Assembly: GCA_017937925.1 (NCBI GenBank)
Contig: JAGBCQ010000015.1
Span: forward strand, 1-44,169
Direction of reading: 5' to 3'
Origin: Paraprevotella sp.
GTDB lineage: Bacteria > Bacteroidota > Bacteroidia > Bacteroidales > Bacteroidaceae
DNA length: 44,169 nucleotides
Shown here: positions 1 to 44,169 of the stretch, piece after piece
Numbering within the stretch: the first letter of the stretch is position 1
Layout: the number at the start of each line of letters is the position of its first letter
Program-made: the position numbers and the translations under genes
Notes under the pieces: generated by a model
Told to the model about the DNA's origin: nothing
Databases searched by the model: none
What the model saw: only the letters and a program-made list of their open reading frames with translations

Positions 1-123
1 TCCAAATGCTGCTGGTATGCTACGGTGCTCCCAAGTTACGAAATCCCCATTAGGGATGTCCTGTGCCATTACCTGTATTGAAAGCAGTGCAATGAACATA
101 ATAAAAAACAATTTAACTTTCAT
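1..123 (-). CDS. secreted protein, N-terminal part (runs off the window)
   Basis: Reading the minus strand from the ATG at 123-121 gives 41 residues before the window edge. They begin with a classical signal peptide (MKVKLF, a hydrophobic stretch, then VMAQ) and continue as a mature start DIPNGDFVTWE. The cleavage A-x-A-like site before Gln is clear. A mature start of the form xIPNGDFexW is, from memory, common in Bacteroidetes surface beta-sandwich proteins such as PCMD-domain proteins, but 20 mature residues are too few to assign a family. A structured leader (182-272) lies directly upstream. Function unknown. Confidence 0.75.
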   Translation of the reverse strand, partial: MKVKLFFIMFIALLSIQVMAQDIPNGDFVTWEHRSIPAAFG

Positions 124-181
124 AATTGTAAATTTTTAATTGGTTTATAAATAAGAAAATGATATCAATTGTCTATGTCCT

Positions 182-272
182 CGGTGCCGTAGCATCAGTT
201 TCAATATCGCATCATTATACACCAAATGGGATTTAATCCCATTCGTCTCTTTCCAAGAGATGAGCAGCACCG
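182..272 (-). promoter_or_regulatory. structured 5' leader of the secreted-protein gene (three-way-junction candidate)
   Basis: On the minus strand a closing helix CGGTGC (272-267) with GCACCG (187-182) encloses two hairpins. One is TCTCTT with AAGAGA (246-251/255-260, three-base loop); the other is a 7-bp stem (225-231/237-243, five-base loop). The segment ends about 60 bases before the ATG at 123. A poor promoter (TTTG at 310-313) would place the transcript start close to the closing helix. The fold is visible, but it matches no riboswitch class I recognise, so a regulatory role is inference. Confidence 0.3.
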
Positions 273-372
273 CGAACCAATAAAATAATTAATTGTGTTT
301 CATACGCTACAAAAGTTTTAGTGCTTACCACTTCTCCCTGCGTCAGCGGTTATAATATAATAAGGTATGGAA

Positions 373-410
373 CAAAAAAGACGTGGGAGAAACTTTCGTG
401 CTTATCCCAC
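373..410 (-). terminator. intrinsic terminator of the 6S-like RNA
   Basis: Minus-strand hairpin GTGGGA...TCCCAC (383-388/405-410), extended by two more pairs after one mismatch. It is followed after GTC by a run of six T (plus-strand A at 373-379). The orientation supports a minus-strand transcript arriving from about 690. Its right arm overlaps the base of the rod structure, so rod and terminator compete partly for the same bases. Confidence 0.6.
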
Positions 411-690
411 TATATCAGGCCTTCGCATTGCCTACGCACGAGATAAGCAACTTAGCCAGCCCACGCCATTGCGTATTATAGGAAGTATACATCAATCCCA
501 ATCGGATTGATGGCATACGGATATAATACACCCAACGCGGACGCTTCGTTGCGGTATCTTCTGTGCGTACTCAAAGTTGCGAAGTTTGATATAGTAGAAG
601 ATAACGTTTTGAAAACGTCCTTTAATGCCCCTCTCAGGGCATTGTCCATCGATGTTTTAACCAACGCCCGCCCCTCCGGGTAGGCTGAGT
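373..690 (-). ncRNA. rod-shaped structured RNA, 6S RNA candidate
   Basis: A protein-free 635-base gap holds a long set of nested helices, read on the minus strand. Paired segments are: 402-406/600-604, 410-417/587-594 (8 bp), 421-427/578-584 (7), 433-439/563-569 (7), 441-445/555-559 (5), 447-451/548-552 (5). A large open bubble follows (452-472 against 530-547), then 473-480/522-529 (8), 485-488/515-518 (4) and 490-498/504-512 (9) closed by a 5-base loop. Closing stem, central bubble and apical stem over about 200 bases is the architecture known for 6S RNA, which binds RNA polymerase by mimicking an open promoter. A perfect -7 element lies at 696-703 and a terminator at 373-410. The 5' 85 bases carry an extra hairpin (624-630/637-643). 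No tmRNA or RNase P signature motif was found. The identity as 6S is inferred from shape only. Confidence 0.5.
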
Positions 691-695
691 TATTG

Positions 696-703
696 CAAAG
701 ATA
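696..703 (-). promoter_or_regulatory. -7 element TATCTTTG for the structured RNA
   Basis: TATCTTTG on the minus strand (plus CAAAGATA) matches the Bacteroidetes -7 consensus TAnnTTTG exactly and points leftward into the gene-free region. No good -33 TTTG lies 19-21 bases upstream. The predicted start is near 689. Confidence 0.5.
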
Positions 704-758
704 GTGTAATTTATTGGTGCGTGATAAAAAAAGTGGGAAAAATATCTCTGCCGGTGTC

Positions 759-2633
759 TTACTCTTTCCGAAGCACAGCCACATAGCCACCACGCGGTAG
801 CGTCTTGATTTGAGTGGAAAGATCGTCGGGAGAAACTTTGTTTAGATTCTGAATATCCCATGCCTTTGTTTCGCCCTCTTTGTTAGCATAGGTGGTAACG
901 CTCCATTCGCCACCGCCAAGAAAAGTCCAATCAATGTGTAGCGTTTGTGGTTCGTTCAGTCCGTTAAGAACAGCTACATACCAAGTATTACCCGAGCGTC
1001 GTGCTATGGCTACCGATTTACTCGGATAGCCACCCAATAGTTTAGTGTCGTCCCATACCACAGGCAAGTCCGAAATGAATGAGCGGACCGCTTGTGGTTG
1101 TGCGGTGAAACCTTCCGGGCGATCGGCCAAATGTTGCAGAGCCGACTCAAAGACAACGAGCAGTGACAATTCGTGAGCGTCCGACGTGATGTGCGGATGT
1201 TGCGAGTCAGTGAAAGCGCAAGGCGTGTAGTCCATCGGACCAATCGCGTTGCGTGTAAAGGGCAGTGTGCAGTTGTGCCAAGCTGCGTTGTTGGTCAGAG
1301 TCCCGTTGTTGTTATACCATTCCGCGCCATAAACAGCTTCCGAACTCATGAAGTTAGGATAGGTACGTTGCCATCCTCGTGGAATGGTGCCACCATGGAA
1401 ATTGACCATCAAACCATGTTTGGCAGCATCTTCAAGGATGTCAATGTAATAGTTTATCATCCCGATGCTGTCGGCTCCGAAGAAGTCCACTTTAATGCCT
1501 TTTACACCTTGTTCCTTAAGCCAACGAAATTCCTTATCTCTATTATCGGTATGGTTCAAACGATAAAGCGGGGTAGGTCCACACCATGCTGTAGAGGAGT
1601 TGTACCAAATTATTGGTTCAACGCCTTTGCTATGGCTATATGCCAAGGCGTCGTTGATGTTACCACCATTGCGCATTTTGTCCCAATCAGCGTCAATCAA
1701 CACGTATGGCAGTTTGAAATTGTGTGCGAAGTCGATATATTTCTTTACCACCTGATAGTCCTCCGAACCATGATTGTATGCCCAATAAATCCATGACACC
1801 ATGCCCGGTTCAATCCAAGATGTATCAGTTAATGCGCAAGGCTCGCTCACGTCGGTAATCAAGGTCGTTTCAACGATGTCTGCCAACGAGCCTATGGCAG
1901 CGATGCGCCATGGCGAGTACCATTGTGATGTGCAAGTTTGCTGCCTATCGATAAGTTCTACTTCATAAACCGACGCTTCGTTCTTATTCGACAAGAACGC
2001 ACCGCAATTGCCTCTCAGAACGTTGGCTTCGGAAAGTAGAACAAATGTGGAATCGGTAGTCTCAAACAGCGCCGGAAAGCTCCACTGTCGTGTCTTGTTG
2101 TTGGCAATGCCGTCGGTGTTGGGATTATAGAAACCTTCGTAGCCTAAGGAGTAGGCTTGTGTCCAACGGTGAATGTCTGGTGCGAATACGAATTTGGTTC
2201 TTTCGTTGGTCACTACAATACCTTTTTCAGCTTGTGGAAAGTGATAGCGGAACGCCACACCGTCATTATAGACGCGCAGAATAAGGTTCAACCTTACATT
2301 GTCGGCATTCTTGAAGTGATAGATACGTTCGTTTGCCTCATTGTGGCAGTGTTTGCGCTTACCGCTCGTCATCACGTAATCGTTCACAATCTTAGTCCTT
2401 CCGGAGCGTGATATAAACGTAAAAGGGGCGTTGTCAGCGGATAGGTTCATGCCAATGTCAGTAATCTTCATGACCTCCTTATAAGTATTGCCTGTCTTGA
2501 AGGTAACTGTAAACTCGTTGTTGTCGCTATGTTCTACAGCTATGTTCTTGTTGGGCGACGTATGCAGGTTTCTATGTGTTTGGCATGATACACACAGAAC
2601 GAGCAAAAGGAGTAGGGAGGTCTTGAATTTCAT
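759..2633 (-). CDS. GH97 family glycoside hydrolase, lipoprotein (retaining type, alpha-galactosidase-like)
   Basis: A 624-residue protein with a lipoprotein signal (LCVSC, Cys17), so probably anchored in the envelope, followed by the GH97 layout. There is an N-terminal beta-sandwich (about 30-275), a (beta/alpha)8 catalytic barrel (about 276-530) containing VSWIYWAYNHG and VLIDADWD, and a small C-terminal beta domain (about 535-624). GIKVDFFG places an Asp at 383 where retaining GH97 enzymes carry the nucleophile, and SSEAVYGAEW gives Glu432 as candidate acid/base. SusB-type inverting alpha-glucosidases lack that Asp. The likely activity is therefore alpha-galactosidase or a related retaining activity, but substrate is not proven. 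It ends the aguA-aguB-glnN run, 12 bases behind glnN. No SusC/SusD pair is nearby, so this is not a classical polysaccharide utilization locus within the window. Confidence 0.88.
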   Translation of the reverse strand: MKFKTSLLLLLVLCVSCQTHRNLHTSPNKNIAVEHSDNNEFTVTFKTGNTYKEVMKITDIGMNLSADNAPFTFISRSGRTKIVNDYVMTSGKRKHCHNEANERIYHFKNADNVRLNLILRVYNDGVAFRYHFPQAEKGIVVTNERTKFVFAPDIHRWTQAYSLGYEGFYNPNTDGIANNKTRQWSFPALFETTDSTFVLLSEANVLRGNCGAFLSNKNEASVYEVELIDRQQTCTSQWYSPWRIAAIGSLADIVETTLITDVSEPCALTDTSWIEPGMVSWIYWAYNHGSEDYQVVKKYIDFAHNFKLPYVLIDADWDKMRNGGNINDALAYSHSKGVEPIIWYNSSTAWCGPTPLYRLNHTDNRDKEFRWLKEQGVKGIKVDFFGADSIGMINYYIDILEDAAKHGLMVNFHGGTIPRGWQRTYPNFMSSEAVYGAEWYNNNGTLTNNAAWHNCTLPFTRNAIGPMDYTPCAFTDSQHPHITSDAHELSLLVVFESALQHLADRPEGFTAQPQAVRSFISDLPVVWDDTKLLGGYPSKSVAIARRSGNTWYVAVLNGLNEPQTLHIDWTFLGGGEWSVTTYANKEGETKAWDIQNLNKVSPDDLSTQIKTLPRGGYVAVLRKE

Positions 2634-2645
2634 GACTTACTTGTT

Positions 2646-4838
2646 TTATCTAATGAAAAGCAGTTCTCTGTATTTGGGTAACGGCCACATCTCATCATCC
2701 ACAATCAACTCAAGTTTATCCACATGATAACGGATATCCTCAATCATCGGGGCTACGGTGTCGTGGTAGGCGATGGCTCTTTCTCGGATGTCGTCAATGC
2801 GGTTTGCCACCTTGCGGTTCTCAATCATGCGGTCTGTATTTTCGGCGATGAACTTGGTGTGTTCAGATATTCTCTTGATTAAGTCGATGTTCTGTTCGTT
2901 GAGTTGTTGCGCCACATCGGTAGGGAAGATGGCTTGGATTTTATGAACGTTATCAATGAGCGTGCTTTGGTAGCGTGTGGCTACGGGGATGATGTGGTTC
3001 ATGCACATATCGCCGAAGATGCGGGCTTCAATCTGTACCTTTTTAGTATAGGTTTCCCATTTGATTTCGTTGCGTGCCTCAATCTCGTAACGTTTGAAGA
3101 CGTTGGTCTGTTCAAACATATTAACGCTACGCTCGTCCAAATAACGGTCGAAGATAAGCGGACAACTGCGCTCGGTGTCAAGTCCTCTGCGTTCGGCTTC
3201 CTCTTGCCACTCCTTTGAGTAACCATTACCATCAAAACGAATAGGTTTGCAGGTCTTGATGTCTTCGCGAATCACTTGAAGAATGGCTTTTGTCTTGTCC
3301 GTACCATTTGCAATGAGCATATCGACACGCTGTTTGAAGTTGGTGAGAGCTTCAGCTACCGCAGCGTTCAAGGCTATCATGGCAGCTGCGCTGTTGGCTT
3401 GTGCGCCAACGGCACGGAACTCAAAACGATTACCGATGAAAGCGAACGGCGAAGTACGGTTGCGGTCGGTGTTGTCAATCAACAACTCAGGTATTTGCGG
3501 GATGTCCAACTGTATGCTGTGCTTACCGCCCACGTTGGTCAATTCTTCTTCAGTGGAATTCTCCAAGTGGTCGAGCAGGTCGCTCAACTGTTGTCCGAGG
3601 AAAGACGAAATGATGTTGGGTGGTGCTTCGTAGCCTCCCAAACGGTGGGCATTGGTGGCACTCATGATGGATGCTTTGAGCAGTCCGTTATGACGGTGAA
3701 CAGCCATCAACGTCTCCACGATGAACGTGATGAATCGTAAGTTGTCCGTCGGAGTCTTTCCGGGAGCATGGAGCAATATGCCGGTGTCGGTTGCCAATGA
3801 CCAATTGTTGTGCTTACCGGAACCGTTGATGCCCGCAAAAGGTTTTTCATGTAGCAAGCAACGGAATCCGTGTTTACGTGCGATTCTTGTCATGAGCGAC
3901 ATCAGCAGCATATTATGGTCGATAGCGAGGTTCATCTCCTCGTAAATCGGTGCTAACTCAAATTGGTTGGGCGCAGCCTCGTTGTGGCGGGTTTTACATG
4001 GGATGCCCAACTCCAAAGCCTGAATTTCCAAATCCTTCATGAACTCAGCGACACGTCCGGGTATGGAACCAAAGTAATGGTCGTCCATTTGCTGACTCTT
4101 TGCAGAGTCATGTCCCATGAGGGTGCGCCCTGTCATTAACAAGTCAGGACGAGCGGCGTACAATCCTTCGTCAACAAGGAAGTATTCCTGTTCCCAACCT
4201 AAATTGGTAATGACCTTCTTAACGTCGGGGTAGAAGTAGTGGCAAACGTCCGTCGCAGCCTTGTTCAAGGCATGCAGGGATTTTTTTAAAGGTGCTTTGT
4301 AGTCCAAAGCCTCTCCCGTATATGCAATAAAGATAGTAGGAATCATCAGCGTGTCGCCAATGACAAAGACGGGTGATGCAGGGTCCCATGCCGAATAACC
4401 GCGCGCCTCAAAGGTAGAACGTATGCCACCATTGGGAAAAGACGACGCGTCCGGTTCCTGTTGTACCAATTGTTTGCCGGAGAAGACTTCAATCATACCG
4501 CCTTGGTGGTCGTGTTCAACAAAGGCGTCGTGTTTCTCTGCCGTTCCTTCGGTGAGAGGTTGAAACCAATGTGTGCAGTGGGTAACGCCTAACCCCATAG
4601 CCCAACGTTTCATACCGTCGGCTACGATATCGGCTGTTTTAAGGTCTAAGGTGGCGCCGTTATCTATTACGTCGCACATCTTCTCGAAAACGTCAGAAGG
4701 CAGGTATTCCTGCATCTTCTTGCGAGTGAATACATATTTTGCAAAGAAGTCGGAAGGTCTTTCCTTTGGCGAAGGGACCTCAATGGCCTTTTTCTTGAAA
4801 GCTTCGCCTACGACTTCGAATCTTAATGACGATGACAT
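2646..4838 (-). CDS. glnN: glutamine synthetase type III
   Basis: Makes glutamine from glutamate, ammonia and ATP in the cytosol. The length of 730 residues is typical of GSIII and far above GSI/GSII. Class motifs seen include an N-terminal block with FEARGYSAWDP, the Glu-rich NLGWEQEYFLVD, the ATP/ammonia region KHNNWSLATDTG, ATNAHRLGGYEAPP and NRTSPFAFIGNRFEFRA. A helical C-terminal tail (about 600-730) is characteristic of the class. It lies 27 bases after aguB and 12 before the GH97 gene on the same strand, which suggests co-transcription. Two upstream enzymes release ammonia from agmatine, and this enzyme would capture it. Confidence 0.97.
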   Translation of the reverse strand: MSSSLRFEVVGEAFKKKAIEVPSPKERPSDFFAKYVFTRKKMQEYLPSDVFEKMCDVIDNGATLDLKTADIVADGMKRWAMGLGVTHCTHWFQPLTEGTAEKHDAFVEHDHQGGMIEVFSGKQLVQQEPDASSFPNGGIRSTFEARGYSAWDPASPVFVIGDTLMIPTIFIAYTGEALDYKAPLKKSLHALNKAATDVCHYFYPDVKKVITNLGWEQEYFLVDEGLYAARPDLLMTGRTLMGHDSAKSQQMDDHYFGSIPGRVAEFMKDLEIQALELGIPCKTRHNEAAPNQFELAPIYEEMNLAIDHNMLLMSLMTRIARKHGFRCLLHEKPFAGINGSGKHNNWSLATDTGILLHAPGKTPTDNLRFITFIVETLMAVHRHNGLLKASIMSATNAHRLGGYEAPPNIISSFLGQQLSDLLDHLENSTEEELTNVGGKHSIQLDIPQIPELLIDNTDRNRTSPFAFIGNRFEFRAVGAQANSAAAMIALNAAVAEALTNFKQRVDMLIANGTDKTKAILQVIREDIKTCKPIRFDGNGYSKEWQEEAERRGLDTERSCPLIFDRYLDERSVNMFEQTNVFKRYEIEARNEIKWETYTKKVQIEARIFGDMCMNHIIPVATRYQSTLIDNVHKIQAIFPTDVAQQLNEQNIDLIKRISEHTKFIAENTDRMIENRKVANRIDDIRERAIAYHDTVAPMIEDIRYHVDKLELIVDDEMWPLPKYRELLFIR

Positions 4839-4865
4839 AATTTATTTCTGTGTTTGTGTGTTTGT

Positions 4866-5750
4866 TTAATCTATGAACCGGCGAGATAGTGGTGCGAACT
4901 CCTCAATGCGTCTGTCTCTAAGGAAGGGCCACCAGCGTCGCACGTTCTCAGAGCGTTCCATATCAATTTCTACCACCATGTTCTGTGGAGTGTCCTTATC
5001 GGCACGTGCGAGTATTTCGCCTTGCGGTCCGGCTACGAAACTGCTGCCCCAGAATTGAATACCATTTGTCTGACCGGAAGGATCGGGTTCATGTCCTACA
5101 CGATTGACGGCAATGACCGGCAATCCATTGGCCACGGCATGACCGCGTTGTACTGTTGTCCATGCTTCGCGTTGGCGTTCTTGTTCTTCAGGTGTGTCGC
5201 TGCTCTCGTAACCGATGGCAGTGGGGTAGATAAGCAGTTCCGCTCCTTGCAATGCCATGAGGCGTGCGCCTTCCGGATACCATTGGTCCCAACAAACTTG
5301 AACGCCTAATTTCCCCAAGGATGTTTGTATGGGGTGGAACCCCAAATCGCCGGGAGTAAAGTAGAATTTCTCATAATAAGCAGGGTCGTCGGGGATGTGC
5401 ATCTTGCGATAGGTGCCGGCTATGGAGCCGTCTGTGTCGAAGACCACCGCCGTGTTGTGATACAGTCCTGCGGCTCTGCGTTCGAAGAGTGATGTCACCA
5501 ACACAATGCCGAATTGTTTGGCTAATTCTCCGAAGAATCCTGTCGAAGGACCGGGGATAGGTTCTGCCAAATCAAACATGGCAGTGTCTTCTGTCTGACA
5601 GAAGTACAACGAGTTGTGTAATTCTTGCAATACGACGAGTTGTGCGCCTTGTCGGCATACTTCTTCAATGTTTTGTGCCAAACGGAGCATATTACTCTTA
5701 GTGTCGGCGGTATTGCTTTGTTGGATAAGTCCTACTTTTATCTTTTTCAT
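4866..5750 (-). CDS. aguB: N-carbamoylputrescine amidase
   Basis: A 294-residue nitrilase-superfamily enzyme that hydrolyses N-carbamoylputrescine to putrescine, CO2 and ammonia. The Glu-Lys-Cys triad is visible: Glu43 in LQELHNSLYF, Lys116 in YRKMHIPDDP, Cys153 in VQVCWDQWYPEGARL. The segment DDPAYYEKFYFTPGD is typical of this branch rather than of other carbon-nitrogen hydrolases. It follows aguA by 10 bases and completes the second step of the same pathway. The start ATG at 5750 gives the usual N-terminus KKIKVGLIQQ. Confidence 0.95.
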   Translation of the reverse strand: MKKIKVGLIQQSNTADTKSNMLRLAQNIEEVCRQGAQLVVLQELHNSLYFCQTEDTAMFDLAEPIPGPSTGFFGELAKQFGIVLVTSLFERRAAGLYHNTAVVFDTDGSIAGTYRKMHIPDDPAYYEKFYFTPGDLGFHPIQTSLGKLGVQVCWDQWYPEGARLMALQGAELLIYPTAIGYESSDTPEEQERQREAWTTVQRGHAVANGLPVIAVNRVGHEPDPSGQTNGIQFWGSSFVAGPQGEILARADKDTPQNMVVEIDMERSENVRRWWPFLRDRRIEEFAPLSRRFID

Positions 5751-5760
5751 ATCGGAATGA

Positions 5761-6903
5761 TTATTCTTTAGGGGTGTTCAAAACAGATAAAGGGTACTGC
5801 ATGGTGCAACAGTGTAATGAACCGTGTTGCTTGATGAGCGCGCGACAATCAATGCCCACTATCTCATGTTTTGGGAAGGCTTGTTGTAATGCTTTGATGG
5901 CTTGCTCATCGTACAAGGGTTGGTTGTAGGTGGGCATCAGAACAGCCTTGTTGACAACCAAGAAATTAGCATAAGTAGCCGGCAATCGTTCGCCATCCTC
6001 GTCGTACACAGCTTCAGGCATAGGTAATGCTATCAGACGGTAAGGTTCATTCTCTAAGGTGCGGAATGACGTGAGTTGCTCCTCCATCAATCGGAGTTCT
6101 TCGTAATGTTCGTCAGTAGGGTCCTCGCATTTTACGTAGGTTATCGTATTGTTGGGACACAAACGTGCCAAAGTGTCAATATGGCTATCCGTATCGTCGC
6201 CTGCCAAATAACCATGATCGAGCCAAAGAACTTGTTGAGCGTGTAACAACGTCTTGAGACGCGCTTCAATATCGGTACGACTGAGGTACTCGTTTCGATT
6301 GGGCGACAGCAGACATTCGGATGTTGTCAGCAGGGTGCCGCACCCATCACTCTCTATCGAACCGCCTTCAAACACAAAGTCAAGACAATTGTGATAAGTA
6401 CCGTTCAGTAGTCCTGTCTTGAAAAGATGTCGGTTGATTTGGTTGTCCTTATCGGCTGCGAATTTCATGCCCCAACCATTGAAACAAAAGTCTAATAGCA
6501 CGGGACCGTCTGAATCGAGTAGGGTAATGAAGGCATGGTCGCGTGCCCATGTATCGTTGGTGGGACATTCACACCAAATGATGTTCGATAAGAGTTTTGA
6601 CGGCAATCGTTCTTGTAATAACGTTTCTACGTGTTCTCTTTCAGGTGTTACGATGAGCAACGGTTCGCGTGACGCTATTTCGAATGCCATCCTTACGTAA
6701 CATTCAGTAACTTCAGGTAACATATAGTTCCAGTCCGTTTCTTCATGAGGCCACGTCAATTGCACACCACTTTGGGGAAACCATTCCGAAGGCATAAAGC
6801 GACTTCTTATCTCTATGTCTTCCGGTGCTTCCGGCACTTCAAAACGAGCCTGAGTCCAATGTTCTACTATCCCGGAACCGGGTGTTTTGTATTGTACAGC
6901 CAT
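5761..6903 (-). CDS. aguA: agmatine deiminase
   Basis: Converts agmatine to N-carbamoylputrescine and ammonia. 380 residues in the peptidyl-arginine-deiminase fold. Family landmarks are MPSEWFPQSGVQLTWPHEETDW-type N-terminal substrate loop (near 33-54), NDTWARDHAF, FVFEGGSIESDG, a His in LDHGYLAGDDTDSHID, and the catalytic Cys365 in GSLHCCTMQ. It is the first gene of the aguA-aguB-glnN-GH97 run and is preceded by a TATCTTTG element at 6938-6945. An arginine decarboxylase is not in the window, so the agmatine source is unknown. Confidence 0.95.
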   Translation of the reverse strand: MAVQYKTPGSGIVEHWTQARFEVPEAPEDIEIRSRFMPSEWFPQSGVQLTWPHEETDWNYMLPEVTECYVRMAFEIASREPLLIVTPEREHVETLLQERLPSKLLSNIIWCECPTNDTWARDHAFITLLDSDGPVLLDFCFNGWGMKFAADKDNQINRHLFKTGLLNGTYHNCLDFVFEGGSIESDGCGTLLTTSECLLSPNRNEYLSRTDIEARLKTLLHAQQVLWLDHGYLAGDDTDSHIDTLARLCPNNTITYVKCEDPTDEHYEELRLMEEQLTSFRTLENEPYRLIALPMPEAVYDEDGERLPATYANFLVVNKAVLMPTYNQPLYDEQAIKALQQAFPKHEIVGIDCRALIKQHGSLHCCTMQYPLSVLNTPKE

Positions 6904-6937
6904 AATCTGATTTACTTATGTTCGTAAACGAACCTCG

Positions 6938-6945
6938 CAAAGATA
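6938..6945 (-). promoter_or_regulatory. aguA: -7 element for the aguA operon
   Basis: TATCTTTG on the minus strand, 35 bases before the aguA ATG, matches TAnnTTTG exactly. The -33 region is poor. It lies back to back with the promoter of the divergent ABC gene inside a 91-base gap. Confidence 0.6.
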
Positions 6946-6952
6946 CGAATCT

Positions 6953-6986
6953 TTTGTCAATAATGACTTTATTTTTATTAACTTTG
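6953..6986 (+). promoter_or_regulatory. promoter of the fetAB-like operon, giving an almost leaderless mRNA
   Basis: TTTG at 6953-6956, 22 bases, then TAACTTTG at 6979-6986. The ATG is at 6995, only 8 bases after the -7 element, so the transcript would start within a few bases of the start codon. No ribosome binding site fits in between. Confidence 0.6.
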
Positions 6987-6994
6987 TCGCTTAA

Positions 6995-7624
6995 ATGAGC
7001 GAGATATTAAGAATAGAGCGTGCTACGTTGCAACTTGGTGAACGAACGTTGCTTCATGATTTTGACTTGACACTGAATGTAGGCGAATGGGTTTGCATCT
7101 CCGGTGAGTCGGGGTGTGGCAAGACGTCTTTGTTACGTGCGATAATGGGTTTTCTGCCGTTTCAAGCGGGGACGGTTCGTATTCAAGGTACGGAACTTTC
7201 GGCACAGACGGTGGAGCAACTGCGTAAGAAAGTGGCTTATGTCCCGCAAGAACTTTTCCTGCCGGCAGAGAGTGTTGAGGAGATGTTCCGTATCCCGTTC
7301 GGACTAAAGGCAAATAAAGGAAAGAATATCACGAGTGACAAGCGACAAAAAGTGTGGCAGGTGTTGGGCCTGAATGAGGATTTGATGCAGTTGAAAACGA
7401 CTCAATTATCCGGCGGACAGCGTCAGCGCATCTTGTTGTCGATGGCGGTACTTTTGGAAAAGCCATTATTATTGTTGGATGAGCCGACGTCGGCGCTTGA
7501 TGCCGAGAGTGTGGGGCGTGTGGCAGATTTATTAAAAGAAGTAGCAACTGATGCTAGGGCGATACTGACAGTGACGCACAACCATCATCTGATGGACGTT
7601 TGTGATAAACTCATTACGATATAA
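6995..7624 (+). CDS. fetA: ABC transporter ATP-binding protein, FetA/YbbL-like
   Basis: A 209-residue single ATPase domain with Walker A GESGCGKTSLL (about 38-48), Q-loop in VAYVPQELFLPAE, signature LSGGQRQRI and Walker B LLLLDEPTSALD, ending with the switch His in VTHNHH. Its permease partner follows 4 bases later and is of the FetB/YbbM family. The pair is known in E. coli as an iron exporter that protects against oxidative stress. The role in this organism is inferred from pairing and family. Confidence 0.85.
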   Translation: MSEILRIERATLQLGERTLLHDFDLTLNVGEWVCISGESGCGKTSLLRAIMGFLPFQAGTVRIQGTELSAQTVEQLRKKVAYVPQELFLPAESVEEMFRIPFGLKANKGKNITSDKRQKVWQVLGLNEDLMQLKTTQLSGGQRQRILLSMAVLLEKPLLLLDEPTSALDAESVGRVADLLKEVATDARAILTVTHNHHLMDVCDKLITI

Positions 7625-7628
7625 GGAT

Positions 7629-8435
7629 ATGGGAACTGTTGATTTGACATATTTAGGACTTGGAGCAGGTTTGTTATTGATGTTACTGCCTTTTTATTTC
7701 CTTTGGCGCTATCGTACAGGACTGCTTGGAGCTGCCGTGCTGGGTACGGTGCGAATGACAATTCAATTGCTCCTTATCGGTATCTATCTGCGTTTCCTTT
7801 TTAAGTGGGACTGTGCATGGGTCAATCTGTTGTGGATGACGGTAATGGCGCTTATTGCTTCTCACACTGCTGTAAGTAGGACTTCATTAAAACGCAGTGT
7901 CCTATTCATGCCTGTTTTTGTGGGTTTTCTTGTTACCGTTCTTTTAGTGGCAGTTTACTTTTTAGGTGTTGTGATGGGACTGGACGAGGTGTTCGCAGCT
8001 CGTTTCTTTATTCCAATAGTGGGTGTCCTTTTCGGTAATATGCTTACAGTGAATATTATGGCTGTAAACGTATATTATGGAGAGTTGAGCCGTGAACAGC
8101 AGATGTATTATTATTTATTAGGAAACGGAGCGACCCGTTTTGAGGCAACGTTGCCTTTTCTGAGGTCGGCTGTCATCAAATCTTTTTCACCTTGTATTGC
8201 AAACATGGCGGTGTTAGGTATTGTTTCGTTTCCGGGAACGATGATAGGGCAAATTCTAGGTGGAACAATCCCGGAAGTGGCTATCAAATATCAGTTGATG
8301 ATAAGTGTTATTACGGTGGTGTCTGCCATGCTTTCATTGGTTATAACCATTGCATTGTCTTCTAGGCGCACTTTTGATGCCTATGGCCGACTTTTGCCGG
8401 TGTTCAGAGAAGAAAACGTTGCTAAAAAAGTATAA
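7629..8435 (+). CDS. fetB: ABC transporter permease, FetB/YbbM (UPF0014) family
   Basis: About 268 residues from the ATG at 7629, which I prefer over an in-frame GTG at 7602 that would overlap the ATPase gene; AAGGA precedes the ATG. There are about seven membrane helices. The signature region FFIPIVGVLFGNMLTVN and the conserved ATRFEATLPFLRSAVIKSF loop (probable coupling helix to the ATPase) followed by FPGTMIGQILGG are typical of the UPF0014 family. It is translationally close to fetA. Inner-membrane metal (iron) export is the known role of the E. coli member; the substrate here is inferred. Confidence 0.87.
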   Translation: MGTVDLTYLGLGAGLLLMLLPFYFLWRYRTGLLGAAVLGTVRMTIQLLLIGIYLRFLFKWDCAWVNLLWMTVMALIASHTAVSRTSLKRSVLFMPVFVGFLVTVLLVAVYFLGVVMGLDEVFAARFFIPIVGVLFGNMLTVNIMAVNVYYGELSREQQMYYYLLGNGATRFEATLPFLRSAVIKSFSPCIANMAVLGIVSFPGTMIGQILGGTIPEVAIKYQLMISVITVVSAMLSLVITIALSSRRTFDAYGRLLPVFREENVAKKV

Positions 8436-8449
8436 ATCTGTCGTTTCTT

Positions 8450-8480
8450 TTTGTGAAGTCGTGCGCTTTTCTTATTTTTG
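8450..8480 (+). promoter_or_regulatory. promoter of the Nif3-like gene
   Basis: TTTG at 8450-8453, 19 bases, TATTTTTG at 8473-8480: a full match to the Bacteroidetes consensus. The GTG start at 8498 follows 17 bases after the -7 element. Confidence 0.65.
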
Positions 8481-8497
8481 CATAAATTTTCTATGAC

Positions 8498-9307
8498 GTG
8501 AAAATTAAGGAAGTAGTAGCTGCCCTTGAAAGATTCGCGCCTTTGCCCTTGCAGGAAGACTATGATAATGCCGGCTTGCAAGTTGGATTGACAGAGGCGG
8601 AAGTATCAGGGGCTTTATTGTGTCTTGACGTGACTGAGGATGTGATAGACGAAGCACTGACATTGGGATGTAACTTGATTATATCCCATCATCCTTTGTT
8701 GTTTCGAGGGGTTAAATGCGTGAGCGACCGTAATATCGTGGAACGCTGTTTGCGTAGGGCTATTTGTAATGGCATCGTGATTTATTCAGCACACACCAAT
8801 ATGGATAATGCTGAGGACGGCGTAAATTTTAAAATCGCAGAGAAAATAGGGCTGCAACAAGTTGAGTTGCTCAATCCACGTACGGTAAAGGTGACTACTG
8901 ATGGCGTGACACGTTCGGTTATGGCAGGTAACGGAGTGGTAGGTATTTTACCTTTACCGGAAGATTCGTTGGCATTCCTGCAACGTATAAAGGCCGCATT
9001 CCATATTGAATGTATGATGCACAATGAACTATTGCAACGTCCGATTCAAAAGGTTGTGATATGTGGGGGAGCAGGCGATTTTCTGCTCGATGAAGCGTTG
9101 GCAGAACAAGCAGATGCGTTTTTAACGGGAGAGATGCACTACCATTTCTACTTCGGGCACGAGCAGGAAATACAAATTGCCGTGATGGGACATTACCAGA
9201 GCGAGCAATATACGAAAGAAATTTTTTATTCAATCATAGGTGAGGCTTTCCCCGAACTGCCGGTTTACATGACGACAGCGGACACCAATCCTATTAAATA
9301 TTTATAA
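8498..9307 (+). CDS. Nif3-like dinuclear metal-centre protein (DUF34)
   Basis: 269 residues starting with GTG at 8498; the nearby ATG at 8493 runs into a stop after one codon. Metal-ligand motifs of the Nif3/DUF34 family are visible: ISHHPLLF (near residue 65), HTNMDNAEDGVN (near 100) and a C-terminal GHYQSEQYT. The family is very widely conserved. It has been proposed to act as GTP cyclohydrolase-like enzyme or metal chaperone, but no general function is settled. The next gene encodes a zinc-ribbon coiled-coil protein, a neighbour pairing I know from other Bacteroidetes. Confidence 0.9.
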   Translation: MKIKEVVAALERFAPLPLQEDYDNAGLQVGLTEAEVSGALLCLDVTEDVIDEALTLGCNLIISHHPLLFRGVKCVSDRNIVERCLRRAICNGIVIYSAHTNMDNAEDGVNFKIAEKIGLQQVELLNPRTVKVTTDGVTRSVMAGNGVVGILPLPEDSLAFLQRIKAAFHIECMMHNELLQRPIQKVVICGGAGDFLLDEALAEQADAFLTGEMHYHFYFGHEQEIQIAVMGHYQSEQYTKEIFYSIIGEAFPELPVYMTTADTNPIKYL

Positions 9308-9312
9308 TACTT

Positions 9313-10140
9313 ATGGCTAAAGAAGTAAAGAAAGAAGCAGTAGATCTTACTATTGAGGAAAGATTGAAGAACTTGTACGAGTTGCAGACCATGCTTTCGG
9401 AAATCGACAAGATTAAGACGTTGCGTGGTGAGTTGCCTTTGGAAGTTCAAGACTTGGAAGATGAAATCGAAGGTTTGACAACAAGAACAGAGAAAATTCG
9501 TACAGAGATTGCAGAATTGAATAGCGATATCGCTAATCGTAAGATTGCTATTGAAACGAGCAATGCAGCTATCGCAAAGTATAACGAGCAGTTGAACAAT
9601 GTTCGTAACAATCGTGAGTACGAATCATTGAGCAAGGAGATTGAGTTCCAAACATTGGACGTTCAACTCAACGAAAAGCGTATTCGTGAGGCGCAGGCTG
9701 CCATCGAGCATAAGAATGAAGAAATAGCCCGTTGTGCAGAAGTGATGGAAGACCGCCGTGCCGATTTGGACGTGAAGAAGTCAGAATTGAATGAGATTGT
9801 ATCGGAAACAAAAGCAGAAGAAGAAAAATTGCGTGAGCAAGCTAAAGCTTTAGAGGCTACTATCGAACCACGCTTGTTGATGTCGTTCAAGCGCATCCGT
9901 AAGAACAGCCGCAATGGTTTGGGTATCGTTTACGTGCAACGCGATGCTTGTGGTGGTTGCTTTAACAAAATTCCGCCCCAACGTCAGTTGGACATCCGTA
10001 TGCGTAAGAAAATCATCGTATGCGAGTATTGTGGCCGTATCATGATAGACCCGGAATTAGCTGGTGTACAAACAGAAGTAAAACCTGTTGAGGAGAAGCC
10101 AAAGCGTCGTCGTCGCGCAGCAGCTGCTGAAGAAGCATAA
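9313..10140 (+). CDS. zinc ribbon domain protein with long coiled coil (C4-type, DUF164-like)
   Basis: 275 residues. Residues about 15-190 are one long charged, heptad-rich coiled coil. Then follows a four-cysteine zinc ribbon with CGGC (Cys213, Cys216) and CEYC (Cys237, Cys240), and a basic tail (KPKRRRRAAAA). It starts 5 bases after the Nif3-like gene. The family is sometimes annotated as nucleic-acid binding because of the ribbon; no enzymatic motif is present. The basic tail would suit nucleic acid contact, which is inference. A strong terminator follows at 10160-10195. Confidence 0.88.
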   Translation: MAKEVKKEAVDLTIEERLKNLYELQTMLSEIDKIKTLRGELPLEVQDLEDEIEGLTTRTEKIRTEIAELNSDIANRKIAIETSNAAIAKYNEQLNNVRNNREYESLSKEIEFQTLDVQLNEKRIREAQAAIEHKNEEIARCAEVMEDRRADLDVKKSELNEIVSETKAEEEKLREQAKALEATIEPRLLMSFKRIRKNSRNGLGIVYVQRDACGGCFNKIPPQRQLDIRMRKKIIVCEYCGRIMIDPELAGVQTEVKPVEEKPKRRRRAAAAEEA

Positions 10141-10159
10141 TTTCTTTTCATAATATTTT

Positions 10160-10195
10160 ACGCCTCGTTATCTGCTTGATTGGATAACGAGGCGT
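10160..10195 (+). terminator. terminator after the Nif3/zinc-ribbon operon
   Basis: Perfect 13-bp stem ACGCCTCGTTATC (10160-10172) with its complement at 10183-10195, a ten-base loop, then a T-rich but broken tail. Confidence 0.7.
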
Positions 10196-10270
10196 ATTGT
10201 TTAAATATTTTTAGAGTAATTGTTGTTTCATGAAATGATGCTGTGATGGTGACATTATGTCGATACAATA

Positions 10271-10304
10271 ATTAAGGCTTCCTGCGTGCGCAAGAAGCCT
10301 TAAT
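10271..10304. terminator. 11-bp hairpin between convergent genes
   Basis: ATTAAGGCTTC (10271-10281) pairs with 10294-10304. It lies just downstream of the DASS transporter stop (minus strand). Neither side has a clean T run, so it may work in both directions or only protect RNA ends. Confidence 0.5.
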
Positions 10305-10327
10305 TTATGATGGTTATTGGAATATCT

Positions 10328-11842
10328 TTAGATGAGTCCGTTAGAGCCTAAGAATATCAGCATGCCATAACCCAATATAAGACCGATGAACCCCATGATA
10401 AGACCTACTTTTTGCATGTCTTTTTGTTCTATCATACCCGTAGCATGAGCCAAAGCGTTGGGAGGAGTACTGATAGGTAATACCATAGCCAAAGACGAAC
10501 CGATAGCTACACCGATAAGCAATGTGCTGACACCGCCAAGTGCATCAAGACTGCCACCCATACTGCCACCGGCAATAGCAAGGATTGGAACAAGCAAAGC
10601 CGCTGTCGCTGTGTGGGAAATGAAGTTTGCCATTGCATAGCAAATCAATCCTGAACCTACAATCATTGCTACAGGTGACCATGTATGGAATGGAATAGCT
10701 TCAATCATCTTCTGAGCTAGATGTGTCTCATTAAGAGCAACACCGAGAGCAAAACCGCCGGCAACCATCCAAAGAACGCTCCAGTTGATTTCCTCAAGGT
10801 CGCGACGAGTGATGACACCGATGGCGCAGAATACTGCGACCGGAATCATAGCTACTACGTTAGAGTTGACCCCTGTGAACTTGTCTGACATCCATAGTAG
10901 AACGGTGATAGCAAAAGTGACATATACCACAATTGAGCGCCAATCTTTCTTCGCTTCTCCTTTAATATCTAAAACGATGGTCTTTTGCTTAAATGGGAAC
11001 AAACGTAAAAGAAGTATCCACGCGATGAGAATCACTACGATTGTGAAAGGAAGCATGAATGTCATCCACTCACCGAAACCGATATTCATATTCAAACCTT
11101 CAGGGTCGTTCAAATATTTCAAAGCGATAGCATTGGGAGGTGTACCAATAGGAGTTCCCATACCACCTACATTGGCTGCCACCGGGATAGCCATGGCAAG
11201 ACCGATACGTCCCTTGCCGTCAGCAGGGAGAGCCTTGAGTACAGGGGTCAAGAAGGTCAGCATCATAGCGGCTGTGGCAGTGTTGCTTAAAAACATAGAG
11301 AAGATGCCTGTAACGATGATAAAACCTAGAAGTACGAATCGTGACTGTGTACCGAAAGGTTTAAGCATCACGCGAGCCAGCATACTGTCCAATCCTGTTT
11401 TAGTAGCAGCAATGGCTAAGATGAAACCACCGATGAATAGCATAATAATGGGGTCTGCAAAACAGTGCATGATGGACTTGTACTTGACAGCTTGTCCTAG
11501 TTGCTCAGCGGGAATACCTTCGCTGAAAAACCATAAACTACTGTCAGAAACGCTGAGTAACAAGAGTACTACAACGGTTACAGAGGTCGTCCAAGCCGGA
11601 ATGGCTTCCAGAACCCACATTAGGGTGGCGAATACAAAAATGGCAATGGTGCGTTGTTGAATCAGTGTTAATCCTTCAATACCTAATAAATCGGTAGGCA
11701 TACACCAAATAGCCAATGATGTGATAATTGCTACAGCCAACTTGATGCACATGGAGACTCTACGGTCCTCGGCAAGTCGTTTGGCCTTTTTCATTTCATG
11801 ATAGGCTTCGACAAGATGGAAGCCCAAGAAGTTCTTAAACAT
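10328..11842 (-). CDS. DASS/SLC13 family sodium-dependent anion symporter
   Basis: 504 residues, about 11-12 membrane helices. The two inverted-repeat substrate motifs of the DASS family are present: SNTATAAMM followed by ANVGGMGTPIGTPPNAIAL, and SHTATAALLVP followed by PISTPPNALAHATG. Members import dicarboxylates (succinate, malate, citrate) or sulfate with sodium. The double S-N/H-T with T-P-P-N pattern fits di/tricarboxylates, but the substrate cannot be fixed here. A cytosolic basic N-terminus (KKAKRLAEDRR) precedes the first helix. A TACCTTTG element lies 31 bases before the ATG (11873-11880). It is a single-gene unit. Confidence 0.92.
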   Translation of the reverse strand: MFKNFLGFHLVEAYHEMKKAKRLAEDRRVSMCIKLAVAIITSLAIWCMPTDLLGIEGLTLIQQRTIAIFVFATLMWVLEAIPAWTTSVTVVVLLLLSVSDSSLWFFSEGIPAEQLGQAVKYKSIMHCFADPIIMLFIGGFILAIAATKTGLDSMLARVMLKPFGTQSRFVLLGFIIVTGIFSMFLSNTATAAMMLTFLTPVLKALPADGKGRIGLAMAIPVAANVGGMGTPIGTPPNAIALKYLNDPEGLNMNIGFGEWMTFMLPFTIVVILIAWILLLRLFPFKQKTIVLDIKGEAKKDWRSIVVYVTFAITVLLWMSDKFTGVNSNVVAMIPVAVFCAIGVITRRDLEEINWSVLWMVAGGFALGVALNETHLAQKMIEAIPFHTWSPVAMIVGSGLICYAMANFISHTATAALLVPILAIAGGSMGGSLDALGGVSTLLIGVAIGSSLAMVLPISTPPNALAHATGMIEQKDMQKVGLIMGFIGLILGYGMLIFLGSNGLI

Positions 11843-11872
11843 GACTTAAAAGGATTTTAATTAAAATTGCTG

Positions 11873-11880
11873 CAAAGGTA
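11873..11880 (-). promoter_or_regulatory. -7 element of the DASS transporter gene
   Basis: TACCTTTG on the minus strand, exact TAnnTTTG match, 31 bases before the start codon. Confidence 0.55.
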
Positions 11881-11916
11881 ATGCTTTTTTGCCTGATAAA
11901 TCAGGAATTTTCATAC

Positions 11917-11944
11917 AAAAAAGACGTACTTGATAAAAAGTACG
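11917..11944 (-). terminator. intrinsic terminator of the choloylglycine hydrolase gene
   Basis: On the minus strand CGTACTT...AAGTACG (7 bp, six-base loop, 11925-11944) is followed by a T-rich run with six consecutive T (A at 11917-11922). Confidence 0.7.
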
Positions 11945-11979
11945 CCTCTTATATAGTAAATAGACTCCAAATATACCTT

Positions 11980-13044
11980 TTATTTGATAGAAATCATTTC
12001 AATGGGTTGTTCTTGTTGTTTGTCTAATGGGTGTGATTGATATTTTACCGTACTGAAATCGATTTTCTTCATGTCGATACAACGTATTGTATTGTTGAAT
12101 GCAGTCTTATAATACACTTTCCGATGGGTTAAGTCAATGGCAGAAGTCCATTGAGTTGCGCTTGGAAGGTCCGGTCCCTCACCGTATGGATGTTCTATAC
12201 CAATAGGAATGTCAAAGTTGTTCAAGATATGGAAACATTGTTTTACAGTTTCAAAACCGGAATCTTGCTTGGGCGCAGTGGCACGGAAAAAGGCCGCACG
12301 AACAAATCGTGATGGCGGAGTCGCATCACCGGGAAGACCGAGAAATCCTGTATTACCACCCAAAGGGCGAAGAGTGCGGTTTCCCAATCGCTGTTTAGGT
12401 GCGTCGCCTGGAAATAGATTGATGTAGTTGTTCAAATTGGTAAGGTGCCATTCAAATCCGGGAGCGTTCGTGATGACACCTACCGTGTTTTCAAAGAAAT
12501 GAGGGATACCGTTGACGATTTCCAATACGACTTGTCTGCCACTTGCGTCGCCTATGCGCCAGTGTACCACTGAATTGGCATCAAGACCTACGATGCGTAC
12601 GGAATGAATAGCTGCCATGACCTCATCTACATTTTTGAATTGGCTCAACATCCATTGGTTCAGTTGAAGGTCACCTATGGTTTGCGCTTTCGAACGTTCG
12701 TTGTACTCGGTATAGCTGCCGTAAGCAGGGAAGAAGAATAGGCCGGTAGAGAGTCCTTCTTCATTGATGCCTTCAGCAATAAATTCATTTCTAACTACAG
12801 ACAATCCCACAACGCCATATTTGGCTACATACTTCATGCCTTCTGCGTCCTCCGGTGTGAATGAGCGTAGTTCTTGTCCTCGAGGGATGATGACATACTC
12901 GCTAGGGAGAGCCATTTGTGCGGCTTCAATAGTGCGCGCTTGAACATAACTTCCGTCTTTTGCAGTGAGTGAGATGCCGGTGCAAGCCATAGTCGGTATT
13001 ATTCCACCAATAATGGCATTTAATCCGATAAATACTTTTTTCAT
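11980..13044 (-). CDS. choloylglycine hydrolase family protein (bile salt hydrolase / penicillin V acylase)
   Basis: 354 residues. A signal peptide ends right before Cys21 (PTMACTGISL), the N-terminal nucleophile of this Ntn-hydrolase family once the leader is removed, so export and activation are coupled. The following QARTIEAAQ contains the conserved Arg near the nucleophile. The region GVITNAPGFEWHLTNLNNY and the late SATQWTSAIDLTHRKVYYKT are family landmarks. Such enzymes cleave the amide bond of conjugated bile acids or phenoxymethyl penicillin. The Gram-negative periplasmic type in Bacteroides can be a true bile salt hydrolase, but substrate is not decidable here. The start is backed by an unusually strong Shine-Dalgarno sequence and a promoter at 13109-13139. 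Confidence 0.92.
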   Translation of the reverse strand: MKKVFIGLNAIIGGIIPTMACTGISLTAKDGSYVQARTIEAAQMALPSEYVIIPRGQELRSFTPEDAEGMKYVAKYGVVGLSVVRNEFIAEGINEEGLSTGLFFFPAYGSYTEYNERSKAQTIGDLQLNQWMLSQFKNVDEVMAAIHSVRIVGLDANSVVHWRIGDASGRQVVLEIVNGIPHFFENTVGVITNAPGFEWHLTNLNNYINLFPGDAPKQRLGNRTLRPLGGNTGFLGLPGDATPPSRFVRAAFFRATAPKQDSGFETVKQCFHILNNFDIPIGIEHPYGEGPDLPSATQWTSAIDLTHRKVYYKTAFNNTIRCIDMKKIDFSTVKYQSHPLDKQQEQPIEMISIK

Positions 13045-13350
13045 AACAAATCCTCCTTTTACCTTAATTAAAAAATGTACAGCTTCAATGAGTGTTGCTG
13101 TGATGTGTCAAAAGTACGGCTTATTTTATCGCTTGCAACTTTTTATGGTATAAATAAGTTTAAGGTGAATTTAAAAAAGATGAAATGAAACGTGATGGTA
13201 TGTTACCAGTATTTAAGAAGTTAAAAGTGTGAGAACCAACGTTAAAAATAGTCCGCAAGAAGATTTATTTCCAAATCGCTGAGATTTTAATATTTTCGTC
13301 CAAATGTTCGGGCGATTACTTTTACGCGATTCTCAGCGATTGGGATTTTC
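13045..13350. other. 306-base gap: promoter plus inverted repeat
   Basis: No open reading frame of note. The right-hand part of the gap beside the HsdR_N stop holds an 11-bp inverted repeat AATCGCTGAGA (13274-13284) with its complement at 13331-13341, 46 bases apart. The left part carries the promoter and ribosome binding site of the choloylglycine hydrolase gene. The rest is AT-rich without recognisable signal. Confidence 0.6.
13109..13139 (-). promoter_or_regulatory. promoter of the choloylglycine hydrolase gene
   Basis: GTTG at 13136-13139, 19 bases, TACTTTTG at 13109-13116 (minus strand). An AGGAGG Shine-Dalgarno sequence lies 7 bases before the ATG at 13044. This is rare in Bacteroidetes, where most genes lack one, and suggests high translation. 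Confidence 0.6.
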
Positions 13351-13815
13351 TTAAATAATTACGTCAGGTATTTGTTGGTAGTCAGGTATGTCTTGAAGGA
13401 ACTCATAGGTGTTTTCTTTGTAGTTCATACGGCAGCAGTAATGTTGCAATCCGTTTGATACAATTAAATAATCCACATGCAACACCATGTTGTATCGAGA
13501 GATTTGATTGAATACTTTTTGCGTAATTTCGATATGAGGTGCTTTGTATTCTATAATAACGCGAGGGTGTGCTTGTTTGTCGTAAACTACAGTGTCGCAA
13601 CGTTTTGTCGTCCCGTTGAGGTTGAGCTGAATCTCGTTGGCTATAAGTCCGGTAGGATAACCTTTCTGTTCTGTAAGATAGTGAACAAAATGTTGACGTA
13701 CCCACTCTTCTGGGGTGAGTGCGACAAATTTTCGGCGTAAATCATCGAATATGAAATGACGTCCGTCGCGTTTTGTTACTTTTATTGGGTATTGTGGAAG
13801 ATTTAATGCGAACAT
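13351..13815 (-). CDS. stand-alone HsdR N-terminal domain protein (PD-(D/E)xK nuclease fold)
   Basis: 154 residues corresponding to the N-terminal nuclease domain of type I restriction HsdR subunits, without helicase or other partner. A PD-(D/E)xK-like site is visible: Glu61 (NEIQLNL), Asp74 (KRCDTVVYD) and Glu89-x-Lys91 (VIIEYKAP). No methylase or specificity gene is nearby, so this is not a restriction-modification system. It is divergent from amn, with a 59-base gap. The arrangement next to amn and holA is one I recall from several Bacteroidetes, which suggests a housekeeping DNA role; that role is unknown. Confidence 0.85.
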   Translation of the reverse strand: MFALNLPQYPIKVTKRDGRHFIFDDLRRKFVALTPEEWVRQHFVHYLTEQKGYPTGLIANEIQLNLNGTTKRCDTVVYDKQAHPRVIIEYKAPHIEITQKVFNQISRYNMVLHVDYLIVSNGLQHYCCRMNYKENTYEFLQDIPDYQQIPDVII

Positions 13816-13819
13816 TTGC

Positions 13820-13827
13820 TAACTTTG
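13820..13827 (+). promoter_or_regulatory. amn: -7 element of amn
   Basis: TAACTTTG matches TAnnTTTG exactly. It lies 5 bases from the divergent HsdR_N start codon and 47 bases before the amn ATG. The -33 region is weak. Confidence 0.5.
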
Positions 13828-13856
13828 CAAGGAATACTCCTCTTGTTTATCGAGGA

Positions 13857-13864
13857 CAAAAATA
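13857..13864 (-). promoter_or_regulatory. -7 element of the HsdR_N gene
   Basis: TATTTTTG on the minus strand, 41 bases before the start codon at 13815. It lies beside the amn start codon on the other strand, so the two promoters interleave within one gap of under 60 bases. Confidence 0.45.
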
Positions 13865-13874
13865 AGTAAAAACG

Positions 13875-14651
13875 ATGAAAACGAAAGCGGAAATCGTAGA
13901 AAATTGGTTGCCACGATACACTCAACATGCTCTTTCAGACTTTGGGGAGAGTGTATTACTCACTAATTTCAATAATTATGTGGATATTTTTTGTGACCAA
14001 ATGGGAATAGAACATCCCGGCTATGATGCTAATATGCGTATGGCTACGGCTGATAACATTACGATAATCAATTTCGGTATGGGCAGTCCGAATGCTGCAA
14101 TCATTATGGATTTGTTGAGTGCGATATCGCCGAAAGCCTGCTTGTTTTTAGGTAAGTGTGGAGGAATCTCAACAAAAACTAAGTTGGGTGATTTGATACT
14201 GCCTTTAGCAGGAATACGAGGAGAAGGAACATCGAATGATTATTATCCGCCTGAAGTGCCGGCATTGCCCGCTTTTATGTTGCAACGTGCTGTTTCTACG
14301 GCAATTAGAGATGCTCAGCGTGATTATTGGTCGGGTACGGTATATACTACTAACCGACGTATATGGGAGCATGATGAACAGTTTAAGGAATATTTGAAAG
14401 CCACCCGTGCAATGGCGGTTGATATGGAAACGGCAACACTGTTTACTTGTGGTTTTGCCAATCATATTCCTACAGGCGCATTGCTTTTGGTATCGGACAA
14501 TCCGATGACACCGGAAGGCGTAAAAACCGTAGAAAGTGACAAGAAAGTGACGAATAATTTTGCGTCGGAGCATGTCGCGATAGGTATTCAGGCTTTACGA
14601 CTGATACTTGGCAAACGACAGACTGTGAAACATCTTAAATTTGATTGGTAA
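13875..14651 (+). CDS. amn: AMP nucleosidase (short, catalytic-domain form)
   Basis: 258 residues of the nucleoside phosphorylase/hydrolase fold. Landmarks: INFGMGSPNAAIIMDLL, FLGKCGGISTKTKLGDLILP, the substrate loop RGEGTSNDYYPPEVPA, and AVDMETATLFTCGF, where the Glu of M-E binds the ribose and near the end LLVSDNPMTPEG supplies the Asp. Cleaves AMP to adenine and ribose-5-phosphate. E. coli Amn has an additional N-terminal regulatory domain that is absent here, as is usual in Bacteroidetes. holA follows by 17 bases. Confidence 0.92.
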   Translation: MKTKAEIVENWLPRYTQHALSDFGESVLLTNFNNYVDIFCDQMGIEHPGYDANMRMATADNITIINFGMGSPNAAIIMDLLSAISPKACLFLGKCGGISTKTKLGDLILPLAGIRGEGTSNDYYPPEVPALPAFMLQRAVSTAIRDAQRDYWSGTVYTTNRRIWEHDEQFKEYLKATRAMAVDMETATLFTCGFANHIPTGALLLVSDNPMTPEGVKTVESDKKVTNNFASEHVAIGIQALRLILGKRQTVKHLKFDW

Positions 14652-14668
14652 TATATAATAAGGTATAG

Positions 14669-15697
14669 ATGGCTGTTAAGAAAGAAGGAATAACTTACGA
14701 GGAAATCGTCCGCTCCGTCAGAGCCGGTAAGTATGCGCCCATTTATTATTTAATGGGCGAAGAGGATTATTATATAGACCGTTTGAGTGAATTTATAACT
14801 GATTCAGCACTTAAAGAAGACGAAAAAGATTTCAATTTGACGGTTTGTTATGGTGCTGACGTGACGGTAGATGACGTTATAAATGCTGCAAAACGTTTTC
14901 CTATGATGGCTGAAAGGCAGGTTGTATTGGTGCGTGAAGCTCAGCAATTGGAAGAACGTGATAAGTTATCTTTCTATTTAGCTCATCCGCAACCATCTAC
15001 AATTCTTATTTTGTGCCATAAACACGGTGTTTTGGATAGACGAAAGAAATTGGCGGCTGATATTCAGAAAGTAGGGGTGTTGTTTGAGTCAAAAAGACTT
15101 TATGACAACCAACTACCAAGTTTCGTTACCTCTTATTTACAGCGTAAGGACGGTATAAAAATGGATTCCAATGCTGTTTTAATGATTTGTGAGTATGTCG
15201 GAAGTGATTTGTCTCGTTTGACAGGCGAATTAGACAAACTGATATTGGCATTAAGAGAAGGGGAGAAACAAATCAATGCCGATTTTGTAGAGCGTCATGT
15301 AGGTATAAGCAAAGATTTTAACAATTTTGAACTACTGGCGGCTTTGATAGATAAGGATGTGTTGAAGGTTAATAGGATAGTAAAATATTTTAACGATAAT
15401 CCAAAAGGATACTCATTACAATTTACGCTTTCAACTTTGTTCGGATTTTTCAGTAATCTGATGGTTGCTTATTACTCACCGATAAAAACGGAAGAGGGGA
15501 TAGCTGAGTGGATTGAGCAACCAGTATGGCAGGTTAGAAAAAATATACTGCCGGGCTTAAAAAAGTTTTCGGGTGTAAAAACGATGCAGATAATTGAAAA
15601 AATACGCGAAACCGATGCAAAATCGAAAGGAATTGGTAATACAATTGCTGATTCTGGCGCTCTTTTAACCGAATTAACCCACTTTATTTTGCATTAA
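14669..15697 (+). CDS. holA: DNA polymerase III subunit delta
   Basis: 342 residues, normal length. The sequence shows the HolA N-terminal domain (PIYYLMGEEDYYIDRL), the strand LVREAQQLEERDKL, the helical middle SDLSRLTGELDKLILAL-like element, and the C-terminal collar helices (NNFELLAALIDKDVLK). Delta opens the sliding clamp as part of the clamp-loader complex. It follows amn closely and ends before a long AT-rich gap with two hairpins. Confidence 0.93.
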   Translation: MAVKKEGITYEEIVRSVRAGKYAPIYYLMGEEDYYIDRLSEFITDSALKEDEKDFNLTVCYGADVTVDDVINAAKRFPMMAERQVVLVREAQQLEERDKLSFYLAHPQPSTILILCHKHGVLDRRKKLAADIQKVGVLFESKRLYDNQLPSFVTSYLQRKDGIKMDSNAVLMICEYVGSDLSRLTGELDKLILALREGEKQINADFVERHVGISKDFNNFELLAALIDKDVLKVNRIVKYFNDNPKGYSLQFTLSTLFGFFSNLMVAYYSPIKTEEGIAEWIEQPVWQVRKNILPGLKKFSGVKTMQIIEKIRETDAKSKGIGNTIADSGALLTELTHFILH

Positions 15698-15802
15698 AAC
15701 CCTGTTTTTTGATTTTTCTGGAGTCTTTCTAGAAATGTTAAAAAGTAACATATAATCCTTTTTAATAAGCATTTAGCGCTTTTCTTAAACGCTGAGATTT
15801 TG

Positions 15803-15838
15803 ATATTCTGACGTGAATTATACTTCAGGTCAGAATAT
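15803..15838 (+). terminator. hairpin after holA
   Basis: Ten-base stem ATATTCTGAC (15803-15812) pairs with 15829-15838, extended inward by four more pairs after one mismatch, and followed by TTTAATATT. About 105 bases after the holA stop. Probable terminator. Confidence 0.5.
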
Positions 15839-15854
15839 TTTAATATTCCAAAAA

Positions 15855-15880
15855 ACTGAGAAAAAACGATTTTTCTCAGT
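15855..15880. terminator. 11-bp hairpin with four-base loop
   Basis: ACTGAGAAAAA (15855-15865) pairs with 15870-15880, loop ACGA. A and T runs on both sides make it a possible bidirectional terminator. Confidence 0.5.
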
Positions 15881-16400
15881 TTATATTAGTGTTTGTTAAC
15901 GTTTATAGAAGTGTATTCAACTTATTAAACTTTAGATATGGAGATGACATTTTTAAATCGTCACAATTGTATTTTCTTTTATAAAAACTGATTTAATAAA
16001 CTAAACAAGCGTTTAATATTGATAAATCGCTGGGTTGAAATATTTAAATTAAAGTATATTCAAAAATATTTATAAAAGATATATGGTTAAAAACCAATAA
16101 GTTATAATTGCATGATTAACGTTGGAGTTTAAGTTTTTATAAGTTGCAAGGCTATATGAGATGGTTATTTAATAAAAATCCCCTTATTGCCATATATAAT
16201 AAGCGAATAATCAGCATTTTAGTAATTTTATGATGTAAAATACTTTAATATCCTCTCATGACAAATCTTTATAAAGTCAAACAATACATTTCTATAGGCT
16301 TCGGTAAGATTTATAAACCTTGAATTTTATTTATTTAAAGTTGATAAAAATAAATTCAAAAATATGTTTTATAAATGTAGGACGTCCCATTTTTTATTTT

Positions 16401-16408
16401 TATCTTTG
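16401..16408 (+). promoter_or_regulatory. -7 element of the XRE-type regulator
   Basis: TATCTTTG, an exact consensus match, about 57 bases before the ATG at 16466. The -33 region is T-rich but has no clear TTTG. Confidence 0.5.
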
Positions 16409-16465
16409 TGAACCATTAATTCCCCTATTGTTAGGTGGAAATATAGAGCGTTAATAATAAGAACT

Positions 16466-16963
16466 ATGAAAGATCGTATTTTACACATCATGCGCATTGA
16501 GAATATGAGTCAGCAGGACTTCGCCCGTTCATTAGAGATTTCTCCGGCAACGTTGTCAAATATTTTCAATGGTAAAACTAACCCCACCGGAAATCATGTA
16601 GCAGCTATTCATCGTCGTTTTCCAAATATAAGTGTAGATTGGGTGATGTTCGGTGAAGGAAATATGTATAAATCATCACCCGAAAGTGAAAGTCAGGATT
16701 TAGATAGTAGTCAGAAGGACGATGAGCATATCTATATAAATAAGGTGGAAAATGAAGGTGACATCAGTCTGCAAAAGACTTTATTTAACGATGGGCAGCC
16801 CGATTATACTACCCGTCAGACCGTTTCCGATGGAAATATCCCTTCGGAATCGCCAATTCCCGTCCTTCGTGAAGTGGTAAAATATATAGACAAACCGCAA
16901 CGGAAAATCACTGAGATAAGAATTTTCTTTGATGATGGAACTTATGAGGTTTTCAGTCGTTGA
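16466..16963 (+). CDS. XRE-family helix-turn-helix protein
   Basis: 165 residues. The N-terminal 65 form a Cro/C1-type HTH: RILHIMRIENMSQQDFARSL, then the recognition segment ISPATLSNIFNGKTNPTGNH, then FPNISVDWVMFGEGNMY. The middle (70-125) is polar and looks unstructured. The C-terminus (PVLREVVKYIDKPQRKITEIRIFFDDGTYEVF) is a short conserved-looking beta tail that may be a dimerisation or ligand element. No protease motif of LexA/CI repressors is present. It stands alone between a long AT-rich gap and pyrK. Target genes are unknown. Confidence 0.88.
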   Translation: MKDRILHIMRIENMSQQDFARSLEISPATLSNIFNGKTNPTGNHVAAIHRRFPNISVDWVMFGEGNMYKSSPESESQDLDSSQKDDEHIYINKVENEGDISLQKTLFNDGQPDYTTRQTVSDGNIPSESPIPVLREVVKYIDKPQRKITEIRIFFDDGTYEVFSR

Positions 16964-17064
16964 TGGTATAAAATCCTTACAAAGTAATGACTTTTTGCTA
17001 TTCTAGTCTTATTTTTCATTTCTGAAATAGTTTAAGTCACCCCTTATTTAATGAAATAATGTTG

Positions 17065-17106
17065 CTATCCGGTTTCTTTTAATATAATAATGTGGAAATC
17101 GGATAG
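17065..17106 (+). terminator. 12-bp hairpin after the XRE gene
   Basis: CTATCCGGTTTC (17065-17076) pairs with 17095-17106, with one G-T pair and an 18-base loop. It lies upstream of the pyrK promoter, so it more likely ends the XRE transcript than controls pyrimidine genes. The T run is weak. Confidence 0.45.
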
Positions 17107-17156
17107 TGTGTTATTAGTCCAAAACGCACCTATATGCTTTAAAAAGCAGTCTTTTC

Positions 17157-17188
17157 ATTGTACAAAACCTAATAGTTCGTTATCTTTG
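17157..17188 (+). promoter_or_regulatory. pyrK: promoter of pyrK-pyrD
   Basis: ATTG at 17157-17160, 20 bases, TATCTTTG at 17181-17188. The pyrK ATG at 17222 lies 33 bases after the -7 element. Confidence 0.6.
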
Positions 17189-17218
17189 TAATAAGTTACG
17201 ATAAAATAAACTCAATAA

Positions 17219-17998
17219 GTGATGAAAAAATATATTTTGGATTTGACAGTCTCTTCAGCAGAGCATCTTCGAGATAGTTATATCCTATTAAAATTAACGC
17301 AAGAAGCACCATTGCCGGAAATGTTACCCGGTCAATTTGCTGAGTTGAAGGTTGATGGTTCAGAAAACACTTTCTTGCGCCGTCCCATTTCTATTAATTT
17401 CGTGGATATAACAGCGAATGAGGTTTGGTTCTTGGTGCATGAGGTCGGTGAAGGAACCCGTAAGCTTGGAGAATTGAAGAGAGGAGATAAATTGAATGTA
17501 GTTTTGCCATTAGGCAATGGATTTACGCTTCCTGCTTCAGTTGAAGAAAAAATATTGCTTGTTGGAGGAGGTGTTGGAACAGCTCCTTTGCTGTATATGG
17601 GTAAAGTGATGTCCGAGATGGGGTGTCGTCCCACCTTTTTATTAGGAGGTCGTTCGGCTTGCGATGTTCTGCAACTTGATATGTTCAAAGAATATGGTGA
17701 CGTATATATCACGACAGAAGATGGTTCGGAAGGCGAGAAAGGCTTTGTTACTCAACATTCTATATTAAGTTCCGAGCGATTTGATAGAATATCTACTTGT
17801 GGTCCGAAACCAATGATGGTAGCAGTGGCACGCTATGCGAAAAGTAATAATATCACTTGTGAGGTATCTTTGGAGAATATGATGGCATGTGGAGTTGGTG
17901 CTTGTTTATGTTGCGTAGAGAATACTAATGAGGGTCATGTGTGTGTATGTAAAGAAGGTCCGGTATTTAATGTGAATAAATTATTATGGCAGATTTAA
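17219..17998 (+). CDS. pyrK: dihydroorotate dehydrogenase B, electron-transfer subunit
   Basis: About 259 residues; the annotated start is GTG at 17219, immediately followed by ATG at 17222, which is the likelier start. FAD-binding motif RRPISIN (near 55), NAD-binding glycine loop [15 protein letters not shown] (near 115), and a C-terminal [2Fe-2S] site with cysteines in [14 protein letters not shown] and [11 protein letters not shown]. It passes electrons from dihydroorotate oxidation in PyrD to NAD+. The stop overlaps the pyrD start by 13 bases, so the two are translationally coupled. It is a genuine class 1B system. Confidence 0.95.
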
Positions 17999-18897
17999 GC
18001 GTAAAAATAGGAGCATTGGATTTAAAGAATCCGGTGATGACAGCTTCCGGAACTTTCGGTTACGGATTGGAGTTTGCTGACTTTGTAAACCTTGAGGATA
18101 TTGGTGGTATTATTGTAAAGGGTACTACGTTGAAACCACGTGAGGGTAATCCTTATCCGCGTATGGCAGAAACAGCTCAAGGAATGTTGAACTGTGTTGG
18201 ATTGCAGAATAAGGGCGTTGATTATTTCTGTCAAAAGATTTATCCGCAGATAAAGGACATACAAACCAATATGATAGTGAATGTTTCGGGTTCATGTTGT
18301 GAGGATTATGCCGAATGTGCAGCTCGTATCAATGAGTTGGAGAATATTCCGGCTATAGAACTGAACATTTCTTGTCCTAATGTGAAGCAAGGTGGTATGG
18401 CATTTGGTGTGACTCCTGATGGTGCAGCATCAGTTGTTAAAGCAGTACGCGAGGCATATAAAAAGACGCTTATTGTAAAACTATCGCCCAACGTAACAGA
18501 TGTTGCTGAGATAGCGCGCAGTGTAGAAGCGGCAGGTGCTGATGCTGTAAGCCTAATCAATACGTTGATGGGAATGGCTATTGATATAGAGCGTCGTCGC
18601 CCTGTTCTCTCCATTGCTACCGGAGGTTTGAGTGGACCCGCTGTAAAACCGGTGGCTTTGCGTATGGTGTGGCAAGTTGCAAAGGCTGTCAATATACCGG
18701 TTGTTGGTCTTGGTGGAATAATGAACGCACAAGATGCTATAGAGTTCTTATTGGCAGGAGCTACTGCGATAGAGATTGGTACAGCCAATTTTATTGATCC
18801 TGCCGTAACTGTAAAAGTTGCCAATGGTATCAATGAATACTTGGAGCGTCATGGTTATAAGAGCGTGAACGAAATTATCGGAGCGCTTGAGGATTAA
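17986..18897 (+). CDS. pyrD: dihydroorotate dehydrogenase B, catalytic subunit
   Basis: 303 residues, FMN barrel. Motifs: [52 protein letters not shown] with the catalytic Cys near residue 130, [11 protein letters not shown], and the FMN phosphate loop [30 protein letters not shown]. The Cys base (rather than Ser) is the mark of class 1. Converts dihydroorotate to orotate in pyrimidine synthesis, coupled to PyrK. A hairpin follows at 18921-18945. Confidence 0.96.
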
Positions 18898-18920
18898 TGT
18901 GTTGATTCTTATATATCAAA

Positions 18921-18945
18921 GCCGTCCGACAGGAAATCGGACGGC
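18921..18945. terminator. 9-bp GC-rich hairpin between convergent genes
   Basis: GCCGTCCGA (18921-18929) with 18937-18945, seven-base loop. It lies 24 bases after the pyrD stop. No strong T run in either direction, but its position suits termination of pyrKD. Confidence 0.5.
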
Positions 18946-19115
18946 GGAGAAATAACTTCTATTGAAGTCTTATAAAAACAATATAGTCAATAATAGAAAA
19001 CAACTTTGTTACGGTAATAGTCCGTACTCGTTTTTGTATTATATAACTATATTCGTCCGAAATATAGGCAATTCTCTTATAAAAAGGAAGGCTAGTAAAG
19101 ATATGTTATATTTCT

Positions 19116-19874
19116 TTAACAGTCTAGGACGAGTCCGTCATACGCTAAATGTATGTTGTCCGGAAGTTTGGCGTCCTCTACGTCATGCGTGTCAATATGA
19201 TGACACATGTGTATGAGATAAGTTTGTTTTGCTCCTATTTTTTGAGCAAACGTACAGGCCTCTTCTATTGTTTGGTGCGAGTAGTGTTCCTTGTGTCTAA
19301 GTCCGTTGACAACCAATAAATCCAAGTTTTTCAAGTATTCCGTTTCGCTCTCATCAATTGTTTTCATGTCCGTAATATATGCCATGTTGTTGATGCGAAA
19401 TCCCAATATCGGAAGTTGAGCGTGCATCACTTCTATCGGTGTAATATCCATGTCGCCAATGTTCAACCTTTCGTGCGGACGGATGTGGTGAAGTTCCAAT
19501 TGTGGAATACCGGGATAGTCGTTCTCCCTAAAACAGTAGGGCAGAGCTTGTTTTAGTTGTGCTGCAGTACGTTCGAGTGTGTAAATGTTGACTTGTCCGA
19601 AAACGCTGTATGGACGTAAATCGTCCAACCCACCAACGTGGTCATAATGTTCGTGTGTAATCAAGACTGCGTCAATGCGTTGGTGTGTACAGGGTAGGAT
19701 TTGTTGTCTGAAATCCGGACCGCAGTCAATAAGAATACGTGTTGAAGGTGTTTCAATCAGTGCTGACGATCTCAAACGTTTGTCTTTGAAATAGGTGCTT
19801 CTGCATGTAGGACATTGACAACCAATGAATGGTACTCCGGTACTTGTTCCGGTGCCTAAAAATGTGATTTTCAT
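19116..19874 (-). CDS. MBL-fold metallohydrolase, PhnP-like
   Basis: 252 residues. Starts [15 protein letters not shown], then Cys19-x-Cys21-x-x-Cys24 (CQCPTC), a structural zinc site also found in PhnP-type phosphodiesterases. The metal-binding motif is [13 protein letters not shown]. Later metal ligands are in [12 protein letters not shown] and [13 protein letters not shown]. PhnP cleaves cyclic ribosyl phosphates, but no phosphonate genes are nearby, so another cyclic phosphodiester may be the substrate. It overlaps the murB stop by 4 bases. Confidence 0.87.
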
Positions 19875-20908
19875 GCTTCTCCTCCGATAAAGTTGACTTC
19901 GGGATGAATGTTGATGCCAAATTTGTTTTTAACATCATTGCGCACCACGTTGCATAGTTCAAGAATATCTTTTCCTAAAGCTCCGCCTTTATTTATAAGC
20001 ACTAAAGCTTGTTTGTCATGTACAGCTGCATTGCCTAATGAACGCCCTTTCCAACCGCATTGTTCAATCAACCATCCAGCCGGGATTTTAATATGTGCTT
20101 CATCAATGACATAATGGGGCGCGTTAGGGTAGTCTTGTTTAATGTGTTCAAAGACTTCACATTCTACAATCGGATTCATAAAGAAACTACCCGCATTTCC
20201 GAAATCTTTAGGGTCGGGAAGTTTGGCTTGGCGAATTTCTATGATGGTTTGTCTGAGTTGCTTCGCAGTAATTTCCTTTTCGTTAATACCTGAAGCTAAC
20301 AAGGCATTTCGTATGTCGCCATAATCAAGATGAGGTTCGAATATGCGAGAGAGTTTGAACCAAACGTAAGTTACGGCATATTGTCCTTGCAATTCCTTTT
20401 TAAAAATGCTGCTACGATAACCATATTTACATTCTTCGGTCGTGAATATGCGGTTTTCGGAAGTTTTTAAGTCAACACACTCAACTTTTTGAATAACATC
20501 TTTAGCCTCCACGCCATAGGCACCGATGTTTTGTACGGCTGAAGCTCCGACTTCTCCCGGAATGAGCGATAAGTTCTCTAATCCGTAGTAACCGTTTTCT
20601 ACGCAGTAGTCCACCAAATCATCCCAAACCATACCGGCTCCAACACGCAGGAAGATGTCGTTTCCGTCATTATGTGTTTCAATATCTTTGATATGAGAGT
20701 GTAAAATCACGCCTTTGTAATCGGACAAGAATAAAAGGTTACTTCCCCCACCGATATGAAGTAAAGGGCGGTCGGAAAGTCCATTGTTCAAGTGTGTAAT
20801 GACTTGTTGTAAGTCATCTACGCTATCGTATGTAATAAAACGTTCTGCTTTTGCTTCTATGCCGAACGTATTATGATTTAATAAGGAGTAGTCGTGAAAC
20901 TCTTTCAT
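19871..20908 (-). CDS. murB: UDP-N-acetylenolpyruvoylglucosamine reductase
   Basis: 345 residues, the long type I (E. coli-like) MurB. FAD-binding [16 protein letters not shown] (near 50) and [22 protein letters not shown] (near 120), catalytic Ser in [10 protein letters not shown] (near 230), and the C-terminal HPEVNFIG Glu. Reduces enolpyruvyl-UDP-GlcNAc to UDP-MurNAc for peptidoglycan. It sits between the DUF4348 lipoprotein (10-base gap) and the overlapping MBL gene, all in one operon. Confidence 0.96.
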
Positions 20909-20918
20909 AATAAGTGTT

Positions 20919-21767
20919 TTAATTTTCGAACGATGTCAGTTTCCATTTGCCTCTACTTTTCTTAAAAGTAAGAATCTCCATCAGTCCGTTAGCTATACCA
21001 CGTTTTACCATGGTAATTTTTCGAGGTTTGTTGAATGTCTGTCCGTAGTGTATGCTTGTGAGCATACCTATAGGAAGTTGTGGCTTGAACATTTGCCATT
21101 GTTCGTTATCCAACGTACCTTTCACTAGTTCATTGCCATTTTCTACATCGGTTGTAATGTAGTGTAGAGGTTTTGCTATACTTCTGTTTTGGAAGGCATC
21201 GTCGGACGCAAATCGGTTGTAGAATACAAGAAATTCACCTAGAGGCGATTTTTCTAATGTCTGCCGATGTTCTTTTGTCAAGTACCATTTCCCCGCATTG
21301 CGTTCAAAGTGGTATGAAAGTAACTGCAAGCTATCTAAAAGGATACATTCCACGTTGACTTCGTTTAAGTCTGTACGCTTCTCTAATTCCATATCCTTCT
21401 CATTTTCAAAAAACACAACGTAGAAGTCCTCATTCAAGAATAAAGGTTCGTGTTTCCACTGTTCTTTTGAAATCCAAGTGCTGTCCGATGCGTTAGTTAT
21501 AAGGAATGGGAATTGCGTCCTTTCCAACTGAACTTTTTTCAATCGTGAGAACTCGAATATAAAGTCGTCAAACAACTCGTCTGCCATAATCGGCAACTCG
21601 TCGTTAATCGGGTAAACTTCAGTGATGAGTAATAAAGAATCTGCTCTTTGCTCTATCGAATCCGGAATGGCAATCACAACATCATTGTTGGTTGTTCTCG
21701 TCTTTCCGTTATGGCAAGAAACAAGGAATACCAATAAAAACAAACAGTACACGAAAAGTTTTCTCAT
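20919..21767 (-). CDS. DUF4348 lipoprotein
   Basis: 282 residues. Lipoprotein signal LLVFLVSC (Cys18). The rest is a soluble domain I recognise as DUF4348: [23 protein letters not shown] near 70-90 and [27 protein letters not shown] near the end. The family is restricted to Bacteroidetes and its function is unknown. It is first in the operon with murB, which is only a hint at an envelope role. A TACTTTTG element lies 34 bases upstream (21802-21809). Confidence 0.83.
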
Positions 21768-21801
21768 ACCGACAATGAATATAATCCCTTATAAAACCAT
21801 A

Positions 21802-21809
21802 CAAAAGTA
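21802..21809 (-). promoter_or_regulatory. -7 element of the DUF4348-murB-MBL operon
   Basis: TACTTTTG on the minus strand, exact TAnnTTTG match, 34 bases before the start codon. Confidence 0.5.
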
Positions 21810-21852
21810 CACTTTTATTTTCAAAACAGATAAGTTTTTATGGATAAATGAT

Positions 21853-21860
21853 TACCTTTG
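21853..21860 (+). promoter_or_regulatory. pheS: -7 element of pheS
   Basis: TACCTTTG, exact consensus match, 37 bases before the pheS ATG. No Phe-codon leader peptide or T-box structure is visible in the short leader. Confidence 0.5.
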
Positions 21861-21897
21861 CATGGCTTTTTTATAAAGAACTGTAAATGTAAATATT

Positions 21898-22917
21898 ATG
21901 ATAGCTAAAATCCAAGAACTATTGGCGGAGGTGGAACAACTGCAAGCTTCCAATGTTGATGAGGTAGAAGCCCTTCGCATCAAATATTTGAGCAAGAAAG
22001 GAGCCATCAATGATTTGATGGCAGATTTCAGAAACGTGCCTGCCGAGATGAAGAAAGAGGTAGGAATGAAACTGAATGAGTTAAAGAACAAGGCACAAGA
22101 GAAAATCGCTGCGTTGAAAGAGGCGGTAGAAACCCAAGACACCGGTGCGGATGATATGGATTTGACCCGCACGGCTTATCCTATTTCTTTGGGTACACGC
22201 CATCCGCTTACAATCGTTAAGAACGAAATAGTGGACATTTTCTCACGTTTAGGGTTTACATTGGCTGAAGGACCTGAGATAGAGGACGATTGGCATGTGT
22301 ATTCCTCAATGAACTTTGCCGATGACCATCCGGCTCGCGACATGCAGGACACTTTCTTCGTGGAGGCACGTCCCGACATCGTACTTCGTTCGCATACTTC
22401 ATCGGTTCAAGCACGTGTAATGGAAAAGCAACAGCCACCCATTCGCGTGATTTGTCCGGGACGTGTTTATCGTAACGAGGCTATTTCTGCTCGTGCGCAT
22501 TGTTTCTTCCATCAGGTAGAAGGACTTTATATCGATAAGAATGTATCATTTACTGACTTGAAACAAGTGCTTCTTCTCTTTGCACAGGAGATGTTCGGTA
22601 AGGAAACCAAAATACGTTTACGTCCTTCTTATTTCCCATTTACAGAACCTTCGGCAGAAATGGATATCAGTTGTAATATCTGTGGTGGAAAAGGATGTTC
22701 TTTCTGTAAACATACCGGTTGGGTCGAGATTCTAGGTTGTGGAATGGTGGACCCTGCTGTGTTGGAAGCAAACGGCATAGACAGTTCTGTTTACACAGGT
22801 TATGCTTTCGGTATGGGTATTGAGCGTATCACCAACTTGAAGTACCAGGTTAAAGATTTGCGTATGTTCTCGGAGAACGATACACGTTTCTTGGAAGAAT
22901 TCACTTCAGCCAACTAA
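21898..22917 (+). CDS. pheS: phenylalanyl-tRNA synthetase alpha subunit
   Basis: 339 residues, standard length. N-terminal coiled coil (1-90), class II motifs: HPLTIVKNEIVDIF (motif 1 region), GRVYRNEAISARAHCFFHQVEGLYID (motif 2), and GYAFGMGIERITNLKY (motif 3). A Cys cluster CNICGGKGCSFC precedes GWVEILGCGMVDP, which occurs in a subset of bacterial PheS. Charges tRNA-Phe together with PheT, which is not in this window. The hotdog thioesterase follows by 18 bases. Confidence 0.97.
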   Translation: MIAKIQELLAEVEQLQASNVDEVEALRIKYLSKKGAINDLMADFRNVPAEMKKEVGMKLNELKNKAQEKIAALKEAVETQDTGADDMDLTRTAYPISLGTRHPLTIVKNEIVDIFSRLGFTLAEGPEIEDDWHVYSSMNFADDHPARDMQDTFFVEARPDIVLRSHTSSVQARVMEKQQPPIRVICPGRVYRNEAISARAHCFFHQVEGLYIDKNVSFTDLKQVLLLFAQEMFGKETKIRLRPSYFPFTEPSAEMDISCNICGGKGCSFCKHTGWVEILGCGMVDPAVLEANGIDSSVYTGYAFGMGIERITNLKYQVKDLRMFSENDTRFLEEFTSAN

Positions 22918-22935
22918 TCAAAGCATAGATTAAGG

Positions 22936-23310
22936 ATGCAAATAGGCTTGGAATATACTGCGATATTGAATGTTGAACAACGGCATTTGGCTGTCAATGT
23001 AGGCAGTGGCGATTTAGAAGTATTGGCAACTCCTGCAATGATTGCACTGATGGAGAATGCGTCCATGATGGCAGTTAAGGATGCATTGGAAGAAGGACAG
23101 ACCACAGTGGGCGGTTACATCTCTTCATCGCACTTGAAACCTACGTCTTTGGAAGCGACGATAAAAGCTACAGCCAAATTGGTAGCAGTAGAAGGTCGCA
23201 AATTGACGTTCAAGATTACTGCCGAAGATGATGGCGGAACGATAGGTGAGGGGGAACATATACGTTTTGTGGTTGATGCCCGAAAGTTCATGTCAAAGTT
23301 ACAAGGATGA
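22936..23310 (+). CDS. hotdog-fold thioesterase, FlK-like
   Basis: 124 residues. The layout MQIGLEYTAILNVEQRHLAVNVGSGDLEVLATPAMIALME is that of the fluoroacetyl-CoA thioesterase-like family; TVGGYISSSHLKPT carries the conserved His of the active site region. Members hydrolyse short acyl-CoAs, often as housekeeping. It is co-directional with pheS and followed by a strong hairpin. Substrate unknown. Confidence 0.85.
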   Translation: MQIGLEYTAILNVEQRHLAVNVGSGDLEVLATPAMIALMENASMMAVKDALEEGQTTVGGYISSSHLKPTSLEATIKATAKLVAVEGRKLTFKITAEDDGGTIGEGEHIRFVVDARKFMSKLQG

Positions 23311-23343
23311 GTCTATAGCGCATTTAACAAAGTAAATAAACAT

Positions 23344-23380
23344 AACCGCCCGTTTCCAATTTGTAGAGAAACGGGCGGTT
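23344..23380. terminator. 13-bp hairpin between convergent genes
   Basis: AACCGCCCGTTTC (23344-23356) pairs perfectly with 23368-23380, eleven-base loop; GTTATTT follows on plus. Terminates the pheS operon and possibly the opposing lipoprotein gene. Confidence 0.7.
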
Positions 23381-23420
23381 GTTATTTGATGAAAATCCTT
23401 GTTCAAACAATTCGGTTTAT

Positions 23421-23981
23421 CTATTTCTTTTCTGTTGCCATATTAACTTTTCTTGTCAGTCGGGGCGTTTGATTGGTATCGGTTGTTTCCTCCTCATTCG
23501 GTGCGATACTCCTGTAATAGCAGTAACTATCAGCGTAGTAACCGTAATCGTACCAATAGCGGTCGTAGTTTTGCAGTGAGAATCTTGATGAAGAATAAAT
23601 CCCGTCCATATACCCCTCGAAGTAGTCGGCAGAAAGTGAGTAGTCGCGAATACTGCAATCTAGGTCAGGATTGTCAAAGCGCATATAAATGATACCGTTG
23701 TTGATAGACCATGTGAAGTAGTATTCAATGACCTCTATGCGTCCTCTGTAACCTCTATAGTAATCAGTTTCATATCCGTAACCTTGAGTACCGTACATTC
23801 CTTCGGGAATAAACTCCAAGTCCGAACCAATGGCAGGAATACCGTCCACCATCATACCTAAGTCGCCAAACCATCTGCCTGATAGCAATTGACCTCTATA
23901 CACGTCTTCCTCGTAACAGCTTGTGAACATTGTTACCGTTGCTGTGAGCAACATCACTTTGATATACTTAAACCACTTCAT
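23421..23981 (-). CDS. tyrosine-rich lipoprotein of unknown function
   Basis: 186 residues. Lipoprotein signal TVTMFTSC (Cys22) followed by acidic residues (YEEDVYRG). The mature domain begins LLSGRWFGDLGM, like lipocalin-type Bacteroidetes domains in which a chain of strands starts with G-x-W. It continues with very many tyrosines (for example ETDYYRGYRGR, DRYWYDYGYYADSYCYY). The last 20 residues are polar and basic. I do not recognise a precise family. It is a single gene with its own promoter (24010-24042) and shares a terminator region with pheS. Confidence 0.75.
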   Translation of the reverse strand: MKWFKYIKVMLLTATVTMFTSCYEEDVYRGQLLSGRWFGDLGMMVDGIPAIGSDLEFIPEGMYGTQGYGYETDYYRGYRGRIEVIEYYFTWSINNGIIYMRFDNPDLDCSIRDYSLSADYFEGYMDGIYSSSRFSLQNYDRYWYDYGYYADSYCYYRSIAPNEEETTDTNQTPRLTRKVNMATEKK

Positions 23982-24009
23982 AATTCTAAGTTTTAAAAGG
24001 TTTGTATTG

Positions 24010-24042
24010 CAAAGTTAATCCGTTGCCGTTGCCTTTCATAAA
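24010..24042 (-). promoter_or_regulatory. promoter of the Tyr-rich lipoprotein gene
   Basis: Minus strand: TTTA at 24039-24042, 21 bases, TAACTTTG at 24010-24017. The -7 match is exact; the -33 match is three of four. Confidence 0.55.
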
Positions 24043-24182
24043 GAATAACCCGAAAGTTCGATAGGGATTTTCCTATTTGATTTAGTCATTATCCTCATGG
24101 GGAGATTTATACATGTGAAAAGAACTAAAAAATGGGGTGTAAATGGAAGCTGATTATCAATGTGTTAGAGAAGTTGAAAAAA

Positions 24183-24248
24183 CGGACGTCCGACGTTCGA
24201 ACGCCGGACGTCTGTCGTCGCGACGGCGGACGTCTGTCAGTTTGACGA
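24183..24248. repeat. three tandem 22-base palindromic repeats
   Basis: CGGACGTC recurs at 24183, 24205 and 24227, an exact 22-base period. Each unit ends with a short self-complementary core: CGTTCGAACG in unit 1, GTCGCGAC in unit 2, GTC...GAC in unit 3. Units 1-2 together fold as a nested hairpin (GACGTCCG/CGGACGTC around CGTT/AACG). The minus-strand reading ends in a run of six T (plus A at 24177-24182), so it might also terminate the MATE operon. Very GC-rich for this genome. Confidence 0.75.
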
Positions 24249-24266
24249 CCTCAGTAGGTCGTTTTC
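24245..24266 (+). terminator. small hairpin with T run
   Basis: ACGACCT (24245-24251) with AGGTCGT (24256-24262), four-base loop, followed by TTTTC. It points plus, though no plus-strand gene ends near, so it may simply be part of the repeat structure. Confidence 0.4.
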
Positions 24267-24300
24267 TTGTTCTCTTGATGTTGAAGTAAAATATACCTCT

Positions 24301-25638
24301 TTATTGAGTCTTGATGAGGAATCTCCGTAAGAATAACGAACCGGCAGTGGTAAGAGCTACGGGATAAGCCCACCAAATACCTTGCGCACCTCCATTGAGT
24401 GAGAATGCGAAAATATAACTGAGTGGCAAGGAAATAAGGATGTAGCAAATAAAAGCATAGCGCATCAAAGGGCGCACATCGGCAATACCGCGCAATGAAT
24501 TAGCAAAATTGACTTGCAAACCATCGCCCAATTGGTACAGCACGAATGGGAAAATCATGCTGATTACAATGTGACGCACCTCTGCATCATCGGTAAACCA
24601 TGAACATATTACAGGTGCGAACAGCGCAATAGAACCCGCTAAAACAATACCGGCGGAAAGAATCATTAGATAACCAGAAAATGCACTTCTACGCACGTTG
24701 GGTAAGTCGTTCGTTCCATAGAAATGACTGACGCGCACAGCTACGGCTGCACCGATTCCGTAATAAATCATAAAGCAAATGGACCCGATATTGGTCATGA
24801 CCTGATGGGCAGCCAGAGAGGCAGAACCTAACCAACCTTGCATAATAGCACATAATGAGAACGATGCTGTTTCCATTCCCATTTGTAAAGCTAATGGTTG
24901 TCCGAGTCGATGCAGTTGTCGGCGCAGACTCCCTACCGAGTCCTTAGAGCGAAATCCGATATGATATTTTTTATAGTCCTTTCCAACTAAGAACACAAGA
25001 TATATAGCAAGGAGCATGACCAATCTTGAAAATAAGGTAGAGATACCGGCACCGAAAAGTCCCCATTCGGGGAAGGGGCCGATACCGTAAATAAGTAACC
25101 AGTTTCCTATGATGTTCAAAAGGTTAGCCATCAGCATAATCCACATGGGCGTTTGAGTTTTGCCAATGCCGTCGAAAAACTGTTTGAATCCGTTGAAAAG
25201 CGTTTGAAGGGGTAGGGATAGCAGAACAACAATGTAATATGGACGTATTTCAGGAAGTAGTTCTGTAGGTTGTCCCATCATCGGTATGAAGAAATACAAG
25301 GTGCCCATGACAATGAGCAATGCCATACCTAAAATCCCATTTATTTGCAAGCCGGCACGCAATGTCTTTCCGGCTTCCTTTATTTCGTCTTTGGCATGGA
25401 ATGGTCCGACAACCGGTGTGATGGCATAAGAATATCCTAAAGCCAATACTAAGACCAATGTAATGACGTTGTTGACGAATCCCGCTGCTGCCAATGATGA
25501 AGTGCTATATTGCCCCACCATGATAGTGTCCGCTAATCCTTGCACAATGCTACCAAGTTGTCCGATGATGATAGGGACACCCAAAACCTGCAATGAGTAG
25601 ATGTGTCGGCGGTATGTAACGGGATTGTTGACTTGCAT
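24301..25638 (-). CDS. MATE family efflux transporter
   Basis: 445 residues, twelve membrane helices in two similar halves. The N-terminal half contains IIIGQLGSIVQGLADTIMVGQYS and GYSYAITPVVGPFHAKDEI; the second half repeats the pattern with QMGMETASFSLCAIMQGWLG and GIGAAVAVRVSHFYG. These are typical of the NorM/DinF-like MATE families, which export cationic compounds using sodium or proton gradients. It is last in the long his-lys run, 36 bases behind the glycosyltransferase. Substrate unknown. Confidence 0.92.
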   Translation of the reverse strand: MQVNNPVTYRRHIYSLQVLGVPIIIGQLGSIVQGLADTIMVGQYSTSSLAAAGFVNNVITLVLVLALGYSYAITPVVGPFHAKDEIKEAGKTLRAGLQINGILGMALLIVMGTLYFFIPMMGQPTELLPEIRPYYIVVLLSLPLQTLFNGFKQFFDGIGKTQTPMWIMLMANLLNIIGNWLLIYGIGPFPEWGLFGAGISTLFSRLVMLLAIYLVFLVGKDYKKYHIGFRSKDSVGSLRRQLHRLGQPLALQMGMETASFSLCAIMQGWLGSASLAAHQVMTNIGSICFMIYYGIGAAVAVRVSHFYGTNDLPNVRRSAFSGYLMILSAGIVLAGSIALFAPVICSWFTDDAEVRHIVISMIFPFVLYQLGDGLQVNFANSLRGIADVRPLMRYAFICYILISLPLSYIFAFSLNGGAQGIWWAYPVALTTAGSLFLRRFLIKTQ

Positions 25639-25674
25639 GACAATATCTTTTTACGATGATGTTATTACAATGAT

Positions 25675-26847
25675 TTAATAAGCTTTGCGGTAGAAAATAC
25701 GTTTCTCGCATCGACTGTGTTTGAACCACGAACTGACCTCCCACCATAGTATTCTTGATTCTAACCAAAGGAAAGGAAGATAAAAAGTCGATTCCCCGAT
25801 GGCCTTACACGAACGGTTGAACCAGTATATCTTGCACAGGATTAGAATCATGAAGAACAGAGACGTCAATCCGGTAGCTAACCATTGCTGGTGTAGGATG
25901 CTCCAAATGAGCGTACCTGCAAATGCCCAATAGAAGAGATGGATAAACAATTGTTTTAGCACGAACATGAAACGGTATGCGTTTTTTGTCTTGAAGTGGC
26001 GTCGCGTTTCATAGTAAAATGCACGTTGCAGTTGCCAGTTGGCGCTGGTGTCAGGACTTTTGCATATCATTTTGGCTTCGGACGACAAAACAACTGCTGT
26101 ATTGGTTTTAGTACCGTGCCTGTTGACAAGCAGTTCCGCTGCGCCTTCAAGCAGTTTGACATCTTCAAGGAAACCTTTGTGTTCCAAAAACAAGCTTTTG
26201 CGATAAGCGAAATTCGCAGGATGACATCTGTATGCCTTATGAGTCATAGCCCATGTAAGGTATTGGAACTCATGGAACAAGTTGTAGAATGATGATTTCC
26301 TATGAAGCCATTTCTGATGCTCGGTATGATTGGCACATCCTAAAACTATTTGTGTTTTTGCGGTAAACGCTTTTGATATTTCACTGATCCAGTTTGACGT
26401 TTGTGGATAGCAGTCCGGTTCAACAAACAACACCCAATCGTAAAGAGCTGCTTTAATACCGATGGTCAGTGCCAATTTTTTCGGACTCAAATTCCGTGTG
26501 CCGGAAGGTATGAAAGTGTGTCGTAGATGCAAATATTTCAGCTCCAGATATTTGAGAACGTCCTCTGTCTCGTCGGTGGAGGCGTTGTTCACAACGATGA
26601 CTTCAAATTGTTCGTAGTCCTGTTCAAGAATATGTGGCAGATTGCGACGTAACTTGTCAGCCTCATTATGAGCTATGACAACCACCGATACAGGTTCTTT
26701 GGATATGGGTGATGGTTGTGCTTTTTGTTTGCGGACGATGCGTGCCACTTTGAAATAAGAGAGGGAGAATATAAAATGTGCTGCCCATATCAACGTAAAG
26801 CAGATATAGACAGCATATTCAATTACTATAGGACAAAGCGCACTCAT
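25675..26847 (-). CDS. membrane-anchored family 2 glycosyltransferase
   Basis: 390 residues. An N-terminal membrane helix (about 8-30), then a GT-A domain: VSVVVIAHNEADKLRRNLPHIL, IVVNNASTDET and the DxD-like FVEPDCYPQ (near 150). Two further membrane helices occur at about 310-350. The acceptor-site region HRKSSFYNLFHEFQYLTWA and the tail rich in aromatic residues suggest a lipid-linked sugar acceptor. It begins directly at the lysA stop with no gap, so it is co-transcribed with lysA. Donor and product unknown. Confidence 0.88.
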   Translation of the reverse strand: MSALCPIVIEYAVYICFTLIWAAHFIFSLSYFKVARIVRKQKAQPSPISKEPVSVVVIAHNEADKLRRNLPHILEQDYEQFEVIVVNNASTDETEDVLKYLELKYLHLRHTFIPSGTRNLSPKKLALTIGIKAALYDWVLFVEPDCYPQTSNWISEISKAFTAKTQIVLGCANHTEHQKWLHRKSSFYNLFHEFQYLTWAMTHKAYRCHPANFAYRKSLFLEHKGFLEDVKLLEGAAELLVNRHGTKTNTAVVLSSEAKMICKSPDTSANWQLQRAFYYETRRHFKTKNAYRFMFVLKQLFIHLFYWAFAGTLIWSILHQQWLATGLTSLFFMILILCKIYWFNRSCKAIGESTFYLPFLWLESRILWWEVSSWFKHSRCEKRIFYRKAY

Positions 26848-28008
26848 TTATACAAAGTCTTCGGTTGTATATCCTTTAGGCAGTTCTCTGCAATTATATC
26901 CTGATGCCATAATCTCACCGTAAGCACCGGCCGAACGTATGGCCAACAAATCGCCTCTGTGACAACGGTTCAAATCGAAAGCCTTGACAAATACATCGCT
27001 TGACTCGCAGATAGGACCTACAACATCGTAAGTCTCTTTAGGTTCGTCATTACTTAGATTCTCAATACAATGGAAGGCTTGGTACAATGCAGGGCGAATT
27101 AAGTCGGTCATACCGGAATCTACAATTGCGAATTGCTTGTAGGTCGCTTGTTTTACGTATAATACTTTCGTTATCAGACTTCCACACTGTCCTACGACGG
27201 CACGGCCTAATTCGAAATGCAGTTGTTGTCCCGGTCGCAAGTTCAAGTGTTTATGGTAAGTACGGAAATACTCGTCGAAAGAGGGGATAGGTACTTCGTT
27301 GGGATGATGATAGTCTATGCCCAAACCGCCCCCCACATTGATGTTTTGCACTTGTATGTGATGACGTTCCAACTGGTCTTGTAACTCGTTGACACGGTTG
27401 CATAATGCCACGAAGTCGCCCATTTCAAGAATTTGCGAACCGATGTGGAAATGCAGTCCGATGAACTCAACGTGATTCATGCCTGCGGCAATCTCAATGA
27501 CCTTTTCCATGTCGGCCATGTCAATGCCGAACTTGTTTTCTGCCAAACCGGTGGTGATGTTGGCGTGAGTGTGAGCTCCTACGTTGGGATTGATTCGGAA
27601 GGATACTTTGGCTATCTTTCCTTTGGCTTTAGCCAACTCGTTAATGACTTCCAGTTCCGGTATGCTTTCTACGTTGAAGTAAGCAATTCCGGCATCTAAT
27701 CCTAAATTGATTTCCCAATCGCTTTTGCCCACACCGGCATATACAATCTTGTGAGCCGGAAAACCGTTTTCCAAAGCAGCCTTAATTTCGCCACCGCTGA
27801 CGCAATCCGCTCCAAAGCCTGCCTGACTGATGACACGCAACACTTTTGGGTTGGCATTGGCTTTGACTGCATAATGCACATGGTAGTTGCTGTGTTTGTC
27901 GGTTTCTGATTTGATGGCATCCAAAGTCTGTCGGAGTAGTTCCGTATCATAATAATAGAACGGTGTTGCCACCGTTCTGAATTTATCTATAGGGAATGAA
28001 CCTTTCAT
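26848..28008 (-). CDS. lysA: diaminopimelate decarboxylase
   Basis: 386 residues from the ATG at 28008-28006. A longer in-frame reading to 28110 would overlap lysC heavily and adds an unrelated N-terminus, so I reject it. PLP lysine is Lys49 in HYAVKANANP. Other landmarks: LHFHIGSQI, NVGGGLGIDY and GPICESSDVF (dimer-supplied Cys), and a C-terminal SAGAYGEIMASGYN. Makes lysine from meso-diaminopimelate. 10 bases after lysC, so the first and last steps of lysine synthesis are adjacent. Confidence 0.95.
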   Translation of the reverse strand: MKGSFPIDKFRTVATPFYYYDTELLRQTLDAIKSETDKHSNYHVHYAVKANANPKVLRVISQAGFGADCVSGGEIKAALENGFPAHKIVYAGVGKSDWEINLGLDAGIAYFNVESIPELEVINELAKAKGKIAKVSFRINPNVGAHTHANITTGLAENKFGIDMADMEKVIEIAAGMNHVEFIGLHFHIGSQILEMGDFVALCNRVNELQDQLERHHIQVQNINVGGGLGIDYHHPNEVPIPSFDEYFRTYHKHLNLRPGQQLHFELGRAVVGQCGSLITKVLYVKQATYKQFAIVDSGMTDLIRPALYQAFHCIENLSNDEPKETYDVVGPICESSDVFVKAFDLNRCHRGDLLAIRSAGAYGEIMASGYNCRELPKGYTTEDFV

Positions 28009-28018
28009 TTGACTTCGA

Positions 28019-29338
28019 TTATTTGTTGAACAACGTATCGCTAAGTGACTGAAGCGCACGTTTTTTGTCTTCTTCCTTAACCAAGAAAGAAATGTTATGG
28101 TTGCTACCACCGTACGAAATCATTTGAACAGGAATTTCCTTTAAGGCTTGGGTGGCGAGACTTTCAAAGCCAACGTTGTGCCATGCAAGGTCGCCAACAA
28201 CACAGATGATACACATGTTCTCGTTGACGGTAACTGTACCGTATTTCATCAAGTCGGCAATAATATCCTTTAAGTATGATTTGTTGTCAATGGTTACGGA
28301 TACACCTACTTCGGAAGTGCTAACCATATCGATACTTGTCTTGTAACTCTCGAATATTTCGAACACCTTGCGTAAGAATCCGTGAGCCAACAGCATACGG
28401 CTGGATTGGATTTGGATGGAAGTGATGTTATCCTTTGCAGCAACGGCTTTAATCTTACCATATTGAATCTCATTATTGATAATTGTACCGGGAGCCGTCG
28501 GATCCATTGTGTTGAGAAGTCTTACAGGTACTCCCGAGAACTTAGCAGGTTGGATGCAAGTAGGGTGTAGGATTTTGGCACCGAAGTATGCGAGTTCTGC
28601 CGCTTCTTCAAAATAGAGCTGACGAACGGGCTCAGTATGATCGACAATACGTGGGTCATTGTTGTGCATACCGTCAATGTCGGTCCAAATTTGTATTTCT
28701 TCACTCATCAATGCCGCTCCAATGAGACAAGCGGTATAGTCGGAACCGCCACGCAACAAGTTGTCGATTTCACCGTAAGCGTTGCGGCAGATGAAACCTT
28801 GGGTGATATAAATTTCATAACCGGGGTTTGCTTCGAATATATCAGTTGCTTTTTCCTTGATATAGTTGAAGTCCGGTTCTGAATTTTTGTCGGTACGCAT
28901 GAAGTCAAGAGCCGAAAGCAGAACAGTCTTTACACCACACTCTTTAAGGTAGTTGGTTACCATATTCGTGCTGATGATTTCTCCTTGAGCCAATACCATC
29001 TTCTCTTCGAAAGATGTAAATAAGATTTTGGTGAAACTGCGTAAATAGTCAAATTCCTCCTTCAAGAACTCCAATGTCTTTTGTTTGTATTCCTCAGTGG
29101 CATACAACTCGTTGACATGAGCGCGATACTTCTGTTCCAATTGGTTGATGATGTTGTTAGCGCCTTCGGGATTCTTTTTGTAAAGGTAATCGGAAATCTC
29201 GACTAATGTGTTGGTTGTTCCTGACATAGCAGAAAGAACGACAATCTTGGAAGTGCCGTCTTGCGTAATCAGTTGGCAAACATCTTTCATTCTTTGTGCG
29301 GAACCAACAGATGTTCCACCGAATTTCATTACTTTCAT
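28019..29338 (-). CDS. lysC: aspartate kinase, monofunctional
   Basis: 439 residues. Kinase domain with KFGGTSVGSA at residues 5-14, SAMSGTTN, and RGGSDYTACLIGAAL, then two ACT domains (from about 300) that bind the feedback inhibitor, probably lysine. No homoserine dehydrogenase part follows, so it is not the bifunctional ThrA type. It phosphorylates aspartate at the head of the lysine, threonine and methionine pathways. It is followed by lysA, which supports a lysine-directed isoform. ftsE lies 14 bases upstream. Confidence 0.95.
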   Translation of the reverse strand: MKVMKFGGTSVGSAQRMKDVCQLITQDGTSKIVVLSAMSGTTNTLVEISDYLYKKNPEGANNIINQLEQKYRAHVNELYATEEYKQKTLEFLKEEFDYLRSFTKILFTSFEEKMVLAQGEIISTNMVTNYLKECGVKTVLLSALDFMRTDKNSEPDFNYIKEKATDIFEANPGYEIYITQGFICRNAYGEIDNLLRGGSDYTACLIGAALMSEEIQIWTDIDGMHNNDPRIVDHTEPVRQLYFEEAAELAYFGAKILHPTCIQPAKFSGVPVRLLNTMDPTAPGTIINNEIQYGKIKAVAAKDNITSIQIQSSRMLLAHGFLRKVFEIFESYKTSIDMVSTSEVGVSVTIDNKSYLKDIIADLMKYGTVTVNENMCIICVVGDLAWHNVGFESLATQALKEIPVQMISYGGSNHNISFLVKEEDKKRALQSLSDTLFNK

Positions 29339-29352
29339 ATCGTGATTATGTT

Positions 29353-30087
29353 TTAGTTGTTATCTTCTATATCTTCTTTTATACTTTCTGATTCAATGTC
29401 TTGCGCCGGAATGTTGCCGGTTCCTGCTGATTTGATTTTTAAGAAACCATTCTCGCAGATGTAGGCGATGCCGGGAAATGCCTCCAACAATTGTTCGTTG
29501 TGAGTACTTAGAATCACCGTTGTCCCATTCTTGCTTATGTCATACAAAAGTGATGCGGCGCGCATACCGTTCTCTTTATCCAAATTGCCTGTAGGTTCAT
29601 CGGCTAAGATGATGGCGGGTTTATTCAAAATGGAGCGTGCTATGCAAACACATTGTTGTTCTCCGCCCGATAGTTCGTAGGGCATTTTTTTGAGTTTGTC
29701 AAGCATCCCCACTTGTTCCAATACTTCACGGATACGAACTTCTCGCTCTTCCTTTTCCTCCCATCCGGTGGCGCGTAACACAAAACTAAGGTTGTCGTGA
29801 ACGTTACGGTCGGTGAGGAGTTGGAAATCTTGAAATATGATACCGAGTTTCTTACGAAGTGATGGTATCTCTTTCCTCTCAATCTCCGTCATGTCATAAT
29901 CAAGCACCATCGCTTTACCTGAATGTACATCTAATTCTCCATAGAAGGATTTTAGCAACGAACTTTTGCCTGTTCCTACCTTTCCGATGAGGTAGATAAA
30001 CTCTCCCTCTCCGGCAGTAAAATTGACGTCTCTCAGGATGATGTGTTCGTCAATGGCTATGTCAACGTGTTGGTAATCGATGCGCAT
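29353..30087 (-). CDS. ftsE: FtsE-like ABC ATPase
   Basis: About 244 residues from the ATG at 30087 (MRIDYQHVDI). A longer TTG reading to 30123 overlaps hisIE and is less likely. Walker A GKVGTGKSSLL, signature LSGGEQQCV and Walker B IILADEPTGNLD, the latter with the GNLD ending seen in FtsE/LolD/MacB-type ATPases. FtsE works with the membrane protein FtsX to trigger peptidoglycan hydrolases at division. No FtsX is next door, so partner and exact role are inferred. An acidic C-terminal tail (ESIKEDIEDNN) follows the domain. Confidence 0.8.
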   Translation of the reverse strand: MRIDYQHVDIAIDEHIILRDVNFTAGEGEFIYLIGKVGTGKSSLLKSFYGELDVHSGKAMVLDYDMTEIERKEIPSLRKKLGIIFQDFQLLTDRNVHDNLSFVLRATGWEEKEEREVRIREVLEQVGMLDKLKKMPYELSGGEQQCVCIARSILNKPAIILADEPTGNLDKENGMRAASLLYDISKNGTTVILSTHNEQLLEAFPGIAYICENGFLKIKSAGTGNIPAQDIESESIKEDIEDNN

Positions 30088-30107
30088 AAGTGTTTGTAAT
30101 AAGGCGA

Positions 30108-30722
30108 TTAGTGTTTTTGCCAACCCGGTTTGTGGCGTATCTTCAATTCTTCGACCATCTGTTCTATTCTGAGCCCTTTAGCAGTAAGCAATACGATGAG
30201 GTGGTAGAGCATATCCGAACCTTCATATATCAGGCGGTCGTTAGTGCCGTTCACAGCTTCAATGACTGCTTCCAACGCTTCTTCGCCCACTTTTTGTGCC
30301 ATACGGTTAAGGCCGTCTTTGAATAGACTGGTGGTGTATGAACCTTCCGGCATTTCCTCATGTCTCTTCTCAATAAAATCTTGCAGCTCGCTTAGGAACA
30401 TGAGAGGAGAGACCTCGTTGGTTTCGCCCCAACATGTATCTGTACCGGTATGACAAACCGGACCGTCAGGACGGACTTGTATCAGTAAACTGTCGTTATC
30501 ACAGTCGTTCTTAATGGAAACAACATTCAAGAAGTTACCACTTGTTTCTCCTTTTGTCCAAAGGCGATTTTTTGTACGACTGAAGAACGTAACTTTTCCT
30601 GTTTCTACTGTTTTGTCGTATGCTTCACGGTTCATGTAACCCAACATCAGTACGTTTTTCGTTTCTGCGTCCTGTATGATAGCGGGTACCAATCCGTTCA
30701 TTTTATCAAAGTCAATGGTCAT
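30108..30722 (-). CDS. hisIE: bifunctional phosphoribosyl-AMP cyclohydrolase / phosphoribosyl-ATP pyrophosphatase
   Basis: 204 residues with two domains. HisI (1-105) has VPAIIQDAETKNVLMLGYMN, SRTKNRLWTKGETSGN and the metal-binding Cys/His residues in DGPVCHTGTDTCWG. HisE (110-204) has EEMPEGSYTTSLF and QKVGEEALEAVIEA (Mg-binding acidic helix). It does steps 2 and 3 of histidine synthesis. 22 bases after hisF in the operon hisH-hisA-hisF-hisIE. The stop codon lies just before the ftsE start. Confidence 0.96.
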   Translation of the reverse strand: MTIDFDKMNGLVPAIIQDAETKNVLMLGYMNREAYDKTVETGKVTFFSRTKNRLWTKGETSGNFLNVVSIKNDCDNDSLLIQVRPDGPVCHTGTDTCWGETNEVSPLMFLSELQDFIEKRHEEMPEGSYTTSLFKDGLNRMAQKVGEEALEAVIEAVNGTNDRLIYEGSDMLYHLIVLLTAKGLRIEQMVEELKIRHKPGWQKH

Positions 30723-30744
30723 ATTATTTTGAGTTCGTTATTTT

Positions 30745-31503
30745 TTATATTCTTACGTTAATACCTTCGTTCTTGAGCCAAAATTTGAGTTCCGGTATCG
30801 AAATCTCTCCAAAATGGAACACGCTGGCAGCCAATGCCGCGTCGCTCTTACCTTCAACAAACGTGTCGCAGAAATGTTCTTTGCGTCCTGCACCGCCCGA
30901 TGCGATGACAGGTATAGTGAGTTCTTCCGAAAGGCGCGCCAAAGCTTGGTTGGCGTAGCCGTTTTTCACACCATCATGATCCATTGAAGTAAACAATATC
31001 TCTCCGGCTCCTCTGTCGCACACCTCTTTAGCCCAATCGAATAGGGTGCGTTCCGTTTTGATGCGTCCGCCGTTCAGAAAACAATACCATCCTTCTTCGG
31101 TTTCTTTTGCATCGATAGCCACTACACACACTTGTGAACCGAAATGATTTGTAATCTCGTTTATCAGATTCGGGTTTCTAAGGGCTGCTGAATTGATGCT
31201 TACTTTGTCGGCTCCTGCATTCAGCAGTCGTTCTACGTCCGCCAACTCATTGATACCGCCACCGACAGTAAAGGGAATAGAAATTTCGGCTGCCACACGA
31301 CCTACCATGTCAGTGAAAGTCTTTCGTCCTTCATGGCTGGCAGTAATGTCTAGATAGACCAATTCGTCAGCTCCTTGCTCGCTGTAGGCTTTGCCCAATT
31401 CTACGGGGTCGCCAGCTTGTCGGAGATTGACGAAGTTCGTGCCTTTAACGGTTTGTCCGTTCTTTACGTCAAGGCATGGTATGATACGTTTTGCCAAAGC
31501 CAT
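30745..31503 (-). CDS. hisF: imidazole glycerol phosphate synthase, cyclase subunit
   Basis: 252 residues, (beta/alpha)8 barrel. Catalytic Asp12 in [13 protein letters not shown] and second Asp in VVAIDAKE (near 130). Phosphate loops [11 protein letters not shown] and [11 protein letters not shown] complete the half-barrel repeat. Uses ammonia delivered by HisH through the barrel to make imidazole glycerol phosphate and AICAR. Follows hisA by 4 bases. Confidence 0.97.
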
Positions 31504-31507
31504 ATTC

Positions 31508-32239
31508 TTATCTTTGTTTTTCAGCCCAGAAGGCTAATTCGTTCAATGAAATTTTACCCTCGTAAATGGCTTTCCCAAATACGACGGAAGGTATCCCGGC
31601 ATCGTTTAATTCAATGATGTCCGCCATACCACTTACACCACCGCTCGCAATGAGTGCGCACTCAGGAAATTCTTTCATGATTTCTTTATAGAGTGGGGTG
31701 GCAGGACCTTGCAACATGCCGTCCTTGCTGATTTCTGTACAAAGTACGTGTTTGATGCCTTTATCCAAGTAGTTATGAAGGAAGGGGATAAGTTGTTCGC
31801 CGCTGTCCTCTTTCCAACCGTTGATGGAAATCAGACCGTTCTTTACGTCGGCTCCTAAAATCATTCTTTCGCTACCGTATGTAGCAGCCCACGTCATGAA
31901 GGTTTCCGGTTGAGTTACAGCAATACTGCCTACAGTGACCATGCTCGCACCACACTCGAACGCAATGTGAAGGTCCTCGTCCGATTTAATGCCTCCTCCG
32001 AAATCAATCTTTAGATTCGTAGCAGATGCGATGCGTTCTAAAACGGTATGATTGACGATGTGTTTGGAACGGGCGCCATCGAGGTCCACGATGTGCAGAC
32101 GCTTGAGCCCATAGTTCTCAAACTCACGAGCAACGGCAACGGGATCTTCGTTGTACGTTTTCTGTGTAGCATAATCGCCTTTGGTCAGTCGTACGCACTT
32201 ACCGTCTATAATATCTATGGCGGGTACTAACTCTATCAT
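31508..32239 (-). CDS. hisA: ProFAR isomerase (HisA)
   Basis: 243 residues, barrel related to HisF. Catalytic Asp9 in [14 protein letters not shown]; second catalytic Asp near 130 in [10 protein letters not shown]; phosphate loops [11 protein letters not shown] and [11 protein letters not shown]. Catalyses the Amadori rearrangement in histidine synthesis. It overlaps the hisH stop by 4 bases. Confidence 0.96.
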
Positions 32240-32832
32240 ACTGTCAAGTCTAAAAAGTTTTTGATGATTTTCTCGCCGATGCTACCGCTTTTTTCGGGAT
32301 GAAACTGAGTGGCGTAGAAGTTGTCCCTTTGCAATGCTGCGCTGAAAGGAAGAATATAATCGGTAGTTGCCACAGTATGCGGGTTGACAGGTACATAGAA
32401 ACTATGTACGAAATAGACGAAATCGTTCTCTTGAAGTCCTTTGAACAAATCACCTTTAAGATTGTTCAAAGTGTTCCAACCCATGTGGGGAACTTTATCT
32501 TCATGTTTATGCGGACGAAACTTAACGACATCCACGTCAAAGATGCCTAAGCAATCGGTGTCGCTCTCCTCAGAATGTCTGCACATCAGTTGTTGGCCGA
32601 TACAAATGCCTAAAACCGGTTGTTTGAGGTCCTTGATTAGTCGGTCCAATTGATGTTCACGCAAGTAGGTCATTGTGCTTCCTGCCTCTCCTTGACCGGG
32701 AAATAGAACGCGGTCAGCCCGTCTCAAGACGTCAGGCTCATCAGTAAGAATAGGTTCTATCCCTAAACGTTTCAGTGCGTTGATGACAGAACAAATATTT
32801 CCTGCGTTGTATTTTACGATGGCAACTTCCAT
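32236..32832 (-). CDS. hisH: imidazole glycerol phosphate synthase, glutaminase subunit
   Basis: 198 residues, class I glutamine amidotransferase. Nucleophile Cys77 in VLGICIGQQ, oxyanion segment PGQGEAG (near 45), and catalytic His/Glu in TQFHPEKSG near the C-terminus. Supplies ammonia to HisF. First gene of the long operon; the TATCTTTG element at 32865-32872 lies 33 bases upstream. Confidence 0.97.
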   Translation of the reverse strand: MEVAIVKYNAGNICSVINALKRLGIEPILTDEPDVLRRADRVLFPGQGEAGSTMTYLREHQLDRLIKDLKQPVLGICIGQQLMCRHSEESDTDCLGIFDVDVVKFRPHKHEDKVPHMGWNTLNNLKGDLFKGLQENDFVYFVHSFYVPVNPHTVATTDYILPFSAALQRDNFYATQFHPEKSGSIGEKIIKNFLDLTV

Positions 32833-32864
32833 TCTTTCTCTCTATTTTCGTCTAATGATGACTG

Positions 32865-32872
32865 CAAAGATA
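32865..32872 (-). promoter_or_regulatory. hisH: -7 element of the his-ftsE-lys operon
   Basis: TATCTTTG on the minus strand, exact consensus, 33 bases before the hisH ATG. No His-rich leader peptide is present, so classical attenuation is unlikely. Confidence 0.55.
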
Positions 32873-32958
32873 CGAAAATTAGCAGTACAGAGAGCATAAA
32901 CACAGCGAAAAAACAGGTTCACGTTACATTTAGTCGTTAAAAAACTTATAGTGAATAA

Positions 32959-34491
32959 CTAAATGTTCTTTGTCAAGTGTAATTTGTGGGTAATGACATC
33001 GGGAAGTTCCTCTTCGTAATGCGTTACCATTATCAAGGTTTTGTTCTTCCTGTGGCAGAATGTAGATATGATGTCTTTAGCCAATTGCCTGTGGTAATCG
33101 TCCAATCCGTGTAAAGGTTCGTCCAAAATCAGTAGAGCTGGGTCCTTGACGAATGCGCGTGCCAACAAGCATAAGCGTTGTTCTCCGCTTGATAATGACA
33201 GAAACATACGGTCTTTAAGGGATGCGATACCAAAAAGGTCCATCCAAAACTCGCATATTGTTTTTTGTTCAGGTTTGGTACGGACATACAGTCCGATAGT
33301 GTCGTTAAGACCGCTTGCGACGATGTCAATAGCAGGGATGTCTTTCAGATAAGCGCGGTGCATCTCCGGACTAACATAACCAATGTGTTTCTTAATATCC
33401 CAAATACTTTCGCCGGTACCCCTTTTATGTCCGAACATCTCAATGTTACAAGCATAACTTTGTGGATTGTCGGCACAGATTAAACTTAACAAAGTGGATT
33501 TGCCTGCTCCGTTTTCGCCACTCAGTGCCCACTTATCGTTAAGACGGACGTCCCAATTCAAATCTTTTAGGATGGTACGTTCGCCGTATCTGATGGCTAC
33601 GTCCTTGCATCTAAGAATGTAACCACTATCGTCCGCAGCAGGTTGTTGTTCTTCCGTGTAAGCTAGTTCTATGATGCGTTGCGCTTTATCTGCATCCAGT
33701 ACGGTAGTTAAAGGTATGTTTCGTTTTAATATGTATGCTTCGCAAGTGGTCTTTTCTTCAACTTCCAAATTGCGGACAGGTATTATATGAGTGATAAAGT
33801 CGGGGATATAATCTGTCTTCGACATGATAAGGATAACTTGAAGGTCTGTTTCCGAAATCAAAGTGCGTAGTAGGGAAGATAATTGTTCGCGTGTTGCCGT
33901 ATCCAAACCGATGAATGGATTATCCATAATAAGCAAGCGTGGTGCAGAAAGCAAGGCTTTGGTTAGTTGGAACTTGCGCAGTTCGCCGCTGGATAGCGAA
34001 ATGATGTATTTATCCAGCAAAGCGGATAGATGAAACATTTTGTAAAGTTGTTCTCTCAAAACGTCCCGATAGCAATTGGCAGCAGTCCTTTCTGTTTCGT
34101 TCAATCCGTACCCGGTATTGTTTTGAGCATTTTGGTATGCCTCCTCAAGTAGTGCGCCTACGGTGGGCGTATTCTCGTCTATATCATGCTGATTCCAACG
34201 TTGTTGGTAATAATAATTGCCTTCATTGTCACCATAGGAATCTTTGAATGATATATATTTGATGTTCTCGCTTACCAACTTAAATGGTGAGGGTGTGAAG
34301 TCGTAATGCACTTCGTTAAGGAGTAGGGGATATTTCCCGATAATGATGTCTATCAATCTTGATTTTCCACTGCCGTTGTTGCCAATAATGGCGATTTGCT
34401 CTTTATCCGCAATGGAAAGATTGACAGGTTTGTTCATGCGGTAATGCGGATGTCGTGTGACACCGTTCTCTATTTCTATAACGTTGTGCAT
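32959..34491 (-). CDS. two-domain ABC ATPase, ModF-like
   Basis: 510 residues with two complete ATPase domains and no membrane helices. Domain 1: Walker A GNNGSGKSRLID (about 37-48), signature LSSGELRKFQL, Walker B LLIMDNPFIGLD with Asn instead of the catalytic Glu. Domain 2: Walker A GENGAGKSTLLSLI, signature LSSGEQRLCLLARA, Walker B LLILDEPLHGLD with the Glu present. This resembles ModF/PhnL-like soluble tandem ATPases. The Asn suggests one degenerate hydrolysis site. No permease is adjacent. It follows ruvC by 10 bases. Confidence 0.87.
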   Translation of the reverse strand: MHNVIEIENGVTRHPHYRMNKPVNLSIADKEQIAIIGNNGSGKSRLIDIIIGKYPLLLNEVHYDFTPSPFKLVSENIKYISFKDSYGDNEGNYYYQQRWNQHDIDENTPTVGALLEEAYQNAQNNTGYGLNETERTAANCYRDVLREQLYKMFHLSALLDKYIISLSSGELRKFQLTKALLSAPRLLIMDNPFIGLDTATREQLSSLLRTLISETDLQVILIMSKTDYIPDFITHIIPVRNLEVEEKTTCEAYILKRNIPLTTVLDADKAQRIIELAYTEEQQPAADDSGYILRCKDVAIRYGERTILKDLNWDVRLNDKWALSGENGAGKSTLLSLICADNPQSYACNIEMFGHKRGTGESIWDIKKHIGYVSPEMHRAYLKDIPAIDIVASGLNDTIGLYVRTKPEQKTICEFWMDLFGIASLKDRMFLSLSSGEQRLCLLARAFVKDPALLILDEPLHGLDDYHRQLAKDIISTFCHRKNKTLIMVTHYEEELPDVITHKLHLTKNI

Positions 34492-34501
34492 AATATTCTT
34501 A

Positions 34502-35080
34502 TTATATGTTACCTTTTACCTTGTCGGGGTTCTTTTTGATAAAGTCCTTCCAACCTTTGTAGGAATGTTCTGTTTCCGGACGTCCCATTTGTAGGAAATG
34601 ACAATAGGCGGCCGCCAGTCCGTCCGTAGCATCCATATATGGGAGCATATCCTCTTCGCGAATGTGAAGCATCTTTGTGAGCATTCCAGCAACTTGTTCC
34701 TTACTGGCTTGCCCATTACCTGTGATGGCCATTTTAATTTTAAGGGGAGCATATTCGGTAATAGGAATGTCACGTTGTATGGCTGCGGCTATAGCTACCC
34801 CTTGAGCACGTCCCAACTTCAGCATACTCTGTACGTTTTTTCCAAAGAAAGGGGCTTCTATTGCCATTTCGTCGGGTAGGTAGGATTCTATGAGTCCGGT
34901 GACACGTTCAAATATCCGCCCTAGTTTTAAGTAGGGACTGCCGTACTTCCTCAAGTCAATTACGCCCATTGTTTCCATGTTAGCTTTCTGACCTGAAACA
35001 CGAAGGACACCATATCCCATAATGGTTGTACCGGGGTCGATACCTAATATAATCTTCTCTGTTTTTGTATTCTTCGGCAT
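34502..35080 (-). CDS. ruvC: Holliday junction resolvase
   Basis: 192 residues, RNase H-like fold. First catalytic Asp in [15 protein letters not shown] (near residue 15), Glu in [19 protein letters not shown] (near 75) and the C-terminal acidic pair in [14 protein letters not shown] (near 150). Cuts four-way DNA junctions with RuvAB, which are not in the window. It is 3 bases after the DUF4286 gene. Confidence 0.96.
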
Positions 35081-35083
35081 TTG

Positions 35084-35422
35084 TTATGATTCTTCAATAA
35101 CTTCCATTAAAGTAGTGAACCCCACTACATTATTGTCAAATACCTTTAGCATTTCCTGATTCAGGACGTTGCCCGTACTGCTATACCACTTATGGAGTAT
35201 GGATGAACTCTCAACTTCGAATTGTAATGAGAAACATTCACCGCTCTCGTTGCGATGTGACAAGATTCGTGTCAGTCTTGCTTTGCTAACTAAGCCACCT
35301 TCTTGTGCTTTAGGGATGAATACTTGATGAATCCAAATGATGAAGTTTTCAGCATCTTTGTCATCAACTTGATATGTCGTGTTGTAAATCAGCATAATAA
35401 TTGAATTCGGTTTCGGTCGCAA
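35084..35422 (-). CDS. DUF4286 family protein
   Basis: 112 residues, or about 104 if the second ATG (MLIYNTTYQVDD) is used, which looks like the better start. The sequence DAENFIIWIHQVFIPKA and RILSHRNESGECFSLQFEVES matches the DUF4286 family as I know it from Bacteroidetes, of ferredoxin-like shape and unknown function. It heads the ruvC operon; a TACCTTTG element lies at 35420-35427, which would place the RNA start past the first ATG and supports the shorter reading. Confidence 0.82.
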   Translation of the reverse strand: MRPKPNSIIMLIYNTTYQVDDKDAENFIIWIHQVFIPKAQEGGLVSKARLTRILSHRNESGECFSLQFEVESSSILHKWYSSTGNVLNQEMLKVFDNNVVGFTTLMEVIEES

Positions 35423-35427
35423 AGGTA
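35420..35427 (-). promoter_or_regulatory. -7 element of the DUF4286-ruvC operon
   Basis: TACCTTTG on the minus strand, exact consensus. It overlaps the outermost possible ATG of the DUF4286 gene (35422), so that ATG cannot be in the mRNA; translation should begin at an inner ATG near 35398. Confidence 0.55.
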
Positions 35428-35500
35428 CTAAAAAGGCGTGTGATGTGCTAATAAATCCTATTTTTTCGGAGAAAAGCTGTAATAATTGAAATAAAGCATT

Positions 35501-35508
35501 TAATTTTG
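35501..35508 (+). promoter_or_regulatory. -7 element of the DUF1573 gene
   Basis: TAATTTTG, exact consensus match, 24 bases before the ATG at 35533. The -33 is poor. Confidence 0.45.
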
Positions 35509-35532
35509 TAGAAATTTAAAGATATAAAGAAC

Positions 35533-35979
35533 ATGAAAAAGATTCTGGTTTTTGCCTTGGCGTGCTTGTTGAGCGTTGGCGTAACGAATGCGCAGAAAGA
35601 AACAAAAAGTGATAAGAGTGAAGTTAAGGAAGCGCAGATAGTGTTTGATAAGACGACACATGATTTCGGAACATTCTCCGAGAGCGATCCGGTAGTGTCA
35701 TGTACTTTTACGTTTACTAATGAGGGGTCAGCTCCTTTGGTTATACATCAAGCCATCGCTTCATGCGGTTGTACTGTACCTACTTATACAAGAATGCCTA
35801 TCAAGCCGGGTGAACAAGGGAAAATAGACATTACATATAACGGACACGGCAAATATCCCGGACGTTTCAAGAAAAGCATTACCGTGCGGACCAACTCCAA
35901 AGAGCCGATGGTAAGACTGTATGTGACGGGCAACATGACAGAAGCCGGTAAGGACGAGCCTGTTGCCGAGAAAGAATAA
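35533..35979 (+). CDS. DUF1573 secreted protein
   Basis: 148 residues. Signal peptide KKILVFALACLLSVGVTNAQ. The mature part carries the DUF1573 core: FDKTTHDFGTFSESDPV, CTFTFTNEGSAPLVIHQAIASCGCTVP, KPGEQGKIDITYNG and FKKSITVRTNSKEP. This is an immunoglobulin-like single domain, common and multi-copy in Bacteroidetes, of unknown function and located in periplasm or surface. The Cys-Gly-Cys pair in SCGCT is conserved in the family. It is a single-gene unit whose stop faces the UDG-family gene at 18 bases. Confidence 0.9.
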   Translation: MKKILVFALACLLSVGVTNAQKETKSDKSEVKEAQIVFDKTTHDFGTFSESDPVVSCTFTFTNEGSAPLVIHQAIASCGCTVPTYTRMPIKPGEQGKIDITYNGHGKYPGRFKKSITVRTNSKEPMVRLYVTGNMTEAGKDEPVAEKE

Positions 35980-35997
35980 AGAGGAAATAAGTAGTAT

Positions 35998-36585
35998 CTA
36001 TAACATTCCGACTTCTTCCCATAGTTTGCGGTAGAAGTCGGATTTCTTTTCTATACTCATGGGATAAGCGCGTGAAGATGATGGCATCCTATATAGACGC
36101 AGCTGTCTTCCCTCATAACAGAATTCTTGAGAACATCCGACTAGAGGTGGTGTAATGCCAAACGTGTTACACAACGTGTCAGTGGCTTTTTGTCCTGTAG
36201 TGACAATCGCCACGCATAGAGGAATTTGGCGCAACAAGTCAGGGATGTCGGTGGGGGTAACTACTTCTAAGAATTTGTCGGAGGCATTGTCTTGCAACCG
36301 GCGGACTTCCGTGGCAGTGTCGTAAAGTGCGATACCTTTTTCCTTCAAAAAACTTATAATCTCTTCTTTCTTGAAACACTTCTCAGATTCGTTGACAAAA
36401 CGCAATTTGTCTCCGAAGAACAAATGTCCCATAATCCTCCACATATCATTGATGAAATTCGGGTAATAGAAATTCATGCACCAACGCTTTTGTTGCGGTG
36501 GAAAACTGCCTAACATCAACACTTTGGCATTGGGTGGAAGAAAAGGCTTTAAAGGATGTCGTTCGGTCGGAGTAGGTTGGTTCAT
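35998..36585 (-). CDS. uracil-DNA glycosylase family protein
   Basis: 195 residues. The superfamily N-terminal motif is VLMLGSFPPQQKRW, where the water-activating region of UDG lies; FNFYYPNFINDMWRIMG-like block follows at about 40-55. The C-terminal motif MPSSSRAYPMSIEKK is the minor-groove intercalation loop region. This branch (sometimes annotated DNA-deoxyinosine glycosylase) removes damaged bases; the substrate here is not fixed. It overlaps the DUF4421 gene by 4 bases. Confidence 0.8.
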   Translation of the reverse strand: MNQPTPTERHPLKPFLPPNAKVLMLGSFPPQQKRWCMNFYYPNFINDMWRIMGHLFFGDKLRFVNESEKCFKKEEIISFLKEKGIALYDTATEVRRLQDNASDKFLEVVTPTDIPDLLRQIPLCVAIVTTGQKATDTLCNTFGITPPLVGCSQEFCYEGRQLRLYRMPSSSRAYPMSIEKKSDFYRKLWEEVGML

Positions 36586-37709
36586 CGGTATGCTTTACGT
36601 TTGTGGAAGTTCAGACCAAGATACAAGTTGATAGTACCGAAAGTATTACTGATGGTCAATTTTTTGTGACGGTAATTGTAGTTATGAACAATCATTGACA
36701 GACCGCCAAAATATTTCGTATTGTTCCAAACCAAGCCTACCCGTCCCGTTACGTCAAAACAAAAGTTTTTGAAATCAAATTTGGGCATATCCTCGTTGTC
36801 GATAGTTGCCATTTTAGTAACATTCGTGTCTGTTATCTTATAGCCTAAAGCCGGAGTGACGGAAACACAAAGCAACCAGTTCTTTTTGAACACCCAATTA
36901 TAAGCATATCCACAACTCAAACTGAAGTTATGGTATTTCAGTTTGTTAATTCTGAAATCCTGACTAAGCTCAGTATCCGAATTGTCTGTAAGTTCCTTGG
37001 GTAAGGCTGCGTAGTCGAATTCCAATTCATGCTGTGTATATGAGAAACCGGCTTTCCACGTTCCACAGCTCTTCCTTTGTACCGTACTTTGCGCAAAAGC
37101 GGCAGGGTAAGAGAATCTTCTATGATTGAAGATGTAGTATGCGTTAATTCCCATAACATTCACATTGATACCTTCAAAGGTTTCTCCTTCTACCTCTTTG
37201 GCTTTTTCACTCACACCACTGACCTTACGCAGTCGAAAATCGTTACCTGTTCTGCGGTATATCAAGTCGCATCCTAACATAGAGCTATACAGACTGAGTT
37301 CAAATTCAGTTTTTTGTGACTTTTGTCCTTCGCCTAATGATGACAGTTCGAAGGTATAGCCTAAGAATATCCACCGCCAACCAAAGTAAGGTCCTATCTT
37401 AACAGTGGGTTTAGGTGAGAATGATAATCTCTGTCCTAATTCACGACTATGCAGGGTGTAAGTCTCAAAGCTATTCGTGTTTTGAAGCATGAACGCCCAA
37501 TTATATTTATTAGGAGTAATGAAAGTCGTGTCGATATTGTCAAATTCCTTAATGAAGCGTTTGATGAAATTATCTTTCTTTGGTTTCTGCACATTCGTGG
37601 CGCTACTATCCGCCATATTTATAGAGGAAACAGTCAGTTCAGTCTGTGCGTTCAAACTCGTTGTGCAGCATAAACAAAACAAAAGTATAAAACGACTAAG
37701 GAGTTTCAT
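36582..37709 (-). CDS. DUF4421 outer-membrane-like protein
   Basis: 375 residues. Signal peptide ending SLNAQTEL. The rest is strand-rich with alternating aromatic residues (FSPKPTVKIGPYFGWRWIFLGYTFEL, and near the end GRVGLVWNNTKYFGGLSMIVHNYNYR) like an outer-membrane beta barrel, and I recognise it as DUF4421. Function unknown. It lies 1 base after the Gfo/Idh/MocA stop and overlaps the UDG gene, so all three are one transcript. Confidence 0.82.
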   Translation of the reverse strand: MKLLSRFILLFCLCCTTSLNAQTELTVSSINMADSSATNVQKPKKDNFIKRFIKEFDNIDTTFITPNKYNWAFMLQNTNSFETYTLHSRELGQRLSFSPKPTVKIGPYFGWRWIFLGYTFELSSLGEGQKSQKTEFELSLYSSMLGCDLIYRRTGNDFRLRKVSGVSEKAKEVEGETFEGINVNVMGINAYYIFNHRRFSYPAAFAQSTVQRKSCGTWKAGFSYTQHELEFDYAALPKELTDNSDTELSQDFRINKLKYHNFSLSCGYAYNWVFKKNWLLCVSVTPALGYKITDTNVTKMATIDNEDMPKFDFKNFCFDVTGRVGLVWNNTKYFGGLSMIVHNYNYRHKKLTISNTFGTINLYLGLNFHKRKAYR

Positions 37710-37710
37710 A

Positions 37711-38700
37711 TTAAAGTTTGCCTAATATTTGATCCATAACCCAGTTGACAGATGTTGCGCTAACGCTGTCGCAAGTGCAGACCGATTTTTTTTGCAGATG
37801 CTCTACGACATTTTTTATCAGTGGCAACTGAACGTGAGGCGGATTCTGTACCAATATTTCTTCGCGACCACGCTCAGTGTGGAGTGCAATAGGTTCGTAT
37901 GTGAATACAGAAAAGCAGATTTGACCTTTATCGCCGATAATCTCTATGCGGTCTGTCTTGGCAGATTCATGGGCTACGAAGCACCATGAACCGGAACCTG
38001 GCAATCCATCCGGAAATTGGAAACTGGCGCTGACACTATCTTCTGTGGCATAAAGACCTCCGCGATTGGTACAATAACCCTGTGCTTTGATGATAGGACC
38101 GAAAAATTCTTCGAGCAAATCAATCTGATGGGGAGCCAAGTCGTAAAAGTACCCTCCACCGGCGATGTCACGTTGTACGCGCCACGGCAGTTCGTTGCTG
38201 TTATAGTCAAGGTCGCGAGGCGGTACGGCAAAGCGTATCTGTACGTTAATGACACGACCGATAGCCCCTTGCTGTATGAGCTCTTTGACTTTAAGGAAGT
38301 AGGGTAGGCTTCGGCGATAGTATGCCACGAAACATGGTACACCGGTTTGTTGTGACACTCTGTTGATACGAGCGCAATCCTCATAACTTGCGGCGAGAGG
38401 TTTTTCTACGTACACCGGTTTGCCGGCTTTCATGGCCATGATAGCAAAAGTAGCGTGTGACGATGGCGGAGTGGCGATATATACAGCGTTCACGTCAGGG
38501 TCGTTAATCAACTCTTGTGCGTCCGTGTACCATTTTTTTATGTTGTGTCGTTCGGCATACGAGCGTGCTTTCTCTTTGTTACGACTCATGACCGCCTCGA
38601 TTTGAGAGCCACTGACCAAATTGAAAGCAGGACCGCTTTTCTTTTCGGTCACTTCACCGCAACCGATGAATCCCCATTTGATGACTTGTTCTGCACTCAT
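37711..38700 (-). CDS. Gfo/Idh/MocA family oxidoreductase
   Basis: 329 residues. NAD(P)-binding Rossmann start KWGFIGCGEVTEKKSGPAF, then VYIATPPSSH, EKPLAAS with the catalytic Lys (near 98) and APHQIDLLEEFFGP with the His near 183. Acts on a sugar or cyclitol; the substrate cannot be predicted. Promoter element TACTTTTG at 38726-38733. Confidence 0.93.
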   Translation of the reverse strand: MSAEQVIKWGFIGCGEVTEKKSGPAFNLVSGSQIEAVMSRNKEKARSYAERHNIKKWYTDAQELINDPDVNAVYIATPPSSHATFAIMAMKAGKPVYVEKPLAASYEDCARINRVSQQTGVPCFVAYYRRSLPYFLKVKELIQQGAIGRVINVQIRFAVPPRDLDYNSNELPWRVQRDIAGGGYFYDLAPHQIDLLEEFFGPIIKAQGYCTNRGGLYATEDSVSASFQFPDGLPGSGSWCFVAHESAKTDRIEIIGDKGQICFSVFTYEPIALHTERGREEILVQNPPHVQLPLIKNVVEHLQKKSVCTCDSVSATSVNWVMDQILGKL

Positions 38701-38725
38701 GCTTGTTATAATAAGATTCGTGACA

Positions 38726-38733
38726 CAAAAGTA
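38726..38733 (-). promoter_or_regulatory. -7 element of the Gfo/Idh/MocA operon
   Basis: TACTTTTG on the minus strand, exact consensus, 25 bases before the start codon. Confidence 0.5.
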
Positions 38734-38786
38734 ACAAAAAAAATACTAAATGTCTTGTTTTATGCCAAAGAGAACAGAAAAAGTGG

Positions 38787-38794
38787 TATTTTTG
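38787..38794 (+). promoter_or_regulatory. -7 element of the membrane protein gene
   Basis: TATTTTTG, exact consensus, 29 bases before the ATG at 38824; back to back with the divergent Gfo/Idh/MocA promoter. Confidence 0.5.
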
Positions 38795-38823
38795 CGTTGC
38801 TAACAATGATAATTCAATAAAGT

Positions 38824-39756
38824 ATGAGTGAACAGAAGTCCAATAAAACAGATATGGTAATATATAAGGTACGTACTTACCTGAGTTGTATGAATCAAGG
38901 TATAAAGTTACCGACACGTCACATTCTTGATTTGTCAAAGTACCTTATACCGTCGTTGTTGTGTAGTGCGTTTTTTGCCGTAGTAGTGTTGCTATTGTCA
39001 TATCTTTATCCGTTGCCCTTTTCACCCAAAGCACAGTTTGATTTCAACCTGACAAATATAATTCTTGCGGTGGTGTTCGTGACTTTAATGTTTGTTTTGT
39101 GTGAGGGTTGTTTCTTATCGCAATTGTTTCATGTGGTCTCCAAGTATGCCGAAGCCGGCAAATGGCAATCATTCACATGGAAGCAGTCAATGACTGAATG
39201 GCGTCGTTTCTATCCGAGAGTACTTTTATTCCTTGCGGTTGGTGTTTTGGTAACGGCATTGGTCAGTGTCCCGTTAATAGTTTGGTTGGGATTTGCCAAT
39301 ATTTGGGTTTACGTTCTGATCTTCGTTTGGTTTGTATTTGTGCTGATACCTTATACAATGGTAGGATGGGATTACTCACTTTCACACGACCGCAGTTTTT
39401 CCGGTAGTCTATTACGGATTAAGGAAGGTTATCGTTATTTTGGTTCTTATTCAGCTGTATGGTTGGTATGTGGACTGTTAACGCTTGCTATGTCATGTGT
39501 CGTGTGGTTGCCTTCCGTTATTCTTCTGTATGCTCAGCGTGCTTCAATGATGGGCGAATTTATGGGCGATGTGTCCGACCTACCTGGCATTTTGATTCCC
39601 CTTCTATTCTTACTTACAATGGTTTCTGCCCTTGTTGGTAAGTTGTTCTCGTGCTTGTTGTTCTTCCCCCTTACTTATTTGTATGGTTCTATAGTCACAA
39701 GGTGCAAGGAGGAAGCGAAATATGAGGAGGAAGAAAAAGGACTGACTGCGATTTAG
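38824..39756 (+). CDS. multi-pass membrane protein of unknown function
   Basis: 310 residues, about six membrane helices: 46-66, 80-100, 138-160, 165-182, 215-238 and 262-290 by hydrophobicity. The polar N-terminus (MSEQKSNKTDM) and acidic-basic C-terminus (RCKEEAKYEEEEKGL) are both cytosolic if six helices are right. No family is recognised. The repeated helix-pair look resembles integral membrane proteins of the YesL/DUF975 kind, a loose impression only. It ends 6 bases before a convergent small gene, leaving almost no room for a terminator. Confidence 0.8.
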   Translation: MSEQKSNKTDMVIYKVRTYLSCMNQGIKLPTRHILDLSKYLIPSLLCSAFFAVVVLLLSYLYPLPFSPKAQFDFNLTNIILAVVFVTLMFVLCEGCFLSQLFHVVSKYAEAGKWQSFTWKQSMTEWRRFYPRVLLFLAVGVLVTALVSVPLIVWLGFANIWVYVLIFVWFVFVLIPYTMVGWDYSLSHDRSFSGSLLRIKEGYRYFGSYSAVWLVCGLLTLAMSCVVWLPSVILLYAQRASMMGEFMGDVSDLPGILIPLLFLLTMVSALVGKLFSCLLFFPLTYLYGSIVTRCKEEAKYEEEEKGLTAI

Positions 39757-39762
39757 TGAGTT

Positions 39763-40017
39763 CTACTCGTCAAAAAGATGCTCGTAACAGTCCAAAAGTT
39801 GCGTGCTGACCTCCCAAATGTATTCATTCTCACTTCGACTCAGTTCGATAAGACCTTTATAGGCTTTTTCGGCTATGGCGATGTGGGATTCATCCTTGTT
39901 CGGTTGTTGCGCAATATACTCAAGCACTTCTCTATAAATGCTCAATGCCTCTTGATCGGAAAGTGTTTCCGCATATTCAAGTCTGCAGAAACACTCTTTT
40001 ATCTTATGCTCTTCCAT
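39763..40017 (-). CDS. small conserved-looking helical protein
   Basis: 84 residues, acidic and helical (IKECFCRLEYAETLSDQEAL, then YKGLIELSRSENEYIWEVS). The helix pattern resembles a couple of TPR-like hairpins but is too short to name. A TATCTTTG element lies 22 bases before the start (40040-40047), which supports a real gene. Function unknown. Confidence 0.6.
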   Translation of the reverse strand: MEEHKIKECFCRLEYAETLSDQEALSIYREVLEYIAQQPNKDESHIAIAEKAYKGLIELSRSENEYIWEVSTQLLDCYEHLFDE

Positions 40018-40039
40018 TGATATGAATGTTCTTACGAGG

Positions 40040-40047
40040 CAAAGATA
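40040..40047 (-). promoter_or_regulatory. -7 element of the small helical protein gene
   Basis: TATCTTTG on the minus strand, exact consensus, 22 bases before the ATG. Confidence 0.5.
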
Positions 40048-40087
40048 CTTCCATTAGTTCAAATAAACTATTTTTTGATGAAGATGA

Positions 40088-40543
40088 TTACATGTTTTTG
40101 ATGTAAAAATCATATAACGTTAAGTTCTTACATCTAAAATCCAACCATTGAAGATGTCCCCAAAAGATGAAGTATATCCAACTTGCTACCAGAAGTATTA
40201 TAAGCGCAGGCGATTTGTATTTATATGCTGCAATAGTAAGAATAATGCTGTAAATCCAAAAAATGGGCGACATGATGACATTTAGAGTTCCCCTGACATC
40301 AATGAAGAAAATAAATAACTCTGTCCAAAAGAACCCTGATATTATGAAGAAAGCAATTTCAAAACTATGTCCGATGAACTTCCTTAACATGATATAGGTC
40401 AACCCAATGTATAATAGTGCGCATAAAATGGTATTAAAACCAAAAGACAACATGTTGAGAGGGGCCATCGCCCAAAATATGAGTGATGAGCATAAGAAGA
40501 TTCTGATACCATCAATAACTTCAAAATTAGTTTTTCTTTTCAT
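40088..40543 (-). CDS. small multi-pass membrane protein, end of the regulator locus
   Basis: 151 residues with four or five membrane helices (about 15-32, 34-54, 62-82, 90-107, 111-130) and a C-terminal segment FWGHLQWLDFRC ahead of a short tail. No family recognised. It lies 166 bases after the TPR-HTH regulator on the same strand and has its own promoter (40583-40614). One copy of the AAATGCGAA element (40701-40711) overlaps the regulator stop codon upstream. It may belong to the same regulon; base composition is as AT-rich as the rest of the locus. Confidence 0.75.
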   Translation of the reverse strand: MKRKTNFEVIDGIRIFLCSSLIFWAMAPLNMLSFGFNTILCALLYIGLTYIMLRKFIGHSFEIAFFIISGFFWTELFIFFIDVRGTLNVIMSPIFWIYSIILTIAAYKYKSPALIILLVASWIYFIFWGHLQWLDFRCKNLTLYDFYIKNM

Positions 40544-40582
40544 AAGCGTACATTTAAATGTTTATAAATAATGATTTCACTG

Positions 40583-40614
40583 CAAAGTAAGTACATGATG
40601 TCAATGCAAACAAA
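40583..40614 (-). promoter_or_regulatory. promoter of the small membrane protein gene
   Basis: Minus strand: TTTG at 40611-40614, 20 bases, TTACTTTG at 40583-40590 (one mismatch to TAnnTTTG). Confidence 0.5.
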
Positions 40615-40700
40615 TTTTTTTGTTCTCATTTAAAGACGCTGGTATTTGTTCTAAGTGATTGTTTTATAGTGGGATATATAAGATGTTTCTGTTCTCTTAT

Positions 40701-40711
40701 ATTCGCATTTT
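40701..40711 (-). promoter_or_regulatory. AAATGCGAA element, copy 1
   Basis: AAAATGCGAAT on the minus strand, directly at the regulator stop codon. About 87 bases upstream of the next gene's -33, so the spacing differs from that of the two promoter-linked copies. Confidence 0.5.
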
Positions 40712-42053
40712 AATTTTCTTCCTTCGTAAGAATGTTGCTAAATTCATCCAAATACTCTAATTCCTCTTTAAGTCTTTTCTTTCGGGAAGACACGGAGTTG
40801 TTCTGAACGCACATCATTAGGGCGATGTCGGACGTGCGAACATCCAAACAGAATAAACAAATGTATGTTGCTTTGATAAGTTCGAGTTCAGTTGTCGCTT
40901 TTTCAATATGTAGCTTATTATATAATTTAGGAAAGCATAAACTGATTTCTTTTAAGAAAGAGGTTATATTTTCTCGATTTGTCAATAGACTCTTATAGTC
41001 ATCCTGATTTAGCTTATTGTGATTGCTTTTAGTCGGAATGAATCTTCCTATTTTCATTTCATGGAATTGGACGTTTCTTAATTCAATGCTCGTTTGAGTT
41101 ATTTGTGCTTGAATTTCAATGTTTCGATGTTTTAGGTAATTGATTTTATCTTTTAAGTTGTTGATTGCATTTGCCTTTTGGTTGAGTAGCTTTTTGTGTT
41201 TAAGTTTATTATATTTAAGTCTCTTACTGAACGTGATATATAAAAAACCGGAGAGTAGTAATACAATGGTAAAACAAGCAATGATGATATACGTTTGTGA
41301 GTATTTCAAATCATTTAGATACTCTTGCTCTTTAGATAACCATATTGTTTGGGCATGACGTGAATGTACTTCTAACCTCTCGTTCCATATACTATCTTGT
41401 AACAGAAAATATTCTTGAAGGATTGAGTTGTTTGTAGGGTGGCATAATGCAAGCAGTTTTAAGGCTTCACTTTTGAATATGATATTGTCTTGTTGGGATA
41501 TCTGTCGGAGTGTTGAAATCGTCTCAGTAGTTAGAACTTTGTTTTGTTCTAACTCATGGTGAGCTTGGGCGATGGTAAATTCCTCATACCAGCCATCAGT
41601 ATACTCATTATCTGCCCATTGGTGCTTTAGTGCAATTCCTTTGGCTTTTGTGGCTATGTTGAGTGCTTCCTCATAATCTCTTTTATATATGGCAATTGTT
41701 GTAAGATTGCGGTATGCTTGATACAGAACAGAGTCTAACTCATGTCGTTTTGCAATAACCAATAACTCGTTAAAATCATTTTTGGCATCATCGTAATAAT
41801 TCATTTTAAGCCATAATTTGCCACTATTTAAAAAGGCAGTTGTGTAATTCTCTACACTATCTTCGTAATATTGAGCAGAGGTTATCATACTACTATAAAT
41901 AATGAGTGCTTCACTCCATCTTTCTTCTTTTTCTAGGAATAGAGCATCCTCAATATACCATTTAGGTAATAAATCTCTTTCCTCATCTTGCTCACAAGCA
42001 AAAAAGAGAGGTATAAGAACAACGAGAAGTAATAGTTTTATGCAGTTTTTCAT
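40710..42053 (-). CDS. membrane-spanning TPR one-component regulator with HTH
   Basis: 447 residues. A lipoprotein-like signal IPLFFAC (Cys20), then a TPR-like helical domain (about 35-235), one membrane helix TYIIIACFTIVLLLSGFLY (254-272), a basic stretch and a coiled coil (278-330), and a C-terminal helix-turn-helix (about 390-432: TYICLFCLDVRTSDIALMM and NNSVSSRKKRLKEEL). Periplasmic sensing by TPRs with direct DNA binding in the cytosol is the layout of a Bacteroidetes family of TPR-containing regulators; I know the layout, not a target. It overlaps the upstream membrane-protein stop by 4 bases. The AAATGCGAA elements in the locus are natural candidates for its binding sites (inference). 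Confidence 0.82.
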   Translation of the reverse strand: MKNCIKLLLLVVLIPLFFACEQDEERDLLPKWYIEDALFLEKEERWSEALIIYSSMITSAQYYEDSVENYTTAFLNSGKLWLKMNYYDDAKNDFNELLVIAKRHELDSVLYQAYRNLTTIAIYKRDYEEALNIATKAKGIALKHQWADNEYTDGWYEEFTIAQAHHELEQNKVLTTETISTLRQISQQDNIIFKSEALKLLALCHPTNNSILQEYFLLQDSIWNERLEVHSRHAQTIWLSKEQEYLNDLKYSQTYIIIACFTIVLLLSGFLYITFSKRLKYNKLKHKKLLNQKANAINNLKDKINYLKHRNIEIQAQITQTSIELRNVQFHEMKIGRFIPTKSNHNKLNQDDYKSLLTNRENITSFLKEISLCFPKLYNKLHIEKATTELELIKATYICLFCLDVRTSDIALMMCVQNNSVSSRKKRLKEELEYLDEFSNILTKEEN

Positions 42054-43195
42054 TTTAGTACGTTTTCATTAAGAAATAATTGTGTTTCCTCTATGCTGTT
42101 TTGGTATATGATTGTATCGTTTTTGAAAATGCAAATTATCGAGCTTTCAGGAAAGAAATCAAAGTCCTTCCAAAATTTTTTAGGATTCTCAACATTAAGC
42201 AATGGTACGTGATAATGATCATTGGCATGTACCTTAAATGGGTCTTCAATACCTCTTTCTTTATTTTCTTTTCTTTCAACATTCAGTATCCAAAAAGAAT
42301 ACTTTGTATAGGTATAGCTGAGTTTTTCAAAACGCAGAATATTATAATAGACATTAGAATTAACAATGTCATCAATAAAACAAATTTTATATGGTTCGTT
42401 ATATTCACTAAAATTTTTGGTTTCGCCAAGTTCATTAGTGACGTTAAATGAGAATACTTTTTCAGTTTTTCCCCAAATACTTCCATATTCAAAGTATGTA
42501 ATGATAAATCTCGTTAAATATAGAGAACACCAAACGATAATCCCTAATATAATAGGAATGCTAATGTAAATCAATACTTTGTTACCTTTGATATAATGCA
42601 AGATTACTCCAATTGTATAGCCAACAAATAATAAACAATATCTAGAGAATGCGTATGCATATTTTACTGAAAAATTATTCCATAACCATCCTCCGGTTTC
42701 TATTGTAGTAATAATTATAGGTAGGATCATCCCAATCGATAATGGTATGATGATTCTTTTTAATTGATGCCTTTTATTCTTGAGGAATTTTTCTATCCAA
42801 TAGGATATAATAATAGCTGATGCAACTATGACGCAAAATGAGTATGTTATTTCACTCTTAGTGTGAAATTCTCCTATTATAGTGGTGAAAAACAAAGGAG
42901 TTAATGTACATATTTCGCTTAAAAAAGCATCAATTCGTCGTGCTTTATTTAGGAAACTGACAACAAATAGCGCTCCTATTAAGATAAGATAGACATGCAA
43001 TTCACCAATGATTCTTAACCAATGAAATTCTATGTGAATGAATCTCATCGAAAGATACAATATCCAAATTGCGATTGAATAGAAGAAAAACTTATAACCC
43101 AATTTATTTTTCAAGTATTCCATTGCATGGGAAATAAAAAGCCATATCACATGATTTTTGTGCATTACAATCACTTTTCTTACATTGTCTATCAT
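42050..43195 (-). CDS. multi-TM protein with possible thioredoxin-like C-terminal domain
   Basis: 381 residues. About seven membrane helices up to residue 232 (33-53, 60-83, 95-110, 117-137, 148-166, 183-202, 207-230), then a soluble domain (245-381). The soluble part reads like a TlpA/thioredoxin fold: FSFNVTNELGETKNFSEY, then EPYKICFIDDI where the CxxC would be, then YSFWILNVERKE, and finally FFPESSIICIFKNDTIIYQ, similar to the cis-Pro/IDxxGxI strand. The redox CxxC is missing, so it would bind rather than reduce. Fold by pattern only. It starts 3 bases after the 48-codon peptide gene and overlaps the regulator start by 4 bases. Confidence 0.75.
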   Translation of the reverse strand: MIDNVRKVIVMHKNHVIWLFISHAMEYLKNKLGYKFFFYSIAIWILYLSMRFIHIEFHWLRIIGELHVYLILIGALFVVSFLNKARRIDAFLSEICTLTPLFFTTIIGEFHTKSEITYSFCVIVASAIIISYWIEKFLKNKRHQLKRIIIPLSIGMILPIIITTIETGGWLWNNFSVKYAYAFSRYCLLFVGYTIGVILHYIKGNKVLIYISIPIILGIIVWCSLYLTRFIITYFEYGSIWGKTEKVFSFNVTNELGETKNFSEYNEPYKICFIDDIVNSNVYYNILRFEKLSYTYTKYSFWILNVERKENKERGIEDPFKVHANDHYHVPLLNVENPKKFWKDFDFFPESSIICIFKNDTIIYQNSIEETQLFLNENVLK

Positions 43196-43198
43196 TTC

Positions 43199-43345
43199 CT
43201 ATATAACATCACAATCTTTATTTTGAGAGGTTTCCGATTTACTAGAATTTCTCTCAATAATAAACGTTTCATAATTGCCTTCTTTATCTAGCATGGTGTG
43301 TCCTCCAAACCACACAGTAAAGTATAAAATCGCTAAATTTCTCAT
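43199..43345 (-). CDS. 48-residue peptide gene with Gly-Gly motif, first in the regulator operon
   Basis: Minus-strand ORF from ATG at 43345-43343 to TAG at 43201-43199. The N-terminal part is hydrophobic (MRNLAILYFTVWFGG, Gly-Gly at 14-15); the rest is polar and acidic (LDKEGNYETFIIERNSS, ending NKDCDVI) with a single Cys at 45. It lies 21 bases after a consensus -7 element and 3 bases before the next gene, exactly where the first gene of the operon should be. An in-frame inner ATG (43294-43292), preceded by GGAGGA, would give a 31-residue form without the leader; the Gly-Gly codons themselves make that Shine-Dalgarno. Secreted/processed peptide or leader peptide are both possible. No homology is known to me. 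Confidence 0.5.
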   Translation of the reverse strand: MRNLAILYFTVWFGGHTMLDKEGNYETFIIERNSSKSETSQNKDCDVI

Positions 43346-43365
43346 TCAGTTGCTGAATTTTAGTG

Positions 43366-43397
43366 CAAAATTAGACAGACAAACTTAATCTTCCAAA
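43366..43397 (-). promoter_or_regulatory. promoter of the peptide-membrane protein-regulator operon
   Basis: Minus strand: TTTG at 43394-43397, 20 bases, TAATTTTG at 43366-43373, both exact. An AAATGCGAA element (43406-43414) lies exactly 8 bases upstream of the TTTG. Confidence 0.7.
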
Positions 43398-43404
43398 GAA
43401 TTTT

Positions 43405-43415
43405 ATTCGCATTTT
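43405..43415 (-). promoter_or_regulatory. AAATGCGAA element, copy 2
   Basis: AAAATGCGAAT on the minus strand, 8 bases upstream of the -33 box of the peptide operon. The position is typical for an activator contacting RNA polymerase. Confidence 0.6.
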
Positions 43416-43481
43416 AATTGTCTTCAAAATTAGTAAGACGTTGGATATTAGTTAGATATAAAAATATAAATCTGTTTGAAT

Positions 43482-43492
43482 ATTCGCATTTT
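43482..43492 (-). promoter_or_regulatory. AAATGCGAA element, copy 3
   Basis: AAAATGCGAAT on the minus strand, 77 bases from copy 2. No promoter at matching distance. Confidence 0.5.
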
Positions 43493-43566
43493 CATTTTAT
43501 GATGTAAAAAATCGTTTCTTGTTTATCTCCGATGTCCGAAGTGAGGATTGCAAGGACGTTATTTAT

Positions 43567-43577
43567 AAAATGCGAAT
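43567..43577 (+). promoter_or_regulatory. AAATGCGAA element, copy 4
   Basis: AAAATGCGAAT on the plus strand, 85 bases from copy 3. No promoter at matching distance. Confidence 0.5.
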
Positions 43578-43644
43578 AAGAAAAAAACGGCATAAAGTTA
43601 TAACTGCCTGTAACATAGTTGTATATCGATTAAATACTGATGAT

Positions 43645-43655
43645 GAAATGCGAAC
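43645..43655 (+). promoter_or_regulatory. AAATGCGAA element, copy 5
   Basis: GAAATGCGAAC on the plus strand, 78 bases from copy 4. The core 43646-43654 ends exactly 8 bases before the TTTG of the lipoprotein promoter, mirroring copy 2. Confidence 0.55.
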
Positions 43656-43662
43656 AAAAATA

Positions 43663-43694
43663 TTTGGAATAATCCTATAGATAGTTGAATTTTG
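43663..43694 (+). promoter_or_regulatory. promoter of the short lipoprotein gene
   Basis: TTTG at 43663-43666, 20 bases, GAATTTTG at 43687-43694 (one mismatch). The ATG at 43727 follows 32 bases later. Confidence 0.55.
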
Positions 43695-43726
43695 TACCCG
43701 AATATAATTAATAAATAAAAATACCT

Positions 43727-44032
43727 ATGAGAACATTATTATTACTCTGTTTGTTATCCTTAGTCTTTTGTTCATGCAATGATTTAAGAGTAAACGGTGT
43801 GCTTAAAAATGCCGGTAAAAATAGAAGTGAGTTTGAAACCGTATTACGGCATTATGAGAATGAACCGATGAAACTACAAGCAGCACGTTTCCTTATTGAA
43901 AATATGGACGTGCATTATTCACATGGAGGTGATGCCGTTGATGAATACAATAAATACATCGATAGTGTCTTTACACACTGCAACGGAGATAGAGCATTTT
44001 GGATAATGAAGTATGATACAATTTTGAGTTAA
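43727..44032 (+). CDS. short lipoprotein resembling the N-terminal module of transglutaminase-like proteins
   Basis: 101 residues. Lipoprotein signal LSLVFCSC (Cys17). The body NRSEFETVLRHYENEPMKLQAARFLIENMDVHYS is, from memory, the N-terminal helical segment of large Bacteroidetes transglutaminase-like lipoproteins. Here the reading frame stops at 101 residues and no continuation is seen in other frames before the next gene. It is either a free-standing paralogue or a truncated remnant. It is driven by the promoter with AAATGCGAA copy 5 and faces away from the regulator operon. Confidence 0.72.
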   Translation: MRTLLLLCLLSLVFCSCNDLRVNGVLKNAGKNRSEFETVLRHYENEPMKLQAARFLIENMDVHYSHGGDAVDEYNKYIDSVFTHCNGDRAFWIMKYDTILS

Positions 44033-44053
44033 CTTATTTATTTTCTACATTTG
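44023..44053 (+). promoter_or_regulatory. promoter of the partial lipoprotein at the window end
   Basis: TTTG at 44023-44026, 19 bases, TACATTTG at 44046-44053, an exact consensus. The -33 lies within the last codons of the preceding gene. Confidence 0.55.
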
Positions 44054-44106
44054 TACTATTAGTAAGCGGATTAGTAATAAGTTATTATTTGAATTAAGAT
44101 AATGAA

Positions 44107-44169
44107 ATGAAAGTAATAGCATGTTTATGTCTCTTCATATTATACTCTTCTTGTCTCAAGAGTAGTCAA
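44107..44169 (+). CDS. lipoprotein, N-terminal part (runs off the window)
   Basis: The frame from ATG at 44107 reads 21 residues to the window edge: a short basic start (MKVIA), a hydrophobic core and a lipobox-like end (FILYSSC, Cys16), then LKSS. An ATG at 44102 stops after one further codon and is excluded. A consensus promoter at 44023-44053 supports it. Too short to assign; it may be the next member of the same lipoprotein group. Confidence 0.6.
   Translation, partial: MKVIACLCLFILYSSCLKSSQ

Follow-up and report, generated by a model that had tools for sequence, protein, structure and literature searches.

Background

SusR of Bacteroides is a membrane one-component regulator, in which the sensor lies outside, the DNA-binding part lies inside and both belong to a single protein. 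The same union of sensor and DNA-binding parts is proposed for REG, a TPR-TM-HTH protein encoded at 40710..42053 (minus strand) of a Paraprevotella sp. contig; REG differs from SusR in having a TPR-type sensor and a putative two-site operator beside the -33 box. The whole contig (JAGBCQ010000015.1, 44,169 nucleotides) was analysed and is called the window here. The adjoining gene product, MEM, resembles the TlpA/ResA thiol-disulfide oxidoreductases in its thioredoxin-like domain, seen via homologues, but is without the active-site CxxC and is fused to a membrane part. The C-terminal third of the fulvocin C-related proteins (NF033852) corresponds to the second part of a 48-residue peptide in the window together with an out-of-frame tail; unlike these proteins, the window copy is fused and frame-broken, with its Cys-rich C-terminus not in frame.

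BT_3442 has been described as a TPR protein whose gene shares a putative operon with that of a MACPF protein (PMC2954219), and the passages on BT_3442 in that paper carry no operator or regulatory role. REG relatives share the TPR and a related C-terminal part with this family (NF053779) but score far below its curated cut-off of 940 bits. They reached 10.8-48.9 bits (E values of 4e-13 for G017, 4e-9 for G013, 3e-7 for G010 and only 0.14 for G055, which belongs to another genus), the one scanned regulator of a further genus, g3, reached 79 bits (E 3e-22), and the window REG gave no match. A search of literature titles and abstract beginnings found nothing on this regulator system and no operator for TPR-HTH relatives.

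Organisation of the locus

The operon on the minus strand was found to comprise, in the window, the peptide ORF (43199..43345, 48 aa), MEM (42050..43195, a 381-codon ORF) and REG. A sequence-only reading made earlier had described the three ORFs as closely chained; the 4-base overlap of MEM and REG was retained, while the 3-base gap between peptide and MEM hinges on the longest-ORF start. Judged by its relatives, MEM starts near 43123 (357 aa) and overlaps the old lipoprotein tail described below by 17 bases, stop codon uncounted. The Bacteroides-type promoter reported ahead of the operon is present (TTTG-N20-TAATTTTG), and so is the divergent lipoprotein gene (43727..44032, plus strand, 101 aa), across a shared intergenic region of 381 bases. 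A second lipoprotein-like ORF starts at 44107 (plus strand) and runs into the contig end at 44169.

Beyond REG lies a 151-aa membrane protein (40088..40543, minus strand), a putative regulon member. It is related to a 161-aa protein of G010 (37.7% over 146 aa, E 2e-25), whose gene comes after a fulvocin-related gene; no lipoprotein remnant was found before the 151-aa ORF. The divergent lipoprotein matched a 658-aa lipoprotein (45.6% over 79 aa, E 4e-18) having an F5/8-type-C domain and a sub-threshold transglutaminase-core match. It is probably truncated, because only the N-terminal part of its relatives, of 341 to 658 residues, was aligned. No Rfam family was found within 38000-44169, and no match was found in plasmids or phages; viral contigs gave nine pattern matches, yet no relative.

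MEM and the core of the operon

The comparison of neighbourhoods revealed an intact four-gene operon (ligase, lipoprotein, MEM, REG) in two Paraprevotella relatives and in G055; the fulvocin-related genes were recognised by profile and, in one neighbourhood comparison, by eye. MEM adjoins REG in all seven Paraprevotella genomes having REG, and two further pairs occur in G055. The stable core of the operon is the MEM-REG pair.

The thioredoxin-like character suggested earlier for MEM held via homologues only, along with its position beside the regulator. The window MEM alone gave no significant Pfam match and a Paraprevotella-only profile found no related structure. The 12-member profile, which includes CxxC-bearing G200 proteins, matched 2lja and the ResA and TlpA chains (best E 1.4e-6), placing a TlpA/ResA-like thioredoxin domain at the C-terminus, and Paraprevotella MEM aligned with the G200 proteins at E 3e-9. 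The CxxC stands at the aligned active-site position in 3/3 G200 proteins as against none of the seven Paraprevotella MEM, two of which have a CxxC elsewhere.

These data bear on whether MEM belongs to signalling at all. MEM could instead have served the maturation of the lost Cys-rich lipoprotein and be left over from it, and this alternative was given a substantial though less than even chance. The CxxC-bearing homologues in G200 (HCGYC, WCGIC) have a ligase-like and a fulvocin-related gene as neighbours, the latter scoring 178 bits, and on contig C56 of G008 a MEM copy lies between a fulvocin-related gene and a ligase with no adjoining REG. Against it, the active-site CxxC is gone in all seven Paraprevotella genomes, and MEM still stands beside REG in the four cases where the lipoprotein was lost or replaced, together with the ligase in G000 (the genome of the window), G001 and contig C47 of G008, and on its own in G014. 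In the preferred reading MEM is a thioredoxin-domain protein that lost its CxxC and a likely partner relaying or restraining an envelope signal; it may also sense that signal, as was first suggested.

Paired elements and the regulator

The repeated elements noticed earlier do exist, but they do not simply flank the gene set; they come in pairs, with a set orientation and fixed positions before three promoters. For the MEM-REG operon, the putative proximal operator AAATGCGAA (43406..43414, minus strand) lies 8 nt before the -33 TTTG (43394-43397), the -7 box TAATTTTG occupies 43366-43373, and the putative distal operator, also AAATGCGAA (43483..43491, minus strand), lies 77 bp upstream. For the divergent lipoprotein, the proximal candidate AAATGCGAA (43646..43654, plus strand) precedes a -33 TTTG (43663-43666) and a -7-like GAATTTTG (43687-43694), having its distal candidate AAATGCGAA (43568..43576, plus strand) 78 bp upstream. 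The 151-aa ORF has a proximal candidate AAATGAGAA (40623..40631, minus strand), a -33 TTTG (40611-40614) and a -7-like TTACTTTG (40583-40590); its distal candidate AAATGCGAA (40702..40710, minus strand), 79 bp upstream, overlaps the last base of the REG ORF. The word in this genome is TGCGAAY (one copy TGAGAAC), placed 7 nt upstream of the -33 box. A regulator switching its own operon and the divergent lipoprotein, as was first suggested, is probable, the two promoters bearing the same element pair in the same place.

A fourth element-pair promoter of the genome lies on contig C25, before a 221-aa membrane protein. The pattern ATTCGCATTTTNATT has exactly three copies in the genome, all at the locus, and one further one-mismatch copy on C25 (reversed control, 1). 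All five exact copies of AAATGCGAA in the window fall within the locus, while with one mismatch it was not enriched there (22 found against 20.2 expected; 35 of 100 shuffles had as many). It is the placing of the word that is above chance, not its count. Four other word-N8-TTTG matches in the genome (one on C6, two on C12, one on C13) were without a -7 box or a distal copy (up to 2 mismatches, 60-100 bp).

The elements persist across the genus with altered letters; their absence from otherwise conserved loci, which would have spoken against the sequence-only reading, was not seen there. In the seven Paraprevotella genomes with REG, each of the 24 proximal elements is matched by a distal copy 65-66, 75-79 or 86-87 bp further up, words and distal classes having been set per genome after inspection, and a distal copy 62-90 bp upstream of a random position occurred at a rate of 0.83% (370/44834). 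The composite promoter pattern was found in 7/7 genomes with REG against 1/5 without MEM (REG searched and absent in four of these five), and the reversed control gave 0 in all 12. Proximal words agree at 89%, whereas spacers agree at 33%, or 39% at best shift. Compared with a uniform spread over 62-90 bp, the spacings show a periodicity near one helical turn (10.5 bp; R 0.80-0.82, P <=0.00025), and the class means are 65.1, 76.7 and 86.2 bp. A placing of the two sites a whole number of turns apart was discarded, the class means not being multiples of 10.5 bp and only the steps between them being near one turn; with start-to-start spacings of this kind, a placing of both sites on the same face is at most possible.

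The same layout was found in g3, where 31 promoters carry the word TGTCCRW at the same offset (built into the search pattern as N7, and also recovered with offsets 6-8 allowed), all with a -7 box at N20 and with spacings of 65-68, 75-80 and 89 bp (class means 67.2, 79.5 and 89.0 bp). The periodicity there (R 0.76) comes largely from a single peak, 16/31 at 80 bp; matches lacking a -7 box gave R 0.45. Fourteen of the 31 lie directly 3' of a TPR-HTH gene, so that in g3 as in Paraprevotella the pair is found immediately behind the regulator gene. Among the g3 regulator loci, 9/30 have the pair with a full promoter and 11/30 have the pair at <=1 mismatch, L143 and L158 being set aside as their words and boxes are unlike the rest. 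Outside Paraprevotella, pair and full promoter occurred at 1/19 regulator loci (17 distant and two of G055). A generic pair search over 20 non-Paraprevotella loci gave 1/29 promoter-like sites against 2 and 0 in controls, some promoters being counted twice (TTTGG gives two registers), and the single match pointed to g3.

The lipobox-type cysteine of REG, C20, is invariant in 7/7 genomes; its TPR-like domain is followed by a TM segment (~249-267), a coiled coil and a C-terminal HTH-like end, the HTH being recognised by pattern and by a sub-threshold GerE match in one relative. Alignment with three g3 regulators, one of which matches NF053779, gave an hhalign E value of 4e-15 over 383 columns, and the two regulator groups are homologous along the TPR-TM-HTH layout. 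Relatives of such TPR-HTH membrane proteins were found in 31/60 genomes of one genus and, with a strict profile, in 14/295 across the order.

The letters of the word followed the regulator. TGTCAAC is confined to four genomes, and these are exactly the ones whose HTH domains fall into a single clade (98-99%). A further Paraprevotella word is TGCAAAC, the one expected to mark the regulated genes of P. clara YIT 11840, which has the four-gene operon. In g3 all 14 linked regulator-promoter pairs agree (INKRRERI with TGTCCGT, ISKRK with TGTCCAA), closely related genomes being among them. As judged from these sequences, the word changes with the HTH class of the regulator. The MEM tree groups G001, G008, G013 and G014 (100%), while HTH and word group G001, G008, G010 and G017. 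A domain swap in REG was considered and set aside: both groupings are compatible with its N-terminal tree (AU 0.113), and its HTH tree rejects the MEM-like one only weakly (AU 0.041, SH 0.064). The agreement of HTH and word may be shared ancestry, because there are seven genomes only and the N-terminal tree has no conflict with the HTH tree.

The operators could belong to some other DNA-binding protein, with its gene elsewhere, and REG could merely sit in the same cluster. Binding of REG to the elements is predicted from sequence, the two MEM-REG pairs of G055 have no recognisable paired-word promoter nearby, and the distribution of elements alone cannot single out REG because cluster genes, REG and elements appear and vanish together. 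The following of the HTH class by the word in Paraprevotella and in g3, and the placing of the pair directly after the regulator gene in both, argue against such a protein, which was judged unlikely. REG is the preferred binder.

The peptide reading frame

The peptide had been read as a GG-peptide providing a signal. In a double-glycine leader, the GG ends the cleavable leader of a dedicated peptide. Here the GG sits within a match to the ligase N-terminus; in six ligase relatives aligned at this point, W(F/L)G(G/S) was present in five. The GG-leader assignment was rejected, and the peptide as signal could not be upheld, its lipoprotein part being frame-broken as well. Against a profile of ligase N-termini, residues 1-15 scored 16.0 bits, where the highest score among 2062 background fragments was 5.7, and residues 9-46 scored 21.7 bits against positions 147-184 of the lipoprotein profile (background best 4.9). 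A six-Cys tail in another reading frame (43107..43208, minus strand) scored 10.0 bits at positions 185-217, resuming where the peptide match ends (background best 4.9). Judged by where the profiles match, the lipoprotein gene has lost about 0.4 kb, lipobox included, and the ligase gene about 1.5 kb. Only about the first 15 residues of a protein of the Wzy_C O-antigen ligase family (PF04932) are left in the window, compared with 68-73 bits in relatives (cut-off 31.7), and no intact copy was found in the incomplete assembly of the genome (78.6% complete, 33 contigs).

The gene in the peptide slot of relatives matches NF033852 (65.7-91.7 bits against a cut-off of 35, E 8e-18 to 8e-26), for which neither the window peptide nor a family search of its genome gave a match. 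The expected conservation of the peptide failed, as relatives with an intact slot have a full ligase and a 216-219-residue lipoprotein. On these matches the ORF is best described as a fusion remnant of two genes and not a peptide gene; the promoter ahead of this deletion scar is still complete.

That the fusion gave a small membrane-anchored product, a working short peptide whose frame break comes from faulty sequencing or assembly or is bypassed, was considered quite unlikely. The complete promoter and operator pair, the still recognisable Cys-rich tail and the state of the assembly speak for it. Against it stand the single Cys left in the ORF as sequenced, the missing parts of both genes, and contig C47 of G008, which bears its own ligase N-terminal remnant before MEM (13.5 bits). 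A second assembly of the species was not found in a search that may leave out the window's own genome, and the fusion-junction stretch had no exact match in viral contigs. The deletion scar carries a caution, namely that a neat short ORF with a perfect promoter may be of this kind.

Proposed mechanism and its meaning

The explanation that best covers the whole, and which we hold to be likely, is an eroded Paraprevotella copy of an envelope operon that would have encoded a Wzy_C ligase-like protein, a fulvocin C-related Cys-rich lipoprotein, MEM and REG, with REG as a membrane one-component regulator on operator pairs, MEM as its partner and the peptide as a scar. The lipobox and TPR part of REG would lie outside, followed by one TM segment, and the HTH inside. 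REG would bind the TGCGAAY word at its place 7 nt before the -33 box, together with the second copy 77-79 bp upstream, presumably activating rather than repressing. Since the spacings favoured in the genus are about one helical turn apart, the two sites keep their mutual orientation and probably cooperate, by looping or as a membrane-held oligomer. The pair is present at four or more promoters of this genome, which would be regulated: that of the operon itself, by autoregulation, that of the divergent lipoprotein and those of two membrane proteins, one of 151 aa and one of 221 aa on C25. An origin of the elements from duplicated stretches of promoter, or from a small mobile repeat, with no regulatory meaning is hardly credible, several copies at one locus notwithstanding, since the spacers are alike barely above chance, the offset to the -33 box is fixed, the spacings cluster by about a helical turn and the layout returns in another genus with a different word.

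More tentatively, and with somewhat less than even confidence, the membrane TPR-HTH proteins of Bacteroidales may form a wide one-component envelope-to-DNA family with a common operator grammar, in which the HTH helix predicts the word, and the Paraprevotella pseudo-TlpA may have become a signalling partner outliving the Cys-rich lipoprotein operon. In the proposed grammar, each regulator has its own 7-base word, which starts with TG, lies exactly 7 nt before the -33 box and is repeated about 65-68, 75-80 or 86-89 bp upstream. The preferred spacings, about one helical turn apart, point to two-site cooperation, possibly by a membrane-held protein. If true, the HTH-to-word code would be open to swap tests, and a fixed, readable operator layout would allow regulons to be called from sequence in gut bacteria.

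Conservation of the membrane protein and regulator genes

The ORFs that the sequence-only reading had described for the locus were recovered from the window sequence: a 48-residue peptide ORF (43199-43345, minus strand), the membrane protein MEM (42050-43195, minus strand) and the regulator REG (40710-42053, minus strand). The window spans contig C10 from end to end; this contig belongs to a genome (G000) of 78.6% completeness. Beside the locus, a 310-residue membrane protein (38824-39756) and an 84-residue ORF (39763-40017) gave no significant family match. Searching named genomes with the REG profile gave six loci, every one from Paraprevotella, among them P. clara YIT 11840 and P. xylaniphila YIT 11841; the genus label is carried by G013, G001, G014, G008, G017 and G010. 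With the window's genome counted, MEM was detected in 9 of 399 genomes by the family-wide search and in 7 of 200 relatives by the single-sequence query. MEM adjoins REG in all seven genus genomes having REG, and REG was absent from the four MEM-less genus genomes searched. Two pairs of adjoining MEM and REG genes are present in G055, from another genus, and a second MEM copy on contig C56 of G008 is flanked by a lipoprotein and a ligase with no REG adjoining.

The TPR-like region of REG matched TPR structures by profile (best E 3.7e-5), single-protein Pfam matches being below cut-off. Cys20 is invariant, a transmembrane segment lies at about 250-275 in all seven proteins and the C-terminal end is HTH-like, GerE reaching just 12.5 bits in one relative; the window's REG carries an extra hydrophobic stretch (398-416) inside this part. 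The predicted topology places the TPR outside and the HTH inside. BT_3442 is described as a TPR protein whose gene shares a putative operon with that of a MACPF protein, and the accessible part of that paper gives it no regulatory role (PMC2954219).

The 12-member MEM family profile matched TlpA/ResA structures (best E 1.4e-6), which the Paraprevotella-only profile did not, and 3-4 of the 12 members showed thioredoxin-type Pfam matches. MEM lacks CxxC and aligned (E 3e-9) to CxxC-carrying membrane TlpA-like proteins of G200, whose genes share a cluster with a ligase-like gene and with one for a fulvocin-related protein (178 bits). The G200 cluster (L050, 7144-14913) comprises a large lipoprotein akin to the divergent one of the window, a DUF1573-like protein (by eye), a fulvocin C-related lipoprotein, a ligase-like protein and three paralogous membrane TlpA-like proteins that carry CxxC; no REG was recognised in this stretch.

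Origin of the peptide ORF

The gene preceding MEM in G017, G013 and G055 encodes a fulvocin C-related lipoprotein of 216-219 residues (NCBIfam NF033852; E values 1e-20 in L002, 8e-18 in L004 and 8e-26 in L005), and in G010 such a lipoprotein lies at the end of one contig and MEM at the start of another. In relatives this lipoprotein is preceded by a ligase-like (Wzy_C) protein (two were scanned and scored 68-73 bits, the cut-off being 31.7), whose N-terminus resembles M...YFxxWFGG in 5/6. Against the ligase N-terminal profile, residues 1-15 of the window peptide reached 16.0 bits (maximum of 2062 background fragments, 5.7) and residues 9-46 scored 21.7 bits with lipoprotein profile positions 147-184 (background maximum 4.9, 2062 fragments), while the next fragment, in a different frame, gave 10.0 bits to positions 185-217. 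These two matches and the out-of-frame continuation, all above background, indicate by profile comparison that the peptide ORF is a frame-broken deletion fusion of the ligase-like and lipoprotein genes. Ligase and family searches found no further copy of either in the incomplete genome G000. A ligase-like N-terminus is retained as a short ORF before MEM on contig C47 of G008 (L092, 8615-8902; 13.5 bits), seemingly a further case of erosion at this slot. The slot holds an unrelated 162-residue lipoprotein-like ORF in G014 and a 654-residue protein in G001.

Paired promoter elements in Paraprevotella

Bacteroides promoters with -33/-7 boxes and TANNTTTGY are known, as the accessible part of PMC12632263 describes. 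At four promoters of G000, the word AAATGCGAA (single variant copy AAATGAGAA) lies 8 nt upstream of the -33 TTTG, with a distal copy 77, 78, 79 and 79 bp upstream; the -7 box is consensus at two and one base off at two. The four remaining word-N8-TTTG matches in G000 showed no -7 box and no distal copy (best 2/9 mismatches at 56 bp, rest 3-4). Agreement is 89% among the proximal words and 33% among the spacers (39% at best shift). The fourth promoter, on contig C25 (L051, 1638-1765), has a 79-bp pair and a consensus -7 box; behind it lies a 221-residue membrane protein (1806-2471) that is related, at 27.8% (E 3e-9), to a 217-residue protein from the cluster in G014.

The composite pattern (word, N7, TTTG, N19-21, TAnnTTTG) was present in 7/7 genus genomes having REG (G000 2 matches, G001 1, G008 6, G010 5, G013 2, G014 1, G017 4) against 1/5 MEM-less genomes, G004 being classed by MEM status only; the reversed control gave 0 matches in all 12. 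The sole REG-less genome matching, G002, had distal words only at two mismatches. With words set per genome after inspection, a distal copy accompanied 24/24 proximal elements that come with a -33-like box and, under a loose definition, a -7 box (18 loci, seven genomes), a count that leaves out element promoters whose -33 box is degenerate, for instance the ones preceding the ligase in G017 and G010. The spacings were 65 (7), 66 (1), 75 (2), 76 (4), 77 (2), 78 (1), 79 (2), 86 (4) and 87 (1) bp, with three additional matches at 48, 80 and 98 bp; a distal word is expected by chance 62-90 bp upstream at 0.83% of positions. Taking one value per genome and distance, the spacing periodicity at 10.5 bp was R 0.80 (P 0.00025 against uniform 62-90). 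A word-free test found a pair at 17/35 promoter-like sites and at 2/35 in each of two controls.

The word TGTCAAC occurs in G001, G008, G010 and G017, whose HTH ends read SKRR.RI or SKKRIRI and form a clade with 98-99% support; TGCGAAY or TGCAAAC occurs in G000, G014 and G013, with ends SSRKKRL, SSRRKRL and SCRRKRL, respectively. Across these seven Paraprevotella genomes the word appears to follow the HTH class, an agreement that may also reflect shared ancestry in a sample of this size. No element-type promoter was found near the two MEM-REG pairs of G055.

The same layout in a second genus

Among 19 non-Paraprevotella regulator loci the layout was seen at one, in G048, where TGTCCGT-N7-TTTG-N20-TACTTTTG comes after the TPR-HTH gene and a second word copy lies 68 bp upstream. 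The TPR part of this protein (L120, 8572-10212) also matches a FimS sensor kinase model (E 1.5e-7). TPR-HTH relatives occur in 31/60 genomes of the G048 genus. The exact pair was found at 7/30 loci read, every one directly after the regulator gene (controls with shifted offset or other distances: 0, 1, 0, 0), and with one mismatch allowed at 9/30, these nine falling into three types of word that each go with a distinct HTH end.

The pattern TGTCCRW-N58-85-TGTCCRW-N7-TTTG gave 54 matches in 33/158 genomes (reversed control 15). All 54 were read, and 31 have a -7 box, always at N20 though 19-21 was permitted; their spacings are 65 (1), 67 (2), 68 (3), 75 (1), 77 (1), 79 (3), 80 (16) and 89 (4) bp. 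The 23 without the box have an AT content of 54% against 73% and different spacings, mainly 84 and 86 bp. A TPR-HTH gene ends just before 14 of the 31, and the other 17 lie elsewhere; many are from related genomes and are not independent. Five downstream proteins were scanned: one contains DUF3244 (E 2e-14) and four match no Pfam family. Related proteins of about 96-195 residues follow TGTCCAA pairs with no regulator in front (L189, L190, L192, L199, L201, L202, L210-L212); they share the motifs …DFSQLSRIQ…ECANYL…, and the three scanned gave no Pfam family. It is possible that these genes form a trans regulon of the regulators of this genus.

Proposed mechanism

The absolute spacings are no whole multiples of 10.5 bp and so give no proof of binding on the same face. 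The spacing classes lie about one turn apart, which suggests that two bound units would have to hold their relative orientation. A putative regulator bound at the proximal site would more likely act as an activator than as a repressor, since this site lies directly next to the -33 box but leaves it free, in a conserved layout.
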